64,000 bases of DNA from Desulfarculaceae bacterium (GTDB lineage: Bacteria; Desulfobacterota; Desulfarculia; Desulfarculales; Desulfarculaceae). Below are positions 1 to 64,000 of the stretch, in pieces. A program made the position numbers and the translations under genes. The stretch's first letter is position 1. The number at the start of each line of letters is the position of its first letter. The stretch spans positions 744,001 to 808,000 of the forward strand of contig JAHLKT010000001.1 of NCBI GenBank assembly GCA_020444545.1, in the 5' to 3' direction. Under the pieces are notes generated by a model, which worked only from the letters and a program-made list of their open reading frames with translations, was not told the origin of the DNA and did no database searches.

Positions 1-135
1 CTCCACCCCGTCCAGGTTGTAGAGGTAGTAGCTGATGTCCTTGCCCAGGCGATCGATCTTTATCTCAAGCTGCCTAAGGCGCTCGCGCTTTTCGGCGCGC
101 AGGCCCCGGGCGATCAGGCGGGAAGTCTTGTCCAT
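1..135 (-). CDS. Partial hypothetical protein of the prophage-like cluster (5' end only)
   Basis: The ATG at 135 (minus strand) opens a reading frame that runs off the window edge after 45 codons. A GAGG Shine-Dalgarno lies just upstream, and the start is 5 nt past the stop of the preceding gene, so it belongs to the same leftward transcript. The visible residues are strongly charged (MDKTSRLIARGL, then an RERLRQLEIKIDRL segment) and look helical. The position after a Mor-type activator and a holin-like gene suggests a Mu-like phage morphogenesis gene. I do not recognise the family and give no function. Confidence 0.6.
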   Translation of the reverse strand, partial: MDKTSRLIARGLRAEKRERLRQLEIKIDRLGKDISYYLYNLDGVE

Positions 136-140
136 GGCTC

Positions 141-383
141 TCACCTCAACAGGGAATGAACGACCTGGAACAGCAGCCAGAGCACGAACAGGCCCCCGGT
201 GTAGGCGGCCAGGCGGGTCTCCAGGCGGTCCAGGCGCTGGTCCAGGGCGTCCACCCTGCCGCCGGACCGCTCCAGGGCGGCGGCGGTCTCGCCGTTCACC
301 CGGCGCTGCTCGGCCAACGACATCTTGATCACCGTGTCCAGCCGCCGCAGCTGGCCCCGCAGGTTCTCCAGGGCCACTTTCAT
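141..383 (-). CDS. Small coiled-coil protein with a C-terminal membrane anchor (prophage-like)
   Basis: An 80-residue protein from ATG 383, which has a GAGGAGGAG Shine-Dalgarno. An in-frame TTG at 398 is the less likely alternative. Residues 1-55 are charged heptad-like helix (VDALDQRLDRLETRL), followed by one hydrophobic segment (GLFVLWLLFQVVHSLL) at the C-terminus. This layout resembles small accessory proteins in phage lysis or early-structural modules. The gene sits 20 nt downstream of the holin-like gene and 5 nt upstream of the partial gene, in one transcript. Function unknown; an i-spanin or DUF2730-like role is conceivable, but no motif proves it. Confidence 0.6.
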   Translation of the reverse strand: MKVALENLRGQLRRLDTVIKMSLAEQRRVNGETAAALERSGGRVDALDQRLDRLETRLAAYTGGLFVLWLLFQVVHSLLR

Positions 384-403
384 CTCCTCCTCGCCCAAGC
401 GGG

Positions 404-574
404 CTAGTCCGTGTTCACGCGCAGGATGCCGGCGCGCAGGAAGATGGCGGCCAAGCCGGTGAAGGCGGTCTGGGCCGCTTCCATCAGGCCGGCCTCGCCG
501 CTCAGGTAGGCCCCGGCGGCGGTGGCCAGGGCGGCCACCCCGGTCCAGAAGGTCTTGGTCTGTAAAAGGCTCAT
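404..574 (-). CDS. Holin-like small membrane protein
   Basis: A 56-residue protein starting at ATG 574 behind a near-perfect AGGAGG Shine-Dalgarno. It has two hydrophobic helices (WTGVAALATAAGAYLSG and TAFTGLAAIFLRAGI) separated by a short acidic turn, with no signal cleavage site. Size and topology fit phage holins that permeabilise the inner membrane before endolysin action, but no endolysin is visible here. It lies between the Mor-type activator gene and a coiled-coil membrane protein, which supports a late-gene lysis role. Longer upstream readings of this frame lack a ribosome site. The 193 nt between this gene and the Mor gene hold no other gene I can support. Confidence 0.6.
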   Translation of the reverse strand: MSLLQTKTFWTGVAALATAAGAYLSGEAGLMEAAQTAFTGLAAIFLRAGILRVNTD

Positions 575-767
575 GGGCCCTCCTCTCATGCGGGCCCGCT
601 CCACGCGGGCCGTCAGCTTGGGCATGAGCCTAGGCTCCCCGCGCGGGGGGGCCCAGCAAGGGGGCGCACAAAAACGCCTTCCCGAGTTGGCGCGCGGCGG
701 CGCTTCCTCGGGTGGTCTCCGGGTTGTGGTGTAAGGGGGGAGCGGAACGGGAAAGGCGGAAAGAGAG

Positions 768-1085
768 CTAGTTGTCCTCAACCCGATGGGCCGGGCGCAG
801 GATGTGGCGCACGTGGCGGGAGCTCAGGCCCCAGCGCCGGGCCAGGGCGCGGGTGTTGGCCCCGTCGAACTCGGCCCGGATCATCCGGTTGCGCAGCTCG
901 ATGAGGGCCCGGTCCAGCTTGGGGAAGTACACGCTGTTGCCCGCGAAGACCTGGGCCAGTTGCAGGGTGGGCTCCAGGCCGATCACCCCCACGATCTCTT
1001 GATAGACCTCGGGCAGCTGCTCTGCCTCCACCTGGCGCATCCAGCCGGGCACCAGCCCCTGGCGGGTGAAAAGATCCTGGGCCAT
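768..1085 (-). CDS. Mor-type transcription activator (Mu-like phage middle/late regulator family)
   Basis: A 105-residue protein from ATG 1085 with an AGGAGG Shine-Dalgarno. The central part (EVYQEIVGVIGLEPTLQLAQ, then FAGNSVYFPK) matches the dimerisation region of phage Mu Mor/C activators. The C-terminal helix-turn-helix (FDGANTRALARRWGLSSRHV) matches their DNA-binding domain, including the conserved G-N-x-x-x-L-A-R pattern. Such proteins activate middle or late phage promoters. Here the gene heads a leftward run of phage-like genes. No transposase A/B, repressor or Ner genes are found upstream, where a complete Mu-like prophage would have them, so the element is either rearranged or a remnant. 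Family assignment is firm; the target promoter is unknown. Confidence 0.85.
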   Translation of the reverse strand: MAQDLFTRQGLVPGWMRQVEAEQLPEVYQEIVGVIGLEPTLQLAQVFAGNSVYFPKLDRALIELRNRMIRAEFDGANTRALARRWGLSSRHVRHILRPAHRVEDN

Positions 1086-1175
1086 GTCGTCGCCTCCTTG
1101 TTATTGCGGTTCAAGTCCCGGGCAGGTTTATGGTATTTACGGAGAATCATTGGCGACAACATTGATAAAGCCTTT

Positions 1176-1559
1176 ATGGTTATATGTCAAGCTATTTCTA
1201 TATCCGTTAAAATACCAGCCTGCCTAAGCTGCCTAGCCGCCCTCATAGCGGCGGCTCCGGCCTGCGCGGTGCTCAAGGCCCGTCCCCATGCGGCCTGGCC
1301 GCCGCCTCCGCCCCCGCCGCCCACGGACCACGCCACCCTTGGCCTGTATCTGGCCCTGGCCCTTTTGTTCTTGTTGTTCGTGGGAGTGGGGCTGGCCGCC
1401 CGGCGGGCCTGGCTCCGCGCCGGGGGCTTGGCCCCCCTGGACCGCGAGGACGCGGCCCTGTTGCGCACCGCCCGCGACGCCCTCACCTACCTGGTGCGGC
1501 GGCGGGCCCGGCGGCTGCGCCTAATGCGGCGTCAGCCCGCGCAGGTGGAAAAGCTGTAG
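1176..1559 (+). CDS. Hypothetical small membrane protein with a polyproline stretch
   Basis: A possible 127-residue protein from ATG 1176. It begins with a hydrophobic signal-like segment (CLSCLAALIAAAPACAVL), then has an eight-proline run, one clear transmembrane helix (LGLYLALALLFLLFVGVGLAA) and a basic C-terminus (RRRARRLRLMRRQ). There is no convincing Shine-Dalgarno. Its last 28 nt overlap the convergent hydrolase gene. The transmembrane helix argues for real coding sequence, but the start and the N-terminal third are uncertain. The first 130 nt upstream are AT-richer than the surroundings. I do not recognise the family. Confidence 0.4.
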   Translation: MVICQAISISVKIPACLSCLAALIAAAPACAVLKARPHAAWPPPPPPPPTDHATLGLYLALALLFLLFVGVGLAARRAWLRAGGLAPLDREDAALLRTARDALTYLVRRRARRLRLMRRQPAQVEKL

Positions 1560-2350
1560 TTGTCCGGCAGGCCCGTGCCGCCTTCCTGGCGCTGCAAGAA
1601 GCCCAGCACGGTGCGCAGATAATCCTGGGGCCGGTTGTCATAGGAGTTGTGCCCGCAGGAGGGGATCACCGCCAGCTCGCCCCGGGGTAGGCCCCGGTAC
1701 ATGGCCACCCCCTGCTCCACCGGGAACAGGGCGCTGCGGTCGGGGTAGAGCACCAGGGCGGGCGCGGCCACCCCGGGCAGCATGGGCCTGAGGTCGAACT
1801 CATCGCAGCCGTAGGCCCCGCCTTTGTAGCGAAACAGCTCGAAGCGCTCCTCGGCCTTGTCCGGCCCCTGCCACTTGATCATCTTGTCCTTGATGGCCTG
1901 ATCCAGCTCGGTGAAAGGCTTAGGGAACGCCGCGCGGTTGAACTCCACCATGGGCGTGGGCGCGAAGCACTGGGTGGAGGCCGCGCAGAGGCTTTTCACC
2001 AGCTCGGGCCGGGTGGCCGCCGCGTCCAGGGCCACCACCCCGCCCTCGCACTGGCCGATGAGATGCGCGCTCTGAAGGCCCAGGGCGTCCATGACCCCGG
2101 CCAGCTCGGCCACGGCGGCCGGGCGGAACTCGTCGCTGAAGTAGAACTCGCGGAAACCCGCCCCCTCGTCGCTCTGGCCGTAGCCCCGGCGGTCGTAGAG
2201 CACCACCCTATGCCCGGCCATGACCAGATGGGGCAGCACCCCGCGCCACATCTCCAGGGAGCTGAAGCCGTGGTGCAACAGGATCACCGTGGGACCCTGG
2301 CCGTGGTCCTCGTAAAAGACGCGCCGTCCCTCCAGCTCCAGCCAGGCCAT
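1532..2350 (-). CDS. Alpha/beta-fold hydrolase with a cysteine nucleophile
   Basis: A 272-residue single-domain alpha/beta hydrolase. The ATG at 2350 is chosen over one at 2371 because GGGAGGGG lies just upstream of it. Family landmarks are the HHGF oxyanion segment (residues 26-29), the DRRGYGQSD loop and the nucleophile elbow G-Q-C-E-G, where Cys101 replaces the usual Ser. The likely acid is Asp204 (YPDRS) and the base His234 (SCGHNSYD). Cys-elbow enzymes include dienelactone hydrolases, but the overall sequence looks more like the haloperoxidase/esterase branch. No signal peptide, so cytoplasmic. Substrate unknown. A bidirectional terminator lies 25 nt upstream, so the gene is probably monocistronic. 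Confidence 0.85.
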   Translation of the reverse strand: MAWLELEGRRVFYEDHGQGPTVILLHHGFSSLEMWRGVLPHLVMAGHRVVLYDRRGYGQSDEGAGFREFYFSDEFRPAAVAELAGVMDALGLQSAHLIGQCEGGVVALDAAATRPELVKSLCAASTQCFAPTPMVEFNRAAFPKPFTELDQAIKDKMIKWQGPDKAEERFELFRYKGGAYGCDEFDLRPMLPGVAAPALVLYPDRSALFPVEQGVAMYRGLPRGELAVIPSCGHNSYDNRPQDYLRTVLGFLQRQEGGTGLPDNYSFSTCAG

Positions 2351-2374
2351 GACCCCTCCCAGGTTGCGCAATAA

Positions 2375-2404
2375 AAAAGGCGCCCGGTCTCCCGGACGCC
2401 TTTT
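2375..2404. terminator. Bidirectional rho-independent terminator-like hairpin
   Basis: AAAAGGCG (2375-2382) pairs with CGCCTTTT (2397-2404). An inner CCGG/CCGG pair closes a TCTC loop, with one C/A mismatch between the stems. A- and T-runs on both sides allow use in either direction. It lies upstream of the minus-strand hydrolase start, so it probably shields that gene from transcription arriving from the dnaA side. Confidence 0.6.
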
Positions 2405-2532
2405 ACTCTATATTTTTGACCGCTCCCCGGGCAAGCGCTGCCTTGCGGCTCGTTGATCAGAAAGAAAAAGAAGTAGGGAATGAAAAAAGTCCTAAATTCC
2501 CTGCCTCCCTCTTTCCCCCGCGCCACCGTAGG
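2405..2532. other. Gene-free AT/purine-rich stretch between hydrolase and repeat copy A
   Basis: No credible gene. It contains A-rich purine tracts near 2461-2490 followed by a pyrimidine-rich run (2505-2519). A similarly A-rich tract precedes the second repeat copy (about 49443-49495), so this composition may be part of the repeat's habitat or of the element itself. Confidence 0.4.
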
Positions 2533-2650
2533 CACAGCCAGCCGCCGGTAGGCTAGGCGCCGGCGAGCGACAGCCGGAGGCGTAGGCTGACCTACGTCGA
2601 GGCTGGAGCGACGCCGGCAACAACGTATCCCGGCCCCAGGCTGGGGCACC
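2533..2650. repeat. Interspersed hairpin-forming intergenic repeat, copy A
   Basis: This stretch shares a core of about 100 nt with a second copy at 49560-49665. Shared blocks are TAGGCTAGGCG, AGCGACAGCCGGAGGCGTAG, CTACGTCGAGGCTGGAGCGA and GGCAACAACG. The blocks form nested inverted repeats: CGTAG/CTACG around a short variable loop, CAGCC/GGCTG, GCCGGCG/CGCCGGC, and an outer CAGCC...CCGG/CCCGG...GGCTG. The flank towards the next gene (TGGCGAAGCC and a CTTGTTACAA end near 2753) is also similar in the other copy, so the full unit may reach about 2760. It abuts the 3' end of dnaA. Role unknown; it may be a REP-like element or a structured RNA tail. Confidence 0.75.
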
Positions 2651-2764
2651 CAGATGGCTGCAACGGGAGCTACTGACTGTGGCCAACTCCCCGAGGCTTT
2701 CACGACCCGCCTTGGCGGCGGCGGCACGCCGCCTGGCGAAGCCTGCTTGTTACAAAGTCAGCCC

Positions 2765-4174
2765 CTAAGCGCTGACTCCCAAGCGTTGCTCCAGGAAGGT
2801 AAGCTCCGCCGCCAACTTGGGCTCGGCCCCCAACCGCCGCTCGATCTGATCCACCCCATACATAACCGTGGCGTGGTCGCGGTGGAACACCTCGCCGATG
2901 GCCTTGTAGGAGGCGTCGGTGTGGCGGCGGGAAAGGAACATGGCCAAATTGCGCGGGGTGACCACCGCCTTCTTGCGGCTCTTGCCGGTGAGCACCGCCA
3001 CGGTGAGGCCGTAGACCGAGGCCACCAGGTCGCGGATCTTTTCCGGGGTGTGGCGGGCCAGGCGGGCGCTTATGGAACCCAGCACCTCGGCGGCCAGGGA
3101 CAGGTCCAGGGGGCGGCCCGCCAGGCTGCCCCGGGCCAGGATGCCCACCAGGGCCGAGCGCATGCGGCGCATGTCGCCGGGGATCTCCTCGGCCAAAAAC
3201 TCCAGTACCGCGCGGGGCACCCGCACGCCCTCCTGGGCGGCCTGGCGCTCCAGGATGCGCACGCGGGTCTTGAAGTCCGGCGGCTCGATGCCCACGGCCA
3301 CGCAGTCGGCCAGGCGGCTGGCCAGGGCCGAAGAGAGGCCTTTCACCTCGGCGGGCAGCATGCGCCCGGTGAAGAGCACCCGCTTGCCCTGGTCGGCCAG
3401 GGCGTCCAGGGTGAACACCAGCTCCTCCTGGGTTTTCTCCTTGCCGGCCAAAAACTGCACCTCTTCCAGGAGCAGCAGGTCGCAGGAGGCCCGGAAGCGG
3501 TCCTTGAACTGCTGGGTCCGCTTGCCCCGGATGGCGGCGGTCATCTGGTTGGTGAACTCCTCGGCGGTCAGATAGGCCACCCGCGAGCCGGGCTTGAGGC
3601 CCATCACCTGATGCCCCACCGCCTGGGTGAGATGGCTTTTCCCTAAGCCGGTGGCCGACATGAGGAACAGGCTGTTGGAGAACAGCCCGCTGCCCCCGGC
3701 CAGGGCCTTGGCCGCGGCGCAGGCGAACTCGTTGCCCCCGCCGGCCAGGAAGTTGTCGAACACGAAACGCTGGTTGAGGCGGGGCTGGGCCCAGCCGATG
3801 CGGGGCAGCTCCATCTGGCGGGGCTGCGGAGCCGGTCCGGTGGCCGGCGGAGGGGGCGGGGCCACCTCAAGGCTGAGGCGGGCCCCGGGCAGCGCGGCTT
3901 GCAGGCCGCGCTCCAGGTTGGGCGCGAAGCGCTCGCGCACGGTGTTGCAATGCAGCCGGTTGGGGCAGGAAACCACCAGGCAGTTGTCCCGTAGGCTTTG
4001 GGGCCTAAGCGGCTCCAGCCAGAGGGCCTGTTCCTGGGAGTCGAGCTCATCGCCCAAGGCGATGAGAGTTTCTTGCCACAATTGAGAGGCCTTATCACTG
4101 TTGGGGGCATCCCAGGGGGCCGTGGTCACTTTCCCCGGGGTGGTGTCGATTATGTCGGTTCGGCCGTGGTTCAT
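2765..4174 (-). CDS. dnaA: Diverged DnaA, chromosomal replication initiator family
   Basis: A 469-residue protein with the full DnaA order: domain I (residues about 28-95, SQLWQETLIALG), a proline-rich linker (104-120), AAA+ domain III (130-350) and a C-terminal DNA-binding helix-turn-helix (SYKAIGEVFHRDHATV). The AAA+ core is unusual. The P-loop reads S-A-T-G-L-G-K-S rather than G-G-V-G-L-G-K-T. Walker B ends E-E (237-238) instead of D-D. Sensor 1 is TGR rather than SDR, and the signature F-G-G-R-D-H is shortened to F-H-R-D-H. The ATG at 4174 has no good Shine-Dalgarno; GTG 4189 or TTG 4219 are alternatives. dnaN is not adjacent. It may be the organism's only DnaA or a paralogue; about 1.7 kb upstream lies an array of DnaA-box-like sites. 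Confidence 0.85.
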   Translation of the reverse strand: MNHGRTDIIDTTPGKVTTAPWDAPNSDKASQLWQETLIALGDELDSQEQALWLEPLRPQSLRDNCLVVSCPNRLHCNTVRERFAPNLERGLQAALPGARLSLEVAPPPPPATGPAPQPRQMELPRIGWAQPRLNQRFVFDNFLAGGGNEFACAAAKALAGGSGLFSNSLFLMSATGLGKSHLTQAVGHQVMGLKPGSRVAYLTAEEFTNQMTAAIRGKRTQQFKDRFRASCDLLLLEEVQFLAGKEKTQEELVFTLDALADQGKRVLFTGRMLPAEVKGLSSALASRLADCVAVGIEPPDFKTRVRILERQAAQEGVRVPRAVLEFLAEEIPGDMRRMRSALVGILARGSLAGRPLDLSLAAEVLGSISARLARHTPEKIRDLVASVYGLTVAVLTGKSRKKAVVTPRNLAMFLSRRHTDASYKAIGEVFHRDHATVMYGVDQIERRLGAEPKLAAELTFLEQRLGVSA

Positions 4175-4640
4175 GGTTGGAGGTAGCACTGCCCCTGTGT
4201 TGCCGCGTATTAGCGGCAAAAAATTAAGAAAAAACCTGACTTTGTAAAAGTTGGACCCGGTGCGACGTATAAGTCTTGCCCATTCTGTCTAAGGCCCCCC
4301 CCCGTGGTCAATCGCGGTATGCCCCTGGTAGGGCCCGGCACGGCCCACACTTGGCCACATACAACAAACCTTTGTTTTCACTGTTTATCCCACGCCGCCC
4401 CTCCATAGAGCGCATGATAATCGCCCTCCGGGGCCTGCTGGGCTAAACCCCGCCGCTGCCTAGGTTTCTCACAAATGTCACAATTGTGCGATTTTTAGGC
4501 CACATTTCCGATCTTCAATTTACTCTGTTTTTTGGCGTTTTTCATCTTTTTTCGCCTTTTTTTGCCCGGCAAAACTCAGCAACGGGTTTTCACTGGCAAA
4601 TTACCCCAAGCCCTAGGCGGGGCCCAGGGAGATGCCTCGC
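4175..4640. other. Long intergenic region upstream of dnaA with an AT-rich block
   Basis: No gene is supported here. The stretch from about 4485 to 4575 is the most AT-rich part, with repeated T-tracts on the plus strand. A short palindrome CACAATTGTG lies at about 4480. Two copies of TTTTCACTG (near 4375 and 4586) and a TTTATCCCA at about 4384 loosely resemble DnaA boxes. It probably holds the dnaA promoter and might contain an unwinding element, but no single promoter stands out. Confidence 0.45.
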
Positions 4641-4680
4641 AAAAAAACGCCCGCCCGCCGGGTCCGTCCCGGGAGGCGGG
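4641..4680 (-). terminator. Rho-independent terminator of alanine dehydrogenase
   Basis: On the minus strand a GC-only stem (CCCGCC and CCGGG arms paired across a short TCCGT/ACGGA loop, 4650-4680) is followed by seven T residues (complement of the A-run at 4641-4647). It lies 40 nt beyond the ald stop codon. Confidence 0.8.
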
Positions 4681-4720
4681 GGTTCGGCTGTTAGAAAGAC
4701 TGATGAAGCAGGCTCATTTT

Positions 4721-5824
4721 TTAGAGCGCCTGGCTCAGGAGCGCAGCCTTGAGCCCCAAGGACTCGGCCACCGCCGGATGCACGATCTCCCCGCCGGCCA
4801 CATTCACCCCCAGGGCCAGGGCCGGGTCCTCTCGGGCGGCGGCCAGGCCGCGCCCGGCCAGCTTGAGGGCGTAGCCCAAGGTGGCGTTGGTCAGGGCGAA
4901 AGTGGAGGTGCGGGCCACCGCGCCGGGGATGTTGGCCACCCCGTAGTGAATCACCCCGTGCACCGTGTACACCGGGTCCGCGTGGCTGGTGGGGCGCATG
5001 GTGGCCACGCAGCCGCCCTGGTCGATGGCCACGTCCACGATCACCGAGCCCTCGGGCATCTCACTAACCATCTCCTCGCTCACCAGCATGGGGGCCTTGG
5101 CCCCGGGCACCAGCACCGCCCCGATCACCAGATCGGCCCGGCGCACCAGCTCGCCCACGGTGTCGGGCAGGGAGATCAGGGTGGTGATGCGCCCGCCGTA
5201 GAGGTCGTCCAGATAGGCCAGGCGGGTGAAGGAGCGGTTTATCACCGTCACCTTGGCCCCCAGGCCCAGGGCCATCTTGAGCGCGGCGTGGCCCACCACC
5301 CCGGCCCCCAGAATCACCACCCTGCCCTGGCTCACCCCGGGCACCCCGCCCAGGAGCACCCCGCGCCCGCCCTGGGGCTTTTCCAGCCAGTGGGCCCCGG
5401 CCTGCACAGCCATGCGCCCGGCCACCTCGCTCATGGGGGTCAAGAGCGGCAGGCTGCCGTCGGCCAGCTGGATCGTCTCGTAGGCCACGGCGCTCACCCG
5501 GTCCTGGGCCAGGCGCCGGGTCAGCTCGGGCTGGGCGGCCAGGTGCAGATAGGTGTAGAGCAACAGCCCGGGCCGGAAATAATCATACTCCGAGGGCAGG
5601 GGTTCCTTGACCTTGATCACCATCTCGGCCCCCCAGGCCCCGGCCGCGTCGCTCAGCTCGGCCCCGGCGGCCAGATAGGCCTCGTCCGGGATGCCCGCCC
5701 CGGCCCCGGCCCCGGCCTCCACCAACACCCGGTGCCCCGCCGTCACCAGGCGCTGGGCTCCGGCGGGCACCAGGGCCACGCGGTATTCCTCGCTCTTTAT
5801 CTCCTTGGGCACTCCGATGAGCAT
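4721..5824 (-). CDS. ald: Alanine dehydrogenase
   Basis: A 367-residue enzyme that interconverts L-alanine and pyruvate plus ammonia with NAD. The ATG at 5824 is preceded by GAGGG and gives the canonical N-terminus [10 protein letters not shown]; longer readings run into the box array. Diagnostic segments are [12 protein letters not shown] and the substrate-side [11 protein letters not shown], the Rossmann motif [18 protein letters not shown], and the C-terminal [18 protein letters not shown]. Length is normal for the family. The gene has its own terminator and is probably monocistronic. Its promoter must lie in or next to the DnaA-box-like array upstream, so the two functions share this intergenic region. 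Confidence 0.97.
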
Positions 5825-5862
5825 GTTCCCTCTTCCGCTTCTCCGGCCCTGGCGGGCCGGGT

Positions 5863-6124
5863 TTTTCCACCACGTTTTCCACCGCAACCGCCGGGGTTAT
5901 CCACCGGCCGGCCGCTGCTTTTCCACCGTCACTCCCCCATTATTCCACAAAGCGCCCCGGCTTTTGCGCCCTCTCTCCACCGCGCCTGGGCTGTTTTCCA
6001 CCGCTTTTCCCCAAGCCATCAACCATTGGCCAACCGCCGCTCAACCAGTTTTCCACCGAGTTTTGCACAAATGGTTTTGCAATTAAAAAACGCACTTACG
6101 TAGCTTTTCCACCACAGTGGAAAA
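5863..6124. other. Array of DnaA-box-like 9-mers: candidate replication origin or DnaA-binding region
   Basis: Within 262 bp the plus strand carries six exact TTTTCCACC (starts 5863, 5875, 5919, 5994, 6049, 6105). There are also TTATCCACC (5897), TATTCCACA (5941) and TTTTGCACA (6061), and weaker CTCTCCACC (5973) and TTTTCCCCA (6005). An inverted copy at 6116-6124 makes a perfect 8-bp palindrome with the last direct box (6105-6112/6117-6124). The consensus differs from the classic DnaA box TTATCCACA by one or two bases. An AT-rich stretch (6070-6100) lies inside the right end and could be an unwinding element. The region is flanked by ald and a response regulator, with a dnaA gene about 1.7 kb away. 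It may equally be an operator array for another protein. Confidence 0.65.
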
Positions 6125-6138
6125 CTATGCGGCTACCT

Positions 6139-6160
6139 AAAACTCCCGCCTGGGGCGGGG
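6139..6160 (-). terminator. Probable terminator of the REC-HisKA gene
   Basis: On the minus strand CCCGCC pairs with GGCGGG (plus coordinates 6154-6159 and 6145-6150) across a short loop, followed by a short T-run (A-run at 6139-6142). The gene stop is at 6163, so the stem begins almost immediately. It is short and moderate in quality. Confidence 0.5.
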
Positions 6161-6162
6161 CC

Positions 6163-6852
6163 CTATTTGCCGGATTGGTCCAGGTCCAGGATCTCGGTGT
6201 CCCCGGGATAGTTCATGGTCTTGAAGCGGGTGAGGTTGACCAGGCGGTGCACGATGTCGCCCAGGCGCTGGGACTGCTCGGCAATGACCCGGCAGTAGTG
6301 GGCCGAGCGTTCGGGGTCCGAGCTTTTTTGCAGCAGTTGGGCCGTGGCCAGCAGGGCGGTGAGCGGCTGGTTTATCTGGTGGGCGGCGGCCCCGGCGGTG
6401 GCCAGGGCGGCCTCCAGCTTGCCGCGCTCCCGCTGGCTGGCCTCCAGGCGGCGCTTCAGGAGCACGGCGGCCACGCGGTGGGCCAATATCTCGGCGTCCA
6501 CCGGCTTGCTCAGGTAGTCGTCCGCCCCTTGCCGGAGCGCCTCCACCGCGCTGTCCAGGGAGCCGTGGCTGGTGATGATGATGAAGGGCACCTCTGGCTT
6601 GAGGCGCCGGGTCTCGGCCAACACCTCCAGACCGTCCATGCCCGGCATCATCAGGTCGCAGAGCACCAGGTCCACCGCCTCCCGGGCCAGGAGCTCCAAA
6701 AGCTGCATCCCGCTGGCGGCGCTCAGGCTGGTGTGGCCCAGGCCGGCCAGCACATGCTCCAGATGGGCGCGGGCCGTGGCCGAATCGTCGGCCACCAGAA
6801 TCCGCAGGGGCCCTATTTCGTCTCTGCCCCCCAGAGTGCTCGCCAATGTCAT
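6163..6852 (-). CDS. Response regulator with a C-terminal HisKA-like domain and no ATPase domain
   Basis: A 229-residue cytoplasmic protein starting at ATG 6852 behind GAGGAGGG. Residues about 16-130 are a receiver domain: acidic pair Asp22/Asp23, phospho-acceptor Asp66 (LVLCDLMMPGMDG) and Lys116 (YLSKPVD). After a short coiled segment, residues 145-210 form a HisKA dimerisation helix pair with His158 (AAAHQINQPLTALLA). A histidine kinase would continue into an HATPase domain, but this protein ends at 229. The tail (RFKTMNYPGDTEILDL) resembles the end of the PAS protein at 43008-44786. It may accept or relay phosphate, or scaffold, for a kinase encoded elsewhere. Confidence 0.9.
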   Translation of the reverse strand: MTLASTLGGRDEIGPLRILVADDSATARAHLEHVLAGLGHTSLSAASGMQLLELLAREAVDLVLCDLMMPGMDGLEVLAETRRLKPEVPFIIITSHGSLDSAVEALRQGADDYLSKPVDAEILAHRVAAVLLKRRLEASQRERGKLEAALATAGAAAHQINQPLTALLATAQLLQKSSDPERSAHYCRVIAEQSQRLGDIVHRLVNLTRFKTMNYPGDTEILDLDQSGK

Positions 6853-6983
6853 GATCCCTCCTCGCCGCGGACCGGCGGCTCCCATCTTAGCAAATCATCC
6901 CCCGTGGGGGCTAGCCGCCCTTGTTGCCCCGGAGCGGGGCCGATGCTAGGCTGAGTGGGTGGTCCCAAGGGCTGGAGGAAAGC

Positions 6984-7751
6984 TTGCTGGATCTGCACAC
7001 CCATGTTTTGCCCGGCCTGGACGACGGGGCCAAGGACTGGGATGAGGCCCTGGCCATGTGCCGCCTGGCCGTGGCCGACGGCGTGCGCCTCATCGCCGCC
7101 ACCCCCCACTGGTATCCCGCCCAAAACCCGCCGGAACGCTCCGAAGTGCTGGCCAAGCTGGAGCGCCTCCAGGGCATGGTGGCCGCCGAGGGCCTGGAGC
7201 TGAAGCTGGTGCCCGGGGCCGAGGTGGCCCTGGACGCGGAGCTGGGCGAGATGGCCCGCCAGGGGCTCTTGCCCACCCTGGGCTCGGGCCGGGCCCTGCT
7301 GTTGGAGTGCCCGCCCCATACCAGCCCGCGCATTCTGCCCGAGTTGGTCTACTCCCTGCGCCTGGCCGGGCTCCGGCCGGTCCTGGCCCATCCGGAGCGC
7401 ACCTGGTCCGGGACCAAGGACTGGGACTGGCTGGCCGGGCTGGTGGAGCAGGGCTGCCTGGTGCAGCTCACCGGCTCCAGCCTCACCGGCGACATGGGCT
7501 CCGCGCCCAAGGCGGCGGCCCAGGAGCTGGTGGCGCGCGGCCTGGCCGGCCTGGTGGCCAGCGACGCCCACTCGGCCGACTGGCGGCCGCCCACCCTGTC
7601 CGCCGCCGCCGCCGAGCTGGCCCGCCTGGCCGGGGACGAGGCCGCCCGGGTGCTCACCGTGGAGGCCCCCGCCGCCCTGCTCTCCGGGGCGGAGCCCCCA
7701 CCGCCCCCCCTGCCCAAGCCCCGGCGCAACTTCTTCTTCTGGCGAAGATAA
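6984..7751 (+). CDS. CpsB/YwqE-type PHP-family protein-tyrosine phosphatase
   Basis: A 255-residue PHP-fold metalloenzyme. The TTG at 6984 is chosen because GGAGG lies 5 nt upstream and translation then begins at the metal motif (DLHTHVLPGLDDGAKDWDEA). Further metal ligands are visible in AATPHWYP, PGAEV, LAHPERT and SDAHS. This set is typical of the manganese-dependent tyrosine phosphatases that dephosphorylate capsule and exopolysaccharide kinases. A PPPPPLPKPRR tail at the C-terminus is unusual. No polysaccharide genes are adjacent, so its partner kinase is elsewhere. Family call is firm; the physiological substrate is inferred. Confidence 0.88.
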   Translation: MLDLHTHVLPGLDDGAKDWDEALAMCRLAVADGVRLIAATPHWYPAQNPPERSEVLAKLERLQGMVAAEGLELKLVPGAEVALDAELGEMARQGLLPTLGSGRALLLECPPHTSPRILPELVYSLRLAGLRPVLAHPERTWSGTKDWDWLAGLVEQGCLVQLTGSSLTGDMGSAPKAAAQELVARGLAGLVASDAHSADWRPPTLSAAAAELARLAGDEAARVLTVEAPAALLSGAEPPPPPLPKPRRNFFFWRR

Positions 7752-7788
7752 GCCCCCTCCGCCCCGGGGCGCTGATTTCATTTCCGGT

Positions 7789-7818
7789 TTGACTCATCAA
7801 ACCCGCCGGGGCTAGGAT
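7789..7818 (+). promoter_or_regulatory. Possible sigma-70 promoter in the 7752-8050 gap
   Basis: TTGACT (7789-7794), an 18-nt spacer and TAGGAT (7813-7818) resemble a housekeeping promoter. It would give the secreted protein gene at 8051 a 5' leader of about 225 nt. I found no recognisable riboswitch or terminator in that leader; nothing else is apparent in this 299-nt gap. Confidence 0.35.
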
Positions 7819-8050
7819 TCACTGAAACTAGGCGGGGGCGGCATTCGCCGGGTTTTGGTCCATGCGCCGCCTTGGCCTTCAAACACCGTCTCGGATTTCC
7901 GACCGGCCGCGTTGCCCCGCTTCCCATGTACCGCCATGCGCCCAACCCGGAGGGAGCGGCCAGCACCGGGCTACCGCGTTCAGCTTCGCCATCTTGCATC
8001 CCCCCACCTTCGCGCTTGCCGCCGGTCTTTGCCAAAAAGTGGGGATCATT

Positions 8051-8830
8051 ATGAAGCGAGGAAGAATCGGCGCCCTGGCCGCCGCGGTGTTGCTGGCCGC
8101 GGCCCTGCTGGCCCTCTCTGCCCAGCCCGCCTCCGCCCTGGAATGGATGGTGCGTTACATCGACCAGGAATGGCAGGGCGCCAAGCTGAACCTCAAACAG
8201 GGATACGATGCGCTGACCCACAAGATCAACCAGCGCGAGCACAGGGCCGTGGCGCGGGTGAACCAGACCATTACCGAGCTGCAAGAGAAATACAAGGGCC
8301 GGGGCGATGTGCTGCGGCGGCGGGTGGCGATGTTGGAGCAGGAAAAGGCCTACCTGGCAGCGTTCTGGAATAAATACCGGCAGCGGGCCAAGCAAAACTA
8401 TTACAACGAGCGCAAGCGGGTGGACAGCTTCTACCGCACCTGGCGCAAGGAGTGGTCACCCGGCGGGGCCAAGGACCTGGCCTGGCGGCAGGACACCAAG
8501 CGCAGCAGCACCAAGACGATCGATTGGTGCATCAAGTGCAAGCAAAGCACCCCCGCCAGCTTCCGGGTGCAGGTCCCCTCCTGGGCCAAAACCGCCACCC
8601 TGGGCATAGCACACGGCTACGACGACACCGGCGACCGCTGCGTCGACTTCACCGCCTCCTGCGGCCAGGGCGCCATCCGGCGCAAGCACTGCTCCACCGG
8701 ATGGGAGCATTACAAGCTTCAGTGCCGGGGCGGGGGCGTCTTCACCCTTAACCTGCAAGACGGCGACACCAAACCCGGCGGGGAACACCCCGGCAACGGG
8801 GGTGAGTGGAAGGTCAGCTTCAGTAATTAG
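8051..8830 (+). CDS. Secreted hypothetical protein with coiled coil and Cys-containing C-terminal domain
   Basis: A 259-residue exported protein from ATG 8051 (GGGG upstream). A Sec signal peptide (basic MKRGR, hydrophobic AAAVLLAAALLAL, cleavage near AQPASA) is followed by a charged helical region (about residues 35-135, with TITELQEKYKGR and VAMLEQEKAYLAAFWNKYRQ). The C-terminal domain has six cysteines (WCIKC, RCVDFTASC, KHCSTGW, LQCRGG), which could form disulfides in the periplasm. It ends GEWKVSFSN. I do not recognise the family. The protein may be an envelope or adhesive factor, but nothing shows this. It stands alone between a phosphatase gene and the convergent tatA. Confidence 0.8.
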   Translation: MKRGRIGALAAAVLLAAALLALSAQPASALEWMVRYIDQEWQGAKLNLKQGYDALTHKINQREHRAVARVNQTITELQEKYKGRGDVLRRRVAMLEQEKAYLAAFWNKYRQRAKQNYYNERKRVDSFYRTWRKEWSPGGAKDLAWRQDTKRSSTKTIDWCIKCKQSTPASFRVQVPSWAKTATLGIAHGYDDTGDRCVDFTASCGQGAIRRKHCSTGWEHYKLQCRGGGVFTLNLQDGDTKPGGEHPGNGGEWKVSFSN

Positions 8831-8866
8831 GCGCGGATAAGGCCCCGCCGCCCGGTTGCCGGACGC

Positions 8867-8902
8867 AAAAAAGGCCGCCGCGCCGTGTTCAGCGCGGCGG
8901 CC
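8867..8902 (-). terminator. Rho-independent terminator of tatA
   Basis: A perfect 11-bp stem GGCCGCCGCGC/GCGCGGCGGCC (8873-8883/8892-8902) has an 8-nt loop. On the minus strand it is followed by six T residues (A-run 8867-8872). It lies 32 nt downstream of the tatA stop. Confidence 0.85.
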
Positions 8903-8934
8903 TGCCTAAATTGTCTGTGGGGCCCGGAGGTGGC

Positions 8935-9147
8935 TTACTGCTTGTCCCCGGCGGGCTTGTCCTCGATGGCCTCGGACTTGGCCGAATTCAACTCTTGTTC
9001 CTTCTCCTCGTCCTTGACCCCGCCCTTGAAGTTCTTGATGGCCTTGCCAAGGTTGCCCCCGATCATGGGCAGCTTGCCGGCGCCGAAGATCAACAGAACG
9101 ATGACCAGAATGATGAGAAGTTCGGGAATGCCGATCCCGCCGATCAT
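8935..9147 (-). CDS. tatA: Twin-arginine translocase subunit TatA/E
   Basis: A 70-residue protein with the TatA layout: a short N-terminal transmembrane helix ([21 protein letters not shown]), the FGAGKLP hinge, an amphipathic helix ([19 protein letters not shown]) and an acidic, disordered tail. ATG 9147 has GGAGGG 7 nt upstream. TatA oligomerises to form the pore that passes folded Tat substrates across the inner membrane. tatB and tatC are not adjacent, as often seen in this group. It ends at a strong terminator, and the preceding gene on the strand is an uncharacterised Cys-rich protein. Confidence 0.95.
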
Positions 9148-9184
9148 AACCTTACCCTCCCCCGTGGCGGGCCCCCGTGGGGCC

Positions 9185-9559
9185 TCACTCCAGGTGTTCC
9201 TCCATGAGCCTCAGGAAGGCTGGCGAGCTCCGAAAGGCCTCGCCGGCCCGCATGTGGGCCAGCCAGGCGCGCCAGGCCTCGCCCCACTCGTCGGTGTGCC
9301 AGAAGGCTTCCGGCTCTTCGCCCTTTTCCCAGCGGCGAAAGGCCTCGTATTCCTCTTGGCAAACCTCGCAGAAGGGATAGGGGGCGTCCACGGGCGGCGG
9401 AGCGGTGTATTCCACGGCCAGGCCGCAGTGGGCGCAGCGCCGGGGGCACATGCCGCAACTGAGCGAACTGGCCACCGCCTGGGCCCGCCTGCGGGCGCGC
9501 CCTTCGGCGATACGGCGGTCCTTGCTCTTGCGCCTTTTCAGGTCAATGACCTCGGCCAC
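9185..9559 (-). CDS. Hypothetical zinc-ribbon-like small protein
   Basis: A 124-residue protein from GTG 9559 with AAGGGG upstream. The N-terminus is basic ([20 protein letters not shown]). It is followed by a cysteine cluster ([14 protein letters not shown], then [12 protein letters not shown]) able to bind one or two zinc ions. The C-terminal half is rich in Trp, Glu and aromatic residues ([18 protein letters not shown]). No signal peptide, so cytoplasmic; a nucleic-acid or ribosome-associated role would fit the basic start but is not shown. It lies between pyrF and tatA on the same strand. Confidence 0.75.
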
Positions 9560-9618
9560 GCCAAACCCCTTAAGCTTCTGCGAATGCGACTAAACTCTAC
9601 CAGCGCCCCAAAGGCCAG

Positions 9619-10332
9619 TCAAGCAAGCCCCCGTGCGCTCAGGCCATCGGAGATGCCGGCCACCATCTGCCGCGCCGCGGCCACCGGATCATCCGCCGCG
9701 CGGATGGGCCGGCCCACCACGATGTGGCTGGCCCCGGCGGCAATGGCCTTTTCGGGCGTCATCACCCGCTTTTGGTCGTCGGCCGAGCCGCTGGCCAGGC
9801 GGATGCCCGGGCACACCACCAGGGCCTGTTCGCCCAATAGCTCGCGCACCGGCATGGCCTCCTGCCCGGAGCACACCACCCCGGCGCATCCGGCGCGCAG
9901 GGCCAGGCGGGCCCGGTGCAACACCAGCGCGGCCGGGTCGGTCAGCTCGGCCGGGTAACCCATGCTCATCAGCTCGCCCCGCCCCAGGCTGGTGAGCACC
10001 GTCACCCCCAAAAGCTGGGCCCCGCCCAGGTCCATGTCCGTGAAGATCTTCTCCTGGTCCGCGTGGCAGGTGAGCATGTCCACCCCCAACGCGGCCGCGG
10101 CCCGCGCCGCCGCCCGCATGGTGGCCGGGATGTCGTGCAGCTTCAGGTCCAAAAACACCGCCCGCGCCCCGGCCGCCCGCACCCGGGCGATCACCTTGGG
10201 CCCGGCGGAAACGAACAGCTCCAGGCCCACCTTGAACACCCCCACCTCGGAGGCCAAAAGGCGCACCAAGTCCTCGGCCTCGTCGGCGCTGTCCACGTCC
10301 AGGGCGAATATCAGTCGGTCGCGGGGGGTCAT
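9619..10332 (-). CDS. pyrF: Orotidine 5'-phosphate decarboxylase
   Basis: A 237-residue TIM-barrel enzyme that makes UMP from OMP in pyrimidine synthesis. The catalytic D-x-K-x-x-D motif is present (FLDLKLHDIPATM), as are the N-terminal ALDVD strand and the phosphate-binding end (IVVGRPI). The usual H-x-x-G-G loop reads CHADQEK, a small departure. Its ATG overlaps the radC stop by 4 nt (ATGA), so the two are translationally coupled. Length is normal. Confidence 0.95.
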   Translation of the reverse strand: MTPRDRLIFALDVDSADEAEDLVRLLASEVGVFKVGLELFVSAGPKVIARVRAAGARAVFLDLKLHDIPATMRAAARAAAALGVDMLTCHADQEKIFTDMDLGGAQLLGVTVLTSLGRGELMSMGYPAELTDPAALVLHRARLALRAGCAGVVCSGQEAMPVRELLGEQALVVCPGIRLASGSADDQKRVMTPEKAIAAGASHIVVGRPIRAADDPVAAARQMVAGISDGLSARGLA

Positions 10333-11075
10333 GGGCCCATCTCCTCCAGATGCATTGCGTCGTATTCCCGGGCCAGGGGAACCAGCTCCCCCTGGGCCCG
10401 GAAACTATAGACCGAATCGCCTCCCACCACCAGATGGTCGGTGAGTTCCAGTCCCACCCCCCTGAGCGCGAAGTAGAGCTGGCGGGTGAGCGCCCGGTCC
10501 TCCCGGCTGGGGGTGGGGTCGCCGCCGGGGTGGTTGTGGGCGGCCACCACCGCCGCCGCCCCGGCGGCCAGGGCCCGCGCGGCCACCTCGCGGGGATAGA
10601 CCACCGCCTGGTTGATGGTGCCCGCGAACAGCTCCTCGTTGGCCAGCACCCGGTGCCGCGAATCCAGCAAGAGCACCCGGAACACCTCCTGCTTGAGCGG
10701 CCCCATGCTCAGGCGCAGATACTCCGCCGCCTGGGCCGGGTCGGCCAGGGAGCCCCCGGTCATGAGCTTGTCTTCCAGATAGCGCCGGGCCACGGCCGGG
10801 ACCAGCTTGAGCCCCAGGATGTTCTTGGGGCCGATGCCCTTTATCTTGGCCAGCTCGGCCGGTGGGGCCTCCAAGACCGCCCGCAGGCTGCCCAGGGCCT
10901 TTAGCAGCGCCCTCGCCTGCTGCTTGCAGTCGCGGCGCGGGGTGGCCAGGGTCAAGAGAAGCTCCAGGGCCTCCTCGTCGGTGAACTTGGTCAGGCCGTG
11001 GGCCAGAAACTTTTCGCGCAAGCGGGCGCGGTGGCCTTCGGCGGGGTTCTTGGCCGCGCCCTGGGCCGGGCTCAC
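10329..11075 (-). CDS. radC: RadC-family JAB/MPN metalloprotein
   Basis: A 248-residue protein. GTG 11075 is chosen because it overlaps the amrS stop in a GTGA junction; the longer reading lies within amrS. The N-terminal half has a helix-hairpin-helix (AKIKGIGPKNILGLKL). The C-terminal half is the JAMM metal centre (AAHNHPGGDPTPSREDRALT) with the flanking HLVVGG. RadC proteins are widespread; their once-assumed DNA-repair role is doubtful. Here radC sits between amrS and pyrF with 4-nt overlaps on both sides. Confidence 0.93.
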   Translation of the reverse strand: MSPAQGAAKNPAEGHRARLREKFLAHGLTKFTDEEALELLLTLATPRRDCKQQARALLKALGSLRAVLEAPPAELAKIKGIGPKNILGLKLVPAVARRYLEDKLMTGGSLADPAQAAEYLRLSMGPLKQEVFRVLLLDSRHRVLANEELFAGTINQAVVYPREVAARALAAGAAAVVAAHNHPGGDPTPSREDRALTRQLYFALRGVGLELTDHLVVGGDSVYSFRAQGELVPLAREYDAMHLEEMGP

Positions 11076-12121
11076 GGGGTCCAGACTCCGGCGATGGGCT
11101 TGGCGCAGTCCGGGCACAGGCCGGTCTTCATCACCTGGTCGCTCACGCTGTAGCCCCGGCGGGGGATTATCTTGGAGCCGCAGCCCGGGCACTTGGTGCT
11201 CTCGCCGTCGTGGCCGAACACGTTGCCCGGATACACGTAGCTCAGCCCCGCCTCCAGGCCTATGCCCATGGCCATCTCCAGGGTCTTCACCGGGGTGCGC
11301 CCCGGCCCCCGCTCCTCCTCGGCGTACTTGTAGCGCGGGGTGTAGGCGCTGAGGTGCCAGGGCACCTCGGTGCTCAGCTCCTTGGCAATGAAGCGGGCCA
11401 GCTTCTTAAGCTCCTCGGGCGCGTCGTTCTTGCCGGGGATGAGTAGCGTGGTCACTTCCAGCCAGATGCCCGCCTGGTGCATGCGCTTCAGGGTTTCGAG
11501 GACCGGGCTCAAATGGGCCTTGCACTCGCGCAGGTAGAAGCTGTGGTTCATGGCCTTCAGGTCCACGTTGGCCGCGTCCAAAAGGCCCTGGCAGGCCTCC
11601 ACGCAGCCCTCGGACTCGAAGCCGTTGGTCACGAAGACGTTCTTAATGCCCTCGGCGTGGGCCAGCTTCATGCACTCGTAAGCGTATTCGAAATACACCG
11701 TGGGCTCGGTGTAGGTGTAGGCGATGGAGGCGCAGCCGGAGCGCTTGGCCGCGGCCACGATCTGCTCCGGGGGCACCTCGGTCCCGTCCGGCCCGCCGCC
11801 GGGAATCTTGCCCCCGGTCTCGCGGGTGTATTGGCTTATGTCCCAGTTCTGGCAAAAGCCGCACTGGAAGTTGCAGCCGATGGTGGCGATGGAGTAGCTG
11901 GTGGAGCCCGGCAAAAAGTGGAACAGCGGCTTTTTCTCGATGGGGTCCACGTTGCCCGCGATGGGCTTGCCGTAGACCAGGCTGTAGAGGGTGCCCCCCT
12001 GGTTTTGCCGCACCCGGCAGATGCCCCGCTTGCCGTCCTCGATGAGGCATTTGTGGGCGCAGAGGCGGCACCTCACTTCCTTGTTCTTGCGCAACTTCTC
12101 GTAGAGCATCGCCTCGTGCAT
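11072..12121 (-). CDS. amrS: AmrS, radical SAM enzyme of the AmmeMemoRadiSam system
   Basis: A 349-residue radical SAM protein. It has an N-terminal cysteine pattern (CRLCAHKC, then CRVRQNQGG), the SAM-cluster motif C-N-F-Q-C-G-F-C (residues about 83-90) and the conserved QNWDIS. A C-terminal zinc-type pair (CPGCGSKI and CPDCAKPIAGVW) follows. This layout defines AmrS, which normally works with AmrA and AmrB in a three-part system of unknown chemistry; neither partner is in this window. ATG 12121 has GGAGGAGG upstream. It is the first gene of an amrS-radC-pyrF operon. Confidence 0.93.
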   Translation of the reverse strand: MHEAMLYEKLRKNKEVRCRLCAHKCLIEDGKRGICRVRQNQGGTLYSLVYGKPIAGNVDPIEKKPLFHFLPGSTSYSIATIGCNFQCGFCQNWDISQYTRETGGKIPGGGPDGTEVPPEQIVAAAKRSGCASIAYTYTEPTVYFEYAYECMKLAHAEGIKNVFVTNGFESEGCVEACQGLLDAANVDLKAMNHSFYLRECKAHLSPVLETLKRMHQAGIWLEVTTLLIPGKNDAPEELKKLARFIAKELSTEVPWHLSAYTPRYKYAEEERGPGRTPVKTLEMAMGIGLEAGLSYVYPGNVFGHDGESTKCPGCGSKIIPRRGYSVSDQVMKTGLCPDCAKPIAGVWTP

Positions 12122-12287
12122 GGCGGCCTCCTCCCCTTTGGGGCCAGATTAGCACAAGCCGCCGCCCCACGCGCCACCCCCGAGGCCAAGGGGCCAATTT
12201 TCTTGTTTCCCGCCGCCCCAGGCCTTAGAATCTCGCACATACACGTGGTCCGCATGACCTAGAGCGATTTACCGGGAGTTGAACCAC

Positions 12288-13172
12288 ATGAGCCCCTCCA
12301 GAGTCCTTCGTCTGTTGCTTTGCACGGCACTGGTCCTGACCCTGCCACTGGCGGCCATGGCCGGGGACAACCCCTTCCGCCCCTCCCCGCCTTTCAAGAC
12401 CGCGATCATCAAATACGCCTACAGCGGCAACCAGAGCGGCGAGGCCACCACCTACTTCAAGGGCGACACCCGGGCGGAGTACAAGCACCTGACCACCAAG
12501 GTGCTGGGCTTCGGCAGCGAGGACAACCAGATCATCATCACCTCGCCCAAGCGGATGACCACCATCGACCTCAAGAAGAACGAGGCCTTTTACACCGGCA
12601 ACTACATGACCTACATGGCCGAGGAGTACGACAAGCTCAGCCCGGCCGAGAAAAAGCAGGTCAAAAAGAACGCCGAGGCCATGGGCAAGAACTTCATGGC
12701 CATGATGGGCGGCAAGCCCCAGGTGAGCCAGGGCAAGTTCATGGGCAAGCCGGTGGACATCGTCAGCGCCGCCGGCATGACCTCCTACACCTGGCGGGGC
12801 AAGAACGTGGTGCTCAAGCAAAAGGGCAGCATCATGGGGGTGGAGATGAACATGACCGCCACCCAGATCTCGGTGGGCGTGCCGGTGCCTTCCAGCAAGC
12901 TCAAGCCCCCGGCGGGCATTACCCCGCAGTTCAACGCCGAGGCGGACCAGAAGCAGCGCGAGATGGCCCACAACATCATGAACATGCTCAAGGACCCCAA
13001 CGCGGCTAATAAGCAGAACCAAGCCATGCAGGACGCCCAGCGCCAGGCGGCCCAGGCCCAGGCCGAGGCCAAGACCCGGCAGCAACAGCAGGGCCAGCAG
13101 CAAGGCCAGGAGCAACAAGGCGACGCGGTGCAGCAGGGCCTGGACGCGGTGAAGAAGATCTTCAAGTGGTAG
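12288..13172 (+). CDS. Exported protein with a Gln-rich tail, DUF4412-like
   Basis: A 294-residue protein from ATG 12288 (GGGAG 9 nt upstream; an in-frame TTG at 12279 is too close to that site). A Sec signal peptide (LLLCTALVLTLPLAAMA) precedes a beta-rich body (TAIIKYAYSGNQSGEATTYF, later GKFMGKPVDIVSAAGMTSY). The body resembles periplasmic LolA-like or DUF4412 domains that track lipids. The C-terminal 60 residues are low-complexity Gln/Ala (RQQQQGQQQGQEQQ), ending in a helical DAVKKIFKW. Function unknown. It stands alone between divergent amrS and convergent era. Confidence 0.8.
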   Translation: MSPSRVLRLLLCTALVLTLPLAAMAGDNPFRPSPPFKTAIIKYAYSGNQSGEATTYFKGDTRAEYKHLTTKVLGFGSEDNQIIITSPKRMTTIDLKKNEAFYTGNYMTYMAEEYDKLSPAEKKQVKKNAEAMGKNFMAMMGGKPQVSQGKFMGKPVDIVSAAGMTSYTWRGKNVVLKQKGSIMGVEMNMTATQISVGVPVPSSKLKPPAGITPQFNAEADQKQREMAHNIMNMLKDPNAANKQNQAMQDAQRQAAQAQAEAKTRQQQQGQQQGQEQQGDAVQQGLDAVKKIFKW

Positions 13173-13205
13173 GCGGCTGAAACCAGCCCAGAACGTAAAA
13201 ACAGT

Positions 13206-13241
13206 CAGGCCGCGGGTTGGTTCCCGCGGCCTGTTCTTTTT
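13206..13241. terminator. Bidirectional terminator between the exported protein gene and era
   Basis: A perfect 11-bp stem CAGGCCGCGGG/CCCGCGGCCTG (13206-13216/13223-13233) has a 6-nt loop and is followed by TTCTTTTT. An A-rich run on the other side lets it work for era as well. Confidence 0.85.
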
Positions 13242-13254
13242 GGCGTGGCTGGGT

Positions 13255-14139
13255 TTAGTAACCCATTTTTGACAAGCCTTGCTCTCTGCGAGACCATTTC
13301 GGCTCGACGCGCACCAGCAGGTCCAAAAACACCTGCTGCCCGACCAGCTTCTCCAGGTCCTGGCGGGCCTGGGTGCCGATCTTCTTGATCATGGCCCCGC
13401 CCTTGCCGATGATGATGCCCTTGTGGCCGGAGCGCTCCACGTGGATGGTGGCGGTGATGGCCACCGGGTGCTCCTCGTCGGGCGGCTCCAAATACTGGTC
13501 CACGGTGACGGCCACCCCGTAGGGCACCTCCTGGGAGGTGAGGCGGAAGACCTTTTCCCGGATCAGCTCGGCGGCCAAAAACCTGAGGGGCAGGTCGGTG
13601 ATGGTGTCCTCGGGGAACAGGGGCGGCCCCTCGGGCAGGCAGGCGGCCAGCTCCTTGACCAGCGCGTCCACCCCGTCGCCCTTGAGCCCGCTCAGGGGCA
13701 CCACCGCCTTCCACTCGCCCCAGGCGGAGGCCAGGGCCAACAGGGGCAACAGCGCCTGCTTCTTGGGCACCAGGTCGATCTTGTTCAGGGCCAGCACCAC
13801 CGGGGTCTTCAGCGCGGCCAGGCGGGGGGCCAGCTTGGCCGCCTCCTCCATGCCCTTGCTGCTCACCTCGGCCATGAACAGCACCGCGTCCACCTCGGCC
13901 AGGGCCTCCCAGGCGGTGGCCACCATGCGCCGGTTCAGGGCAGTCTTGGCCGCGTGGATGCCCGGCGTGTCCAAAAACACGATCTGGGCCCCTTCCAGGT
14001 TGTGCACCCCCAGCAGGCGGTGCCGGGTGGTCTGGGGCTTGTCGCTGGTGATGGCCAGCTTGAAGCCCAGGGCCTGGTTCAAAAAGGTGCTCTTGCCCAC
14101 GTTGGGCGCGCCGATTATGGCCACAAAGCCTGCGTGCAT
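13255..14139 (-). CDS. era: GTPase Era, ribosome small-subunit maturation
   Basis: A 294-residue protein. The GTPase domain shows G1 (GAPNVGKST), the switch region PQTTRHR, G3 (DTPG), G4 (NKID) and a G5-like SGLKG, where SA is more usual. The C-terminal KH domain has the RNA-binding loop GHKGIIIGKGGAMIKKIG. Era binds the 3' end of 16S rRNA and couples 30S assembly to growth. Length and domain order are standard. No neighbouring rnc or recO is seen. Confidence 0.97.
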   Translation of the reverse strand: MHAGFVAIIGAPNVGKSTFLNQALGFKLAITSDKPQTTRHRLLGVHNLEGAQIVFLDTPGIHAAKTALNRRMVATAWEALAEVDAVLFMAEVSSKGMEEAAKLAPRLAALKTPVVLALNKIDLVPKKQALLPLLALASAWGEWKAVVPLSGLKGDGVDALVKELAACLPEGPPLFPEDTITDLPLRFLAAELIREKVFRLTSQEVPYGVAVTVDQYLEPPDEEHPVAITATIHVERSGHKGIIIGKGGAMIKKIGTQARQDLEKLVGQQVFLDLLVRVEPKWSRREQGLSKMGY

Positions 14140-14286
14140 CTCATTCCAATCGCTCGGGTGATCTCTCGTCCAAGCTTACCGCAGCAACCGCCATATGATA
14201 AGAGGCAAGACCCGACTTGTGCCGCCCGGCCCCCGTGCTAACATTTATCTATAAAGCGATCCGCCGGCCCCAACTACCACGCTTCA

Positions 14287-15906
14287 ATGGCGGGCGACAT
14301 GGCCAATCCGGTTTTCATAGCGGGCGCGGCCCTTACCAAATTCGGCAAGCGCCCCGACTCCCTGGAGCAGATGATGATCCAGGCGGCCTCGGCCGCCCTG
14401 GCCCAGGCGGGCCTGGACACGGTGGACGCGGTGTATCTTGGCGTGATGGACCCGGCCGAGTTCACCGGCGACTCCAACCTGGCCGCCATCCTCACCGACC
14501 AGCTGGACCTGCCCGGGGTGCCCTCCTCCCGGGTGGAGACCGCCAGCAGCACCGGCGCGGCGGTGCTGGAGACCGCCTTCTACGCCGTGGCCAGCGGCCT
14601 GGTCAGCCACGTGCTGGTGGTGGCCGGCGAGAAGATGACCCATCTGCCCACCGCGGCCACCACCCAGATTTTGGCCCGGGTCATCGACCGGGTGGAGCGT
14701 TCCTACGGGGCCACCATGCCCGCCCTGGCGGCCATGATCGCGCGGCGCTACGCCTTCAAGCACGGCCTGGACGATGGCGAGCTGGCCGAGGCCCTGGGCG
14801 CGGTGGCTCTGAAGAACCACGCCAACGGCGCGCTCAACCCTCTGGCCCAGTTCCAAAAGGCCATTACCCAAGAGGACTACGCGGCCAGCCGCCTGGTGGC
14901 CGATCCGTTGCGTCTGTTCGACTGCGCGCCCATCAGCGACGGCGCGGCGGCCATGGTCTTGAGCAGCCGCCCCGCCCTGCTCAACCTGGTGGGGGTGGGC
15001 CATGCCACCGACACCCTGGCCGTGGGCCGTAGGGGCAGCCTCACCTCCTTCAACTCCACCAAGCAGGCCGCCTTGAAGGCCTACCGTATGGCCGGCCTGG
15101 GGCCGGAGAGCATCGACCTGGCCGAGGTGCACGACGCCTTCACCATTTTCGAGATCATCGGCTGCGAGGACCTGGGCTTTTTCGAGCCCGGCCAGGGCTG
15201 GCGCGCGGTCATGGAGGGCGACACCGGCCGCGAGGGCCGCTTGCCGGTGAACGCCTCGGGCGGGCTCAAGGCGCGGGGCCATCCGGTGGGCGCCTCGGGC
15301 CTGGCCCAGGTGGTGGAGCTGGCCTGGCAGATGAGCGGGCAGGTGGAGCCGGCGCGCCAGCTGCCCCGGGTGGAGGTGGGCCTGGCCCAGTCCATCGGCG
15401 GCCTGGCCAACAACAACCTGGTCACCATCCTGGCCCGCACCGACGCTAAGCGCGCCTGGCAGGTGCCCGAGAAGATCGCCTATAGCCCCGAGCTGTTCCC
15501 CAGCCGCCCGCTCCTGCACCAGGAAAGCCTCCAGCCGGGCCGGGGCAGTCTGCTCACCTGGACCACCCTACACACCCCGCCAAAGGGATTCGACGCGCCC
15601 CTGGAGCTGGGCTATGTGCAGCTGGGCGACGGCTCGGTGATATTGGCCCACGGCCGCCTGGAGGAGCACCAGCCCAAGGAAGGGGCCACGGTCACGGTGG
15701 ACGTGGAGGGCGAGCACTTCGTGTACAAGCCCCGCGACACGGCGGCCAAGTACCTCTGGCAGCTGGGCGGCAACCTGGCCCGCTCGGTGGTGGGCTGGTG
15801 GTCGGCCATGGAAGACGCCTCCACCAGCGCGGTGCGCGCCGGAAAGGCCGCCCGCCTCAAGGCCGCCCGCAAGAAGCGCCAGAGCGAACCGCCCGAGGAA
15901 GACTAG
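14287..15906 (+). CDS. Thiolase-like protein fused to a C-terminal DUF35 OB-fold domain
   Basis: A 539-residue fusion. Residues 1 to about 395 are an SCP2-type thiolase fold: EVHDAF and the C-terminal NASGGLKARGHPVGASG are intact. At the nucleophile position, where thiolases have C-x-S-G, this protein has S-S-T-G (Ser87 replacing Cys). Residues about 410-500 match the OB fold of DUF35 (WTTLHTPPKGFDAPLELGYV). DUF35 proteins normally partner thiolases as separate subunits; here the partner is fused and lacks the usual Cys zinc ribbon. The tail is basic, then acidic. ATG 14287 has a weak ribosome site; 14299 is an alternative. It may bind acyl-CoA or catalyse a non-classical reaction. Confidence 0.88.
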   Translation: MAGDMANPVFIAGAALTKFGKRPDSLEQMMIQAASAALAQAGLDTVDAVYLGVMDPAEFTGDSNLAAILTDQLDLPGVPSSRVETASSTGAAVLETAFYAVASGLVSHVLVVAGEKMTHLPTAATTQILARVIDRVERSYGATMPALAAMIARRYAFKHGLDDGELAEALGAVALKNHANGALNPLAQFQKAITQEDYAASRLVADPLRLFDCAPISDGAAAMVLSSRPALLNLVGVGHATDTLAVGRRGSLTSFNSTKQAALKAYRMAGLGPESIDLAEVHDAFTIFEIIGCEDLGFFEPGQGWRAVMEGDTGREGRLPVNASGGLKARGHPVGASGLAQVVELAWQMSGQVEPARQLPRVEVGLAQSIGGLANNNLVTILARTDAKRAWQVPEKIAYSPELFPSRPLLHQESLQPGRGSLLTWTTLHTPPKGFDAPLELGYVQLGDGSVILAHGRLEEHQPKEGATVTVDVEGEHFVYKPRDTAAKYLWQLGGNLARSVVGWWSAMEDASTSAVRAGKAARLKAARKKRQSEPPEED

Positions 15907-15939
15907 TCTATTTGCGCTAGGTTTTTCTCTGCTGCCCCC

Positions 15940-16119
15940 GACAGCTCGCTGTCTGGGTGCCGCAGGCACAAGAGGTCCGGCGCACCGTCCCGCCTGCTCC
16001 CAGCCGCCTCTTGCAAACAGAGATTGCCGCGTCGCGGCAAGGCCGCTCCTCGCAATGACAACTTTTTGTTTGCGAAATGGTTTTCTCTGCTGCCCCCGAC
16101 AGCTTGCTGTCGGGGCCGC
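15940..16119 (+). repeat. Direct repeat of about 180 bp, copy 1
   Basis: It runs from GACAGCTCGCTGTCTGGG to CTGTCGGGGCCGC and matches 16499-16680 almost base for base. A constant 559-nt offset holds for the first two thirds and shifts by one after a small indel near 16062. It encloses an inverted TCATTGCGAG-type unit. Confidence 0.85.
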
Positions 16120-16498
16120 TCGGCTCCCAGCCGGGCGGCAAGAAATCTTCAGCGCCTATTCTCGGCTTGTGATGAAAAAAAATGTAGGGGCGGGGTTTAT
16201 CCCCGCCCAAGAGCGCCCCGGACCGGCAACCACCGCCCCGCCTCGCCACCCACCTTTGTCATTGCGAGCGTAGCGAAGCAATCTCTGCCCCACCCCGGCC
16301 GCCTCTTATAAATAAAAAGGGCGGGGACCAGCCCCACCCTTGCAAACCCGGCTTCTTCTCTTAATCACAGAAACAGACGGTCATTGCGAGCAGCGGCGGC
16401 CCCAGAGGCAGATAAGGAAAGGCCGCCCCTCCCGCCGCTGCGTGGCAATCTTCCCTGGTGCCCGGCATCCCGCAGCATGTCTTTTCCGGGGTGGCCCA

Positions 16499-16680
16499 GA
16501 CAGCTCGCTGTCTGGGTGCCGCAGGCACAAGAGGTCCGGCGCACCGTCCCGCCTGCTCCAACCCGCCCTTTGCAAACAGAGATTGCCGCGTCGCGGCAAG
16601 GCCGCTCCTCGCAATGACAACCTATGTGTTTGCGAAATGATTTTCTCTGCTGCCGCCTGACAGCTTGCTGTCGGGGCCGC
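16499..16680 (+). repeat. Direct repeat of about 180 bp, copy 2
   Basis: The partner of 15940-16119. Differences cluster at two short patches (after CTGCTCC and after CAATGACAAC). High identity implies recent duplication or active copying. It ends 16 nt before the stop codon of the methyltransferase gene. Confidence 0.85.
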
Positions 16681-16696
16681 GAAGCGGCGAGCCCCC

Positions 16697-17719
16697 CTAC
16701 TTCCGCGCCACGTCGAAGTCCATCTCCCCGGACACCGTCTCCAGGGTGCGCGAGCGCACCGAGCGGAAACCCGCCGCCAGCATAGCCGAGGCGATCTGCC
16801 CCTGCGCGAAGTTGACCCCCTCGTCCGAGTTCAGCTGCCAGGCCAGCATGGACAGCACCATCTCTGCGGGCTTGGTGCCCTCGTGGGTGAGGCCCTCCTG
16901 CAACACGGCCAGCACCCCGCCGGGGTTCAGGGCCTTAAGCGCCTTGGCCATTAGCTCCTCCAGGCGCTCGCCGCAGAAGTTCAGGGAGGCGCAGGCCCAG
17001 ATCAGGTCATAGCCATCCCCGATGGGGTCGCTCATGTAGTCGCCGCCCATAAACTCGATGCGCCCGCCCAGGCCATACTCCTCGATGTAGCGGCGGGCCT
17101 GCTCCCCCATGGCCGGGCGGTCGAAGACCACCCCGGTCATGCTGGGATGGGCCCCGACCATGGCGATGCAAAGCATGCCCGGCCCGCCGCCCAGGTCCAG
17201 CATTTTCTGGAAAGACGCGAACTCGGGCAGCTCCCGGACCAGCCCCAAGACGAACTGGGCCCGTCCCGCCCGGGCCGAGTTGGCCATGCCCTCGGCCATG
17301 GCCGACCAGTCGACCTCGCCAGCGGGCCCGGCGCCCTCCGCCGGGGCGGGTGGGCCCTCTTGCAGGCGCTGGGGCAGGCCGGCCAGGCCGTTGGTCACCA
17401 TGCGGTGTGTGTTGATCAGGTGATCGCCCAGATAGGTGGGCTTGCCGGGCACCAGAAAGCGCGAGGCCTCGGGGCTGTTTTGGAACAGGCCGCCTTGCTT
17501 GCGCAGGATGTCGCCGGCGGCCAGGCCGTTCAGCAAGATGCTCGTGGCCCGAGGCTCCCAGCCCAGCCGCTCCGCCAGGGCGGCCGAGCCGCTTGGATTT
17601 TCCAGATGAGTGAAAAGGCCCACCTTGATGGCGGCCAGGATTAGCTCGGCCTTTATTGGCGCGAACACCGCGTCGTAAAGGCCGCGCGGGCTCTGTGCGA
17701 TTGCTTCCAGGTTAACCAT
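16697..17719 (-). CDS. SAM-dependent O-methyltransferase-family protein
   Basis: A 340-residue protein from ATG 17719 (GGGGGA upstream). The N-terminal winged-helix dimerisation domain (ELILAAIKVGLFTHLENPSG, LAERLGWEPRATSILLNGL) is typical of plant-type/hydroxyneurosporene O-methyltransferases. The C-terminal Rossmann domain has the SAM motif LDLGGGPGMLCIAMV, the acidic GVVFDRP strand and RIEFMGGDYM. The substrate is not predictable; small aromatic compounds or methyl-transfer intermediates are common. It lies 76 nt downstream of the class IV aminotransferase on the same strand, so they may share a transcript and a pathway. Confidence 0.85.
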   Translation of the reverse strand: MVNLEAIAQSPRGLYDAVFAPIKAELILAAIKVGLFTHLENPSGSAALAERLGWEPRATSILLNGLAAGDILRKQGGLFQNSPEASRFLVPGKPTYLGDHLINTHRMVTNGLAGLPQRLQEGPPAPAEGAGPAGEVDWSAMAEGMANSARAGRAQFVLGLVRELPEFASFQKMLDLGGGPGMLCIAMVGAHPSMTGVVFDRPAMGEQARRYIEEYGLGGRIEFMGGDYMSDPIGDGYDLIWACASLNFCGERLEELMAKALKALNPGGVLAVLQEGLTHEGTKPAEMVLSMLAWQLNSDEGVNFAQGQIASAMLAAGFRSVRSRTLETVSGEMDFDVARK

Positions 17720-17795
17720 GTTGTCCCCCTGCCTGGTGTTGTCGGCTATGGGCGCGATTCGCGCGTCCAGGGGGCAGCTGGCGTCTTGGCTTGGA

Positions 17796-18785
17796 TCAGT
17801 CCCACACCGCGAAAGACATCTGGTCATTCTCCGCGATGTCCTTCTTGATCAAGCGCCTGAGCTCCCGGGCCACCGGCCCCACCAGGCCGTTGTTCACCTC
17901 GTCGCCGTCCACCCGGGTCACGGGCAATACGTCCAAGGTGGTGCCGAAGAGCATCACCTCCTTGGCCGCGGTAAGCTCCTCCACCTTGATGTCGCAGCGC
18001 TCGATGCCCTTTAATTCGCCCGCCTCCACCAACCCCGTGGCCAGCTCGGCCGCGCGCTTGACCGTGGTGCCCTCCAGGATGTGCGTGGCCGGGGGCAGGC
18101 AGAGCACGTCGTCCTGGTCCACCAGGCCGAAGTTCTCGGTGGAGCCCTCGGCCAGATAGCCCTCCGGGTCCAGGCAAACCGCGAAGTCCCAACCCCGGGT
18201 GATGGCCTCGCGTTTCAAGAGCACGTTGGGCAGATAGTTGCAGGATTTCACCCCCGCGAAAAAGCCGCTCTTGGCCGGCACCGAGCTCACCCCCAGGTTC
18301 ACCCCCTGCTCATAGGCCCCCTCGGGCAGCGGATGGGCCCGGCTGACCATGAGGTAGAGCCCCGGGTTGGGGCACTCGAAGGGGTTGGTGGTGAAGCCGC
18401 CCGGCCCGCGCGAGAGGAAGATCCGGAGCATGCAGTCGCGCTGCCCCCCGGCCATGACCACCGCCCGGGCCAGCCCGGCCAGCTCGCGGCGGCCCAGCGG
18501 CGGTTGCAGGTGGATGGCCGCGGCCGAACCCTCCAGGCGCTCCAAATGGCGCTCCAAAAGGTAGATGCGCCCGTTCACGCACTTGGTGGCCTCGAAAACC
18601 CCGTCGCCCCGGTGCACCAGGTGGTCGTCGATGGGCACGCTCATCAGCCAGGGGTCGGTTACGATGCCGCCCAGCCAGTTGGAGTACATGGCCAGGTAAT
18701 CCGCCGCCCAGGGGCGCGGCAACGCCTTGAGGCGCTCCATGGCCTGAATATCATTCAGCTTCGGTGGGATGTGCTCTTTGCTCAT
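17796..18785 (-). CDS. Class IV PLP-dependent aminotransferase (IlvE/D-amino-acid transaminase type)
   Basis: A 329-residue fold-type IV enzyme. The PLP lysine lies in GVKSCNYLPNVLLKREA, with the upstream HLVHRGDGVFEAT and the downstream cofactor-binding GYLAEGSTENFGLV and EGTTVKRAAE. This architecture covers branched-chain aminotransferases, D-alanine transaminases and aminodeoxychorismate lyases; the sequence alone does not separate them. The ATG at 18785 has no Shine-Dalgarno, but a promoter ends 7 nt upstream, which suggests leaderless translation. The next gene on the strand is the methyltransferase. Confidence 0.88.
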   Translation of the reverse strand: MSKEHIPPKLNDIQAMERLKALPRPWAADYLAMYSNWLGGIVTDPWLMSVPIDDHLVHRGDGVFEATKCVNGRIYLLERHLERLEGSAAAIHLQPPLGRRELAGLARAVVMAGGQRDCMLRIFLSRGPGGFTTNPFECPNPGLYLMVSRAHPLPEGAYEQGVNLGVSSVPAKSGFFAGVKSCNYLPNVLLKREAITRGWDFAVCLDPEGYLAEGSTENFGLVDQDDVLCLPPATHILEGTTVKRAAELATGLVEAGELKGIERCDIKVEELTAAKEVMLFGTTLDVLPVTRVDGDEVNNGLVGPVARELRRLIKKDIAENDQMSFAVWD

Positions 18786-18792
18786 GAAACCG

Positions 18793-18821
18793 ACTCTACA
18801 CCGTTGGGCCTTGGCACACAA
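18793..18821 (-). promoter_or_regulatory. Sigma-70-like promoter giving a leaderless aminotransferase mRNA
   Basis: Minus strand: TTGTGT (18816-18821), a 17-nt spacer and TAGAGT (18793-18798), then 7 nt to the ATG at 18785. Transcription would begin at or next to the start codon. Confidence 0.5.
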
Positions 18822-18842
18822 TACGCGCCGCTTTCCCACGCC

Positions 18843-18870
18843 TTGACAAAGCTTCTCACTTGGCTACAGT
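18843..18870 (+). promoter_or_regulatory. Sigma-70 promoter of the PlsB-GpsA fusion gene
   Basis: A perfect TTGACA (18843-18848), a 16-nt spacer and TACAGT (18865-18870) lie 37 nt upstream of the GTG start. It is divergent from the aminotransferase promoter. Confidence 0.6.
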
Positions 18871-18906
18871 TACCTGTAATTTCCCCTATCTGCGGCGAGG
18901 AACAGA

Positions 18907-21378
18907 GTGACGGCAGCCAAGAAGAAGCCCTTTCCTCTCTCCCTGCTCCGGGACCTTTCGCGCACCATGAAAAAGGGCCTGGTCAAGAGCGCCGGGCGGG
19001 TGGACTTCGTGCGCCTGCTCAAGCACATCTCCGAAAGCGAGGCCGGCCGCCCCTGGCTGGACCGCTTCTCCCAGATGCCCGAGCACTGGGGCAAGGCCCC
19101 GGAGATCATAGAGCGGGCCGCCGAACTCACCCGGGCCCAACTCCTCGAGGAGGGCCGCGAGGTCGACGAGGAGGCCCTGGCGCGCAACCTGGAGTCCATC
19201 GGGGTGCGCTACGACCGCCAGCTGCACATCTACGGCGCTACGGCGGTGTGCACCCTGATGAACGGCTTCTTCTGGCAGCAGGATTCCACCAACTGCTTCA
19301 CCTCGCCGGACCACCGCGAGATCGCCCACGTGGAGCTGCTCAAGCAGTACCGCGACCAGGGCCTGGGCGTGGTCTACCTCATCAACCACTCCTCGCACCT
19401 GGACGAGTTCCTCCTGGCCACGGTGATGGCCCAGCACGACCTGGGCCTGCCCCTGTTCGCGGCGGGCGACAACATGATGGCCATCAAATCCATCGCCAAG
19501 ATCCTGTGGATCAGCTCCTACGTGGTGCGCCGCCGGGGGGCGGACCGGGCCTACATGGCCGCCCTGTACAACTACTGCCGGGCCGTGGCCGAGTGCGGCG
19601 AGCAGCAGGGCATCTTCCTGGAGGCCTGGGCCGGGGGCGCCCGCAGCCGCGACGGCTCTCTGCGCTACCCCCGCCGCCTGGTCACCCTGCGCGGGGCCCT
19701 GGCCGGGGACAAGGAAGTGGTCATCCAGCCGGTGGCCTGCTCCTTCGCGGCGGTGCCCGAAGACCTCTCCCTGGCCGCCCGCAAGGGGGCCATGGGCTGG
19801 GTGCGGGGCGTGGGCGTGCTGGGCACCCTGGCCCGCATGGTGGGCCATCCCCGCTCCTGGGTGTGGCGCAGCGTGCAAGACCTCTACGGCCGGGCCTACC
19901 TGACCCTGCCCCGGCCCCGCCTGCTTTCCGAGCTGAAGGAGGCCCACGCCGTCGACCGCCAGGGCCGGGAGCTGGACGAGTACGTGGCGCTGACCGCCAT
20001 CAACGACATCGCCCGCTCCAAGAAGGTGATGGCTAGCCAGCTCACCGCCCGGGGCCTCATGCGGGCCCGCCGCCAGAAGCGCGGCGACCTGGTGGAGGCC
20101 ACCCGGAGCGAGCTGGAGGGCCTGGCCGAGTACCACCGCGAGGCCTTCGGCCAGGAGCCGGACCTGGAGGACTTCATCCGCCAGAACCCGGTGGAAAAGG
20201 TGGTGGCCGACGGCCTGGGCACCCTCAAGCGGCGCGCGGTGGTCTGGCCCTTGATGCGCGACGAGAACAAGCTGCCCCTGGTGCGCAGCCCCAAGGGCCT
20301 GGGCTACTACGCCACCCACGGCGACCGGCGCATCTACTCGCCCACCGCCGACCAGAACGTGGTGGTGGCCGGGGCCGGGGACTGGGGCTTCGCCCTGGCC
20401 TGGCACCTGGGCTCGCACATGCTCGAAGCCAAGCGCTTTTTGAACGCCTCGCTGACCATCTACGACCCCCGCCGGGAGATCGTGGACCTACTGGCCTACG
20501 ACCGCAGCCCCGAGGGCCGCTTCAGCGAGCAGCGCCTGCCCAAAAACGCCTTCGTCACCAGCGACCGCCCCAGCGCCTTCAAGAAAGCCTCCGAGGTGGT
20601 GGTGGCCACCCCGGCCTCCCACCTGGCCGACCAGCTGGGGGCCATCCTGGCCCACGCCGAGCAGGGGCTCAAGCTGGTGGTGGCCAGCCGGGGCCTGGCT
20701 CCGGGGCCGGAGCTGCCGGTGCTCCTGGCCCGGCGCATGGCCGCCCAGGCCGGGCGCAATGACGTGAGCATCTACGCCCTGGGCGGGGCGGTGGGCCCCG
20801 GCGACCTGATCCCCGGCCGCACCTCCCGCCTGGTCCTGGCCGGCCCGGCCCCGGGCCGCGCCGAGCTGGCCGAGCTTCTGGCCGCGCCTCCGGTGGAGGT
20901 CTATCAGGCCCCGGACGCGGTGGGGGTAAACCTGGCCGGAGTCCTGGCCCGGGTATACGGCCTGTGGGGCGGCTTCCTGCTCAAGACCGGCCGCCTGGCC
21001 CGGGCCTCGGCGGCCGGCTGCTATCTGGCCGACGCCTCGGCCGAGGCCATCGCCCTGTGCCGCGCCCTGGGGGGTTCGGCCGAAAGCTTCAGCGCGGCCA
21101 GCCCGGCCTGGTCCTCGGCCTTCGCGGCCAGCGGCCTGGGGGGCTCGGCGCGGGACTTCGGCCGCAAGCTGGGCAGCCTGGCCAAGCGGGGCAAGGAGCT
21201 GCCCGCCGCGGCGGCCAAGCTGGAGGAGCAGCTCACCGAGGAGGGCAACAGCCTCACCGCCTGGCGCGACCTGGCCCTGGCTACCCGCCTGGCCCGGCAA
21301 AACGGGGTGGAGATGCCCATCCTGGAGGAGGCCCACGCCACCCTGGTGGCCGAGAAGGCGGCAGACAAGGACAAGTAG
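18907..21378 (+). CDS. Fusion of PlsB-type glycerol-3-phosphate acyltransferase and a GpsA-like domain
   Basis: An 823-residue protein from GTG 18907 (GAGG 6 nt upstream). Residues about 100-420 are a PlsB-type acyltransferase: catalytic H-x4-D (NHSSHLDEF, His161/Asp166), the glycerol-phosphate motif FLEAWAGGARSRDG, and a PVACSFA strand. Residues about 480-800 are a glycerol-3-phosphate dehydrogenase fold with NAD motif VVVAGAGDWGFALAW. The GpsA half has lost its key lysines: the TKG lysine is Arg in VVASRGLAPG, and the ALKN lysine is Ala in GVLARVYGLW. A normal GpsA makes the G3P that PlsB acylates, so this may be a channel, a sensor or a structural relic. It is membrane-associated by inference. 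Confidence 0.9.
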   Translation: MTAAKKKPFPLSLLRDLSRTMKKGLVKSAGRVDFVRLLKHISESEAGRPWLDRFSQMPEHWGKAPEIIERAAELTRAQLLEEGREVDEEALARNLESIGVRYDRQLHIYGATAVCTLMNGFFWQQDSTNCFTSPDHREIAHVELLKQYRDQGLGVVYLINHSSHLDEFLLATVMAQHDLGLPLFAAGDNMMAIKSIAKILWISSYVVRRRGADRAYMAALYNYCRAVAECGEQQGIFLEAWAGGARSRDGSLRYPRRLVTLRGALAGDKEVVIQPVACSFAAVPEDLSLAARKGAMGWVRGVGVLGTLARMVGHPRSWVWRSVQDLYGRAYLTLPRPRLLSELKEAHAVDRQGRELDEYVALTAINDIARSKKVMASQLTARGLMRARRQKRGDLVEATRSELEGLAEYHREAFGQEPDLEDFIRQNPVEKVVADGLGTLKRRAVVWPLMRDENKLPLVRSPKGLGYYATHGDRRIYSPTADQNVVVAGAGDWGFALAWHLGSHMLEAKRFLNASLTIYDPRREIVDLLAYDRSPEGRFSEQRLPKNAFVTSDRPSAFKKASEVVVATPASHLADQLGAILAHAEQGLKLVVASRGLAPGPELPVLLARRMAAQAGRNDVSIYALGGAVGPGDLIPGRTSRLVLAGPAPGRAELAELLAAPPVEVYQAPDAVGVNLAGVLARVYGLWGGFLLKTGRLARASAAGCYLADASAEAIALCRALGGSAESFSAASPAWSSAFAASGLGGSARDFGRKLGSLAKRGKELPAAAAKLEEQLTEEGNSLTAWRDLALATRLARQNGVEMPILEEAHATLVAEKAADKDK

Positions 21379-21400
21379 CCGCCCACAGCCCCACGAAAAA

Positions 21401-21437
21401 ACCGGGCCCCGGCATGTGCCGGAGCCCGGTCGCTTTT
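21401..21437. terminator. Bidirectional terminator between the fusion gene and katG
   Basis: The stem ACCGGG-CCCGGC/GCCGG-GCCCGGT (21401-21430) has an ATGT loop, a T-run at 21433-21437 on the plus side and an A-run at 21396-21401 for the minus strand. It serves two convergent genes. Confidence 0.85.
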
Positions 21438-21455
21438 TGGGGGAGGGTGCCTGGC

Positions 21456-23765
<2,310 letters not shown>

Positions 23766-23801
23766 TTACGGACCCAAAAAAAAGGGCAATCCGCGTATTT
23801 T

Positions 23802-24239
23802 TTAGGATTTTTTTTGGCAGGCGGGGCAAAGCCCAAAGAAATCGAGCTGATGGCTGGTGATGTCGTAGCCGGAGCTCTTGGCCATCTCTTGGGCCAGGGG
23901 CTCCAGAGAGCCTATCTCCGGGTCGGCGATGGCCCCACAGCGGGTGCAGACGGCGTGGGCGTGGGGGATGGGCTTGCGGCCGTCGTAGCGGCTGCCCAGG
24001 TGGGCGAAACCCAGTTCCAAGACCTGGTCCAGGCCCTTGAGCATGGTCAGGGTCTTGTACACCGTGGCCAGGCTGGTGGTGGGGAAGTCCTGGGCCACCC
24101 GCTCGTAGATCGTCTCCACCCGGGGGTGGTCGGCGCTCTCGGCCAACACGCGCAATACAGCCAGGCGCTGGGGGGTCACCCGGTGGCCCGCCGCGCGCAG
24201 GGCGGCGGTCATATCCGCCACGCGCTGGCGGGGGTCCAT
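23802..24239 (-). CDS. perR: PerR/Fur-family metal- or peroxide-responsive repressor
   Basis: A 145-residue Fur-family protein (ATG 24239; a TTG at 24266 would add nine residues). The winged helix is RVTPQRLAVLRVLAES with recognition segment TTSLATVYKTLTML. The regulatory metal ligands match PerR positions: the His of DHPRVETIY, the Asp of RYDG and the two His of PHAH. Structural zinc cysteines are CTRC and CPAC. The adjacent katG and shared operators favour PerR over Fur or Zur. It probably autoregulates through the box at 24282 and controls katG through the box at 23750. Confidence 0.88.
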   Translation of the reverse strand: MDPRQRVADMTAALRAAGHRVTPQRLAVLRVLAESADHPRVETIYERVAQDFPTTSLATVYKTLTMLKGLDQVLELGFAHLGSRYDGRKPIPHAHAVCTRCGAIADPEIGSLEPLAQEMAKSSGYDITSHQLDFFGLCPACQKKS

Positions 24240-24281
24240 GGCTGGAGCTGGCGGGGTCCTTGTCAAAAAAATCTTCTCACC

Positions 24282-24296
24282 GGAGAATTATTATCT
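24282..24296. promoter_or_regulatory. PerR/Fur-type operator upstream of perR
   Basis: GGAGAATTATTATCT is the second member of the matching pair. It is centred about 50 nt upstream of the ATG of perR, as expected for autoregulation. Confidence 0.65.
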
Positions 24297-24352
24297 ATTG
24301 CCAGGATAGCCATTGACCGGATTTTGGTCAAGCGCAACCCGGCCCGCCCGGC

Positions 24353-24820
24353 CTAGTCCAAAAACTTGGGCGGCAGGTCGTCCTGGTTGTTCAGCTTGAG
24401 GCTGGGCACCACCATCAGGGTGGTGGTGGCGTGGGCCACCTGGCGGCCCTCGGCGTCTTGGATAACCGCCTCGCCCAGGCCCAGGCTGCGCCCCAGTTTT
24501 ATGCAGCGTCCCAGGCCGATGAGCTTGCCCCTGGCCTGCACCGGGGACAGGAAGTTCACCTTGATCTCCACCGTGGTCATTCCCAGGCCCTCGTCCGCCT
24601 GGGAGTAGACCCCCCAGAAGCCGGCGGCGTCGGCCAGGGTGCAGATCACCCCGCCGTGCACCAGGCCGAAGGGCTGCATGTGCTTTTGGGCCAGGTCTAT
24701 CTCCAGGCGGGCCTGGCCCCAGCTCACGTCCATGATGCGCATGGTTTGCAGATCAAAGTAGGGGCAGCCGTTCACCCCGGATTGCACCGAGGCCAGCCAG
24801 GCGGGGTTGATCTTCTTCAT
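24353..24820 (-). CDS. PaaI-family hotdog thioesterase
   Basis: A 155-residue hotdog-fold protein with the family signature (FGLVHGGVICTLADAAGFWG) and the following strand TTVEIKVNFLSPVQARG. Such enzymes hydrolyse acyl-CoA thioesters, often aromatic ones, in the cytoplasm. ATG 24820 has GGAG upstream. It is the last gene of a seven-gene operon with two metallopeptidases and gate-domain membrane proteins, and gives no clear hint of its substrate. Confidence 0.9.
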   Translation of the reverse strand: MKKINPAWLASVQSGVNGCPYFDLQTMRIMDVSWGQARLEIDLAQKHMQPFGLVHGGVICTLADAAGFWGVYSQADEGLGMTTVEIKVNFLSPVQARGKLIGLGRCIKLGRSLGLGEAVIQDAEGRQVAHATTTLMVVPSLKLNNQDDLPPKFLD

Positions 24821-24830
24821 GCGCTTGCTC

Positions 24831-26042
24831 CTAGCCGGGCAGCTCCACCAGCACGCTGGGCGCGGGGGTCAGGTTGGCGGCCGGGCCCTGGGACATCACC
24901 GCCACGGTGCTCTCCAGGCCCACCGGGCCCAGGTCGCAGACGATCTTCAGCTCCAGGGCGTAGGTCTCGCCCGCGCGCACCACGGCGGGGGAGCCTTGCA
25001 GGATGTAGGGCGGCGAGCCCAGCTCCTGGCCCACCCCGTGGGCGCAGAAGCGTATCTTGCTGCCCTCGCGCCCCAGCCAGTCGTCGCTCAGGCCGTGGCG
25101 CGCCGCGATCTCCCCGGCCAGCGCGAAGAGCTCGCCGCTGATGGCGCCCGGCCTGAGGCCGTCGATGAGCGCGGCCTCGATCTCCTCCAAACAGGCGTGG
25201 GCCCGGCGCACCTGGTCCGGGGCCGGGCCGATCACGTAGGTCCGGGTCTGATCGGTCTGGTAGCCCTCCAGGCTCACCCCGAAGTCGATGTTGATGGGCA
25301 CGCCCCTGACCAGCGGCTGGGGCGAGGCCCCCAGGGGGAAGGCGGGCGAGAGGCCCCAGCCGTTGAAGGGCGCGTCCAGGGCGCTGGGCAGGGCGCCGTC
25401 CGGGCCGGAGGCGATGTGCCAGGAGTAGGTCTGATGATACCCGGTGCGCGAGCGCAGATAGTCGATGGACCCACCGCTTATGGCCAGGCGCTGCATCTCC
25501 CCGGCCAGTTCGGCCTCGCTCATACCCTCGCGGATCAGCCCGGGCAGCTGGGCATATATATCGGCGGCCAGCTTGCCCGAGGCGGCGATGCGCTCCAGCT
25601 CCCAGGCGTCCTTCACCGCCTTGAGCTCCATCCAGGGGCGGGTGGCGTCCCCCAGCTCCACTCCGGGCAGGCGCTTGACCCAGCCCAGGTAGTCCGCCGC
25701 CGAAAGCACGTCCATGGTCAGGCCCAGCCTGGCCCCAGCGGGCAGGGCCTCGCGGAGCATGCCCGCCGCCTGGGTCAGGCCGCTGATGGGCGTGACCGCC
25801 AGGGGACACTCGGCCGCGGCCCGCCCGACGTGGCGGCGCATGAGCACCAGGGGCTCGCCCGCGGCGGGCACCAGCACCAGGCCCTGCTGGCTGGTACCCG
25901 AGGCGTAGAACACGTCGTAGGAGTCGGTGAGCAGCACCGCGTCCAGGCCCGCCTCGGCGCACATGGCCGCGATGCGCTCCACGCGCGGGCCGATCACCTC
26001 GGCCGGGACCAGGTGGTACCAGGAGGGGAAGCGCCAGCTCAC
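24831..26042 (-). CDS. M24-family Xaa-Pro-type metallopeptidase
   Basis: A 403-residue protein from GTG 26042, which overlaps the stop of the M42 gene in GTGA and implies coupling. The N-terminal creatinase-like domain is followed by the pita-bread catalytic domain. All five metal ligands are visible: NIDFGVSLEGYQTDQTRT (two Asp), FCAHGVGQELG (His), ALELKIV (Glu) and GLESTVAV (Glu). It cleaves aminoacyl-proline bonds or a related substrate; some members are demethylases or inactive, but the intact ligands favour activity. It lies between the M42 peptidase and thioesterase genes. Confidence 0.92.
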   Translation of the reverse strand: MSWRFPSWYHLVPAEVIGPRVERIAAMCAEAGLDAVLLTDSYDVFYASGTSQQGLVLVPAAGEPLVLMRRHVGRAAAECPLAVTPISGLTQAAGMLREALPAGARLGLTMDVLSAADYLGWVKRLPGVELGDATRPWMELKAVKDAWELERIAASGKLAADIYAQLPGLIREGMSEAELAGEMQRLAISGGSIDYLRSRTGYHQTYSWHIASGPDGALPSALDAPFNGWGLSPAFPLGASPQPLVRGVPINIDFGVSLEGYQTDQTRTYVIGPAPDQVRRAHACLEEIEAALIDGLRPGAISGELFALAGEIAARHGLSDDWLGREGSKIRFCAHGVGQELGSPPYILQGSPAVVRAGETYALELKIVCDLGPVGLESTVAVMSQGPAANLTPAPSVLVELPG

Positions 26043-27091
26043 AGCAGCTCCTCCGCCCGGCCCAGCCAGGCCCAGACCAGCTCGGCCATGGCCTCCAGGT
26101 CCGAAAGCTTGAGCAGCGAGGCCTGGGAATGGATGTAGCGGGTGGGCACGCTCACCACCCCGGTGGGCACCCCACCCCGGGAGGTGTGGATGGCCCCGGC
26201 GTCGGTGCCGCCGTAGGGGGGCAGCTTGCGCTGGCAGGGCACGCCCGCCTCGGCCGCCGCCTCCTCCAGGCTCTCCACGATGCGCGCGGGCACCACGATG
26301 CGCCCGTCGGCCACGGTGATGGCCGGGCCCTTGCCCAGATGCGAGGCGTTGCGCCAGGCGACCACGCCCGGCGTCTCGCCCATGGTGGACTCCACACACA
26401 GGGCCAGGTCCGGAGCCAGGTCAAAGGCCGAGGTCATGGCCCCGCGCAGGCCCACCTCCTCGGCCACCGAGAAGTTCATCACCAGGCCGAAGGGCAGCTC
26501 GCGCCCCTGGTCGGCCAGGCGCTCCAGCAGGTGCGCCAAAATGGCGCAGCCCGCCCGGTTGTCCAGGTTGCGGGCAAAGTAGCAGCCCTCGCCCAGGGGG
26601 CCGCAGCCCAGGTCCAGCACCCCCATGGAGCCCACCTGGATGCCCGCCTCGGCCACCGCCTCGGCGCTGCCCAGGCCGGGGTCCAGGAATAGCTGCTCCC
26701 AGGCCAAAGCCTTGTCCAGGTCCTTGCCGTGGGACACATGGGGCGGCAGCAGGCCGCACAGGGCGGGCAGGCTCTGGCCGGGCCGGGTCTGCAACAAGAC
26801 CCGCGAGCCGGGCATGAGCCGCTTGTCCAGGCCGCCCAGGGGGGCCACCCGGATGAACCCGGCATCGTCCACCTGCTGCACGATCAGCGCAACCTCGTCC
26901 AGGTGGGCGTCCAGCATCACCAGGGGCCGCTTGTCCGGGTTCCACCAGGCCCTAAGGCTGCCCAGACGGTCCACCTCCATGCGCTGCGCCTTGGCTTCCA
27001 CCAGCTCGCGCACCACGGCGCGGATCTCGTCCTCGCGCCCCGGCGGGCCCAGGGGCGGACAGAGCCGGTCCAACAACTCGCTGAGGGTCAT
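26039..27091 (-). CDS. M42-family metallo-aminopeptidase
   Basis: A 350-residue protein of the M42 (glutamyl/deblocking aminopeptidase, FrvX-like) family. Metal-site motifs are MLDAHLDEVALIV, ARNLDNRAGCAIL, the catalytic Glu pair in FSVAEEVGLRGA, a CVEST strand, and the last His in VPTRYIHSQASLL. These enzymes form tetrahedral dodecamers that finish degradation of short peptides in the cytoplasm. ATG 27091 has GGAG upstream. The next gene, the M24 peptidase, overlaps its stop by 4 nt, suggesting joint peptide turnover. Confidence 0.93.
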   Translation of the reverse strand: MTLSELLDRLCPPLGPPGREDEIRAVVRELVEAKAQRMEVDRLGSLRAWWNPDKRPLVMLDAHLDEVALIVQQVDDAGFIRVAPLGGLDKRLMPGSRVLLQTRPGQSLPALCGLLPPHVSHGKDLDKALAWEQLFLDPGLGSAEAVAEAGIQVGSMGVLDLGCGPLGEGCYFARNLDNRAGCAILAHLLERLADQGRELPFGLVMNFSVAEEVGLRGAMTSAFDLAPDLALCVESTMGETPGVVAWRNASHLGKGPAITVADGRIVVPARIVESLEEAAAEAGVPCQRKLPPYGGTDAGAIHTSRGGVPTGVVSVPTRYIHSQASLLKLSDLEAMAELVWAWLGRAEELL

Positions 27092-27106
27092 GCTCGTCTC
27101 CTAACC

Positions 27107-28246
27107 CTAGTGCAGGTGCTCCTCCTGGGGCGGGGGCCCGGCGAAGAAGGCCTTCAGATAGTACAGCCCCTTGGTATCCGGGCTGGTCACCGGCGCGCTG
27201 CCCAGGCGGCCCTGGGCGCTGAGCATCTCGTAGAGGTCGTCCACGATGGTGGCGAACAGCTCGAAGTCCGAGGGGGACTGGTAATAGCTGTCCAACAGGG
27301 CCAGGAAGTCCGATCCCAGCTCGTAGTTCTCCAGCACGGTGAGCAGATGGGCCTCGTCGCTGGTGCCCACGTAGATCAGGTGGGGGCAGCGGTTGATCTC
27401 GCTCACCTCCTTGCCCAGCCGGAGCTGGTTGTCCTCGGAGCAGAAGGGGCACTGGCTGTGGATGATCTGCCCGCCGCCCGGCTCCTGGGGCACGTACAGG
27501 GCCAGCTCGCTGGGGCTGAAGGTCACCTCGGGATGCAAGCGGCCCAACAGCTCCAAATCCACCGGCTCGCCCATGATCGCCGCGCACCAGCGGCTCCAGG
27601 CCAGGGCGGCCACGGCCGGGGCCAGCTCCCCGGGCACCCCCTCCAGGGCGTCGCCCAGGGTCAGCCAGGTCAAGAGCTCCGCGTCGGAGTGGGCCCCGGT
27701 GGCCTGGGGCCGGGCCAAAACCTGCGCGGCCAGCTCGGCCAGGGCCGGGTCCGGGCTCTCCGGGTCCTGTCCCGCGGCCTGGAGGGCCCGCCGGGTCAGG
27801 GTGTTCAACTCCTGGCCGGCGGCGGCGCGCATCTGGGGCCCCCCGGCCAGGGCGGCGGCCATGTAGTCCTCCACCAGCTCGTAGTCGCCGGGGTCGATGG
27901 CCCCCTCGCGCACCGGGCCCAGGGAGTAGAGCACCCGGTGGAACAGGAAAGGCCGGTCGGCCCTCATGCTGGCCAGGGCGTGGGCCAGCACCGGGCCGGG
28001 CTCGGGCAGGGCCCAGAGCCAGGCCAGGGGGTCGCGCCCCTGGCTCTCGCTGGGGTGCATGGTCTCGGCGGCCAGGGAGGCGCGGACCGTGAGGTCGAAG
28101 ACCTCCTCGTCCTCCATGCCCAACAGCCCCGCCTGGTCGAAGCAGAAGGCCGGCCAGTCCAGGGCCCGTAGCGGGCTGAAAAAAGCGGTCTCCAATATGC
28201 CCCGCACCAGGGCCAGGTCGCCGTAGAGCTTTTCCCGGGGGTCCAT
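27107..28246 (-). CDS. Hypothetical protein with a C-terminal zinc-ribbon motif
   Basis: A 379-residue cytoplasmic protein from ATG 28246 (GAGGAG upstream). The first 240 residues are helical, acidic and rich in Ala and Leu. The last third begins with a lone CPFC pair plus a downstream Cys-Pro-His (SQCPFCSEDNQL and INRCPHLIYVG) and ends in a His-rich tail (PPPQEEHLH). The Cys/His set could bind one zinc. It follows the small protein at 28251 by 5 nt and precedes the M42 peptidase by 15 nt, so it belongs to that operon. I do not recognise a named family. Confidence 0.8.
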   Translation of the reverse strand: MDPREKLYGDLALVRGILETAFFSPLRALDWPAFCFDQAGLLGMEDEEVFDLTVRASLAAETMHPSESQGRDPLAWLWALPEPGPVLAHALASMRADRPFLFHRVLYSLGPVREGAIDPGDYELVEDYMAAALAGGPQMRAAAGQELNTLTRRALQAAGQDPESPDPALAELAAQVLARPQATGAHSDAELLTWLTLGDALEGVPGELAPAVAALAWSRWCAAIMGEPVDLELLGRLHPEVTFSPSELALYVPQEPGGGQIIHSQCPFCSEDNQLRLGKEVSEINRCPHLIYVGTSDEAHLLTVLENYELGSDFLALLDSYYQSPSDFELFATIVDDLYEMLSAQGRLGSAPVTSPDTKGLYYLKAFFAGPPPQEEHLH

Positions 28247-28250
28247 GGCC

Positions 28251-28529
28251 CTACTCCTCGATGGGGTGGTGGTGATGGGGCTCCGGGTCCTTCAAAAACT
28301 TGTCGTGATACTCTTCTTCGCTCAGGTGCCGGCGCAGCAGGTCGCTGATCAGGTCGAAGACCGTCTCCAGGTCCTTCTGCTCCAGGCGGGGGAGGATGGC
28401 CCTCATGCAGTCGTCGTCCGCGAACTTCTGCAAGTAGACCCACACCGTGGCCTCGTCGGTGGGCCGGTCCAGGCCGAAGCCCACCAGGCCCTTGTATTCC
28501 TCCACAAAACCGTGGCTGTGATCGGCCAT
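28251..28529 (-). CDS. Small conserved-type cytoplasmic protein
   Basis: A 92-residue acidic protein from ATG 28529 with AGGAGAG upstream. The sequence (EYKGLVGFGLDRPTDEATVW, then FLKDPEPHHHHPIEE) has no transmembrane segment. The C-terminal HHHH may bind metal. I have an impression that similar small proteins occur in other sulfate reducers beside gate-domain proteins, but cannot check this. It sits between the membrane gate genes and the zinc-ribbon protein, in the same operon. Confidence 0.8.
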   Translation of the reverse strand: MADHSHGFVEEYKGLVGFGLDRPTDEATVWVYLQKFADDDCMRAILPRLEQKDLETVFDLISDLLRRHLSEEEYHDKFLKDPEPHHHHPIEE

Positions 28530-28544
28530 GTTCTCTCCTTTTAA

Positions 28545-29003
28545 TTACAGGCGTGCGGCCTTGCGCCGCCCCCGGCGGGCCAGCCAGGCGGTGAGCCCCA
28601 GGGCCAAGGCTAGGCGCGGCCCCAGAATCCAGAAGGCGCTGCCGCCCAAGAGCACGAAGATGGCCGTGTCCTCCACCACCGCGTGGCAGGTGATGAGAAA
28701 CACCGCCAGGGCCAGGCGCTCGCCCTCGGCCAGGCCCCGCTCCCGGCTCACGGAGACCAAAATGCCCGCGCCGTACAACAGGCCCAGGAACACCCCGGCC
28801 AGAAGGGGCACCAACGCCCCCGGGCCCAGGCCCAAACGGGCCAGCCAGGGGCGCAGGCGGGGCCAGGGGCGCTCGAACACCCCGTAGGCCTTGGCCATCT
28901 CGTAGCCAATTATAAGGGGCAGCACCACCGCGGCAATCTCGGCGCAGAGGATGAGCCCCTGGCCCAGGGCGCCGGGGATTATGCCCCACACCTTGCCTAA
29001 CAT
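28545..29003 (-). CDS. Nucleoside-recognition (Gate) domain membrane protein, second half
   Basis: A 152-residue integral membrane protein with about four helices (ILCAEIAAVVLPLIIGYEM, LVPLLAGVFLGLLYGAGILV, AVFLITCHAVVEDTAIFVLL). The pattern GLLYGAGILV and the CHAVVEDT loop are typical of Gate/nucleoside-recognition proteins (SpmA/SpmB-like). Its ATG overlaps the end of the upstream gate gene by 7 nt, so the two probably form one complex. The transported substrate is unknown. Confidence 0.85.
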   Translation of the reverse strand: MLGKVWGIIPGALGQGLILCAEIAAVVLPLIIGYEMAKAYGVFERPWPRLRPWLARLGLGPGALVPLLAGVFLGLLYGAGILVSVSRERGLAEGERLALAVFLITCHAVVEDTAIFVLLGGSAFWILGPRLALALGLTAWLARRGRRKAARL

Positions 29004-29455
29004 ATGATCAGCGCCAATAGCCAGCCCGCCCCCAGGCCCAAGGCCAGGCGGAACCAGGTAAGCAGTTGGTAGCGCGGGGTGAGCTGGCGCACCACCACCG
29101 CCTCCACCAAGAGGCTATGGCTGATGCCCAGAATGAGCCCCAGGATGCTCACCTGCTGCCAGGTGAGGGCCAAGGGCGCGGCCACCGCCGCCGCCGCGTA
29201 GAGGTTCACCAGCATCCCGGCCACCAGCACCGCCGCCGCCTCGGGGGGCAGGCTCCACTGGCCCATCACCGGGGCCAAAAAGCCGCTGATATAGGCCATG
29301 GCCCCGGAGGCGGTGAGCACCTCGGATAGCACGTACAGGGGCAGGATGTTGATCACCAGAAAGCCCATGAACTTGCGGCAGCGGGCGAGGCCCTGGCCCA
29401 GGGCCGGTCGCCACAGGGGCACCGGCGCGGCCGTCTGGCGGGGTGCGGTCGACAT
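28997..29455 (-). CDS. Nucleoside-recognition (Gate) domain membrane protein, first half
   Basis: A 152-residue membrane protein from ATG 29455 with several helices (FMGFLVINILPLYVLSEVL, AAAVLVAGMLVNLYAAAAV, ISILGL-like segments and LLVEAVVV). It pairs with the overlapping downstream gate protein, like SpmA/SpmB or split YjiH. No Shine-Dalgarno precedes the ATG; a promoter ends 6 nt upstream instead, suggesting a leaderless start. An in-frame TTG at 29506 is less likely. It heads a seven-gene operon that continues with two uncharacterised proteins, two peptidases and a thioesterase; a role in peptide or nucleoside export/uptake is only a guess. Confidence 0.8.
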   Translation of the reverse strand: MSTAPRQTAAPVPLWRPALGQGLARCRKFMGFLVINILPLYVLSEVLTASGAMAYISGFLAPVMGQWSLPPEAAAVLVAGMLVNLYAAAAVAAPLALTWQQVSILGLILGISHSLLVEAVVVRQLTPRYQLLTWFRLALGLGAGWLLALIIC

Positions 29456-29461
29456 GGCTGA

Positions 29462-29490
29462 AGCATAGGCCCCAAGTGCTATATGGTCAA
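29462..29490 (-). promoter_or_regulatory. Sigma-70 promoter of the gate-peptidase operon, leaderless
   Basis: Minus strand: TTGACC (29485-29490), a 17-nt spacer and TATGCT (29462-29467), then 6 nt to the ATG. No ribosome-binding site fits between, so the mRNA would start at about the A of ATG. Confidence 0.55.
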
Positions 29491-29612
29491 GGAGCCCCCT
29501 TGACAAGGCGGGAGCCGCCTTGGCAAGATAATTCTGGTCTAAGGTTAGCCCAATTTTCGATCTTCATTTGACTACCCCCGCACCGGGAAGCACAACCCGG
29601 CGAGGAGGTTCT

Positions 29613-30341
29613 TTGCACAATAGGAAACGGAAAAAAGCCTACGAGGAGGTGGCCGAGGCCATCCGCACGCAGGTATTTTCCGGCGAGTTGAGCCAGGACC
29701 AGCAGCTGCCTCCCGAACGAGAGCTGGCCGAGGGTTTCGGGGTCAGCCGGGTGGTGGTGCGCGAGGCCATCCGCACCCTGGAGCTGGCCGGCATCCTGCG
29801 CGTGCAAAAAGGGGCGGGCGGGGGCACCTTCGTGTGCCATGACCTGGACAAGCCCCTCATAACCTCGATAGAAAATCTTTTAGCCGGGGGAGACATCTCC
29901 CTCAACGACCTGTTCGAGATGCGCCTGATGCTGGAGCCGCCCGCCGCGGCCCTGGCCGCCGAGAGGGCCCGCCCCGAGGACCTGGGGCCCCTGCGCGAGA
30001 TTCTGGAACAGGCCGAAGGCAATCATAGCGACTCCCAGGCGCTTCGAGACGACAACCTGGAATTCCACCGCCGCCTGGTGGCCCTGGCGGGCAATCCCCT
30101 GCTCAGCGTGCTTTGCGAAACCGTGCTGAGCATTCTGGTGGGGACCCTGCGAGGCAAGTTGAACCGCCGGACGAGCCAAACGGTTCACCGGTTTCACCAC
30201 CAAATCTTTCAGGCGTTGCTGGCCAGTCAAGCCGACCTGGCCCGCAAGCTGACCATAGACGACCTGGAGACCTTGCGCGATTTGTACCACCGCATGGGGG
30301 TGCAAGTGGCCCAGGACCAGGCCAGCCGCAAGGCCAGCTGA
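29613..30341 (+). CDS. FadR-subfamily GntR transcription regulator
   Basis: A 242-residue regulator. TTG 29613 is chosen because AGGAGG lies 4 nt upstream; it removes a poor N-terminal extension. The winged helix (LPPERELAEGFGVSRVVVREAIRTLELAGIL) is followed by an all-helical FCD ligand domain (FEMRLMLEPPAAALAAERA, with metal/ligand Asp and His residues in DDNLEFHRRLVALAGN and HHQIFQAL). Such proteins bind small carboxylates or acyl-CoAs. The gene precedes a TAXI TRAP transporter set on the same strand and probably controls it in response to the transported substrate. Confidence 0.9.
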   Translation: MHNRKRKKAYEEVAEAIRTQVFSGELSQDQQLPPERELAEGFGVSRVVVREAIRTLELAGILRVQKGAGGGTFVCHDLDKPLITSIENLLAGGDISLNDLFEMRLMLEPPAAALAAERARPEDLGPLREILEQAEGNHSDSQALRDDNLEFHRRLVALAGNPLLSVLCETVLSILVGTLRGKLNRRTSQTVHRFHHQIFQALLASQADLARKLTIDDLETLRDLYHRMGVQVAQDQASRKAS

Positions 30342-30389
30342 AGATTTTTTAAACCAGGTAACTGTCTCAAAACGTATGGGAGGACAAAC

Positions 30390-30851
30390 ATGCGAATCAG
30401 CAAACTGATGCTCATCGGGCTCATGGCCGCCATGGCCCTGGCCCTGGCCCTGGGTGGCTGCGCCACCGTGGACAAGGGCGTGGACAACATGAAGAAGGAG
30501 ATGGCCAAGCCCGCTCCGGTGAAGCCCGGCCCCTGCGCGGTGCAGGGCAAGCTGGTGCGCGCCCTGGCCCCCGAGGCCAAGCTGGTGGGCCTCACCTGCA
30601 TGCACAAGCCTTTCGACGGGGTGATGTCCCTGGCGGTCAAGGTTTCGCTGCAGAACGTGTCCAAGGAGCCCCAGCGTTTCCGGGTCAACATCTTCCTGGC
30701 CAACGACAAGGCCGTGGGTGGTCTCATCCCCCGCAAGACCAAAAAGGGTCTGGTAAAGCCCGGCGCCACCGCCAGCTTCACCTACTTCTTCAAGGGTCAG
30801 GAAAAGACCCCTCTGGGCATGACCCTCATCGTCAAGACCATGAGCAAGTAG
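30390..30851 (+). CDS. Small lipoprotein in the TRAP cluster
   Basis: A 153-residue lipoprotein from ATG 30390 (GGGAGGA upstream). A type II signal peptide ends at the lipobox LGGC (residue about 24), followed by a short polar linker and a beta-rich domain (VMSLAVKVSLQNVSKEPQRFRV, VKPGATASFTYFFKG). The body looks like an immunoglobulin-like fold. Its place between a FadR-type regulator and the TAXI solute-binding gene is not usual for TRAP operons. It might bind ligand or help the transporter, but function is unknown. Confidence 0.85.
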   Translation: MRISKLMLIGLMAAMALALALGGCATVDKGVDNMKKEMAKPAPVKPGPCAVQGKLVRALAPEAKLVGLTCMHKPFDGVMSLAVKVSLQNVSKEPQRFRVNIFLANDKAVGGLIPRKTKKGLVKPGATASFTYFFKGQEKTPLGMTLIVKTMSK

Positions 30852-30875
30852 CCCAAGGATCAAGGGAGGAACCCA

Positions 30876-31841
30876 ATGAAACGCTTTAGCATTATTGCAA
30901 TCATCGCGGCGCTGATCCTGGTCGGCGCCGGCCTGGCCCAGGGCGTAACCTTCATTTCCATCGGCACCGGCGGCACCGGCGGCATCTATTATCCCTACGG
31001 CGGCGGCGTGGCCGAGGTATGGTCCAAGTACGTCAAGGGCGTCAAGGCGGTGGCCGAGGTCACCGGCGCCAGCGTGGAGAACGTCAAGCTGGCCGACAAG
31101 GGCGAGACCGTGGTGGGCGAGGTCATGGGCGGCGTGGCCCTGGCCGGCTACAAGGGCCTGAGCAAGTTCCGGGGCAAGAAGCACCGGATCCTCTCCATGG
31201 CCATCATGTACCCCAACCTGCTCCAGGTTGTGGTGATGAAGAAAAGCCCCATCACCAACATCGAGCAGATCAAGGGCAAGAGCATCTCCAGCGGCAGCCC
31301 CGGCTCGGGCACCAACTTCATGGCCGAGGCCGTGTTCAAGGCCCTGGGCATCGAAAAGGGCTCCTACGACGACAAGCGCCTGAGCTTCACCGAGACCGCC
31401 AACGCCCTGCGCGACGGCACCATCGAGGTGGGCATCTGGTCGGTGGGCCCGGGCACCAGCTCCATCATGGACCTGGCCACCACCCACGAGATCCGCATCC
31501 TTTCCTTCACCCCCGAGCAGGTCAAGAAGATCACCGGCGCGGTGAAGACCTACATGGCCGTGGACCTGGGCGCCGGCGTGTATCGCGGCGTGGACAAGCC
31601 GGTTCCCACCATCGGCGTGTGGAACGTGATGATCGTGCAGAAGTCCCTGGACACCGAGCTGGTCTACAAGCTGGTCAGCGCCCTGTGGGACCACCGCGAC
31701 TACATGATGAAGATCCACCCCTCGGCGGCTTACACCACCCCGGAGAACGCGGTTAAGTACAGCCCCATTCCGCTGCACCCGGGCACCATCAAGGCCCTCA
31801 AGGAACGCGGCGTCACGGTGCCCGACATCCTGAAGCCCTAA
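30876..31841 (+). CDS. TAXI-family TRAP solute-binding protein
   Basis: A 321-residue periplasmic protein from ATG 30876 (GGGAGGAA upstream). A signal peptide (FSIIAIIAALILVGAGLAQG) precedes the TAXI signature IGTGGTGGIYYPYGGG. Later come KGKSISSGSPGSGT, AVDLGAGVYRG and the C-terminal IPLHPGTIKALKERG. TAXI proteins deliver C4-dicarboxylates, glutamate or similar acids to fused TRAP permeases. The gene is followed directly by the DUF1850 and permease genes, forming a complete transporter. Confidence 0.95.
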   Translation: MKRFSIIAIIAALILVGAGLAQGVTFISIGTGGTGGIYYPYGGGVAEVWSKYVKGVKAVAEVTGASVENVKLADKGETVVGEVMGGVALAGYKGLSKFRGKKHRILSMAIMYPNLLQVVVMKKSPITNIEQIKGKSISSGSPGSGTNFMAEAVFKALGIEKGSYDDKRLSFTETANALRDGTIEVGIWSVGPGTSSIMDLATTHEIRILSFTPEQVKKITGAVKTYMAVDLGAGVYRGVDKPVPTIGVWNVMIVQKSLDTELVYKLVSALWDHRDYMMKIHPSAAYTTPENAVKYSPIPLHPGTIKALKERGVTVPDILKP

Positions 31842-32393
31842 GTGACCGCACTGAACCGGCCGGTCCGGCTGGCCCTTTTGGGGCTGGCCGGACTGGCCTT
31901 GATTCTGATCGTATTGGCCCTTTTGCCCGGAGGAGTGGTGCTGAGCATCACTCCGGTGAAGGGTGGGCCGCCCCTGCTGGAGCTGCCGCTCCAGCCCGGC
32001 GAGCGCTTCACCCTGCACTACTACCATTCGGTGGAAAACGCCCCCATCTGGGAGGAGCACAGCGTCGATTCCTCGGGACGCATCTACATCGAGGAAGAGC
32101 GCTACCTCAAGTACGGGGCGGGCATGGGCAAGATGCCCGGGGTGGGCCGCATGATCATGCGCGGCCCCTATGAAGCCATTACCGACATGCACCTGCCCAC
32201 CGGGGACTTCGTCCTCAGGGTAGGCAGCCCGGGGGTGGACCACACCATCCTGTGGCGGCACACGGCGACCAACCTGAGCGCCGTGGTCCCCCACCAGGCG
32301 GTGATGTTCTCGGCCCGGCCGGAGAGCCTGCTCGGCGAGCTGTGGCACCGGCTGATGCCCAGGAAGGCCACTCCCAACACGCGGGAGCCGTAG
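31842..32393 (+). CDS. DUF1850 protein associated with TAXI TRAP transport
   Basis: A 183-residue protein whose GTG start immediately follows the TAA of the binding protein gene. One N-terminal membrane helix (LALLGLAGLALILIVLALLPG) anchors a periplasmic beta-rich domain with the family's HYYHSVENAPIWEEHSVD segment. DUF1850 proteins recur between TAXI binding proteins and fused permeases; they are thought to be accessory subunits, but the role is unproven. The stop codon abuts the ATG of the permease. Confidence 0.9.
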   Translation: MTALNRPVRLALLGLAGLALILIVLALLPGGVVLSITPVKGGPPLLELPLQPGERFTLHYYHSVENAPIWEEHSVDSSGRIYIEEERYLKYGAGMGKMPGVGRMIMRGPYEAITDMHLPTGDFVLRVGSPGVDHTILWRHTATNLSAVVPHQAVMFSARPESLLGELWHRLMPRKATPNTREP

Positions 32394-34568
32394 ATGATTT
32401 CAACCGTGAATGCCGCCGGCGCGGCGAGCCAGCAGGGGCCCAACCAGGCCCTGGTGAACGCGGTGGCCAAAGTGGTCATGGTTCTGGCGGTGAGCCTGAG
32501 TCTCTACCAACTTTACACCGCGGGTATCGCTCCTCTCACCGCCCTGGTCCAGCGCTCGCTGCACCTGGGCGCCATTCTCAGCCTCACCTTCCTGCTCAGG
32601 CCCATCGGGCCCTGGGCCCGGAAGGACCGCTTCAATTTCTGGACGCTGATGGACTGGGCCCTGGTCTTGGCCTCGGTCTATTGCGTCTATTACATCTGCT
32701 CCAACTTGAACGAGATCTTCGCCCGCCAGGGAGACTGGCTCGAGGCCGACGTCTGGGTCAGCGTGGTGGGCACCCTGCTCACCCTGGAGGCCTGCCGCCG
32801 GGTCATCGGCGGGGTGATGGCCGGCATCTGCTTCGCCGCGCTCATCTACGCCTTCACCATGGGCGACGTGATCCTGGCGGTGTTGGGCTGCATGCTCTTT
32901 GCACGGCTGTGCAACAGCCCCAAGAGCTGGCTCACCCTGCTGGTGGGCCTGGCCGCGGTGGGCTATTGGCTCTACGGCATCTATTACGAGCCCTACCTGC
33001 TGGACATGTTCCTGCACAAGCCCTACAGCGTGGAGCGCATCGCCACCACCCTGTGGCTGACCACCGAGGGCATCTTCGGCCTGCCCCTGGGCGTGGCCGC
33101 CACCTTTGTCTTCGTGTTCGTCTTGTTCGGGGCCTTCCTGGAGGTCACCGGCGGGGGCAACTTCTTCATCGATTTGGCCTACGCCCTCACCGGCCGCTTC
33201 TCCGGCGGCCCGGCCAAGACCGCGGTATTGGCCTCGGGCTTCATGGGCTCGGTGTCCGGCTCGGCGGTGGGCAACGTGGTGGCCACCGGGTCCTTCACCA
33301 TCCCCATGATGAAACGGGTGGGCTATAGGCCCCACGTGGCCGGGGCCATCGAGGCGGCGGCCAGCACCGGCGGCCAGCTCATGCCCCCCATCATGGGCGC
33401 GGGCGCCTTCCTCATGGCCGAGTTCACCAACACCAGCTACCTGACCATCATCAAGGTGGCCCTGGTGCCGGCCATCCTCTACTACTTCACCGTGCTTCTG
33501 TTCGTGCACTTCGAGGCCCAGAAACAGGGCATCATGGGCCAACCCAAGGACAAGCTGCCCAAGGCCTGGAACGTGATCAAAGGGGGCCTGCACTTCATCA
33601 TTCCGGTGGGCATCCTCGTCTACGTGCTCATGGCCAACTACTCGCCCATGATGGCCGGCTTCGTGGCGGTGGTGAGCACCCTGGCCGCCAGCATCCTGGC
33701 CAACCTGGTGCGCTGGAGCCTGAACAAGGGCGTGGTCAAGGAGATCAGCGACCAGCGCCTGAGCGCCGGGGAGCTGGCCAAGGCGGAAGGTTCCATGGTG
33801 GTCACCGGCCTGGAGCGCGGGGCCAGGAACGCCATCATGGTCTCGGTGGCCTGCGCCGCGGCGGGCATCATCGTGGGCATGGTCACCCTCACCGGCATGG
33901 GGCTCAAGTTCTCCAGCCTGGTCCTGGACCTCTCCTTCGGCATCGAGGCCCTGGCCATCCTGCTCATCGGAGCCGCCTCGCTGGTCTTGGGCATGGGCCT
34001 GCCGGTGACCGCCTCCTACATCGTCCTGGCCACCCTGGCCGGTCCGGCCCTGCTGGACCTGGGCGTGCCGCTGTTGGTCACTCACATGATCGTGTTCTGG
34101 TACTCCCAGGACGCCAACGTGACCCCGCCGGTCTCCCTGGCCTCCTTCGCCGGGGCGGGCGTGGCCGGGGCCAACCCCATGCAGACCGCCTTCACCTCCT
34201 GGAAGCTGGCCAAGGGGCTCTACATCATCCCCATCATCATGGCCTACCGCCCCATGCTGGGCATCGCCAACGGCAAGGAGTACGAGCTGATGCACTGGGA
34301 GGTGATCTTCACCTGGATCACCACCCTGTGCGGCCTGGTGGCCTTTGCTTCCGCCCTGGACCGCTACATGTTCCGCAAGGCCACCATCCTGGAGACGGCG
34401 ATCCTGGTCTGCGCGGCGGGCCTGCTGTTCTGGCCGGACATCGTGCTGCCCGGCGGCGGGGTGATCCCCGCCTGGCTGGTGGATTCGGCCGGCTTCGGCT
34501 TGCTGATCCTGGTAGTGATCATGCAGAAGGTCTGGCGCCCGGCGGGCGCCGCCCCGGCCGCGGCCTGA
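32394..34568 (+). CDS. TRAP transporter permease, fused small and large (4TM/12TM) subunits
   Basis: A 724-residue integral membrane protein. The N-terminal DctQ-like helices and the DctM-like core are fused, as usual for TAXI systems. Core markers are VFVLFGAFLEVTGGGNFFIDLAYALTG, MGSVSGSAVGNVVATGSFTIP and GGQLMPPIMGAGAFLMAE; later come LGMGLPVTASYIVLATLAGPAL and SQDANVTPPVSLASFAGAG. It uses an ion gradient to import the substrate supplied by the binding protein. A C-terminal extension adds three helices. A strong terminator follows at 34593. Confidence 0.95.
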   Translation: MISTVNAAGAASQQGPNQALVNAVAKVVMVLAVSLSLYQLYTAGIAPLTALVQRSLHLGAILSLTFLLRPIGPWARKDRFNFWTLMDWALVLASVYCVYYICSNLNEIFARQGDWLEADVWVSVVGTLLTLEACRRVIGGVMAGICFAALIYAFTMGDVILAVLGCMLFARLCNSPKSWLTLLVGLAAVGYWLYGIYYEPYLLDMFLHKPYSVERIATTLWLTTEGIFGLPLGVAATFVFVFVLFGAFLEVTGGGNFFIDLAYALTGRFSGGPAKTAVLASGFMGSVSGSAVGNVVATGSFTIPMMKRVGYRPHVAGAIEAAASTGGQLMPPIMGAGAFLMAEFTNTSYLTIIKVALVPAILYYFTVLLFVHFEAQKQGIMGQPKDKLPKAWNVIKGGLHFIIPVGILVYVLMANYSPMMAGFVAVVSTLAASILANLVRWSLNKGVVKEISDQRLSAGELAKAEGSMVVTGLERGARNAIMVSVACAAAGIIVGMVTLTGMGLKFSSLVLDLSFGIEALAILLIGAASLVLGMGLPVTASYIVLATLAGPALLDLGVPLLVTHMIVFWYSQDANVTPPVSLASFAGAGVAGANPMQTAFTSWKLAKGLYIIPIIMAYRPMLGIANGKEYELMHWEVIFTWITTLCGLVAFASALDRYMFRKATILETAILVCAAGLLFWPDIVLPGGGVIPAWLVDSAGFGLLILVVIMQKVWRPAGAAPAAA

Positions 34569-34592
34569 CTCTAGAAACAACCCGAACCCCCA

Positions 34593-34624
34593 GGGGCGGC
34601 TCCGAACGGGGCCGCCCCTTTTTT
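34593..34624 (+). terminator. Rho-independent terminator of the TRAP operon
   Basis: GGGGCGGC (34593-34600) pairs with GCCGCCCC (34611-34618), followed by six T residues. It lies 24 nt past the permease stop. Confidence 0.85.
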
Positions 34625-34629
34625 GCGGC

Positions 34630-34635
34630 TATAAT
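34630..34635 (+). promoter_or_regulatory. Perfect -10 hexamer TATAAT, 6 nt upstream of an ATG (leaderless candidate)
   Basis: TATAAT is followed by GGCCTC and the ATG at 34642, with no Shine-Dalgarno. No -35 element is evident because the terminator stem occupies that position, so the promoter is less certain than the geometry suggests. Confidence 0.4.
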
Positions 34636-34641
34636 GGCCTC

Positions 34642-35649
34642 ATGACTTGGCGTCTGAAATCTTTGGCCGCGCTGTTGCTGGTATTGCTCCTGGCCGCCCC
34701 GGCCCGGGCCTGGTCGCCGCCAGCCGACCCGCCCCGCCCCGGCCCCTGGGCCGTGGCCGAAAGCCGCCAAACCTGGCAGGACGCCTCCCGCGGCCGCGAG
34801 GTGCCGGTGAAGCTCTACCGCCCCCAAGGCGCGCCCGCCCCCTGGCCGGTGCTGATAATCTCCCACGGCCTGGGGGGCAGCCGCGAGGCCATGGCCTACC
34901 TGGCCCGCCATTTGGCCAGCCAGGGCTACGGCGTCTGCGCGGTGCAACACGCGGGCAGCGACGGCGAGGTGGGCGCGGGGCTCAGCCTGCTGGCCACCTA
35001 CTGGGCCCTGTACAAGGCCGGGCGCAACCCGGAGAGCTACCGCCAGCGGGCCGGGGACCTCTCCTTTGCCCTGAACCGCCTGGCCCTATTGAACCGCGAG
35101 CCCGGCCCCTGGCAAGGCCGCCTGGACCTGGGCCGCGTGGGGGTGGCCGGGCACTCCATGGGAGCGCTCAGCGCGCTGATCGCGGCGGGACAGGATTTCG
35201 GAGGGGGCGGTGCCTGGCGCGAGCCCCTGTTCCGGGCCTTCATCGCCCTGAGCCCGCCGGTGCCCGGCAAGCTCCCGCCTCGGCGGATGTACGGGCCCAT
35301 CGCCCTGCCCGGCCTGCACATCAGCGGCGGACAAGACGTGGCCCGCCTGGGCTTCACCACCGCCGAGCGGCGGCGAGTGCCCTTTGACCACATCAAACGG
35401 GCCGACCAGTATCTACTGTGGCTAAACGACGGCGATCACCGCAGTCCCCTGGGCTATCCTGCCGGGCCGGAGCGTCCGGCCCACGAGGCCCGCTACCACC
35501 AGCTCATCCTCATGGCGGTGAGCGCCTTTGCGGACGCCTATCTGCGGGAGGAGGCGGCGGCGCGGGCCTGGCTGCAAGGCCCGGCCCCGGAGCGGGCGGT
35601 GGGAGGCGTGGCCGCCTGGGAGTGGCGGGCCGGGACGCCGCGCCGATAG
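34642..35649 (+). CDS. Secreted alpha/beta hydrolase (dienelactone hydrolase/PAF-acetylhydrolase-like)
   Basis: A 335-residue protein with a signal peptide (LAALLLVLLLAAPARA) and an alpha/beta hydrolase domain. Features are the oxyanion segment ISHGLGGSREAMAYLARHLAS, the nucleophile elbow GHSMG, a likely acid in ISGGQDVARL and the His in NDGDHRSPLG. A variable helical lid lies between them. Similar proteins act on lipids or short esters in the periplasm. It stands alone, flanked by terminators. The start has no ribosome site but a -10 element 6 nt upstream. Confidence 0.85.
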   Translation: MTWRLKSLAALLLVLLLAAPARAWSPPADPPRPGPWAVAESRQTWQDASRGREVPVKLYRPQGAPAPWPVLIISHGLGGSREAMAYLARHLASQGYGVCAVQHAGSDGEVGAGLSLLATYWALYKAGRNPESYRQRAGDLSFALNRLALLNREPGPWQGRLDLGRVGVAGHSMGALSALIAAGQDFGGGGAWREPLFRAFIALSPPVPGKLPPRRMYGPIALPGLHISGGQDVARLGFTTAERRRVPFDHIKRADQYLLWLNDGDHRSPLGYPAGPERPAHEARYHQLILMAVSAFADAYLREEAAARAWLQGPAPERAVGGVAAWEWRAGTPRR

Positions 35650-35662
35650 CGCCGCGCCCCAC

Positions 35663-35693
35663 AAAAAAAGGGCGCGCCCCATGGGACGCGCCC
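35663..35693 (-). terminator. Rho-independent terminator of the small membrane protein gene
   Basis: GGGCGCG (35670-35676) pairs with CGCGCCC (35687-35693). On the minus strand it is followed by seven T residues (A-run 35663-35669). It lies 29 nt past the stop at 35722. Confidence 0.8.
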
Positions 35694-35721
35694 TGAATCG
35701 TTCCAGCGGAAAAGGAGGAGC

Positions 35722-36039
35722 TTACTCTTCCGTTTTCTCCTCGGCCGGGGCCTCTTCCATGGCCGCCAGCTTGGCCTTGAGCTCGGCCACTTCCTGCTTG
35801 TAGCGCTCGGCGTCGTCGCCCTCGGCGGCGGGCGGGGTGAAGGGCTCCATGGCCGCTTCGCTCTCGGCCTTGCGCTTGTCCTTCATCTCCTCGGCCCCCA
35901 GATAGGCGGCCAGAACCCCGCCCAGGATCAGGATGGGCGGAATCACGCCCTTGAGCAGCCAAAGAAACTCGTCCCACCAGGCGAAGATGCCGATGATTCC
36001 CAAAAGCAGGGCTATCAACCCACCAACCAAGGCCACCAT
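35722..36039 (-). CDS. Small membrane protein with an acidic coiled-coil tail
   Basis: A 105-residue protein from ATG 36039 (AAGGAGG upstream); longer readings lack a ribosome site. Two N-terminal membrane helices (MVALVGGLIALLLGIIGIFAWW and IPPILILGGVLAAYLGAEE) are followed by a charged coiled coil (ERYKQEVAELKAKLAAMEE). The first helix starts without a cleavage site. It resembles small envelope proteins seen in this bacterial group, but the function is unknown. It has its own terminator. Confidence 0.85.
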   Translation of the reverse strand: MVALVGGLIALLLGIIGIFAWWDEFLWLLKGVIPPILILGGVLAAYLGAEEMKDKRKAESEAAMEPFTPPAAEGDDAERYKQEVAELKAKLAAMEEAPAEEKTEE

Positions 36040-36142
36040 GATTATCTCCTCCTTAGGGGATTTGCATTTTTCGTGTGGATGGAGACGCCAAAGCGGAAAC
36101 GGCCTCCACTCATTTCTAGGTAGCATGGGCCACGCCCGGCTG

Positions 36143-36415
36143 TCAAACCTTTGCGCCACCCCGGCCCCATGCCCGGACGCGCCATCCCCCCGCCGGATGG
36201 GGGGCCAAAACATAGAGCGCGCCGTCCTCGCCGGCCAGCCGCCAGCGCCGGGCCACCGGCTCGGCCGGGTCCGCCCCGGCCACCAACTCCTCGCCCAGGA
36301 TGCTCACCGTCCGCCAGCCATCGCCCAAATCCAGGGCCACCGGAGTCTGGCGGGAGCGGCCGCTTTCCCAAAAGCGTACCCTGGCCGCCCGCCAAGCGCT
36401 AGCGGAAGGCCCCAT
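36143..36415 (-). CDS. Hypothetical basic small protein (DUF6504-like)
   Basis: A 90-residue protein whose ATG (36415) lies 17 nt inside the preceding PH-domain gene and lacks a strong Shine-Dalgarno. The segment RVRFWESGRSRQTPVALDLGD, then WRLAGEDGALYVLAPHPAGG and WRVRAWG, resembles DUF6504 proteins in its strand order and spaced Trp/Arg residues. Those are found beside Y-family polymerases in other bacteria. No polymerase gene is nearby. Coding potential is likely but the start is uncertain. Confidence 0.5.
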   Translation of the reverse strand: MGPSASAWRAARVRFWESGRSRQTPVALDLGDGWRTVSILGEELVAGADPAEPVARRWRLAGEDGALYVLAPHPAGGWRVRAWGRGGAKV

Positions 36416-36866
36416 AGACCCGCTCGTCGTGGGCCCCCCGGTCCAGGAGCACCTGCTTGAAGCGGGTGGGCGCGGGCACTCCGCTGAGGCGGAGAATCTC
36501 CACCTCGCCGCCGGGCACCTTGGCGTGGATGTGCACGTGGGCCACGTTCATCAGGCGCTGGGCCATGCCCCGCCGCAGGTCGATGCGGGTTATGTTCACG
36601 ATGGGCGCGATCTGCTTGGCGTGGGAGGGGAAGCTCCGCTCCACCTCCACCGCATCCTGGCTCACCCTATACATGCGCGTGAAGCGGGTGATGATTACGT
36701 AGGCCCCCAAAAGACTGGCGATGAGCTGGCCCGCCGCCTCGGATATGAAGGTATCCGGGTTTACCAGAGGCCCCACCAGGAAGATGAAGATGCCGAAGTA
36801 CCACACCCCGAAGGACTGCCACGCGGGGCGGAACTCCATGTAACGGCCGATGGTCGTCTGGGCCAT
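36399..36866 (-). CDS. Membrane protein with a bacterial PH-like (bPH2) domain
   Basis: A 155-residue protein from ATG 36866 with AGGAG upstream. Two membrane segments (FGVWYFGIFIFLVGPLVNP and LIASLLGAYVIITRF) precede a beta-rich domain (YRVSQDAVEVERSFPSHAKQ, IVNITRIDLRRGMAQRLMNV, HIHAKVPGGEVEILRLSG) characteristic of DUF304/bPH2. These domains stabilise membrane or sensor complexes. It may be cotranscribed with the overlapping small gene downstream. Confidence 0.8.
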   Translation of the reverse strand: MAQTTIGRYMEFRPAWQSFGVWYFGIFIFLVGPLVNPDTFISEAAGQLIASLLGAYVIITRFTRMYRVSQDAVEVERSFPSHAKQIAPIVNITRIDLRRGMAQRLMNVAHVHIHAKVPGGEVEILRLSGVPAPTRFKQVLLDRGAHDERVYGAFR

Positions 36867-36944
36867 GCGCGTCTCCTAAAAAACGTACGGCCCCAGCCTA
36901 ACCCGGCCTCATGGCTTTGGCAAGGCGCATGGGGCCTGCCGGCC

Positions 36945-39929
36945 TCAGCGAACCCCGGCGAACTGGCGGGCGGCCCGCCGGCGGGCGCATTCGGGGCAAA
37001 TCACCTCCCCGCCCATGCCCTCCTTTTGCCGCGGGCTCAGGCGGCTGGCCACCCGGTCCAGGTATAGCTGGGGCAGATAGGGCTTGCCGCAGGCATCGCA
37101 GGTGAGCAGGGGCAGCTCGCGAAGCACCGTGCCGGCCAGGGTGGTCTTGCGCACCCCGTCCCGGTCCATAAGCCGGATGGCCCCGGTGGGGCAAGCCGCC
37201 GAGCAGGCTCCGCAGCCGATACAGCGGTCCGCCGCCTGATGGAAGTCGATGAGCGCGCTGCGGTTGGCCGGGGTCTCGCGGAAGTGCAAGGCCCCCACCC
37301 CCATCTCGGCGCAGGCGGTCTGGCACAGGCCGCATCCGATGCACACGTCGCAGCGCAGGCAGCGCCGGGCCTCGCCCAGGGCCATGGCGTCATCGAGCCC
37401 CAGCTCGGCCTGCTCGAAGCTGTCCGCCCGCTCCAGGGGGGGCAGCTTGGGGATGTCGGGCCGCTTGAGGCTGGCCTTTTGGTCCGCTTCCACCAGCAGG
37501 GGGGCCACCACCGCCCGGGGGGTGGGATAGGTGTCCGCCGGGTCCAGGGCCTCGCCCTTGAACTGGGCGTCCATGGCCAGGGCGGCCCGCTTGCCCGCGG
37601 CCACCGCCTCCACCACCGTGGCCGGGCCGGTCACCACGTCGCCGCCGGCGTAGAGCCAGCCCAGGGAGGTCTGGCCGCTGAGCATGTCGGCGTTCACCGT
37701 CTTGGCGCAGAGGTTGTCGTCGTGGGCCCAGGGGCCCAGGCAGGCCAGGTCCGGCCGCTGGCTGATGGCCGCGATGATGGCCCCGGCCTCCATGATGAAC
37801 TCGCTGCCCTCCATGGCCTGGGGGCGGCGGCGGCCGGTGGCGTCCGGGGGCCCCAACTCGGCCCGCAGGCACTTGAGGCCCGTGACCTGGCCATCCTCGC
37901 CCACCACCTCCACGGGCATGGTGAGAAAGGCGATGTTGATGCCCTCGGCCAGGGCGTCGTCGATCTCCTCGCCGTGGGCCGGCATCTCGCCCCGGGTGCG
38001 GCGGTAGCTGATGGTCACCTCGCAGCCCAGGCGGCGGCAGGTGCGCGCCGCGTCCATGGCCGCGTTGCCGCCGCCCACCACCACCACCTTGGCGGCCGGG
38101 GCGCCCTGGGTGCCCAGGGACACGCCCCGAAGGAAGGTGATGGCGTCGTGCACCTGGGGATAGTCGGTCTCGCCGGGGATGCCCAGGCGGTAGCCCTCGT
38201 GGGCCCCGATGCCCAAAAACACCGCCTCGTAGCCCTGCTCCTTGAGCTGGTCCAGGGTGAAATCGCGGCCCAGGGCCTGGCCGTTTTTCATCTCCACCCC
38301 CAGCTCGGCGATGGCCTGGACCTCGGCGTCGATCACCTCGCGGGGCAGGCGGTAGGCCGGAATGCCCAGGAAGGTGGTGCCGCCCATGACCTCCTGGGCC
38401 TCGAATAGGGTCACTTGGTGACCGGCCAGGGCCAGGAAGTAGGCGCAGGTCAGGCCGGCCGGGCCGCCGCCGATCACCGCGGCCTTGTGGCCGCTGGCCG
38501 GGGCCAGCTCGGGCCGGGGGTAGTGGCCCTGGTCTTCCAAAACGTGGCGGCAGGCCACCGCCTTCATGGCCCTAATGCTGATGGGCGTGTCCAGTTCCTG
38601 GCGCAAGCAGGATTTCTCGCAAGGGGCCGGGCACACCAGGCCGCAGATGAAAGGCAGAGGATTGTCCTTGCGCATCACCTCCACCGCTTCCACGTAGCGC
38701 TTTTGGCCGATCAGGGCCATGAAGGAGGGGATGTCGATGCCCGCCGGGCAAGTGGCGTGGCAGGGGGCCACCAGGGGGCGCAAACAGTCCATGGCCGCGC
38801 AGGGGATGCCCTGGGCGTGGGAGACCCACTCCTCGCGGAAGTGGCGCAGGCTGCTGGTCAGGGGCCAGGCGGCCGGGGAGTTCATGGCCTCCAGCTGCCC
38901 GGCGATGGCCTCCAGCTGCTCCACCACCTCCGGGCCGCCCCGCCGGATGCGCAGCTGTATGATCAGGCGCACCGCGTGCCAGGTGAGGGTGCGCGAGGCG
39001 TCGGAGGGGTGTTCGCCCAGCTGGGCCAGGCGGATCATGGCCTTGCGGGTCAGCTCCACCAGACAGCGCTCGGCCCCCACGGCCAAGAGGGTGGCGAAGC
39101 CGGGGTTGGCCCCGGCGGCCATCATCTCCTCGGGCTCCAGGGGCAAATCGGTCATGTCCGGGGGCAAAAAGCCGCCCGCGCCGGAATCCAGGGCCAAGGC
39201 CCGGGGCGGGTGCTTGGGGTCCGGGCCTCCGGCCAGGGTAAGCACCGTGCCCAGGGTGTTGCCCAGGGACACCTCCACCAGGCCGGGCCGGGCCACCGCC
39301 CCGCCCACCGTGATCAGGCGGGTGCCCGCCTCGCCGCCCGGCGCGGATGCCAGGTCGGGGTGGGTGAGGATGCGCTTGATCTGATACCAGGTCTCCACGC
39401 AGCAGATCAGGCGGGGGGCCGTGTCGGCCGAGGGCGCGTTGAAAAGCTGCCCCACCCTGACCTCCAGCTCAAAGGCGCTGCCCGCGGGCAGGCCCCGCCA
39501 CTTCAGCTCGGCCATGGCGTTGAGTAGCGCGGGCCGGTGCCGGGACAGGCTGGAATCCAATAGCACCAGGGCCCGGGAGGCCCCGCTGGACAGATGGGCC
39601 AGGTAGAGCGCCTCGATGAGCCCGTAGGGGTCCATGCCCAGGAGCCGGTCCTCGGCCTTGGACAGGGTGTCGCGCTGGCGGGCGTCCACCACCATCTCGC
39701 CCGTGCCGCCCTGCTGGGCAAAGGCCCACCAGGAATGGAACACCGGCTCGGCCGGGGTGGTGCGGCGGCGCAGGCCCGCGGCCCGGAGCTGCTTTACCGC
39801 GTCGAGCGCGTCCAACTGGTGCAGCTCAAACCCGCCGGCGGCCAGATAGGCGTCCAGGTCGGCCAGACCGGGGCGCTGGGTGCGCTCCAACAGGGAGTGG
39901 GGAATGGAAAGGGGTGCTTGCGGAGCCAT
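36945..39929 (-). CDS. GltD-type FAD/NAD(P) oxidoreductase with NuoF-like N-terminus and ferredoxin C-terminus
   Basis: A 994-residue cytoplasmic protein. Residues about 40-330 resemble NuoF (DPYGLIEALYLAHLSSGASR, CVETWYQIKRIL and GTRLITVGGAVARPGLVEVS). The FMN/NADH glycine-rich loop and the Fe-S cysteines of NuoF are absent. Residues about 375-800 are a glutamate-synthase small-subunit module: N-terminal Fe-S Cys set (CHATCPAG, CGLVCPAPCEKSC), FAD motif AAVIGGGPAG at about 479 and NAD(P) motif VVVVGGGNAAMD at about 611. Two [4Fe-4S] clusters follow (CLRCDVCIGCGLC at about 856 and CIGCGACSAACP at about 900), then a Cys-pair ribbon. It is the last gene of the operon with the Fe-S and molybdopterin subunits and probably links them to NAD(P)H. 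Confidence 0.92.
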   Translation of the reverse strand: MAPQAPLSIPHSLLERTQRPGLADLDAYLAAGGFELHQLDALDAVKQLRAAGLRRRTTPAEPVFHSWWAFAQQGGTGEMVVDARQRDTLSKAEDRLLGMDPYGLIEALYLAHLSSGASRALVLLDSSLSRHRPALLNAMAELKWRGLPAGSAFELEVRVGQLFNAPSADTAPRLICCVETWYQIKRILTHPDLASAPGGEAGTRLITVGGAVARPGLVEVSLGNTLGTVLTLAGGPDPKHPPRALALDSGAGGFLPPDMTDLPLEPEEMMAAGANPGFATLLAVGAERCLVELTRKAMIRLAQLGEHPSDASRTLTWHAVRLIIQLRIRRGGPEVVEQLEAIAGQLEAMNSPAAWPLTSSLRHFREEWVSHAQGIPCAAMDCLRPLVAPCHATCPAGIDIPSFMALIGQKRYVEAVEVMRKDNPLPFICGLVCPAPCEKSCLRQELDTPISIRAMKAVACRHVLEDQGHYPRPELAPASGHKAAVIGGGPAGLTCAYFLALAGHQVTLFEAQEVMGGTTFLGIPAYRLPREVIDAEVQAIAELGVEMKNGQALGRDFTLDQLKEQGYEAVFLGIGAHEGYRLGIPGETDYPQVHDAITFLRGVSLGTQGAPAAKVVVVGGGNAAMDAARTCRRLGCEVTISYRRTRGEMPAHGEEIDDALAEGINIAFLTMPVEVVGEDGQVTGLKCLRAELGPPDATGRRRPQAMEGSEFIMEAGAIIAAISQRPDLACLGPWAHDDNLCAKTVNADMLSGQTSLGWLYAGGDVVTGPATVVEAVAAGKRAALAMDAQFKGEALDPADTYPTPRAVVAPLLVEADQKASLKRPDIPKLPPLERADSFEQAELGLDDAMALGEARRCLRCDVCIGCGLCQTACAEMGVGALHFRETPANRSALIDFHQAADRCIGCGACSAACPTGAIRLMDRDGVRKTTLAGTVLRELPLLTCDACGKPYLPQLYLDRVASRLSPRQKEGMGGEVICPECARRRAARQFAGVR

Positions 39930-39954
39930 AACTGCTGCCTCGAAGATCGCGGTT

Positions 39955-39977
39955 AACCCCCCGCCGGGCGGGGGGTT
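39955..39977. other. Strong hairpin between the Fe-S and flavoprotein genes
   Basis: AACCCCCCG (39955-39963) pairs with CGGGGGGTT (39969-39977) with a 5-nt loop and no T-run. It may be an intra-operon stability or processing element that sets subunit ratios rather than a full terminator. Confidence 0.5.
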
Positions 39978-40001
39978 CGGATTAGGGCCGCCCCCGGAGG
40001 C

Positions 40002-40520
40002 CTAGACCTTGGGGTTGAAGTGGTCGCGGGCCACCGCGGCGGCGAAGCGCTCCCGCTGGCCGGTGGGCAGATTCTCGGCGCTGCCGAAGTCCAGGCACTG
40101 GGTCAGGCACTTGGTGACGCAGGCCGGCTTGAGGCCCTGGTCCACCCGCTCCATGCAATAGTCGCACTTGACCGCCTTGGCCGTGACCGGGTTCCACTGG
40201 CAGGCTCCCCAGGGACAGGCGGTGATGCAGCTCTTGCAGCCGATGCACAGGCTGGGCTCGATGAACACGATGCCGTCCTTGGCCCGGCGCTTGATGGCCC
40301 CGGAGGGGCACACGTTCATGCACCAGGGTTCCTCGCAGTGGAAACAGGGCATGAACACGAAGCGCACCCGGGGGATGTCCTTAACCTCCACCGGGCCCAC
40401 CGACATGTTCTTGCACAAGGACGGGCCCATGGGCAGGTCCTTGTTGGTTTTGCAATGAATCTCGCAAGCCAGGCAGCCTATGCAGCGCTCCGAGTCTTGC
40501 AGAAGGAAATATTTGCTCAT
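40002..40520 (-). CDS. Four-cluster ferredoxin subunit (DmsB/PhsB/HycB type)
   Basis: A 172-residue protein from ATG 40520 (GAGGAG upstream). Four cysteine clusters are visible: CIGCLACEIHC, CFHCEEPWCMNVC, CIGCKSCITACP, and CDYCMERVDQGLKPACVTKC. This is the electron-transfer subunit layout of the DMSO-reductase family. It has no Tat signal or membrane anchor, in agreement with a cytoplasmic complex. It lies between the molybdopterin subunit and the flavoprotein and would carry electrons between them. Confidence 0.95.
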   Translation of the reverse strand: MSKYFLLQDSERCIGCLACEIHCKTNKDLPMGPSLCKNMSVGPVEVKDIPRVRFVFMPCFHCEEPWCMNVCPSGAIKRRAKDGIVFIEPSLCIGCKSCITACPWGACQWNPVTAKAVKCDYCMERVDQGLKPACVTKCLTQCLDFGSAENLPTGQRERFAAAVARDHFNPKV

Positions 40521-40562
40521 TTCGCTCCTCACAGGGTGAGGGTTATAGGCTTCACCCGGCCC

Positions 40563-42695
40563 CTAGGCCTTGGTCACTGTCACCACCGTCTCGGTGAGGT
40601 TGTTGCCCCCGCCGGCCGGGTCATAGTCGGTCAGCTTGCCCTTCATCAGGCGCTGGTCGGCCATGCCCTTTTTGTAGGCCCGGGTCTGCAAGGGAACCGT
40701 GCGCCCGAAGCCGTGCACCATGAAGGCAGCCTCGGGGTGGATGTACTCGGTGACCTTCACCTTGCCCACGGCCTCGGCCCCGTCGGAGCTCACCTTGATG
40801 GTGTCGCCGTCGGCGATGCCCAGCTCGGCCGCCACCTTGGAGTTTATCCACAGGGCGTTCTCGGGCATCAGCTCGTTGAGCAGGGGGTTGTTGGTGCTCT
40901 GGCCGTGGGCCAACCAGCCCACCCGGCCGAAGACCAGGTTGAACTGGCCCGGCTCCTTGGGCGGGGCCTCGTAGAAGGGGGCCAGGCTGGGCAGCCCCGC
41001 CTCGCTGAGCACCGGGGAGATGATCTCGATCTTGCCCGAGGCGGTCTTGAAGCCCAGGCCGTCCTCGCGGTCGCGCATGATGGCGTCCTTGGCCAGGCCG
41101 ATCACGCCCTTTTCGCGAAGCTGGGCCGGGCTCACCCCGGTGCCGTCCAGCTGGTAATGCCAGATGTCCTCGATGGTCTCGAACTCCAGGGCCTCGCTCT
41201 TGCCCATCCGCCGGAGGATCTCGCGGAAGATCCACCAGGCCGGCCGGCTGTCGAAGCGCGGGGCGATGCACTGGTCGCGCACCTGAAGGCTGGGCTTGCC
41301 GCCCTTCTTCTGGGCCACCAAGCTGCCGCGCTCCAGATAGGTGGTCTCGGGCAGGATCACGTCGGCGTACCAGGCGGTCTCGGAGTAGTTAACGTCGATG
41401 GCCACCAGCAGGTCCAGCTTGTCCATGCCCTTTTGGATGGCCTCGGGGTCCGGAATGCTGGTCAGGGGGTCGTGGCGGTAGGCGAAGTAGGCCCCCACCT
41501 GATAGGGCTCGCCGGTGAGCATGTTGGCGAAGAGCATGTGGGCCAGGCCGGGGCCGGAGTCCCAATGCTTGTACTTGGTGCCGATCTGGTCAACCCGCTC
41601 GTCGGTGGGTTTGGTCACCCTGTCTTCGAGCTTGTTCACGCCCTTGAGGCCGTAATCCCCCGGTCCCTTGGCCGCGATCAGGCCGCCGGTTACCTCGAAG
41701 TTGCCCATAAGGGCGTTGAGGATGTGGGCGGTGCGGCTGGTGTGGAAGCTCTGGCGGTGACGGGCGGTCATCCAGCCCAGGTGGAAGATGACCTGGGGCG
41801 CGTCGGCGGCGATCTCGCGGATGGCCGCCTTGATCTCCTCGGCGCTCACCCCGGTGACCTTCTCGGCCCACTCCGGGGTGTACTCCTTTACGAAGCTCTC
41901 CAGCTCGTCGAGGCCCTCCACCCATTTGCTAACGAATTCGGCATTGTATAGCTTTTCGGCCAGGACAACGTTGATCCAGGCCAGGTTGAGGGCGTACTCG
42001 GTGTTGGGCCGGATCATCCAGAAGCGGCTGGCCTTGGAGGCGGTGAGGGTGGCCCGCACGTCGATGTAGGTGACCTTGGCGCCCTTGCCCAGGGCCTCGA
42101 TGAAGTCCTTGGCCTCCTTCACCTGCAGCGACTCGATCATGTTGCGGCCGTAGAGCACCAAATGCTTGGTGTTCTTGATGTCCATGCCCCAGTCCTTGCG
42201 GCCCATGCCGAAAAGGCTCTTGGCGGCGTGGTGAGCGTTGCGCCCGCAGGTACAGTCGTGGTTGAAGTAGTTGGGCGAACCCAGGGACTTGATGAAGGTC
42301 TTGGTCAGGTCGTTGAAGGGGCCGCCGCGGTCGGAAAGGGCCACGCCCTTGCCGCCGTACTTCTCGATGACCTCTTTCAGCTTGTCCGCAATGTAGTCCA
42401 GGGCCTCGTCCCAGGTGGCCCGGCGCCACTGGCCGGAGCCCCGGGGGCCGGTGCGGATAAGGGGGTACTGGGGCCGCTCGTCGTCGTACTCAAAGGGGAT
42501 GCCCGCCGCGCCCTTGGCGCACAGGCTGGTGCCCATGCCCTTGTCGTTGGGGTTGCCCTGAACCCACACCACCCGGCCGTCTTCAACCTCTACTTGGATG
42601 GGGCAGCGCACCGCGCACATGCCGCAGATGCTGTAGACCGTCCGGCGGCCGGGGCTGTCCACTCCCGAGACGTTGGGAGCCTTTTTGCCGTCCAT
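40563..42695 (-). CDS. Molybdopterin oxidoreductase catalytic subunit, cytoplasmic
   Basis: A 710-residue member of the DMSO-reductase superfamily. ATG 42695 has GAGGAA upstream. The N-terminal [4Fe-4S] motif is C-x2-C-x3-C (CGMCAVRC) followed by LCAKG. The segment NHDCTCGRNAHHAAKSL offers a likely Cys ligand to Mo/W. It continues through the usual four-domain fold (VLYGRNMIES, HLGWMTARHRQSFHTS) and ends in the molydopterin-binding barrel (FGRVGWLAHGQSTNNPLLNEL). No twin-arginine signal, so cytoplasmic. Relatives are thiosulfate/polysulfide and phenylacetyl-CoA oxidoreductases. Substrate unresolved. Confidence 0.9.
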   Translation of the reverse strand: MDGKKAPNVSGVDSPGRRTVYSICGMCAVRCPIQVEVEDGRVVWVQGNPNDKGMGTSLCAKGAAGIPFEYDDERPQYPLIRTGPRGSGQWRRATWDEALDYIADKLKEVIEKYGGKGVALSDRGGPFNDLTKTFIKSLGSPNYFNHDCTCGRNAHHAAKSLFGMGRKDWGMDIKNTKHLVLYGRNMIESLQVKEAKDFIEALGKGAKVTYIDVRATLTASKASRFWMIRPNTEYALNLAWINVVLAEKLYNAEFVSKWVEGLDELESFVKEYTPEWAEKVTGVSAEEIKAAIREIAADAPQVIFHLGWMTARHRQSFHTSRTAHILNALMGNFEVTGGLIAAKGPGDYGLKGVNKLEDRVTKPTDERVDQIGTKYKHWDSGPGLAHMLFANMLTGEPYQVGAYFAYRHDPLTSIPDPEAIQKGMDKLDLLVAIDVNYSETAWYADVILPETTYLERGSLVAQKKGGKPSLQVRDQCIAPRFDSRPAWWIFREILRRMGKSEALEFETIEDIWHYQLDGTGVSPAQLREKGVIGLAKDAIMRDREDGLGFKTASGKIEIISPVLSEAGLPSLAPFYEAPPKEPGQFNLVFGRVGWLAHGQSTNNPLLNELMPENALWINSKVAAELGIADGDTIKVSSDGAEAVGKVKVTEYIHPEAAFMVHGFGRTVPLQTRAYKKGMADQRLMKGKLTDYDPAGGGNNLTETVVTVTKA

Positions 42696-43007
42696 GCTTC
42701 CTCGCTCCTAGACAAAATGAAACAACGGACCGGTTGGGAGGTTTTTCCCCGAACGGCAACGCCAGCCGGGGCCTCGAGCCGCTGCATCGGCCCGGTCCTC
42801 GTTATGATGTGCAAAACGATATAACCGCCTGCCATTCCTACCCAAGCAATAGGATAGGCTGGCCGGCGCTTGTTCCCAAGATACTACAAGCTCCCCGAAC
42901 CGTCCAGCCCGCCGGCTGAGCCGCGCCTCATTTAAATTGCTTGCCTTTTCCGGCTTATGTTTTGGATACTTATTGCCGTTGCTCACCCCCGGGGGATAAA
43001 AAGTCCC
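42696..43007. other. Divergent intergenic region between molybdoenzyme operon and PAS sensor
   Basis: A 312-nt stretch without a gene; the AT-richer patches near 42810-42860 and 42930-42995 probably hold the two divergent promoters. I could not assign a clear -10/-35 pair or operator. An in-frame ATG at 42957 would extend the sensor by 17 residues but lacks a ribosome site. Confidence 0.5.
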
Positions 43008-44786
43008 ATGGACCAGCGCCTGACCAGCACCTTCAACACCAGCGCGGTCATCTCTTATGTGCGCCGCCGCCGCCCGGAGATGGTGCCCCGGCTTCTGGAG
43101 GGCATGGACCGCCTGGCCGGGATGGAGCCCGCCCGCGTGGAGGAGGTGCTGGGGCACAGGGGCCGTTGGGTGCCCATATCGGTGTTCAGCGAGCTTTTGC
43201 GCCGGACCCGGGAGGAAATCTTCCTCGATCCCCAGGCGCCCTATGCCATCGCCTTCGAAGCCATGGCCTTTTTCACCTGGGGGCCGCTCAAGAGCCTGTT
43301 CATGCGCCTGGTGGGCACCCCGGCCAACCTGGCCCGGGGCGCCCCCTGGCTCATCCACCGCTTTTCGCGCTCCATCAGCTCCATGAAGGTCAGCGGCCTG
43401 GGCGAGGACGGCTGCGTCCTGCACGTGCGTTGGCACCAAGACCCCTGCCTAAGCCACAACAATTGCCTGTTCACCATGGGCTGCCTGGCCGCCCTGCCCT
43501 TGTGCTTCGGCCGCCCCCCGGCCCGCCTGGAGGAAGAAGCCTGCTTCTTCCAGGGCGCCCCGGAGAGCGTCTGGCGCATGGGCTGGGTTCATCTGCCCCT
43601 AGGCGAGCGCCTCAAGACCCTGCTCTACGGGGTGAACGCCCGGCGGGCCCGTTTTTTGGTGGACAGCCTCAACCAGCACGTGCGCCAGGTGGAGCTCCTC
43701 AACCAGGAGTCCAAGCACATGGCCGAGGCCCTGGCCCTGGAGCAGGAGCGCTTCCGCATCCTCAGCGAACAGTCTCCCCTGGGCCTGGCCTTTCTGGACG
43801 CCCGGGGCAACTACCTCTATACCAACCCCGCCTTCAACTCCATGTTCGGCTACTCCGCCGAGCTGGTGCCCGACGGCCGCGCCTGGCTCCAGCTGGCCTT
43901 CCCCGATCCCGTGCGGCGCGGCCAGGCGGCGGCCGCCTGGAAGGCCGACCTGACCAGCGGCCGGGAGGGGGCCCTGCGCGAGCGGGTGTTCCGGATCACC
44001 TGCGCCGACCAGGGCGAAAAGGACGTGCTCTTCCGCTCGGTGGGCCTGGCCGGGGGCGAGCAGTTGGTGCTCATGGAAGACGTGACCAGCCGCCTGGCCG
44101 CCGAGCGCCGCCAGCAGCGCCAGGCCGCCCGCCTGCGCGCGGTGGTGGAGGGCAGCCCGGACGCCATCTTGCTGGTGGACGCGGCGGGCAAGGTGGTGTT
44201 GGCCAACCGGGCGGCGGCCGGTTTGCTCAAGGGCGGCCTGCCCCCCCAGGGCGACCCGTGGCTGGACCTGCTGCCCGCCGACCGGCGCTCCTGGGGCCGC
44301 GACCTCATGGAATGGGTGGTGCAAGGCAAGGTGGCCCGCGAGGAGGTGGAGATCGCCCTGGGCGGCAGCCCCAGCACCTACGAGGTCCTGGTCCTGGCCC
44401 TGGACGCGGGGCTCATCTACCTGAGCTTCCGGGACATCGGCCACCGCCGCCGCCTGGACGAGCAGCGCCAGGAAGCGGCCCGCCTGGCCGGGGTGGTGGA
44501 GCTGGCCGGGGCGGCGGCCCACGAGCTCAACCAGCCGCTGACCTCGCTTTTGGCCAGCAGCGAGCTCATGGCCATGTACAGCCAGCCGGATGATTTGCAG
44601 CGCCAGGCCCGGCGCATGATGGCCGACGCCCAGAGCCTGGCCCGCCTGGTGGAGCGCTTCGGGCGCATCGTGCGCTACGAGACCATGGAATACCTGCCCG
44701 GCCGCAAGATAATCGACCTGGAGCGGGCGGCCCCGGCGACGGGAGAAAACGCCCTGAAACCGGGGCCAAAGGGCACAAACGGTTGA
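43008..44786 (+). CDS. PAS-domain sensor with HisKA-like domain but no ATPase domain
   Basis: A 592-residue cytoplasmic protein. Residues 1 to about 215 form an N-terminal domain I do not recognise (SAVISYVRRRRPEMVPRLLE, SPLGER-like region, several Cys and Trp). A coiled segment leads to two PAS domains (about 245-360, FRILSEQSPLGLAFLDARGN; about 375-480, VVEGSPDAILLVDAAGKVV). A HisKA helix carries His505 (GAAAHELNQPLTSLLA). There is no HATPase domain; the protein ends about 85 residues later with RYETMEYLPGRKIIDLE. That end resembles the tail of the REC-HisKA protein at 6163-6852. It is divergent from the molybdoenzyme operon and might control it through a partner kinase. Confidence 0.85.
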   Translation: MDQRLTSTFNTSAVISYVRRRRPEMVPRLLEGMDRLAGMEPARVEEVLGHRGRWVPISVFSELLRRTREEIFLDPQAPYAIAFEAMAFFTWGPLKSLFMRLVGTPANLARGAPWLIHRFSRSISSMKVSGLGEDGCVLHVRWHQDPCLSHNNCLFTMGCLAALPLCFGRPPARLEEEACFFQGAPESVWRMGWVHLPLGERLKTLLYGVNARRARFLVDSLNQHVRQVELLNQESKHMAEALALEQERFRILSEQSPLGLAFLDARGNYLYTNPAFNSMFGYSAELVPDGRAWLQLAFPDPVRRGQAAAAWKADLTSGREGALRERVFRITCADQGEKDVLFRSVGLAGGEQLVLMEDVTSRLAAERRQQRQAARLRAVVEGSPDAILLVDAAGKVVLANRAAAGLLKGGLPPQGDPWLDLLPADRRSWGRDLMEWVVQGKVAREEVEIALGGSPSTYEVLVLALDAGLIYLSFRDIGHRRRLDEQRQEAARLAGVVELAGAAAHELNQPLTSLLASSELMAMYSQPDDLQRQARRMMADAQSLARLVERFGRIVRYETMEYLPGRKIIDLERAAPATGENALKPGPKGTNG

Positions 44787-44889
44787 CGCCCTCGGGGGGC
44801 GGGTGGTACATAAGCACCTTGAGCGGGGCCGGGATATGGCCCCACGGCCCGATGCGCATCCTCCCTCTGGTAAAATTGTCAGGCATCGC

Positions 44890-44977
44890 GGAGGGATGGC
44901 CGAGTGGTCGAAGGCGGCGGTCTTGAAAACCGCTGAGCCGCAAGGCTCCGTGGGTTCGAATCCTACTCCCTCCGCCA
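44890..44977 (+). tRNA. tRNA-Ser (anticodon UGA)
   Basis: An 88-nt gene including CCA. The acceptor stem GGAGGGA pairs with TCCCTCC, discriminator G. The anticodon stem GCGGT/ACCGC encloses CTTGAAA with anticodon TGA, and the T arm contains GGTTCGAATCC. A long variable arm (GAGCCGCAAGGCTC) is typical of class II serine tRNAs. Confidence 0.97.
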
Positions 44978-45026
44978 ACTGAAATATCGCCGCCCAGGGG
45001 CGGCTGAACCAATCGATACCGGCCGC

Positions 45027-45119
45027 GGAGAGATGACCGAGAGGCCGAAGGTGCTCGCCTGCTAAGCGAGTGTGGGGTTAAAAGCTCCACCGAGGGTTCG
45101 AATCCCTCTCTCTCCGCCA
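45027..45119 (+). tRNA. tRNA-Ser (anticodon GCU)
   Basis: A 93-nt gene including CCA. The acceptor stem GGAGAGA pairs with TCTCTCC; the anticodon stem CTCGC/GCGAG encloses CTGCTAA with anticodon GCT. The long variable arm (GTGGGGTTAAAAGCTCCAC) identifies a class II tRNA. It lies 49 nt after the other tRNA-Ser, and both are followed by a terminator. Confidence 0.97.
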
Positions 45120-45133
45120 CTTTTTGCCAGCCA

Positions 45134-45173
45134 GCGGGGCCCGGGCCGAATACAGGCCCGGGCCCCCGCTTTT
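45134..45173 (+). terminator. Terminator after the tRNA-Ser pair
   Basis: A very stable stem (GCGGGG-CCCGGGCC, 45134-45147, with GGCCCGGG-CCCCCGC, 45155-45169) has a GAATACA loop and is followed by TTTT. The rest of the gap to 45338 holds no gene I can support. Confidence 0.8.
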
Positions 45174-45338
45174 GGCGGCCGCCCTTCCGGCCGCCCCAGC
45201 TCCCCGCTATCCACCCCATGGCCGCCAGGCGGCGCGGTTGAAGGCAATGCGCCCGCGTTGTCGTGGTAAAGTTGTAGGCATCCCCGGCGCGGCCGGACGC
45301 ACGGCCCAGCAAACCAGGCCGGGGGCAAGGGAGTCGCG

Positions 45339-47192
45339 GTGCTTTTCGCCCAGATCATAGCCTTCATCCTGGTGATGGTGGTCTTCGAGGCCTACCAGCC
45401 CGGCAAGCCCGCCTTGGGGCCCTGGGAGAGCTATCTGGCCAGCGCGGTCCTGGCGGCCATGCTCTGGCTGGGGGCGCGTCTGGCGGTTTCCATGCACCTG
45501 GGCCGGGCGGGGCTGTTCCGCCGGGGCCGGGGACCGGCCGCGCGGGCGCGCCGCCTGGTGGCCCAGCTGCACGGCGCGGCCATCCTCTGCCTAATGCTCA
45601 TGATCACCGTGGCCGACCTGAAGGCCTATCTCATGACTTGGCCGGGCATGGCCACCTGGGAGACCCTGCGCGGCCTGGTGGCGGTGGGGCTCTACCTGCT
45701 CCTGCTGGCCGTGGTGTGGGGCGCGTCCCACCGCCTGGAGAACGCCGGCGGCCTGGGCGGCCTGGGCCGGGGCGACTATCTGGGCGGCCAGGTGCGCATG
45801 GTGGCCCCGGTCATCTTCCCCTGGTTCGCGGTGAGCCTGTGCCGCGACGTATTGGTGCACCTGTGGCCCGGGGCGCGGGCCTGGCTGGACAGCGGCCTGG
45901 GCAGCCTGGCCTATCTCATCGTCTTCGTGGGGGCCCTGGCCCTGTTGTTCCCGGCCCTGGTCAAGCGCTGGTGGGGCTGCAAACCCCTGCCCCAAGGCCG
46001 GGTGCGCGCGGTGTGCGGCGCGGTCTTGGAGCACACCGGGGTGGCGGTGGGCGAGATGCTCACCTGGCCCCTCATGGGCGGGCGCCTCTTGACCGCCGGG
46101 GTGCTGGGGCTCGTGCCCCGCCTGCGCTATCTGCTCATCACCCCCGGCCTGGCCGACGCCCTGGACAACGACGAGCTGGCCGGGGTGGTGGCCCACGAGG
46201 CGGGTCACGTGCGCCTGAAGCACCTGTGGTACTACCTCATGTTCTTCACGGGCTTCTTTTTCGCGGCCTATGCCCTGTCCGGTCCCATGAGCCTGGTGAT
46301 GAGCCTGTTGGTCTGGTGGCTGGCGGGCAGCGCCTGGGGCCTGGACATCCTCTCCAGCGATGGCGCGGGCGGGGCCATGAGCATACTGCTGGCCCTGCCC
46401 CTGGTGGTCTTGCTGGTGGTTTACCTGCGCCTGGTCATGGGCTTTTTCATGCGCCACTTCGAGCGCCAGGCCGACCTGTTCTCCCTGCGCGTAATGGGCG
46501 CGGCCGATCCCCTGGTGCGGTCCCTGGAAAAAATCGCCACCCTGTCCGGCGACACCCGCGACACCCCTTCCTGGCACCACTTCTCCATCGCCCAGCGGGT
46601 GGAGGCCTTGCGTAGGGCCGAGGCCGAGCCCGGACGCATCGCGGCCCAGGCCAAGCTGATCAACCGGGGCCTCAAGGTGTTCTTCATCGCCCTGGCCCTC
46701 ACCATCGCGGGGGGCTTGGCCGTGGACCACCTGGGCCTGGACCAGATGGTCAAGCAGTCCACCGTGGCCCGCCTGGTGGAGCAGGAGATCGCGGCCCACC
46801 CCCACGACGCCCGTTTGCACATGCAGCTCGGCGCGATTCTCTTCGAGCAGGGCCGGGAGCGCGAGGGCCTGGCCCGTTTGGAGGGCGCCCTGGCCCTGGC
46901 CCCGGGCGACCCGGAGGTGATCAACGGCCTGGCCTGGTGCCTGGCCATCGCTCAGGACCCGGCCCTCAAGAACCCCCGCCGCGCCCTGGAGCTGGCCCGC
47001 CGGGCGGTGACCCTCTCGCCCTCGGCCCACATTTGGGACACCCTGGCCGAGGCCTACTTCGTGAACCACGACTACCACCGTGCGGTGGCCGCGGCCCGGG
47101 CCGCCCTGGCGGCCAACCCCCGCCAACGGCGCGAGTATTACGAAGGCCAATTGCGCCGCTTCCAGAACGCCCTGCAACAGGAGAAAAGGTGA
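45339..47192 (+). CDS. M48-family membrane metalloprotease with C-terminal TPR repeats
   Basis: A 617-residue protein from GTG 45339 (AAGGGAG upstream). Several N-terminal helices (LFAQIIAFILVMVVFEAY, LHGAAILCLMLMITVADLK and others) are followed by the zinc site H-E-A-G-H (residue about 285, ELAGVVAHEAGHVRLKHLW). A second ligand region lies in RHFERQADLFSLRVM. After two more helices, residues about 480-600 contain two to three TPR-like helices (AHPHDARLHMQLGAILFEQG, GDPEVINGLAWCLAIAQ). It may degrade or control membrane proteins. Its stop overlaps the GTG of the next gene (GTGA), so the two are coupled. Confidence 0.9.
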   Translation: MLFAQIIAFILVMVVFEAYQPGKPALGPWESYLASAVLAAMLWLGARLAVSMHLGRAGLFRRGRGPAARARRLVAQLHGAAILCLMLMITVADLKAYLMTWPGMATWETLRGLVAVGLYLLLLAVVWGASHRLENAGGLGGLGRGDYLGGQVRMVAPVIFPWFAVSLCRDVLVHLWPGARAWLDSGLGSLAYLIVFVGALALLFPALVKRWWGCKPLPQGRVRAVCGAVLEHTGVAVGEMLTWPLMGGRLLTAGVLGLVPRLRYLLITPGLADALDNDELAGVVAHEAGHVRLKHLWYYLMFFTGFFFAAYALSGPMSLVMSLLVWWLAGSAWGLDILSSDGAGGAMSILLALPLVVLLVVYLRLVMGFFMRHFERQADLFSLRVMGAADPLVRSLEKIATLSGDTRDTPSWHHFSIAQRVEALRRAEAEPGRIAAQAKLINRGLKVFFIALALTIAGGLAVDHLGLDQMVKQSTVARLVEQEIAAHPHDARLHMQLGAILFEQGREREGLARLEGALALAPGDPEVINGLAWCLAIAQDPALKNPRRALELARRAVTLSPSAHIWDTLAEAYFVNHDYHRAVAAARAALAANPRQRREYYEGQLRRFQNALQQEKR

Positions 47193-48562
47193 TCCCCCGC
47201 CGGGCGGCGGTGATCGGCCTGGACTGCCTGGAGCCCTCCCTGGCCTTCGGCGAGCTGGCCGGGCACATGCCCCACCTGAACACCCTGCGCGCACGCGGCC
47301 GCTGGGGCCGCCTCACTTCCTGCATCCCGCCCATCACCGTGCCCGCCTGGATGTGCCTGGCCACGGGCCAAGACCCGGGCCAGCTGGGGCTCTACGGCTT
47401 CCGCAACCGGCGGGATCACTCCTACGAAGCCATGGCCACGGCCACGGCGGAGATGGTCGAGGCCCCGCGCCTGTGGGACCTGGCCGGGGCGGCGGGGCTC
47501 ACCTCGGTGGTGCTGGGCTGGCCGCTCACCTATCCCGCCGCGCCCCTCAAGGGAGCCATGGTGGCCGGTCCCCTGACCCCGGCGGGCTCGCGGCAAGGGG
47601 TGTGGCCCGCCAGCCTGGGGCCGCGCCTCAAGCGCTGGGCCGGGGGGGAGTACCTTTACGACATCCCCAACTTCCGCGCCGCCCCCCGCGCGGAGCTGGC
47701 CGCCCGCCTGGACACCATGGCCCAACGCCGTTTCGCCGTGGCCCACGGCCTGCTGGGTCTCTACGCGCCCGAGCTGTTCATGATGGTGGAGATGTCCTCG
47801 GACCGGCTGCACCATGCCTTTTGGGGCGAGCCGGACATCCTGGCCGCGCACTACGCCCTGCTGGACCGCCTGCTGGGCGGGCTGGTGGCCGCCCTGCCCC
47901 CGGAGACCCTGGTGCTGGTGGTGAGCGACCACGGGGCCAAGAGCCTGGAAGGAGGCCTGGCCATCAACCAATGGCTGCGGCACGAGGGCTACCTGACCCT
48001 CAAGGAGCCGCCTGCCGGGCCCGCTCCCCTCACCCCCGACATGGTGGACTGGCCCCGCACCCTGGCCTGGGCCGAGGGCGGCTACTACAGCCGCATCTTC
48101 TTGAACGTCGCGGGCCGCGAACCCCAGGGCGCGCTGCCCCCGGAGCGGGCCGAGGACCTGGCCGGGGAGCTGGCCGCCAAGCTGGAGGCCCTGGCGGGCC
48201 CGGACGGGAGCCCCCTGGGCAACCAGGTGTTTCGGCCCCGGGACATCTACCGCGCGGTAACGCGGGTGGCCCCGGATCTGATTCTGCACCCCGGCGGCCT
48301 GGGCTGGCGGGCCCTGGCCACGGTGGAGCCCGCGCCCGAGCCTATCTTCACCCCGGGCAACGACACCGGCCCGGACGGAGCCAACCACGCCCAACACGGA
48401 GTGCTGGTGGCCGCCCTGGCCGGGGGCGCCCCCCTGGGGGAGGCGGGCCAGGAGCTAGACGGGGCCTCGCTTTACGACGTTTTCCCCTCCCTGGGCGCCT
48501 GGTTGGACCTTGATGCGCCCTTGCAAGGCCCCGGAACCGCCTGGAACTGGCTTCCCGCCTGA
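47189..48562 (+). CDS. AlkP-superfamily phosphodiesterase/nucleotide pyrophosphatase-like protein
   Basis: A 457-residue protein from GTG 47189, coupled to the M48 gene by a 4-nt overlap. Motifs of an intact type I phosphodiesterase are visible: Asp in VIGLDCLEPS, nucleophile Thr in PPITVPAWMCLATGQ, Asp/His in SSDRLHHAFWGEPD, Asp-His in VVSDHGAKS, and the last His in GANHAQHGV. There is no signal peptide, so a cytoplasmic or peripheral location is likely. The substrate could be a nucleotide or phospholipid head group. A related but degenerate protein lies at 50266-51624. Confidence 0.88.
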   Translation: MIPRRAAVIGLDCLEPSLAFGELAGHMPHLNTLRARGRWGRLTSCIPPITVPAWMCLATGQDPGQLGLYGFRNRRDHSYEAMATATAEMVEAPRLWDLAGAAGLTSVVLGWPLTYPAAPLKGAMVAGPLTPAGSRQGVWPASLGPRLKRWAGGEYLYDIPNFRAAPRAELAARLDTMAQRRFAVAHGLLGLYAPELFMMVEMSSDRLHHAFWGEPDILAAHYALLDRLLGGLVAALPPETLVLVVSDHGAKSLEGGLAINQWLRHEGYLTLKEPPAGPAPLTPDMVDWPRTLAWAEGGYYSRIFLNVAGREPQGALPPERAEDLAGELAAKLEALAGPDGSPLGNQVFRPRDIYRAVTRVAPDLILHPGGLGWRALATVEPAPEPIFTPGNDTGPDGANHAQHGVLVAALAGGAPLGEAGQELDGASLYDVFPSLGAWLDLDAPLQGPGTAWNWLPA

Positions 48563-48679
48563 TCCCCGGACTTATATTTTTTTGCTTCCAATCCGTTCAG
48601 GCGCGTATCTTAAAGAGTTAAGAGAGAGGTTTTTCCCAACCCTGTTTCCAAGGAACCCAATTTCGGGAGGAGTAAAGAT

Positions 48680-49375
48680 ATGCGTTTGAAATACAGCCTA
48701 GTGGCTTGCTTGACCGCCCTGGCCCTGATGGCCTCCATGGCGGTGGTGGCTTTCGCGGCCGAAAAAGACAAGGCCGTGCTCAAGGTAGACGAGGCCACGG
48801 TGGTGGTCATGAAGATGATGGGCACCGAGGACAAGGGCGTGGCCCGCGACCTGCTCAAGAAGGCCAAGGCCGTGGCCATCTTCCCCGGCGTGTTCAAAGC
48901 CGGCTTCATCGTGGGCGGCGAGGGCGGCACCGGCGTCATCCTGGCCCGGGTCAAGGGCGGCTGGACCGGCCCCGCCTTCTACACCATCGCGGGCGCCAGC
49001 GTGGGCTTCCAGATCGGCGCGTCCTCCACTGACTTCCTGATGATGGTCATGACCAACAACGGCCTGGCCGGCATCCTCAAGGGCCACGCCAAGCTGGGCG
49101 GCGACGCCTCGGTGGCCGCCGGTCCCGTGGGCCGCACCGCCAGCGGCGGCAGCACCTTCTCGGGCAAGGACAGCGACATCTACTCCTACTCCCAGAGCGC
49201 CGGCGCCTTTGCCGGGGTGTCCCTGAACGGGGCTGGCCTGGAGTTCGACGCGGAGCGCACCAAGGCCTACTACGGCAAGTCCTACACCGCCGAGCAGATT
49301 CTCAAGGAGAACAAGGCTCCCAAGCCCGGTTCGGCCATGAAGCTCATCAACGAGCTGAACAAGTACAGCAAGTAG
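48680..49375 (+). CDS. Ysc84-family exported lipid-binding protein
   Basis: A 231-residue protein from ATG 48680 (GGGAGGAG upstream). A signal peptide (CLTALALMASMAVVAFA) precedes a YSC84/DUF500 domain (AKAVAIFPGVFKAGFIVGGEGGTGV, GGWTGPAFYTIAGASVGFQIG, FAGVSLNGAGLEFDAERTKAYYG). The fold binds phosphoinositides in eukaryotes; in bacteria it is periplasmic with no settled role. A strong terminator follows, so the gene is probably single. Confidence 0.92.
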   Translation: MRLKYSLVACLTALALMASMAVVAFAAEKDKAVLKVDEATVVVMKMMGTEDKGVARDLLKKAKAVAIFPGVFKAGFIVGGEGGTGVILARVKGGWTGPAFYTIAGASVGFQIGASSTDFLMMVMTNNGLAGILKGHAKLGGDASVAAGPVGRTASGGSTFSGKDSDIYSYSQSAGAFAGVSLNGAGLEFDAERTKAYYGKSYTAEQILKENKAPKPGSAMKLINELNKYSK

Positions 49376-49401
49376 TCTCCGCGCCACCCGGCGCGAAGCA
49401 G

Positions 49402-49428
49402 GCCCCCGGCATCCGCCGGGGGCTTTTT
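49402..49428 (+). terminator. Rho-independent terminator of the Ysc84 gene
   Basis: GCCCCCGGC (49402-49410) pairs with GCCGGGGGC (49415-49423) with an ATCC loop, followed by TTTTT. It is 26 nt past the stop. Confidence 0.9.
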
Positions 49429-49559
49429 CGCGTCCGCGTTAAGGGGAAGAAAAAAGAAAGATTAAAGAAAAAAGTTTGGAATAAGGAAAAGCGGGCTTGG
49501 CGGGTGGGGGCACCGTCGCCGTTGTGGTTGGGGGGCGATTACGCCGCCCCGCTCGCGGC

Positions 49560-49665
49560 ACAGCCAGGCGCCCCTAGGCTAGGCGTCCGGCAAGCGACAG
49601 CCGGAGGCGTAGTAAAACTACGTCGAGGCTGGAGCGAGGCGGCAACAACGCCTAGGGGTGGCTGG
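49560..49665. repeat. Interspersed hairpin-forming intergenic repeat, copy B
   Basis: This is the second copy of the repeat at 2533-2650. It shares CTAGGCTAGGCG, AGCGACAGCCGGAGGCGTAG, CTACGTCGAGGCTGGAGCGA and GGCAACAACG. Here the outer arms are CCAG-CCCCTAGGC/GCCTAGGGG-CTGG; they differ from copy A but still pair. It sits in a 303-nt gene-free gap (49376-49678). The gap also has an A-rich tract (49443-49495), as at copy A. The end TGGCGAAGCC...CTTACAAG abuts the stop of the kinase-like gene at 49679. No gene is visible in the gap. Confidence 0.75.
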
Positions 49666-49678
49666 CGAAGCCGCCCGC

Positions 49679-50269
49679 TTACAAGTAGCCCAGGTCCTTG
49701 AGCCGCGCCACGATCTCCGCCTCCTCATCATCGCTGTAAACCGCCGCATCCTTCGCCGTATGCGGGGCCGGCCCGATGAGCCCCGCCTCGCCCAGATAGG
49801 CCAGCACCCGCGCCAGGCTCTCGCCCGGCCCTTCCTGGCCGGTGGGGCAGCGCACCTCCGGGTCGGCCGGGGGCTCGTAGGCCCCCTCCAACGCGGCCAG
49901 GCCCTCCCCGCCTTGGGCCAGGGCCGAGGCGTAGCGCCCAGCCTGGTCGCGGTTGATCCGCTGCTCCAGGGGGCAGTCCAGATGCACCTCCACGTAGTCG
50001 CCCAGCGAGGCGCGTACCTCGCGGCGCTCGGCGGCACGGGGCGCGGCCAGGCCCACCACGCAGGCGGCCCCGCCCTGGTTGGCGCGGGACGCCAGCCAGG
50101 CGGCCTTGGCCCCCAGGGGCTCGCCCAGGTTTTCGCGAAGCTCGGCTTCTTCCAGGTGCAACACGGCCAGGCCCAGCGCCCTCAGGGCGCGGCTGAGCAT
50201 GCGGCCCAACGTGGTTTTGCCGGATGCGGGGGGACCGGTTAGCCAGACGGTGAAGCCCGTCCGGCTCAT
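49679..50269 (-). CDS. APS-kinase-like (CysC family) P-loop protein, diverged
   Basis: A 196-residue protein coupled to the degenerate AlkP gene (ATGA overlap). The P-loop is intact (WLTGPPASGKTTLGRML). The phosphate-carrier strand and lid (VEVHLDCPLEQRINRDQAGRY and AYEPPADPEV) match adenylylsulfate kinases. The substrate-side DGDN motif is replaced (HLEEAELRENLG), and the d-R-x-E-N helix is shortened. It therefore probably phosphorylates something other than adenylylsulfate, or a nucleotide-linked group on a polymer. No sulfate assimilation genes are adjacent. Confidence 0.8.
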   Translation of the reverse strand: MSRTGFTVWLTGPPASGKTTLGRMLSRALRALGLAVLHLEEAELRENLGEPLGAKAAWLASRANQGGAACVVGLAAPRAAERREVRASLGDYVEVHLDCPLEQRINRDQAGRYASALAQGGEGLAALEGAYEPPADPEVRCPTGQEGPGESLARVLAYLGEAGLIGPAPHTAKDAAVYSDDEEAEIVARLKDLGYL

Positions 50270-51624
50270 AAGAGGCTTTCGCCCTCCATGCCCGGAGGAG
50301 TGTTGAGGCCCAGCAGGCTGAGCACGGTGGGGGCCAGATCCTGCAAGCGGGGCTCGCCGCTGCGCAGGCCCTCCTTGATGCCGCTCACGTAGAACAGGGC
50401 GTCGTCCTTGGCGGGCATTCCCGCGCGCTCGGGCGGGGCCACCAGGCCGCTCACCCCCAGGTTGGCCTTGAAGTCATAGCCCGGGGCGGGCTCCACCACC
50501 AGATCCGGGGCGCGGCTCAGCTGCGGGCCGGAGTAGATCTCCTCGCGGCGGTGCACCTTGGCCACCAGGGGCTCCTCGGTCTCGGGGTGCACCAGGCCGC
50601 CGATGCGGTGGATCAGCTCCTCGCGCAGGTCCTCGTAAGGCCTGCCCTGCACCACCGAGCCCTTTTGCTCCCGTCCCTCCAGGTTCAAATAGATGCGCCC
50701 GGGGATCAGGCTGTAGGCCTTGGAGTCGCCGTGCAGGTTCTTGAGCTCCTTCTTGCCCTTGCCGAACAAGAGGTAGCCGTTGGCCTCCAGCCACTGGTTC
50801 AAATAGACCAGGCCTTTGCTCCGGGTGATGCCGTAGCCGCTGACCAACAGCAGGGGGCAGCTGGGGGGCAAAATCTCGACCAGCTCGCCCAGGTAGCCGT
50901 CCAAACGGCGGTAGAACTCGGCCAGGCGGGCCCGGCCGGTGTCGCCGCCCTCGGTCCAGGCGTCCCAGTAGAGGCGATTGATGTGGTCCGGGCCGGTGAG
51001 GTGGAGCTGGAAGAACTCCCAGTCGCCCTCGCGCATGAGCTGGAAGGCGGCCTTGAAGCGCCGGGCCAGGGTGTCCCCCAGCTCGGCCAGGAAAAACTCG
51101 GGCTCCTCGCTGGCCAGGCTCATGTCCGCCTCGATGCGGTAGTCCATCTCCATGAGGCGGGGGGCCAGCTCCACCGGGTAGGTGGCCTGGGAGAGGTCCG
51201 GGCTGAGGAAGCCGCTGACCATGAAGCCGTTGACCTTCTTGGGCGGGAAGGTGAGCGGCACGTTCATCACCCCCACCGGCACCCCGCCGCGCCCCAGCAT
51301 CTCCCACAGGGTGGGGGCCTTGATGTCGGTCGAGGAGGGGATGAGCACCGAGAAGGGGTCGGGGTGGCGCTCCACCAGGCCGAAGACGCCGTGCTTGCCC
51401 GGGTTCACCCCGGTCATGTAGTTGGCCCAGGCCACGGTGGACACGGTGGGCAGGCTGGAGGCCAGGCCCGCGCTGAGCCCCTGCTCCAGGATGTGCCCCA
51501 GATTGGGCATCAGGCCCCCGGCCGCCGCGCGGGCCGCGAAGTCCTGGGAGACGCCATCCATGCTCAGGACGAACAGGCGCTTCTTTTGCTGTTCCCGGCC
51601 AAAAAAGCGTTTAAGCAGTTTCAC
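50266..51624 (-). CDS. AlkP-superfamily protein with degenerate metal site (probable pseudoenzyme)
   Basis: A 452-residue protein related in fold to the one at 47189. It keeps the first Asp (FVLSMDGVSQD) and nucleophile Thr in TVSTVAWANYMTGVNPGKHG. The usual D-H-G metal motif reads S-G-Y-G (LLVSGYGITRSKG). The Asp/His pair is rearranged (TGPDHINRLYWD), and the final His segment has become PAKDDALFYVSG. Two-metal catalysis is therefore unlikely. It is translationally coupled to the APS-kinase-like gene, so the pair may act as a binding module plus a kinase. It is cytoplasmic, with no signal peptide. Confidence 0.85.
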   Translation of the reverse strand: MKLLKRFFGREQQKKRLFVLSMDGVSQDFAARAAAGGLMPNLGHILEQGLSAGLASSLPTVSTVAWANYMTGVNPGKHGVFGLVERHPDPFSVLIPSSTDIKAPTLWEMLGRGGVPVGVMNVPLTFPPKKVNGFMVSGFLSPDLSQATYPVELAPRLMEMDYRIEADMSLASEEPEFFLAELGDTLARRFKAAFQLMREGDWEFFQLHLTGPDHINRLYWDAWTEGGDTGRARLAEFYRRLDGYLGELVEILPPSCPLLLVSGYGITRSKGLVYLNQWLEANGYLLFGKGKKELKNLHGDSKAYSLIPGRIYLNLEGREQKGSVVQGRPYEDLREELIHRIGGLVHPETEEPLVAKVHRREEIYSGPQLSRAPDLVVEPAPGYDFKANLGVSGLVAPPERAGMPAKDDALFYVSGIKEGLRSGEPRLQDLAPTVLSLLGLNTPPGMEGESLL

Positions 51625-51741
51625 TTAACTCCCCTATCCCCCAGGCGAATTACTAATGCAACTCTAGCCGGGCGCCGTGGGGGTGTCAAGGGGCTTGCCC
51701 CCCCATGGCCCCCAAGCGCCCCGCGGCCCCGGGCCCCACCC

Positions 51742-51769
51742 TTGACTTGCCCCTGGGGTGTGGTAGAAA
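51742..51769 (+). promoter_or_regulatory. Sigma-70 promoter of the ileS operon
   Basis: TTGACT (51742-51747), a 16-nt spacer and TAGAAA (51764-51769) lie 46 nt upstream of the ileS ATG. No T-box leader is visible. Confidence 0.5.
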
Positions 51770-51815
51770 AGTGAGTTTCTAAAGGTAGTTTACGCAATTA
51801 CTCAGGACGGGCTCC

Positions 51816-54614
<2,799 letters not shown>

Positions 54615-54618
54615 CCTT

Positions 54619-55089
54619 ATGAAGCGCCGCCTGGTCACCCTGGGGCTCATCGCCCTGGCCGTGGCCGGGGCCGATCAACTGCTCAAAGCCGTCATGGTCC
54701 CCTGGCTCAGCCAGGGGCCCGTGGCGATCATTCCCGGTTTCGCCCGTTTCATCCTGGCCTACAACACCGGAGCCGCCTTTTCCTCCTTCGCCACGGTGGA
54801 GGGGGCCCGCTGGCTCTTCGCGCTGGCCGCCGTGGTGGCCCTGGGCCTGGCGGTGTGGGCCGCGCTGGGCCCCCTGGGGCGCGGCCGGGGGGCGCTGGTC
54901 TGCCTGGGGCTCATCTGCGGCGGCGCGGTGGGCAACCTCATCGACCGTCTCTTCCGGGGCGGCCGGGTTGTCGACTTCGTGGACCTCTACGTGGGAAACT
55001 GGCACTGGCCGGTGTTCAACCTGGCCGACGCGGCCATAACCATCGGCGGGGTGTGGCTGGCCATCCTGCTGATCCGCAACAAAGGCTGA
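54619..55089 (+). CDS. lspA: Lipoprotein signal peptidase
   Basis: A 156-residue aspartic membrane protease that removes signal peptides from lipoproteins after lipidation. Four helices are visible. The conserved segments AYNTGAAFSSFA and CGGAVGNLIDRLFRGGRVVDFVDLY and the C-terminal FNLADAAITIGG contain the two catalytic Asp residues. It follows ileS as in many bacteria and precedes lgt, so both lipoprotein-maturation enzymes share a transcript. Confidence 0.98.
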   Translation: MKRRLVTLGLIALAVAGADQLLKAVMVPWLSQGPVAIIPGFARFILAYNTGAAFSSFATVEGARWLFALAAVVALGLAVWAALGPLGRGRGALVCLGLICGGAVGNLIDRLFRGGRVVDFVDLYVGNWHWPVFNLADAAITIGGVWLAILLIRNKG

Positions 55090-55094
55090 TCCCG

Positions 55095-55871
55095 GTGCAT
55101 CCCGTTCTTTTCAGCATCGGCCCCCTCACCGTGCACACCTACGGGGTGATGCTCGCCCTGGGCGCGGCCCTGGGCCTGTGGCTCTACACCCGCCTGGCCA
55201 AGGCCGCGGGCCTGGACCCGGAGCGGGCCATGAGCCTGGCCCTGTGGCTGCTCATCAGCGGCCTGATCGGCTCGCGGCTCATGTTCGTGGCCCTGGAGCC
55301 CGAGCAGTTCTTGCACGCGCCCTGGCGGGTGCTGGCCATCTGGGAAGGCGGCCTGGTGTTCTACGGCGGCCTGGGCGGGGCGCTCATCGTGGGCATTTTG
55401 CTCATGCGCCGCTGGAAGCTGCCGGTGCTCACCCTCATGGATTGCGTGGCCCCGGCCCTGGCCCTGGCCCAGGCCATCGGGCGCATCGGCTGCTTCTCGG
55501 CCGGCTGCTGCTACGGCCAGCCCTGGCAAGACGGCTGGTGCTCGGTCACCTTCAACGCCCCCCTCACCCTGGCCCCCCGGGGCATCCCCCTGCACCCGGC
55601 CCAGCTCTACACCTCGGCCGCCTTGCTGGTGATCACCGGAGCCCTGCTTTTGCTGTGGCCCCGGCGGCGTTTCGCGGGCCAAATTTTTTTCGCCTACGGG
55701 TTCATGCACGGCATCGCCCGGGTTATAATCGAGACGTTCCGGGGGGACTGGCGGGGCGAGCCCTTCCTGGGCTTTACCCCCACTGCCTGGTTCGCCCTGG
55801 GCCTGGCCGTGGTCAGCGCCGCGGCGCTGGTCTACCTCAGCAAACGCCATGCGCACAGACAAGAGGACTAG
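55095..55871 (+). CDS. lgt: Prolipoprotein diacylglyceryl transferase
   Basis: A 258-residue membrane enzyme that adds diacylglycerol to the lipobox Cys. GTG 55095 follows the lspA stop by 5 nt. Markers are PLTVHTYGVMLALGA, LVFYGGLGGA, the signature region AIGRIGCFSAGCCYGQPW and HPAQLYTSAALL, and a late FAYGFMHGIARVIIETFRGD. The signature uses C-F-x-A-G-C-C in place of the textbook N-F-x-N; I take this as a variant of the family. Confidence 0.96.
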   Translation: MHPVLFSIGPLTVHTYGVMLALGAALGLWLYTRLAKAAGLDPERAMSLALWLLISGLIGSRLMFVALEPEQFLHAPWRVLAIWEGGLVFYGGLGGALIVGILLMRRWKLPVLTLMDCVAPALALAQAIGRIGCFSAGCCYGQPWQDGWCSVTFNAPLTLAPRGIPLHPAQLYTSAALLVITGALLLLWPRRRFAGQIFFAYGFMHGIARVIIETFRGDWRGEPFLGFTPTAWFALGLAVVSAAALVYLSKRHAHRQED

Positions 55872-55872
55872 C

Positions 55873-56253
55873 GTGAACTTTCCCGACGACGTGAAATATC
55901 ATCCCGACCACATGTGGGCGCGCCCCCTGGCTGGCGGCGAAGCTATCGTGGGCATCACCGACTTCGCCCAGGATCAGCTGGGCACCGTGATCTTCGTGGA
56001 CCTGCCCGAGGCGGACCAGGAGCTGGCCGTGGGCGAGGAGCTGGGCGCGGTGGAAAGCGCCAAGAGCGTCAGCGACCTCATCAGCCCGGTGAGCGGGGTG
56101 GTGCTGGAGGTGAACTCCGAGCTGGAGGAAACCCCGGACCTGCTCAACAACGAGCCCTACACCAACGGGTGGATCGCCCGGGTCAAGCTGAGCGAGCCCG
56201 GCGAGCTGGACGACCTGATGGAGGCCGAGGCCTACGAGGCCACGGTAGGTTAG
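55873..56253 (+). CDS. gcvH: Glycine cleavage system H protein (lipoyl carrier)
   Basis: A 126-residue protein. GTG 55873 has AGAGGA 5 nt upstream; an earlier ATG at 55849 lies inside lgt. The lipoyl-lysine loop is VESAKSVSDLISPVSG, preceded by GITDFAQDQLGTVIFVDLP and followed by NNEPYTNGWIARVKLS. The protein shuttles the aminomethyl group among P, T and L proteins. None of these is in the window, so it may also serve as a carrier for lipoate metabolism. It ends the ileS operon. Confidence 0.97.
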   Translation: MNFPDDVKYHPDHMWARPLAGGEAIVGITDFAQDQLGTVIFVDLPEADQELAVGEELGAVESAKSVSDLISPVSGVVLEVNSELEETPDLLNNEPYTNGWIARVKLSEPGELDDLMEAEAYEATVG

Positions 56254-56272
56254 CCCTCGTTAAATACGCGGG

Positions 56273-57421
56273 CTAAACCACCACCTGGTTGCGCCCCGCC
56301 TCCTTGGCCTGGTAGAGGCGGTCGTCGGCCCGGCGCAACACCTTGTCGAAGCCGTCGCCGTCGTCGGGATAAGCGGCCAGCCCCAGGCTGGCCGTGACCG
56401 GCGGTGCGATATCCCCGCTGGGCAGGGCGAAGCGCTTGTCCGCGATGGCCCGGCGCAGTTTTTCGGCCACCCTGGCCCCGTCTTCCTTGGCGGTCTCGGG
56501 CAGCACCACCAGAAACTCCTCCCCCCCATAACGCACCACAACGTCCTGCGAGCGCACGTTGGCGGTGATGACCTCGGCGAAATCGCTGAGCAGGCGGTCC
56601 CCGGCGGGGTGCCCGTGGGTGTCGTTGAAGGCCTTGAAGTAGTCAATGTCCAGCATTGTCAGGCAATAGCGCCGGTGGGGCCGGTCCGGGGGGTCTTCCA
56701 GCTTGTGCACCAGCTTGGCCAGGGCGGTGCGGTTGCGCAGGCCGGTGAGCTTGTCGCGGTAGGCCATGCGCTCGGTCAGGTTGAAAACCCGAAGCACCAC
56801 CCGGTCCAAATAGAAGACCACCAGAATCCCCACCCCCAAGGCCAGGGCCAGCTGCACCGCGAACACCACGCTCACCGCGCGCCAGGTGCGCGAGGACTCC
56901 CGGGCCAGGTCGGCCTGCTCATGGTTGTGGTGGTCGTGCAGGTGCAGGTAGTACTTTTTGAAGATGGAGTTGAAATCCTTGGCGATCTTGGCCAAGCGCT
57001 CCCGGCCGTCGGCCTGATCGCCGGACATGATCCGGTCCAGGTCCTTCTGGTAGCTGGCGTAGGCCCGGCTTATGCCCTCGGTGCGCCCGGCCACCTGATC
57101 CCGGGCCGGGCCCGGGGGCAGGGAGTTGACGTGGCTCCAGAGTCCGTCCAAGGACATCTGGGCCACGGAGCGGTTGTCCTGGTAGGCCTCCTGGTAGGCG
57201 GGGTCGTTGTCGTTGCGGTAATAGCCTTCCGCGTCCAGGAGCATGGAGTGGATGGCCGAGTGGAAGTTGTCCGCCGCCTCCAGATGGCTGGAGAAGTCCA
57301 CCAACTGGATCACGTTGGCGTGGAGCTGGTTCATGGACAGCCAATAAAAGCCGTAGGAGGCCAGGAGCACCAGCACCAGCACTCCCACCGCCACTTTAAA
57401 GCCCAATTGCTTGACTGCCAT
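56273..57421 (-). CDS. Membrane diguanylate cyclase
   Basis: A 382-residue protein from ATG 57421. Two membrane helices (VAVGVLVLVLLASYGFYWL and VVFAVQLALALGVGILVVFYL) flank a periplasmic four-helix sensor of about 150 residues with a His-rich segment (YLHLHDHHNHE). The cytoplasmic GGDEF domain has DKLTGLRNRTAL, DIDYFKAFNDTHGHPAGD and the active-site GGEEF. An inhibitory RxxD site (RSQD) stands five residues upstream. It should make cyclic di-GMP with product feedback. The downstream end meets gcvH with a 19-nt gap, convergent. Confidence 0.95.
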   Translation of the reverse strand: MAVKQLGFKVAVGVLVLVLLASYGFYWLSMNQLHANVIQLVDFSSHLEAADNFHSAIHSMLLDAEGYYRNDNDPAYQEAYQDNRSVAQMSLDGLWSHVNSLPPGPARDQVAGRTEGISRAYASYQKDLDRIMSGDQADGRERLAKIAKDFNSIFKKYYLHLHDHHNHEQADLARESSRTWRAVSVVFAVQLALALGVGILVVFYLDRVVLRVFNLTERMAYRDKLTGLRNRTALAKLVHKLEDPPDRPHRRYCLTMLDIDYFKAFNDTHGHPAGDRLLSDFAEVITANVRSQDVVVRYGGEEFLVVLPETAKEDGARVAEKLRRAIADKRFALPSGDIAPPVTASLGLAAYPDDGDGFDKVLRRADDRLYQAKEAGRNQVVV

Positions 57422-57612
57422 GGCCGCTTCCCGGTGCGAGGATCGGAGTTTCGCCTTGGGCAAGCTCTCCCCAGTCCCGGTAGGGGATGGGAGGCTTACC
57501 CTAGTACGATAGTAGCCAGGCCAAGGCGCCGGGCGCAAGGGGACAAGCCCCTTTGACAAGCGGAGGCCCAAGGCTTAAACTCAGGGGCATTGCGATTGCG
57601 GGAGGAGAAACC

Positions 57613-57810
57613 ATGTGTGATTGCTGCGGCAAGACCGGCTCCGGTCATATCCACCATCACCATGACCACGAGCACGGCGAGGGACACCACCACGGCCACG
57701 AGCACGGTCATGAGCATTGCCACGGCCACGAGCATCCCCACGCCCCGGCCGGGCCCAAGCCCATCGTAACCCTGATCCAGCCCGCCCCGCCCCGAGAGAG
57801 CGGCGAGTAG
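57613..57810 (+). CDS. Histidine-rich metal-binding peptide
   Basis: A 65-residue protein from ATG 57613 (GGAGG upstream). It starts MCDCCGKTGSGHIHHHHDHE and carries about 20 His residues through residue 45, then an ordinary tail (GPKPIVTLIQPAPP). The CDCC and His clusters suggest nickel, zinc or copper storage, like HypB or SlyD tails, but without their catalytic domains. It precedes trkH by 34 nt on the same strand. Confidence 0.85.
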   Translation: MCDCCGKTGSGHIHHHHDHEHGEGHHHGHEHGHEHCHGHEHPHAPAGPKPIVTLIQPAPPRESGE

Positions 57811-57844
57811 CCGGCGCGGGGCGAGCCCCGCCCCGCCATAAGTC

Positions 57845-59188
57845 ATGTCCAACTGGCTGACTCCCTCGCGCCTGGTGCTGGCGTCCTTTGCGGCGTTCAT
57901 CCTCCTGGGCGCGGGCCTGCTCTATCTGCCCGCCATGCAGTCCCCCGACGGGGTGGACTTCCTGGACTGCCTGTTCACCTCCACCAGCGCGGTATGCGTC
58001 ACCGGCCTGATCACCGTGGACACCGCCACCGCCTGGTCCTCCTGGGGCCAGGGGCTCATCCTGGTGTTGTTGCAGGCCGGCGGCCTGGGCATCATGACCT
58101 TCTCGGTGGCCCTGCTTTACCTGGCCCGCAAGCGGCCCGGTCCCAAGGCCCACCTGGCCCTCAAGGGCGCCCTGGGCCCGGTGCCCGGCGGCGAGATGAG
58201 CCGCCTGGTGCGCGACGTGCTGCTCTACACCTTCCTGCTGGAGGGCATCGGGGCTGCGGTCTTGTTCCTGCGCTTTCTCAAGGACTTCCCCGCTCCCCAG
58301 GCCCTGGCCCAGGCGGTGTTCCACTCCATCAGCGCCTTTTGCAACGCGGGCTTCAGCCTGTTCAGCGACAGCCTGATCGGCTACGCCACCGACCCCACGG
58401 TGAACCTGACGGTCATGGCGCTCATCGTGCTGGGCGGCCTGGGCTTCGTGGTGCTGCGTGAGCTTACCGCCCGCCTGCGCCGCCCCAAGGACGCCCCTCC
58501 CCGGCGCATGTCCCTGCAAGCCCGCCTGGTGCTGGCCACCAGCGGGGTGCTCATCGTGGGCGGGGCCATCGCCCTGCTCAGCGCGGAGGCCCTGGCCAAG
58601 GGCCCGGCCTGGAACCAGGGCTTCTGGCCGCTGTTGTTCCAGACCATCACCCCGCGCACCGCCGGGTTCAACACCATCCCCATGAACAACCTGAGCAACG
58701 CCTCGCTGGTGATCATCATGCTCTTGATGTTCATCGGGGCCTCGCCGGGCTCCACCGGCGGCGGCATCAAGACCACCACCATCGCGGTGCTCTTCTCCCT
58801 GGCCGTGAACCGGCTCAAGGGCCGCCCCGGGGCCCAGGCCTACGGCCGGACCGTCCCCGAGCGCCAGGTGGAGATGGCCCTGTTGTTGGCCGTGGGCACC
58901 GCCCTGGTCTTGATCACCGCCGTGGTGCTGCTCGCGGCGGTGGGGGTGGCCGACGGCGGCCACGTGCGGCGCGACTTCCTCTACCTGGCCTTCGAGGCGG
59001 TGAGCGCCCTGGGCACGGTGGGGCTGTCCTTGGGCATCACCCCGGAGCTGACCCCGGCGGGCAAGGCGATCATCATCGTGCTCATGTTCGTGGGCCGCCT
59101 GGGGCCGCTGGCCTTTGTCTACTCCCTGGTCCAGCAGCTGCGCGAGCCCAGCTACCGCCTGGCCGAGGAGCGGGTGATCCTGGGCTAG
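57845..59188 (+). CDS. trkH: TrkH/KtrB-type potassium uptake channel subunit
   Basis: A 447-residue membrane protein with four pore repeats. Filter-like segments are STSAVCVTGLITVDT, SISAFCNAGFSLFSD, ITPRTAGFNTIPM and AVSALGTVGLSLGITPE, and the gating loop is GASPGSTGGGIKTTT. It brings in K+ (with Na+ or H+), controlled by the adjacent RCK subunit. The length is closer to KtrB than E. coli TrkH. It probably begins translation from the ATG at 57845 and is followed by trkA after 73 nt. Confidence 0.95.
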   Translation: MSNWLTPSRLVLASFAAFILLGAGLLYLPAMQSPDGVDFLDCLFTSTSAVCVTGLITVDTATAWSSWGQGLILVLLQAGGLGIMTFSVALLYLARKRPGPKAHLALKGALGPVPGGEMSRLVRDVLLYTFLLEGIGAAVLFLRFLKDFPAPQALAQAVFHSISAFCNAGFSLFSDSLIGYATDPTVNLTVMALIVLGGLGFVVLRELTARLRRPKDAPPRRMSLQARLVLATSGVLIVGGAIALLSAEALAKGPAWNQGFWPLLFQTITPRTAGFNTIPMNNLSNASLVIIMLLMFIGASPGSTGGGIKTTTIAVLFSLAVNRLKGRPGAQAYGRTVPERQVEMALLLAVGTALVLITAVVLLAAVGVADGGHVRRDFLYLAFEAVSALGTVGLSLGITPELTPAGKAIIIVLMFVGRLGPLAFVYSLVQQLREPSYRLAEERVILG

Positions 59189-59261
59189 GCCCTGGCGAAG
59201 CGCTCCGGCGGGGGTATGCTTTTAGTTTCGAGTTGATTTTGGTTGATCTGGGAGGCTTGTC

Positions 59262-59915
59262 ATGAACCTGGCGGTAATCGGTTTGGGACAGTTCGGCTCC
59301 GCCCTGGCCCGGGAGCTAAAGACGCTCAAGCACCATGTGACCGCCATCGACTCCGACCCCAAGGCGGTGGGCCGGGTGCAGGACGTGGTGGACCAGGCGG
59401 TGGTGGCCGACGCCACGGACCGCAACCTCCTGGAGGAGTTGGGCCTGGCCCTGGTGGATGCGGCGGTGATCAGCCTGGGCGACAACCTGGGGGCCAGCAT
59501 TCTCATCACCCTGCACTTCAAGGAGATGGGCATCGGGCGCATCGTGGCCAAGGCCATCAGCCCGGAGCACGAAAAGATCCTCAAGCGCATCGGCGCGGGC
59601 GAGGTGGTCTTCCCCGAACGCGACGCGGCCGAGCGCCTCTCCCGCTCGCTCACCGACCCCAACCTGCTGGACTATCTTCCCATCGACGACGAGTTCTCGG
59701 TGGCCGAGCTGGCCCCGCCCGACGCCCTGGTGGGCAAGTCCCTGGCCGAGCTGGACCTGCGCAAGAACTACGGCGTGAACGTCATCGCGGTGCGCGAGCT
59801 GGTTCCCGAGCGCATGAACCTGGTGGTGGCCCCGGACTACGTGATCAAGGACAGCGACATCCTGGTGGTGGCCGGGCGTCAAACAGACCTGGAAAGGCTG
59901 CGCTCGGCCAAGTGA
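59262..59915 (+). CDS. trkA: TrkA/KtrA-type RCK regulatory subunit
   Basis: A 217-residue cytoplasmic protein. RCK_N has the Rossmann motif VIGLGQFGSALARELKT with TAIDSDP (NAD(H)/ATP site). RCK_C occupies the last 80 residues (DALVGKSLAELDLRKNYGVNV, IKDSDILVVAGRQTDLERL). It gates the TrkH channel through nucleotide binding. The stop overlaps the GTG start of the following MFS gene by 4 nt. Confidence 0.96.
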   Translation: MNLAVIGLGQFGSALARELKTLKHHVTAIDSDPKAVGRVQDVVDQAVVADATDRNLLEELGLALVDAAVISLGDNLGASILITLHFKEMGIGRIVAKAISPEHEKILKRIGAGEVVFPERDAAERLSRSLTDPNLLDYLPIDDEFSVAELAPPDALVGKSLAELDLRKNYGVNVIAVRELVPERMNLVVAPDYVIKDSDILVVAGRQTDLERLRSAK

Positions 59916-61147
59916 CCTCCCCAGCTCCGTCTTACCGCCGCGCCCTGGTCATCCTGGGCCTGGCCGTGTTCGTTTCCATGTGCGGGGTGGGCATCATCGT
60001 GCCCTTTTTGCCCATCTACGCCCGCGAGCTTGGCGCCTCCGGGGTGCTCATGGGGCTGATCTTCAGCTCCTTCTCCCTGTCGCGCGGCCTGGTGGTGCCC
60101 CTGGTGGGCGGCCTGAGCGACCGCATCGGCCGCAAGCCCTTCATCATCCTGGGCCAGGCCGGCTACGCGGCGGTGGCCATCCTGTTCATCTACACCGCCA
60201 GCCCCTTCGGCCTGGTCATGGACCGCCTGCTGCAAGGCGTGTTCGCGGCCATGGTGTTGCCCATCGCCATGGCCCTGGTGGCCGACGCCGCGCCCCTGGG
60301 CATGGAAGGCCGCGTGTTCGGCGGCTTCAACATGTTCTTTCTCATGGGCTTCGGGGTGGGGCCGCTCATCGGCGGGGCGGTCTACGAGTACGCGGGGCTA
60401 AACGCCAACTTCTGGCTCATGGCCGGCCTTAGCCTGGCCTCTTTGGCCGCGGTGGCCCTGTTCGTCAAGGAGCCGCCCAAGGAGCAGCGCTCCGGGGGCA
60501 AGCGCGGCTTCCGCGAAATGTGGGGCCTGGCCCAGGACCGCACCTTCGCGGCGGTGCTGGTGGCCCGCCTGGGCGCGGCGGTGGGCATGAGCTGCTTCAT
60601 CGCCTTCATGCCGGTGATCGCCACGGACCACGGCCTGGGCAACCTCCAGGTGGGGGCCTGCCTCACGGCCAACGTGGTGGTGATGACCCTGTTGCAAAAG
60701 CCCTTCGGCCGCCTGGCCGACAAGACCTCGCGCCTGGGCCTGGCCGTGGTCGGCCAGATGGCCTCGGGGGCGATGAAGATGCTCATCCCCTTTGGGACCG
60801 ACTTCTTCTGGCTGATGCTCCTGTCCATGGCCGAGGGCGTGTTCGCGGGCATGGCCCTGCCGGCCATGACCGCCCTGGCCATCAGCCGGGGCAAGGCCCT
60901 GGGCCAGGGCATGGGCCTGGTCACCGGCTCCTTCACCATGGCCTTGAGCGTGGGGGTGTTCTTCGGGCCGGTCACCGGCGGTTGGGTGGTGGACCTCACG
61001 GGCCACTCCGCGGCCGCCCTGTGGTTGGGCGGGGGCACGGCGGTGCTCACGGGCCTGATCATGTTCTTGCTGGGCAGGGGGGCAGACATCCCGCCCCTGG
61101 AGGCGGCCGAGGAGCTGGCCCCGGTGGAGCGCATCCTCAAAGGCTAG
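59912..61147 (+). CDS. Major facilitator superfamily transporter
   Basis: A 411-residue 12-helix transporter from GTG 59912 (GTGA overlap with trkA). The family loop G-x3-D-R-x-G-R-K (GGLSDRIGRKPF) lies between helices 2 and 3, and a second copy (GRLADKTSRLGL) between 8 and 9. Helix 1 is ALVILGLAVFVSMCGVGIIVPFL. The shape resembles drug/proton antiporters, but the substrate is not predictable. Coupling to trkA may only reflect operon packing. It ends tail-to-tail with doc, overlapping by 4 nt. Confidence 0.9.
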   Translation: MTSPAPSYRRALVILGLAVFVSMCGVGIIVPFLPIYARELGASGVLMGLIFSSFSLSRGLVVPLVGGLSDRIGRKPFIILGQAGYAAVAILFIYTASPFGLVMDRLLQGVFAAMVLPIAMALVADAAPLGMEGRVFGGFNMFFLMGFGVGPLIGGAVYEYAGLNANFWLMAGLSLASLAAVALFVKEPPKEQRSGGKRGFREMWGLAQDRTFAAVLVARLGAAVGMSCFIAFMPVIATDHGLGNLQVGACLTANVVVMTLLQKPFGRLADKTSRLGLAVVGQMASGAMKMLIPFGTDFFWLMLLSMAEGVFAGMALPAMTALAISRGKALGQGMGLVTGSFTMALSVGVFFGPVTGGWVVDLTGHSAAALWLGGGTAVLTGLIMFLLGRGADIPPLEAAEELAPVERILKG

Positions 61148-61539
61148 TCGCGGGGGAAGCTGTTTTCCTCGATCCAGGCGGTCAGCTCCTCTTCGCTGAG
61201 TTCGCCGTCGGCCAGGGCCATGATCACCCGATAGGCGTCTTCCTCCCGGGCGTCGAAGTGCAGGCCGTTAAGGCCCAGAAAGACATGCACCGCCAACAGG
61301 GCCATGCGCTTGTTGCCGTCCACAAAGGGATGGTTGCGGCTGATGCCCCAGGCATGGGCCGCGGCCAGCCTGGCCAGCGAAGCCCCCTCGCCATAGGAAA
61401 AGACCTGGCGGGGCCGGGCCAGGGCCGCCTCCAGACCGCCCGGCTCGCGCAGGCCGGCCAGGCCGCCGTGCTCGGCGATCTGCTCCACTTGCAGGTCGAT
61501 GATCGCCCTGAGGGGAATCCAGACGGGTTCGGGCTTCAT
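61144..61539 (-). CDS. doc: Doc-family (Fic-fold) toxin
   Basis: A 131-residue toxin. The active motif HPFVDGNKR (residues 70-78) matches Doc, which phosphorylates EF-Tu and halts translation. The N-terminal helices (IIDLQVEQIAEHGGLAGLR, EAALARP) also match. Its ATG overlaps the stop of the antitoxin gene (ATGA), ensuring coupled expression. Fic-family AMPylators carry a HPFxxGNGR with Gly; here it is Lys-Arg, as in Doc kinases. Confidence 0.93.
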   Translation of the reverse strand: MKPEPVWIPLRAIIDLQVEQIAEHGGLAGLREPGGLEAALARPRQVFSYGEGASLARLAAAHAWGISRNHPFVDGNKRMALLAVHVFLGLNGLHFDAREEDAYRVIMALADGELSEEELTAWIEENSFPRD

Positions 61540-61763
61540 TTGGCCAGCTTGGCCAGGGTGCGGCGATAACGGGCCGCGCCCTCCCGGCCCAGCTCCATGG
61601 CCCGGTTATAGGCCTGGTCGGCCTTGTTGATCCGAATGCCGTCCCCGGACACCTGCAAGGTCACTTCGTCGCCCAGAGCCAGGCCGCTCTCCTCCAACAT
61701 CTCCTTGGGGATGCGCACTCCGGCGGAGTTGCCCTGCCGCGCGATTTTAGTCAGATGAGCCAT
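61536..61763 (-). CDS. AbrB/MazE-type antitoxin paired with Doc
   Basis: A 75-residue DNA-binding antitoxin. ATG 61763 has GGAAGGG upstream; a GTG at 61778 would add five residues. The swapped-hairpin AbrB motif is LTKIARQGNSAGVRIPKEMLEESGLALGDEVTL, followed by a helical tail (YNRAMELGREGAARYRRTLAKLAK) that probably blocks the toxin. Doc is more often paired with Phd; an AbrB-type partner is known in some genomes but less typical. It should bind the palindrome at 61785-61804. Confidence 0.9.
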   Translation of the reverse strand: MAHLTKIARQGNSAGVRIPKEMLEESGLALGDEVTLQVSGDGIRINKADQAYNRAMELGREGAARYRRTLAKLAK

Positions 61764-61784
61764 TTTTCCCTTCCCCACCTTTTC

Positions 61785-61821
61785 GTGCTTACCATTGTAA
61801 GCACATTGTTTGATTTGTCAA
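61785..61821 (-). promoter_or_regulatory. Autoregulated promoter of the AbrB-Doc operon
   Basis: Minus strand: TTGACA (61816-61821), a 16-nt spacer and TACAAT (61794-61799). A perfect 8-bp inverted repeat GTGCTTAC-CATT-GTAAGCAC (61785-61804) overlaps the -10 region, an ideal site for the antitoxin to repress its own promoter. Confidence 0.75.
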
Positions 61822-61874
61822 GCCCCTTCCCGTTCCGCCCCTTGCGCCATTGCCCCTATTCCCACCCCCTTTCC

Positions 61875-61903
61875 TTGACATCCCCGCCCCCCGCGAGTAG
61901 ATT
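61875..61903 (+). promoter_or_regulatory. Sigma-70 promoter of gatB
   Basis: TTGACA (61875-61880), a 17-nt spacer and TAGATT (61898-61903) lie 42 nt upstream of the gatB ATG. Confidence 0.55.
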
Positions 61904-61945
61904 CATTTCTTGACCCGCAACACCCGTTAAGTTCAGGAAACCGCG

Positions 61946-63376
61946 ATGGAATACGAGGCGGTCATAGGGCTGGAGGTCCACGCCCAGCTCCTCACCGAGT
62001 CCAAGATTTTCTGCGGCTGCTCCACCAAGTTCGGCGCGCCGCCCAACACCCACGTGTGCCCGGTGTGCCTGGGCATGCCCGGGGTTTTGCCGGTGCTCAA
62101 CCAGAAGGTGGTGGAGTTCACCATCCGGGCCGGGCTGGCCACCAACTGCGCCATCCAGCCCCGGAGCGAATGGGCCCGCAAAAACTACTTCTACCCGGAC
62201 CTGCCCAAGGACTACCAGGTCAGCCAATACGAGCTGCCCATCTGCCTGGGCGGTTGGCTGGACATCGAGGTGGAAGGCGAACACAAACGCATCGGCATCA
62301 CTCGCATCCACATGGAAGAGGACGCGGGCAAGCTGGTGCACGACCCGGCCATGCCGGTGAGCTACGTGGACTACAACCGCACCGGGGTGCCGCTCATGGA
62401 GCTCGTGAGCGAGCCGGACATGCGCACCCCCGAGGAGGCGGGCGCCTATCTCCGGGCCTTGCGCGACATCCTGGTCTATTTGGAGATCTGCGACGGCAAC
62501 ATGGAGGAGGGTTCCTTCCGCTGCGACGCCAACATCAGCCTGCGGCCCGTGGGCCAGGCGGAGTTCGGCACCCGGGCGGAGCTCAAGAACATGAACTCCT
62601 TCCGGGGCGTGACCAAGGCCCTGGAGTACGAGATTCGCCGCCAGCGGGCCATCCTGGACGAGGGCGGCAAGGTGGTGCAGGAAACGCGCCTCTGGGACGC
62701 GGACCAGAACAAGAGCTTCGGCATGAGGGGCAAGGAAGAGGCCCACGACTACCGCTACTTCCCGGACCCGGATCTGCTGCCGTTGGTGGTGGACGAGGCC
62801 TGGGTGGAGCGGGTGCGCGCCGGGCTGCCCGAGCTGCCCGGGGCCAAGCGGTCCCGCTTCATGGAAGCCTACGGCCTGGGCGACTACGACGCCGGGGTGC
62901 TCACCACCTCGCGGCCCCTGGCCGACTACTACGAGGCCACAGTGGCCGCCGGAGCCCCGGCCAAGGCAGCGGCCAACTGGATCATGACCGACCTCCTGGG
63001 CGCGCTGAAGAGCGAAGGCAAGGATATTGATGCGGCGGCGCTCCGGCCCGAGGGCCTGGCCGAGCTGATCAAGCTCATCGACTCCGGGGCCATCAGCAAC
63101 AAGATGGCCAAGGAAGTCTTCGGCGAGATGATGGCCACCGGCAAGGGCGCGGCCCAGGTGGTTCAGGAAAAGGGCCTCACCCAGGTGAGCGACGAGGGCG
63201 AGCTGGAAGCGGTGCTCAACGAGATCTTCGCGGCCAACCCCGCCGAGGTGGAGGCCTTCAAGGGCGGCAAGAAAAAGCTCATGGGCTTCTTCGTGGGCCA
63301 GGTCATGCAAAAGACCAAGGGCCAGGCCAACCCCAAGCTGGTCAACCAGCTGGTGAACAAGATTTTAGGAGGCTAG
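61946..63376 (+). CDS. gatB: Aspartyl/glutamyl-tRNA amidotransferase subunit B
   Basis: A 476-residue subunit that phosphorylates and amidates mischarged Glu-tRNA-Gln or Asp-tRNA-Asn. The cradle domain starts [20 protein letters not shown] with its zinc set ([19 protein letters not shown]). The kinase part includes [18 protein letters not shown] and [12 protein letters not shown]-terminal YqeY-like tail ([17 protein letters not shown]) binds tRNA. gatA and gatC are not adjacent. It precedes mtnA by 2 nt after the stop codon. Confidence 0.98.
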
Positions 63377-63378
63377 GC

Positions 63379-64000
63379 GTGGTTCCCACCCTTTATTGGG
63401 AAGGCGACGTGGTGATGATCCTGGACCAGCGCAAGCTGCCGGGCAAGACCACCTTTATCGCCTGCAAGGACATGCGCCGGGTGATCTACTGCATCCAGAC
63501 CCTGGCGGTGCGCGGAGCTCCGGCCATCGGAGTGGCCGCGGCCATGGGCCTGGTGTTGGCGGGACGGGCTATCCGGGTGAAAGACCCGGCCAAGTGGCGC
63601 GAGGCCTTCGCCGAACAGGCGGAGATCATGCGCGCCGCCCGGCCCACGGCCGTGAACCTTTCCTGGGCGGTGGACCGCGTGCTGGCCATTGCCGCCGCCG
63701 CCCCGGAAGACAAGGAGACGATCTTGGCCATGCTCAGACGCGAAAGCGAGCTGATGCTGGCCGAAGATATCGCTATCAACAAGGCCATGGGGAAGCACGG
63801 GGCCAAGCTGGTCCCCAAGAAGGCCACCATTCTCACCCACTGCAACGCCGGCAGCCTGGCCACCGGCGGCTACGGCACCGCCCTGGGGGTGGTGCGGGCG
63901 GCCGTCGAGGCGGGCAAGAAGGTCAAGGTCATCGCCGACGAGACCCGGCCCTTGTTGCAGGGAGCCAGGTTGACCGCCTGGGAGATGGTGGAGGAAGGCA
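63379..64000 (+). CDS. mtnA: Methylthioribose-1-phosphate isomerase, N-terminal part
   Basis: GTG 63379 has AGGAGG 6 nt upstream, and the frame runs to the window edge (about 207 codons). The motifs YCIQTLAVRGAPAIGVAAA and THCNAGSLATGGYGTALGV are diagnostic; the latter carries the catalytic Cys. VIADETRPLLQGARLTAWE is the substrate-binding loop. The enzyme isomerises 5-methylthioribose-1-phosphate to the ribulose form in methionine salvage. The C-terminal third, including the second catalytic residue, lies outside the window. Confidence 0.96.
   Translation, partial: MVPTLYWEGDVVMILDQRKLPGKTTFIACKDMRRVIYCIQTLAVRGAPAIGVAAAMGLVLAGRAIRVKDPAKWREAFAEQAEIMRAARPTAVNLSWAVDRVLAIAAAAPEDKETILAMLRRESELMLAEDIAINKAMGKHGAKLVPKKATILTHCNAGSLATGGYGTALGVVRAAVEAGKKVKVIADETRPLLQGARLTAWEMVEEG

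Follow-up and report, generated by a model that had tools for sequence, protein, structure and literature searches.

Why would a bacterium keep, at full length, a GpsA domain stripped of its active site and joined to the kind of enzyme that such a domain would normally supply with substrate? The question is raised by a gene in the window, by which we mean the whole stretch of 64,000 nucleotides analysed here from a genome of the Desulfarculaceae, a lineage of sulfate reducers. We consider it reasonably probable that the protein is a PlsB-type GPAT fused to a pseudo-GpsA, that opposite halves were lost in different lineages, and that the dead half acts as a scaffold or regulator.

The gene has a GTG start and an uninterrupted frame encoding a single protein of 823 aa, with the following parts (site numbers in GPD1 numbering).

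18907..21378, plus strand: complete fusion gene (823 aa and a stop codon); the flanking genes are both on the minus strand
19348..19740, plus strand: PF01553 acyltransferase core, aa 148-278 (Pfam)
19387..19404, plus strand: catalytic HX4D motif, H161-D166, present in every fusion of the dead-half clade
19924..20346, plus strand: linker, aa 340-480, mostly helical and terminating in a conserved THGDRRxYSP junction
20347..21360, plus strand: GpsA-fold half, aa 481-818, Z 36.8 against Coxiella GpsA 3k96
20371..20388, plus strand: GAGDWG dinucleotide-binding motif, aa 489-494
20536..20547, plus strand: LPKN motif, aa 544-547, invariant within the dead-half clade
20689..20691, plus strand: R595, at the site of catalytic K120
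20947..20952, plus strand: A681 and R682, at the sites of catalytic K204 and N205
21118..21132, plus strand: A738 and S742, at the sites of D260 and T264
21145..21150, plus strand: S747 and A748, at the sites of the phosphate-binding pair R269/N270

Pfam assigns the protein an Acyltransferase domain (148-278), NAD_Gly3P_dh_N (485-600) and NAD_Gly3P_dh_C (670-819), all above their curated cut-offs. Against the NCBIfam PlsB equivalog it scores 36.2 bits with a cut-off of 610, and because of this score we file its acyltransferase as PlsB-like and not as PlsB proper; the GpsA half likewise falls far under the GpsA cut-off. A chance or frameshift origin of the fusion was ruled out, because most relatives share this architecture as a conserved open frame. 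Matches to the query were found in 57 of 60 relatives, a few of these matches being to ordinary GpsA only, and named loci place the fusion in Desulfarculaceae, in Candidatus Adiutrix and its relatives, and in some Desulfobacteraceae. A literature search found no described PlsB-GpsA fusion, although most subscription papers lay outside its scope and novelty is not implied.

The window protein has the fold, the Pfam domains and the dinucleotide-binding GxGxxG of GpsA, the last as GAGDWG, but differs from GpsA/GPD1 at all seven active-site positions tested: GPD1 K120, K204, N205, D260, T264, R269 and N270 correspond to R595, A681, R682, A738, S742, S747 and A748. VVASRG places R595 at human GPD1 K120, and GVLARV places A681 and R682 at K204 and N205, in two independent alignments each. 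The first-pass annotation, which had reported an intact acyltransferase motif (H161 and D166, the HX4D pair), a preserved Rossmann NAD motif and the replacement of both catalytic lysines, was thus accurate down to the motifs it quoted, and the loss extends beyond it to the equivalents of N205, D260, T264, R269 and N270. The tested sites come from the highly conserved residues of human GPDH listed in a 2025 review (Q295, R269, N270, N205, T264, K204, D260 and K120; PMC12874384), with Q295 left out; the R269A substitution by itself lowers kcat/Km of the human enzyme 4.5 million-fold (PMC12874384). Misalignment was rejected as the cause of the lysine loss because pairwise phmmer alignments give the same result as multiple ones and no ambiguity arises in aligning the sister fusions described below. 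Judged by these residues, the GpsA half of the window protein is non-catalytic yet retained.

The loss is general in what we call the dead-half clade, sampled as 63 distinct fusions from Desulfarculaceae, Adiutricaceae and some Desulfobacteraceae, with four mislabelled PlsB rows and some mislabelled partial rows removed before sites were counted. The lysines are kept in 1/63 (K120 equivalent) and 0/62 (K204 equivalent), and the other sites fare little better: N205 in 1/62, D260 in 0/60, T264 in 4/60, R269 in 0/60 and N270 in 3/59. None of the seven sites is kept in 54 of the 59 complete rows; canonical GpsA keeps all seven in 31 of 31. The old catalytic positions vary, with R, C, N, S or A at the K120 site and A, S, T, V, E or G at the D260 site. 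Of the 63 fusions, 57 retain the nucleotide motif GxGxx[GA]; in the other six it is broken (GANDWG, SVGEWG, SEGAWG, GSEAWA, GSEPWA).

The acyltransferase half has the features of a PlsB/GPAT enzyme, namely HX4D, the residues of motifs II-IV (Arg; Glu and Arg; Pro) and a GPAT fold that matches human GPAT1 (8e4y) at Z 27.4 over 390 aligned residues. Quoting only patterns present in every row of a group, H161, D166, R209, E239, R246 and P275 occur in all dead-half rows; the window protein also has R248, which a few of the other rows replace by K. From PlsB work we regard R209, E239 and similar residues as essential, and the acyltransferase of the window clade is probably live. Besides its low equivalog score and its attached C-terminal GpsA fold, it differs from PlsB/GPAT1 by extra residues in motif III (FLEAWAGGARSRDG versus PlsB FIEGGRSRTG). 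Because of these residues, and because the motif III loop has low confidence in the AF2 model, its substrate could differ from G3P.

Homologous fusions in which the GpsA half is intact are found in Desulfomonilaceae (f61, including Desulfomonile tiedjei) and in a small class, f19. The family assignment of f61 follows from one genome, G366, with a contig of 26,923 bases; the 5 kb of it that were tested match the D. tiedjei DSM 6799 plasmid NC_018026.1 at 100% identity. These fusions share the architecture and the single fusion origin of the window protein, but the state of their halves is reversed. K120, K204, N205, D260, T264 and R269 are kept in 19/19 of them (N270 is S in f61), and the acyltransferase half is eroded: in f19 a Tyr replaces the HX4D His (H161 to Y) and the R209 and R248 equivalents are lost, and in Desulfomonilaceae HX4D is kept and the R209 and E239 equivalents are lost. 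PF01553 was not matched in D. tiedjei L197 or in L049. The retained HX4D raised the option that the Desulfomonilaceae fusions are fully bifunctional, which is doubtful given the loss of the R209/E239 equivalents and the lack of a PF01553 match in L197. In G072, G109 and G158 (each 99% complete; G158 being the one Desulfomonilaceae genome in this check) the fusion is the sole PF07479 gene, and it is likely, from gene content, the only GpsA of Desulfomonilaceae and f19. The first-pass annotation had held that fusions with both lysines would speak against a non-catalytic GpsA half; such fusions do exist, but they sit in this separate sister clade and therefore date the loss instead of refuting it.

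In a tree of GpsA halves rooted on canonical GpsA, the fused halves form a single clade (100/100), which argues for one origin of the fusion. Within it the dead halves are a single clade (100/100), with the live halves as sister (98/92). Branch lengths follow the state of each half, with a stem of 1.26 versus 0.3 for dead GpsA and stems of 1.07 to 2.7 versus about 0.4 for the eroded acyltransferases. The acyltransferase-half tree agrees, with a weak base (73 and 88) and a long-branch warning. Because the Desulfobacteraceae fusions nest within Desulfarculaceae in the GpsA-half tree, their placement suggests that the already dead form was transferred into that family. The simplest history we infer is one fusion with both activities followed by opposite losses, the two halves apparently never having come apart. 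The common ancestor would have been bifunctional, its GpsA half producing G3P and its PlsB-like half acylating it; in the window lineage a separate gpsA would then have taken over G3P synthesis while the fused half lost all seven tested residues, and the acyltransferase half, with every motif intact, most likely still produces lysophosphatidic acid. The sister lineage would represent the reverse decay, its GpsA intact and its acyltransferase motifs lost.

The window genome holds a separate intact gpsA, plus plsY and plsX, and a canonical gpsA, which the first-pass annotation had proposed looking for, is present in nearly every other genome with a dead-half fusion that was searched, apart from G053, where none was found, and G348 and G033, where the matches were partial. 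The fusion is not the only GPAT route in the window's own family, since PlsX and PlsY also occur there (PlsY across Desulfarculaceae except G012). A search for PlsY gave no match in any of the 12 Adiutricaceae genomes or in the Desulfobacteraceae-type genomes, and one for PlsX gave none in G012, G022 or G041. Apart from the fusion, the main PF01553 matches in G022 and G041 are one protein of PlsC size and one of Aas type. With PlsY not found in the 12 Adiutricaceae genomes, PlsX not found in the two tested and the remaining main PF01553 matches of these kinds, the fusion looks like the only clear GPAT candidate in Adiutricaceae. A PlsB-like protein of ~880 aa also occurs in Desulfobacteraceae-type genomes and in G072; the Desulfobacteraceae-type genomes with the dead-half fusion (L079-L093) also have a separate gpsA and, in those checked for it, a PlsB-like protein. 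Proteins of ~724-742 aa with a weak acyltransferase match were seen in G072, G109, G346, G349 and G351.

The gene neighbourhood yields no functional hint, because no neighbour is conserved across families. Only Adiutricaceae-type loci (L094-L131) have shared neighbours: a long repetitive protein is usually encoded upstream of the fusion (25 loci), and a hypoxanthine phosphoribosyltransferase-like gene often precedes the repetitive-protein gene. In the window, 21456-24266 on the minus strand is a catalase-peroxidase gene, immediately preceded by the gene of a Fur-family regulator in a usual oxidative-stress pairing, and 14287-15906 on the plus strand encodes a thiolase with an extra C-terminal ChsH2-type OB-fold domain in one frame. 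An intergenic repeat cluster (15904-16693) contains a 140-nt direct repeat in two copies (93%) along with several short palindromes of the form GACAGCT[CT]GCTGTC, and the open reading frames listed within it are probably not genes.

What, then, does the dead half do? An AF2 model of the fusion (mean pLDDT 87.4, pTM 0.79), in which the GpsA half gives the match to 3k96 and the acyltransferase half the match to GPAT1, indicates that the dead half still folds as GpsA. Its YN00 dN/dS is about 0.07-0.15, similar to that of the acyltransferase half, in the pairs where it was computable, and by this sequence measure purifying selection acts on both halves. Conservation in the dead half peaks at aa 461-560, the junction and the Rossmann N-lobe, with a dip at 521-540, and is lowest in the C-lobe (0.35-0.6). 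Because the dead half is under selection, strongest at aa 461-560, its most likely role is structural or regulatory, as a scaffold that would pack on the acyltransferase, possibly with a bound nucleotide.

A passive relic, which would be tolerated without having a regulatory role and would serve only to let the linker fold, is possible but not probable. The drifting C-terminal lobe and the free variation at the old catalytic positions are what such a relic would show, but full length has been kept across three families and one apparent transfer, with a dN/dS of about 0.1. The first-pass annotation suggested instead a sensor of NAD(H) or G3P. The old site is unlikely to serve for sensing G3P, having also lost R269/N270, the pair that binds phosphate. 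As for NAD(H), a Rossmann lobe that binds NAD+/NADH and tunes the acyltransferase to the redox state would be consistent with the preserved motif and with an N-lobe more strongly conserved than the rest of the dead half; the loop can, however, persist simply because the fold is conserved, and since six of the 63 dead-half fusions have a broken motif such sensing cannot be general. It is conceivable where GxGxxG is kept, and overall we regard it as rather unlikely.

We hold it improbable that the dead half is a docking domain that heterodimerizes with the separate active GpsA and so places G3P production by the acyltransferase. Canonical GpsA enzymes are dimers, and a separate gpsA coexists with the dead-half fusion in nearly all genomes searched, but within the dead half conservation is lowest in the C-terminal lobe, and the dead form seems to have moved into Desulfobacteraceae, where the separate GpsA belongs to another lineage. 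A new catalytic activity, acting for instance on some other phosphorylated ketone through a different active site, is highly improbable: the dead-half clade has the invariant LPKN motif with F549 and D553, but its old catalytic positions show no consistent replacement.

Returning to the scaffold or regulator that we favour, one extension would cover both lineages. Tentatively, an ancestral bifunctional enzyme may have decayed reciprocally, the dead partner in each lineage having been recruited to regulate the live half or to serve as its obligate scaffold, so that each half would control the other across the family. Pseudoenzyme halves within fusions are known, and among the structure matches Dunaliella salina DsGPDH (6iuy) likewise has a GPDH fold fused to another glycerol-metabolism enzyme; we take it to be a phosphatase-GPDH fusion, its partner being a phosphatase and not an acyltransferase.

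The inactivation of opposite halves in sister lineages provides a natural controlled comparison between live and dead versions of one fold at one position. The series makes it testable whether a retained dead metabolic domain is a regulator of phospholipid synthesis or a mere scaffold. The fusion is likely the sole GPAT of Adiutricaceae and likely the sole GpsA of Desulfomonilaceae and f19, and ordinary annotation could misread both.
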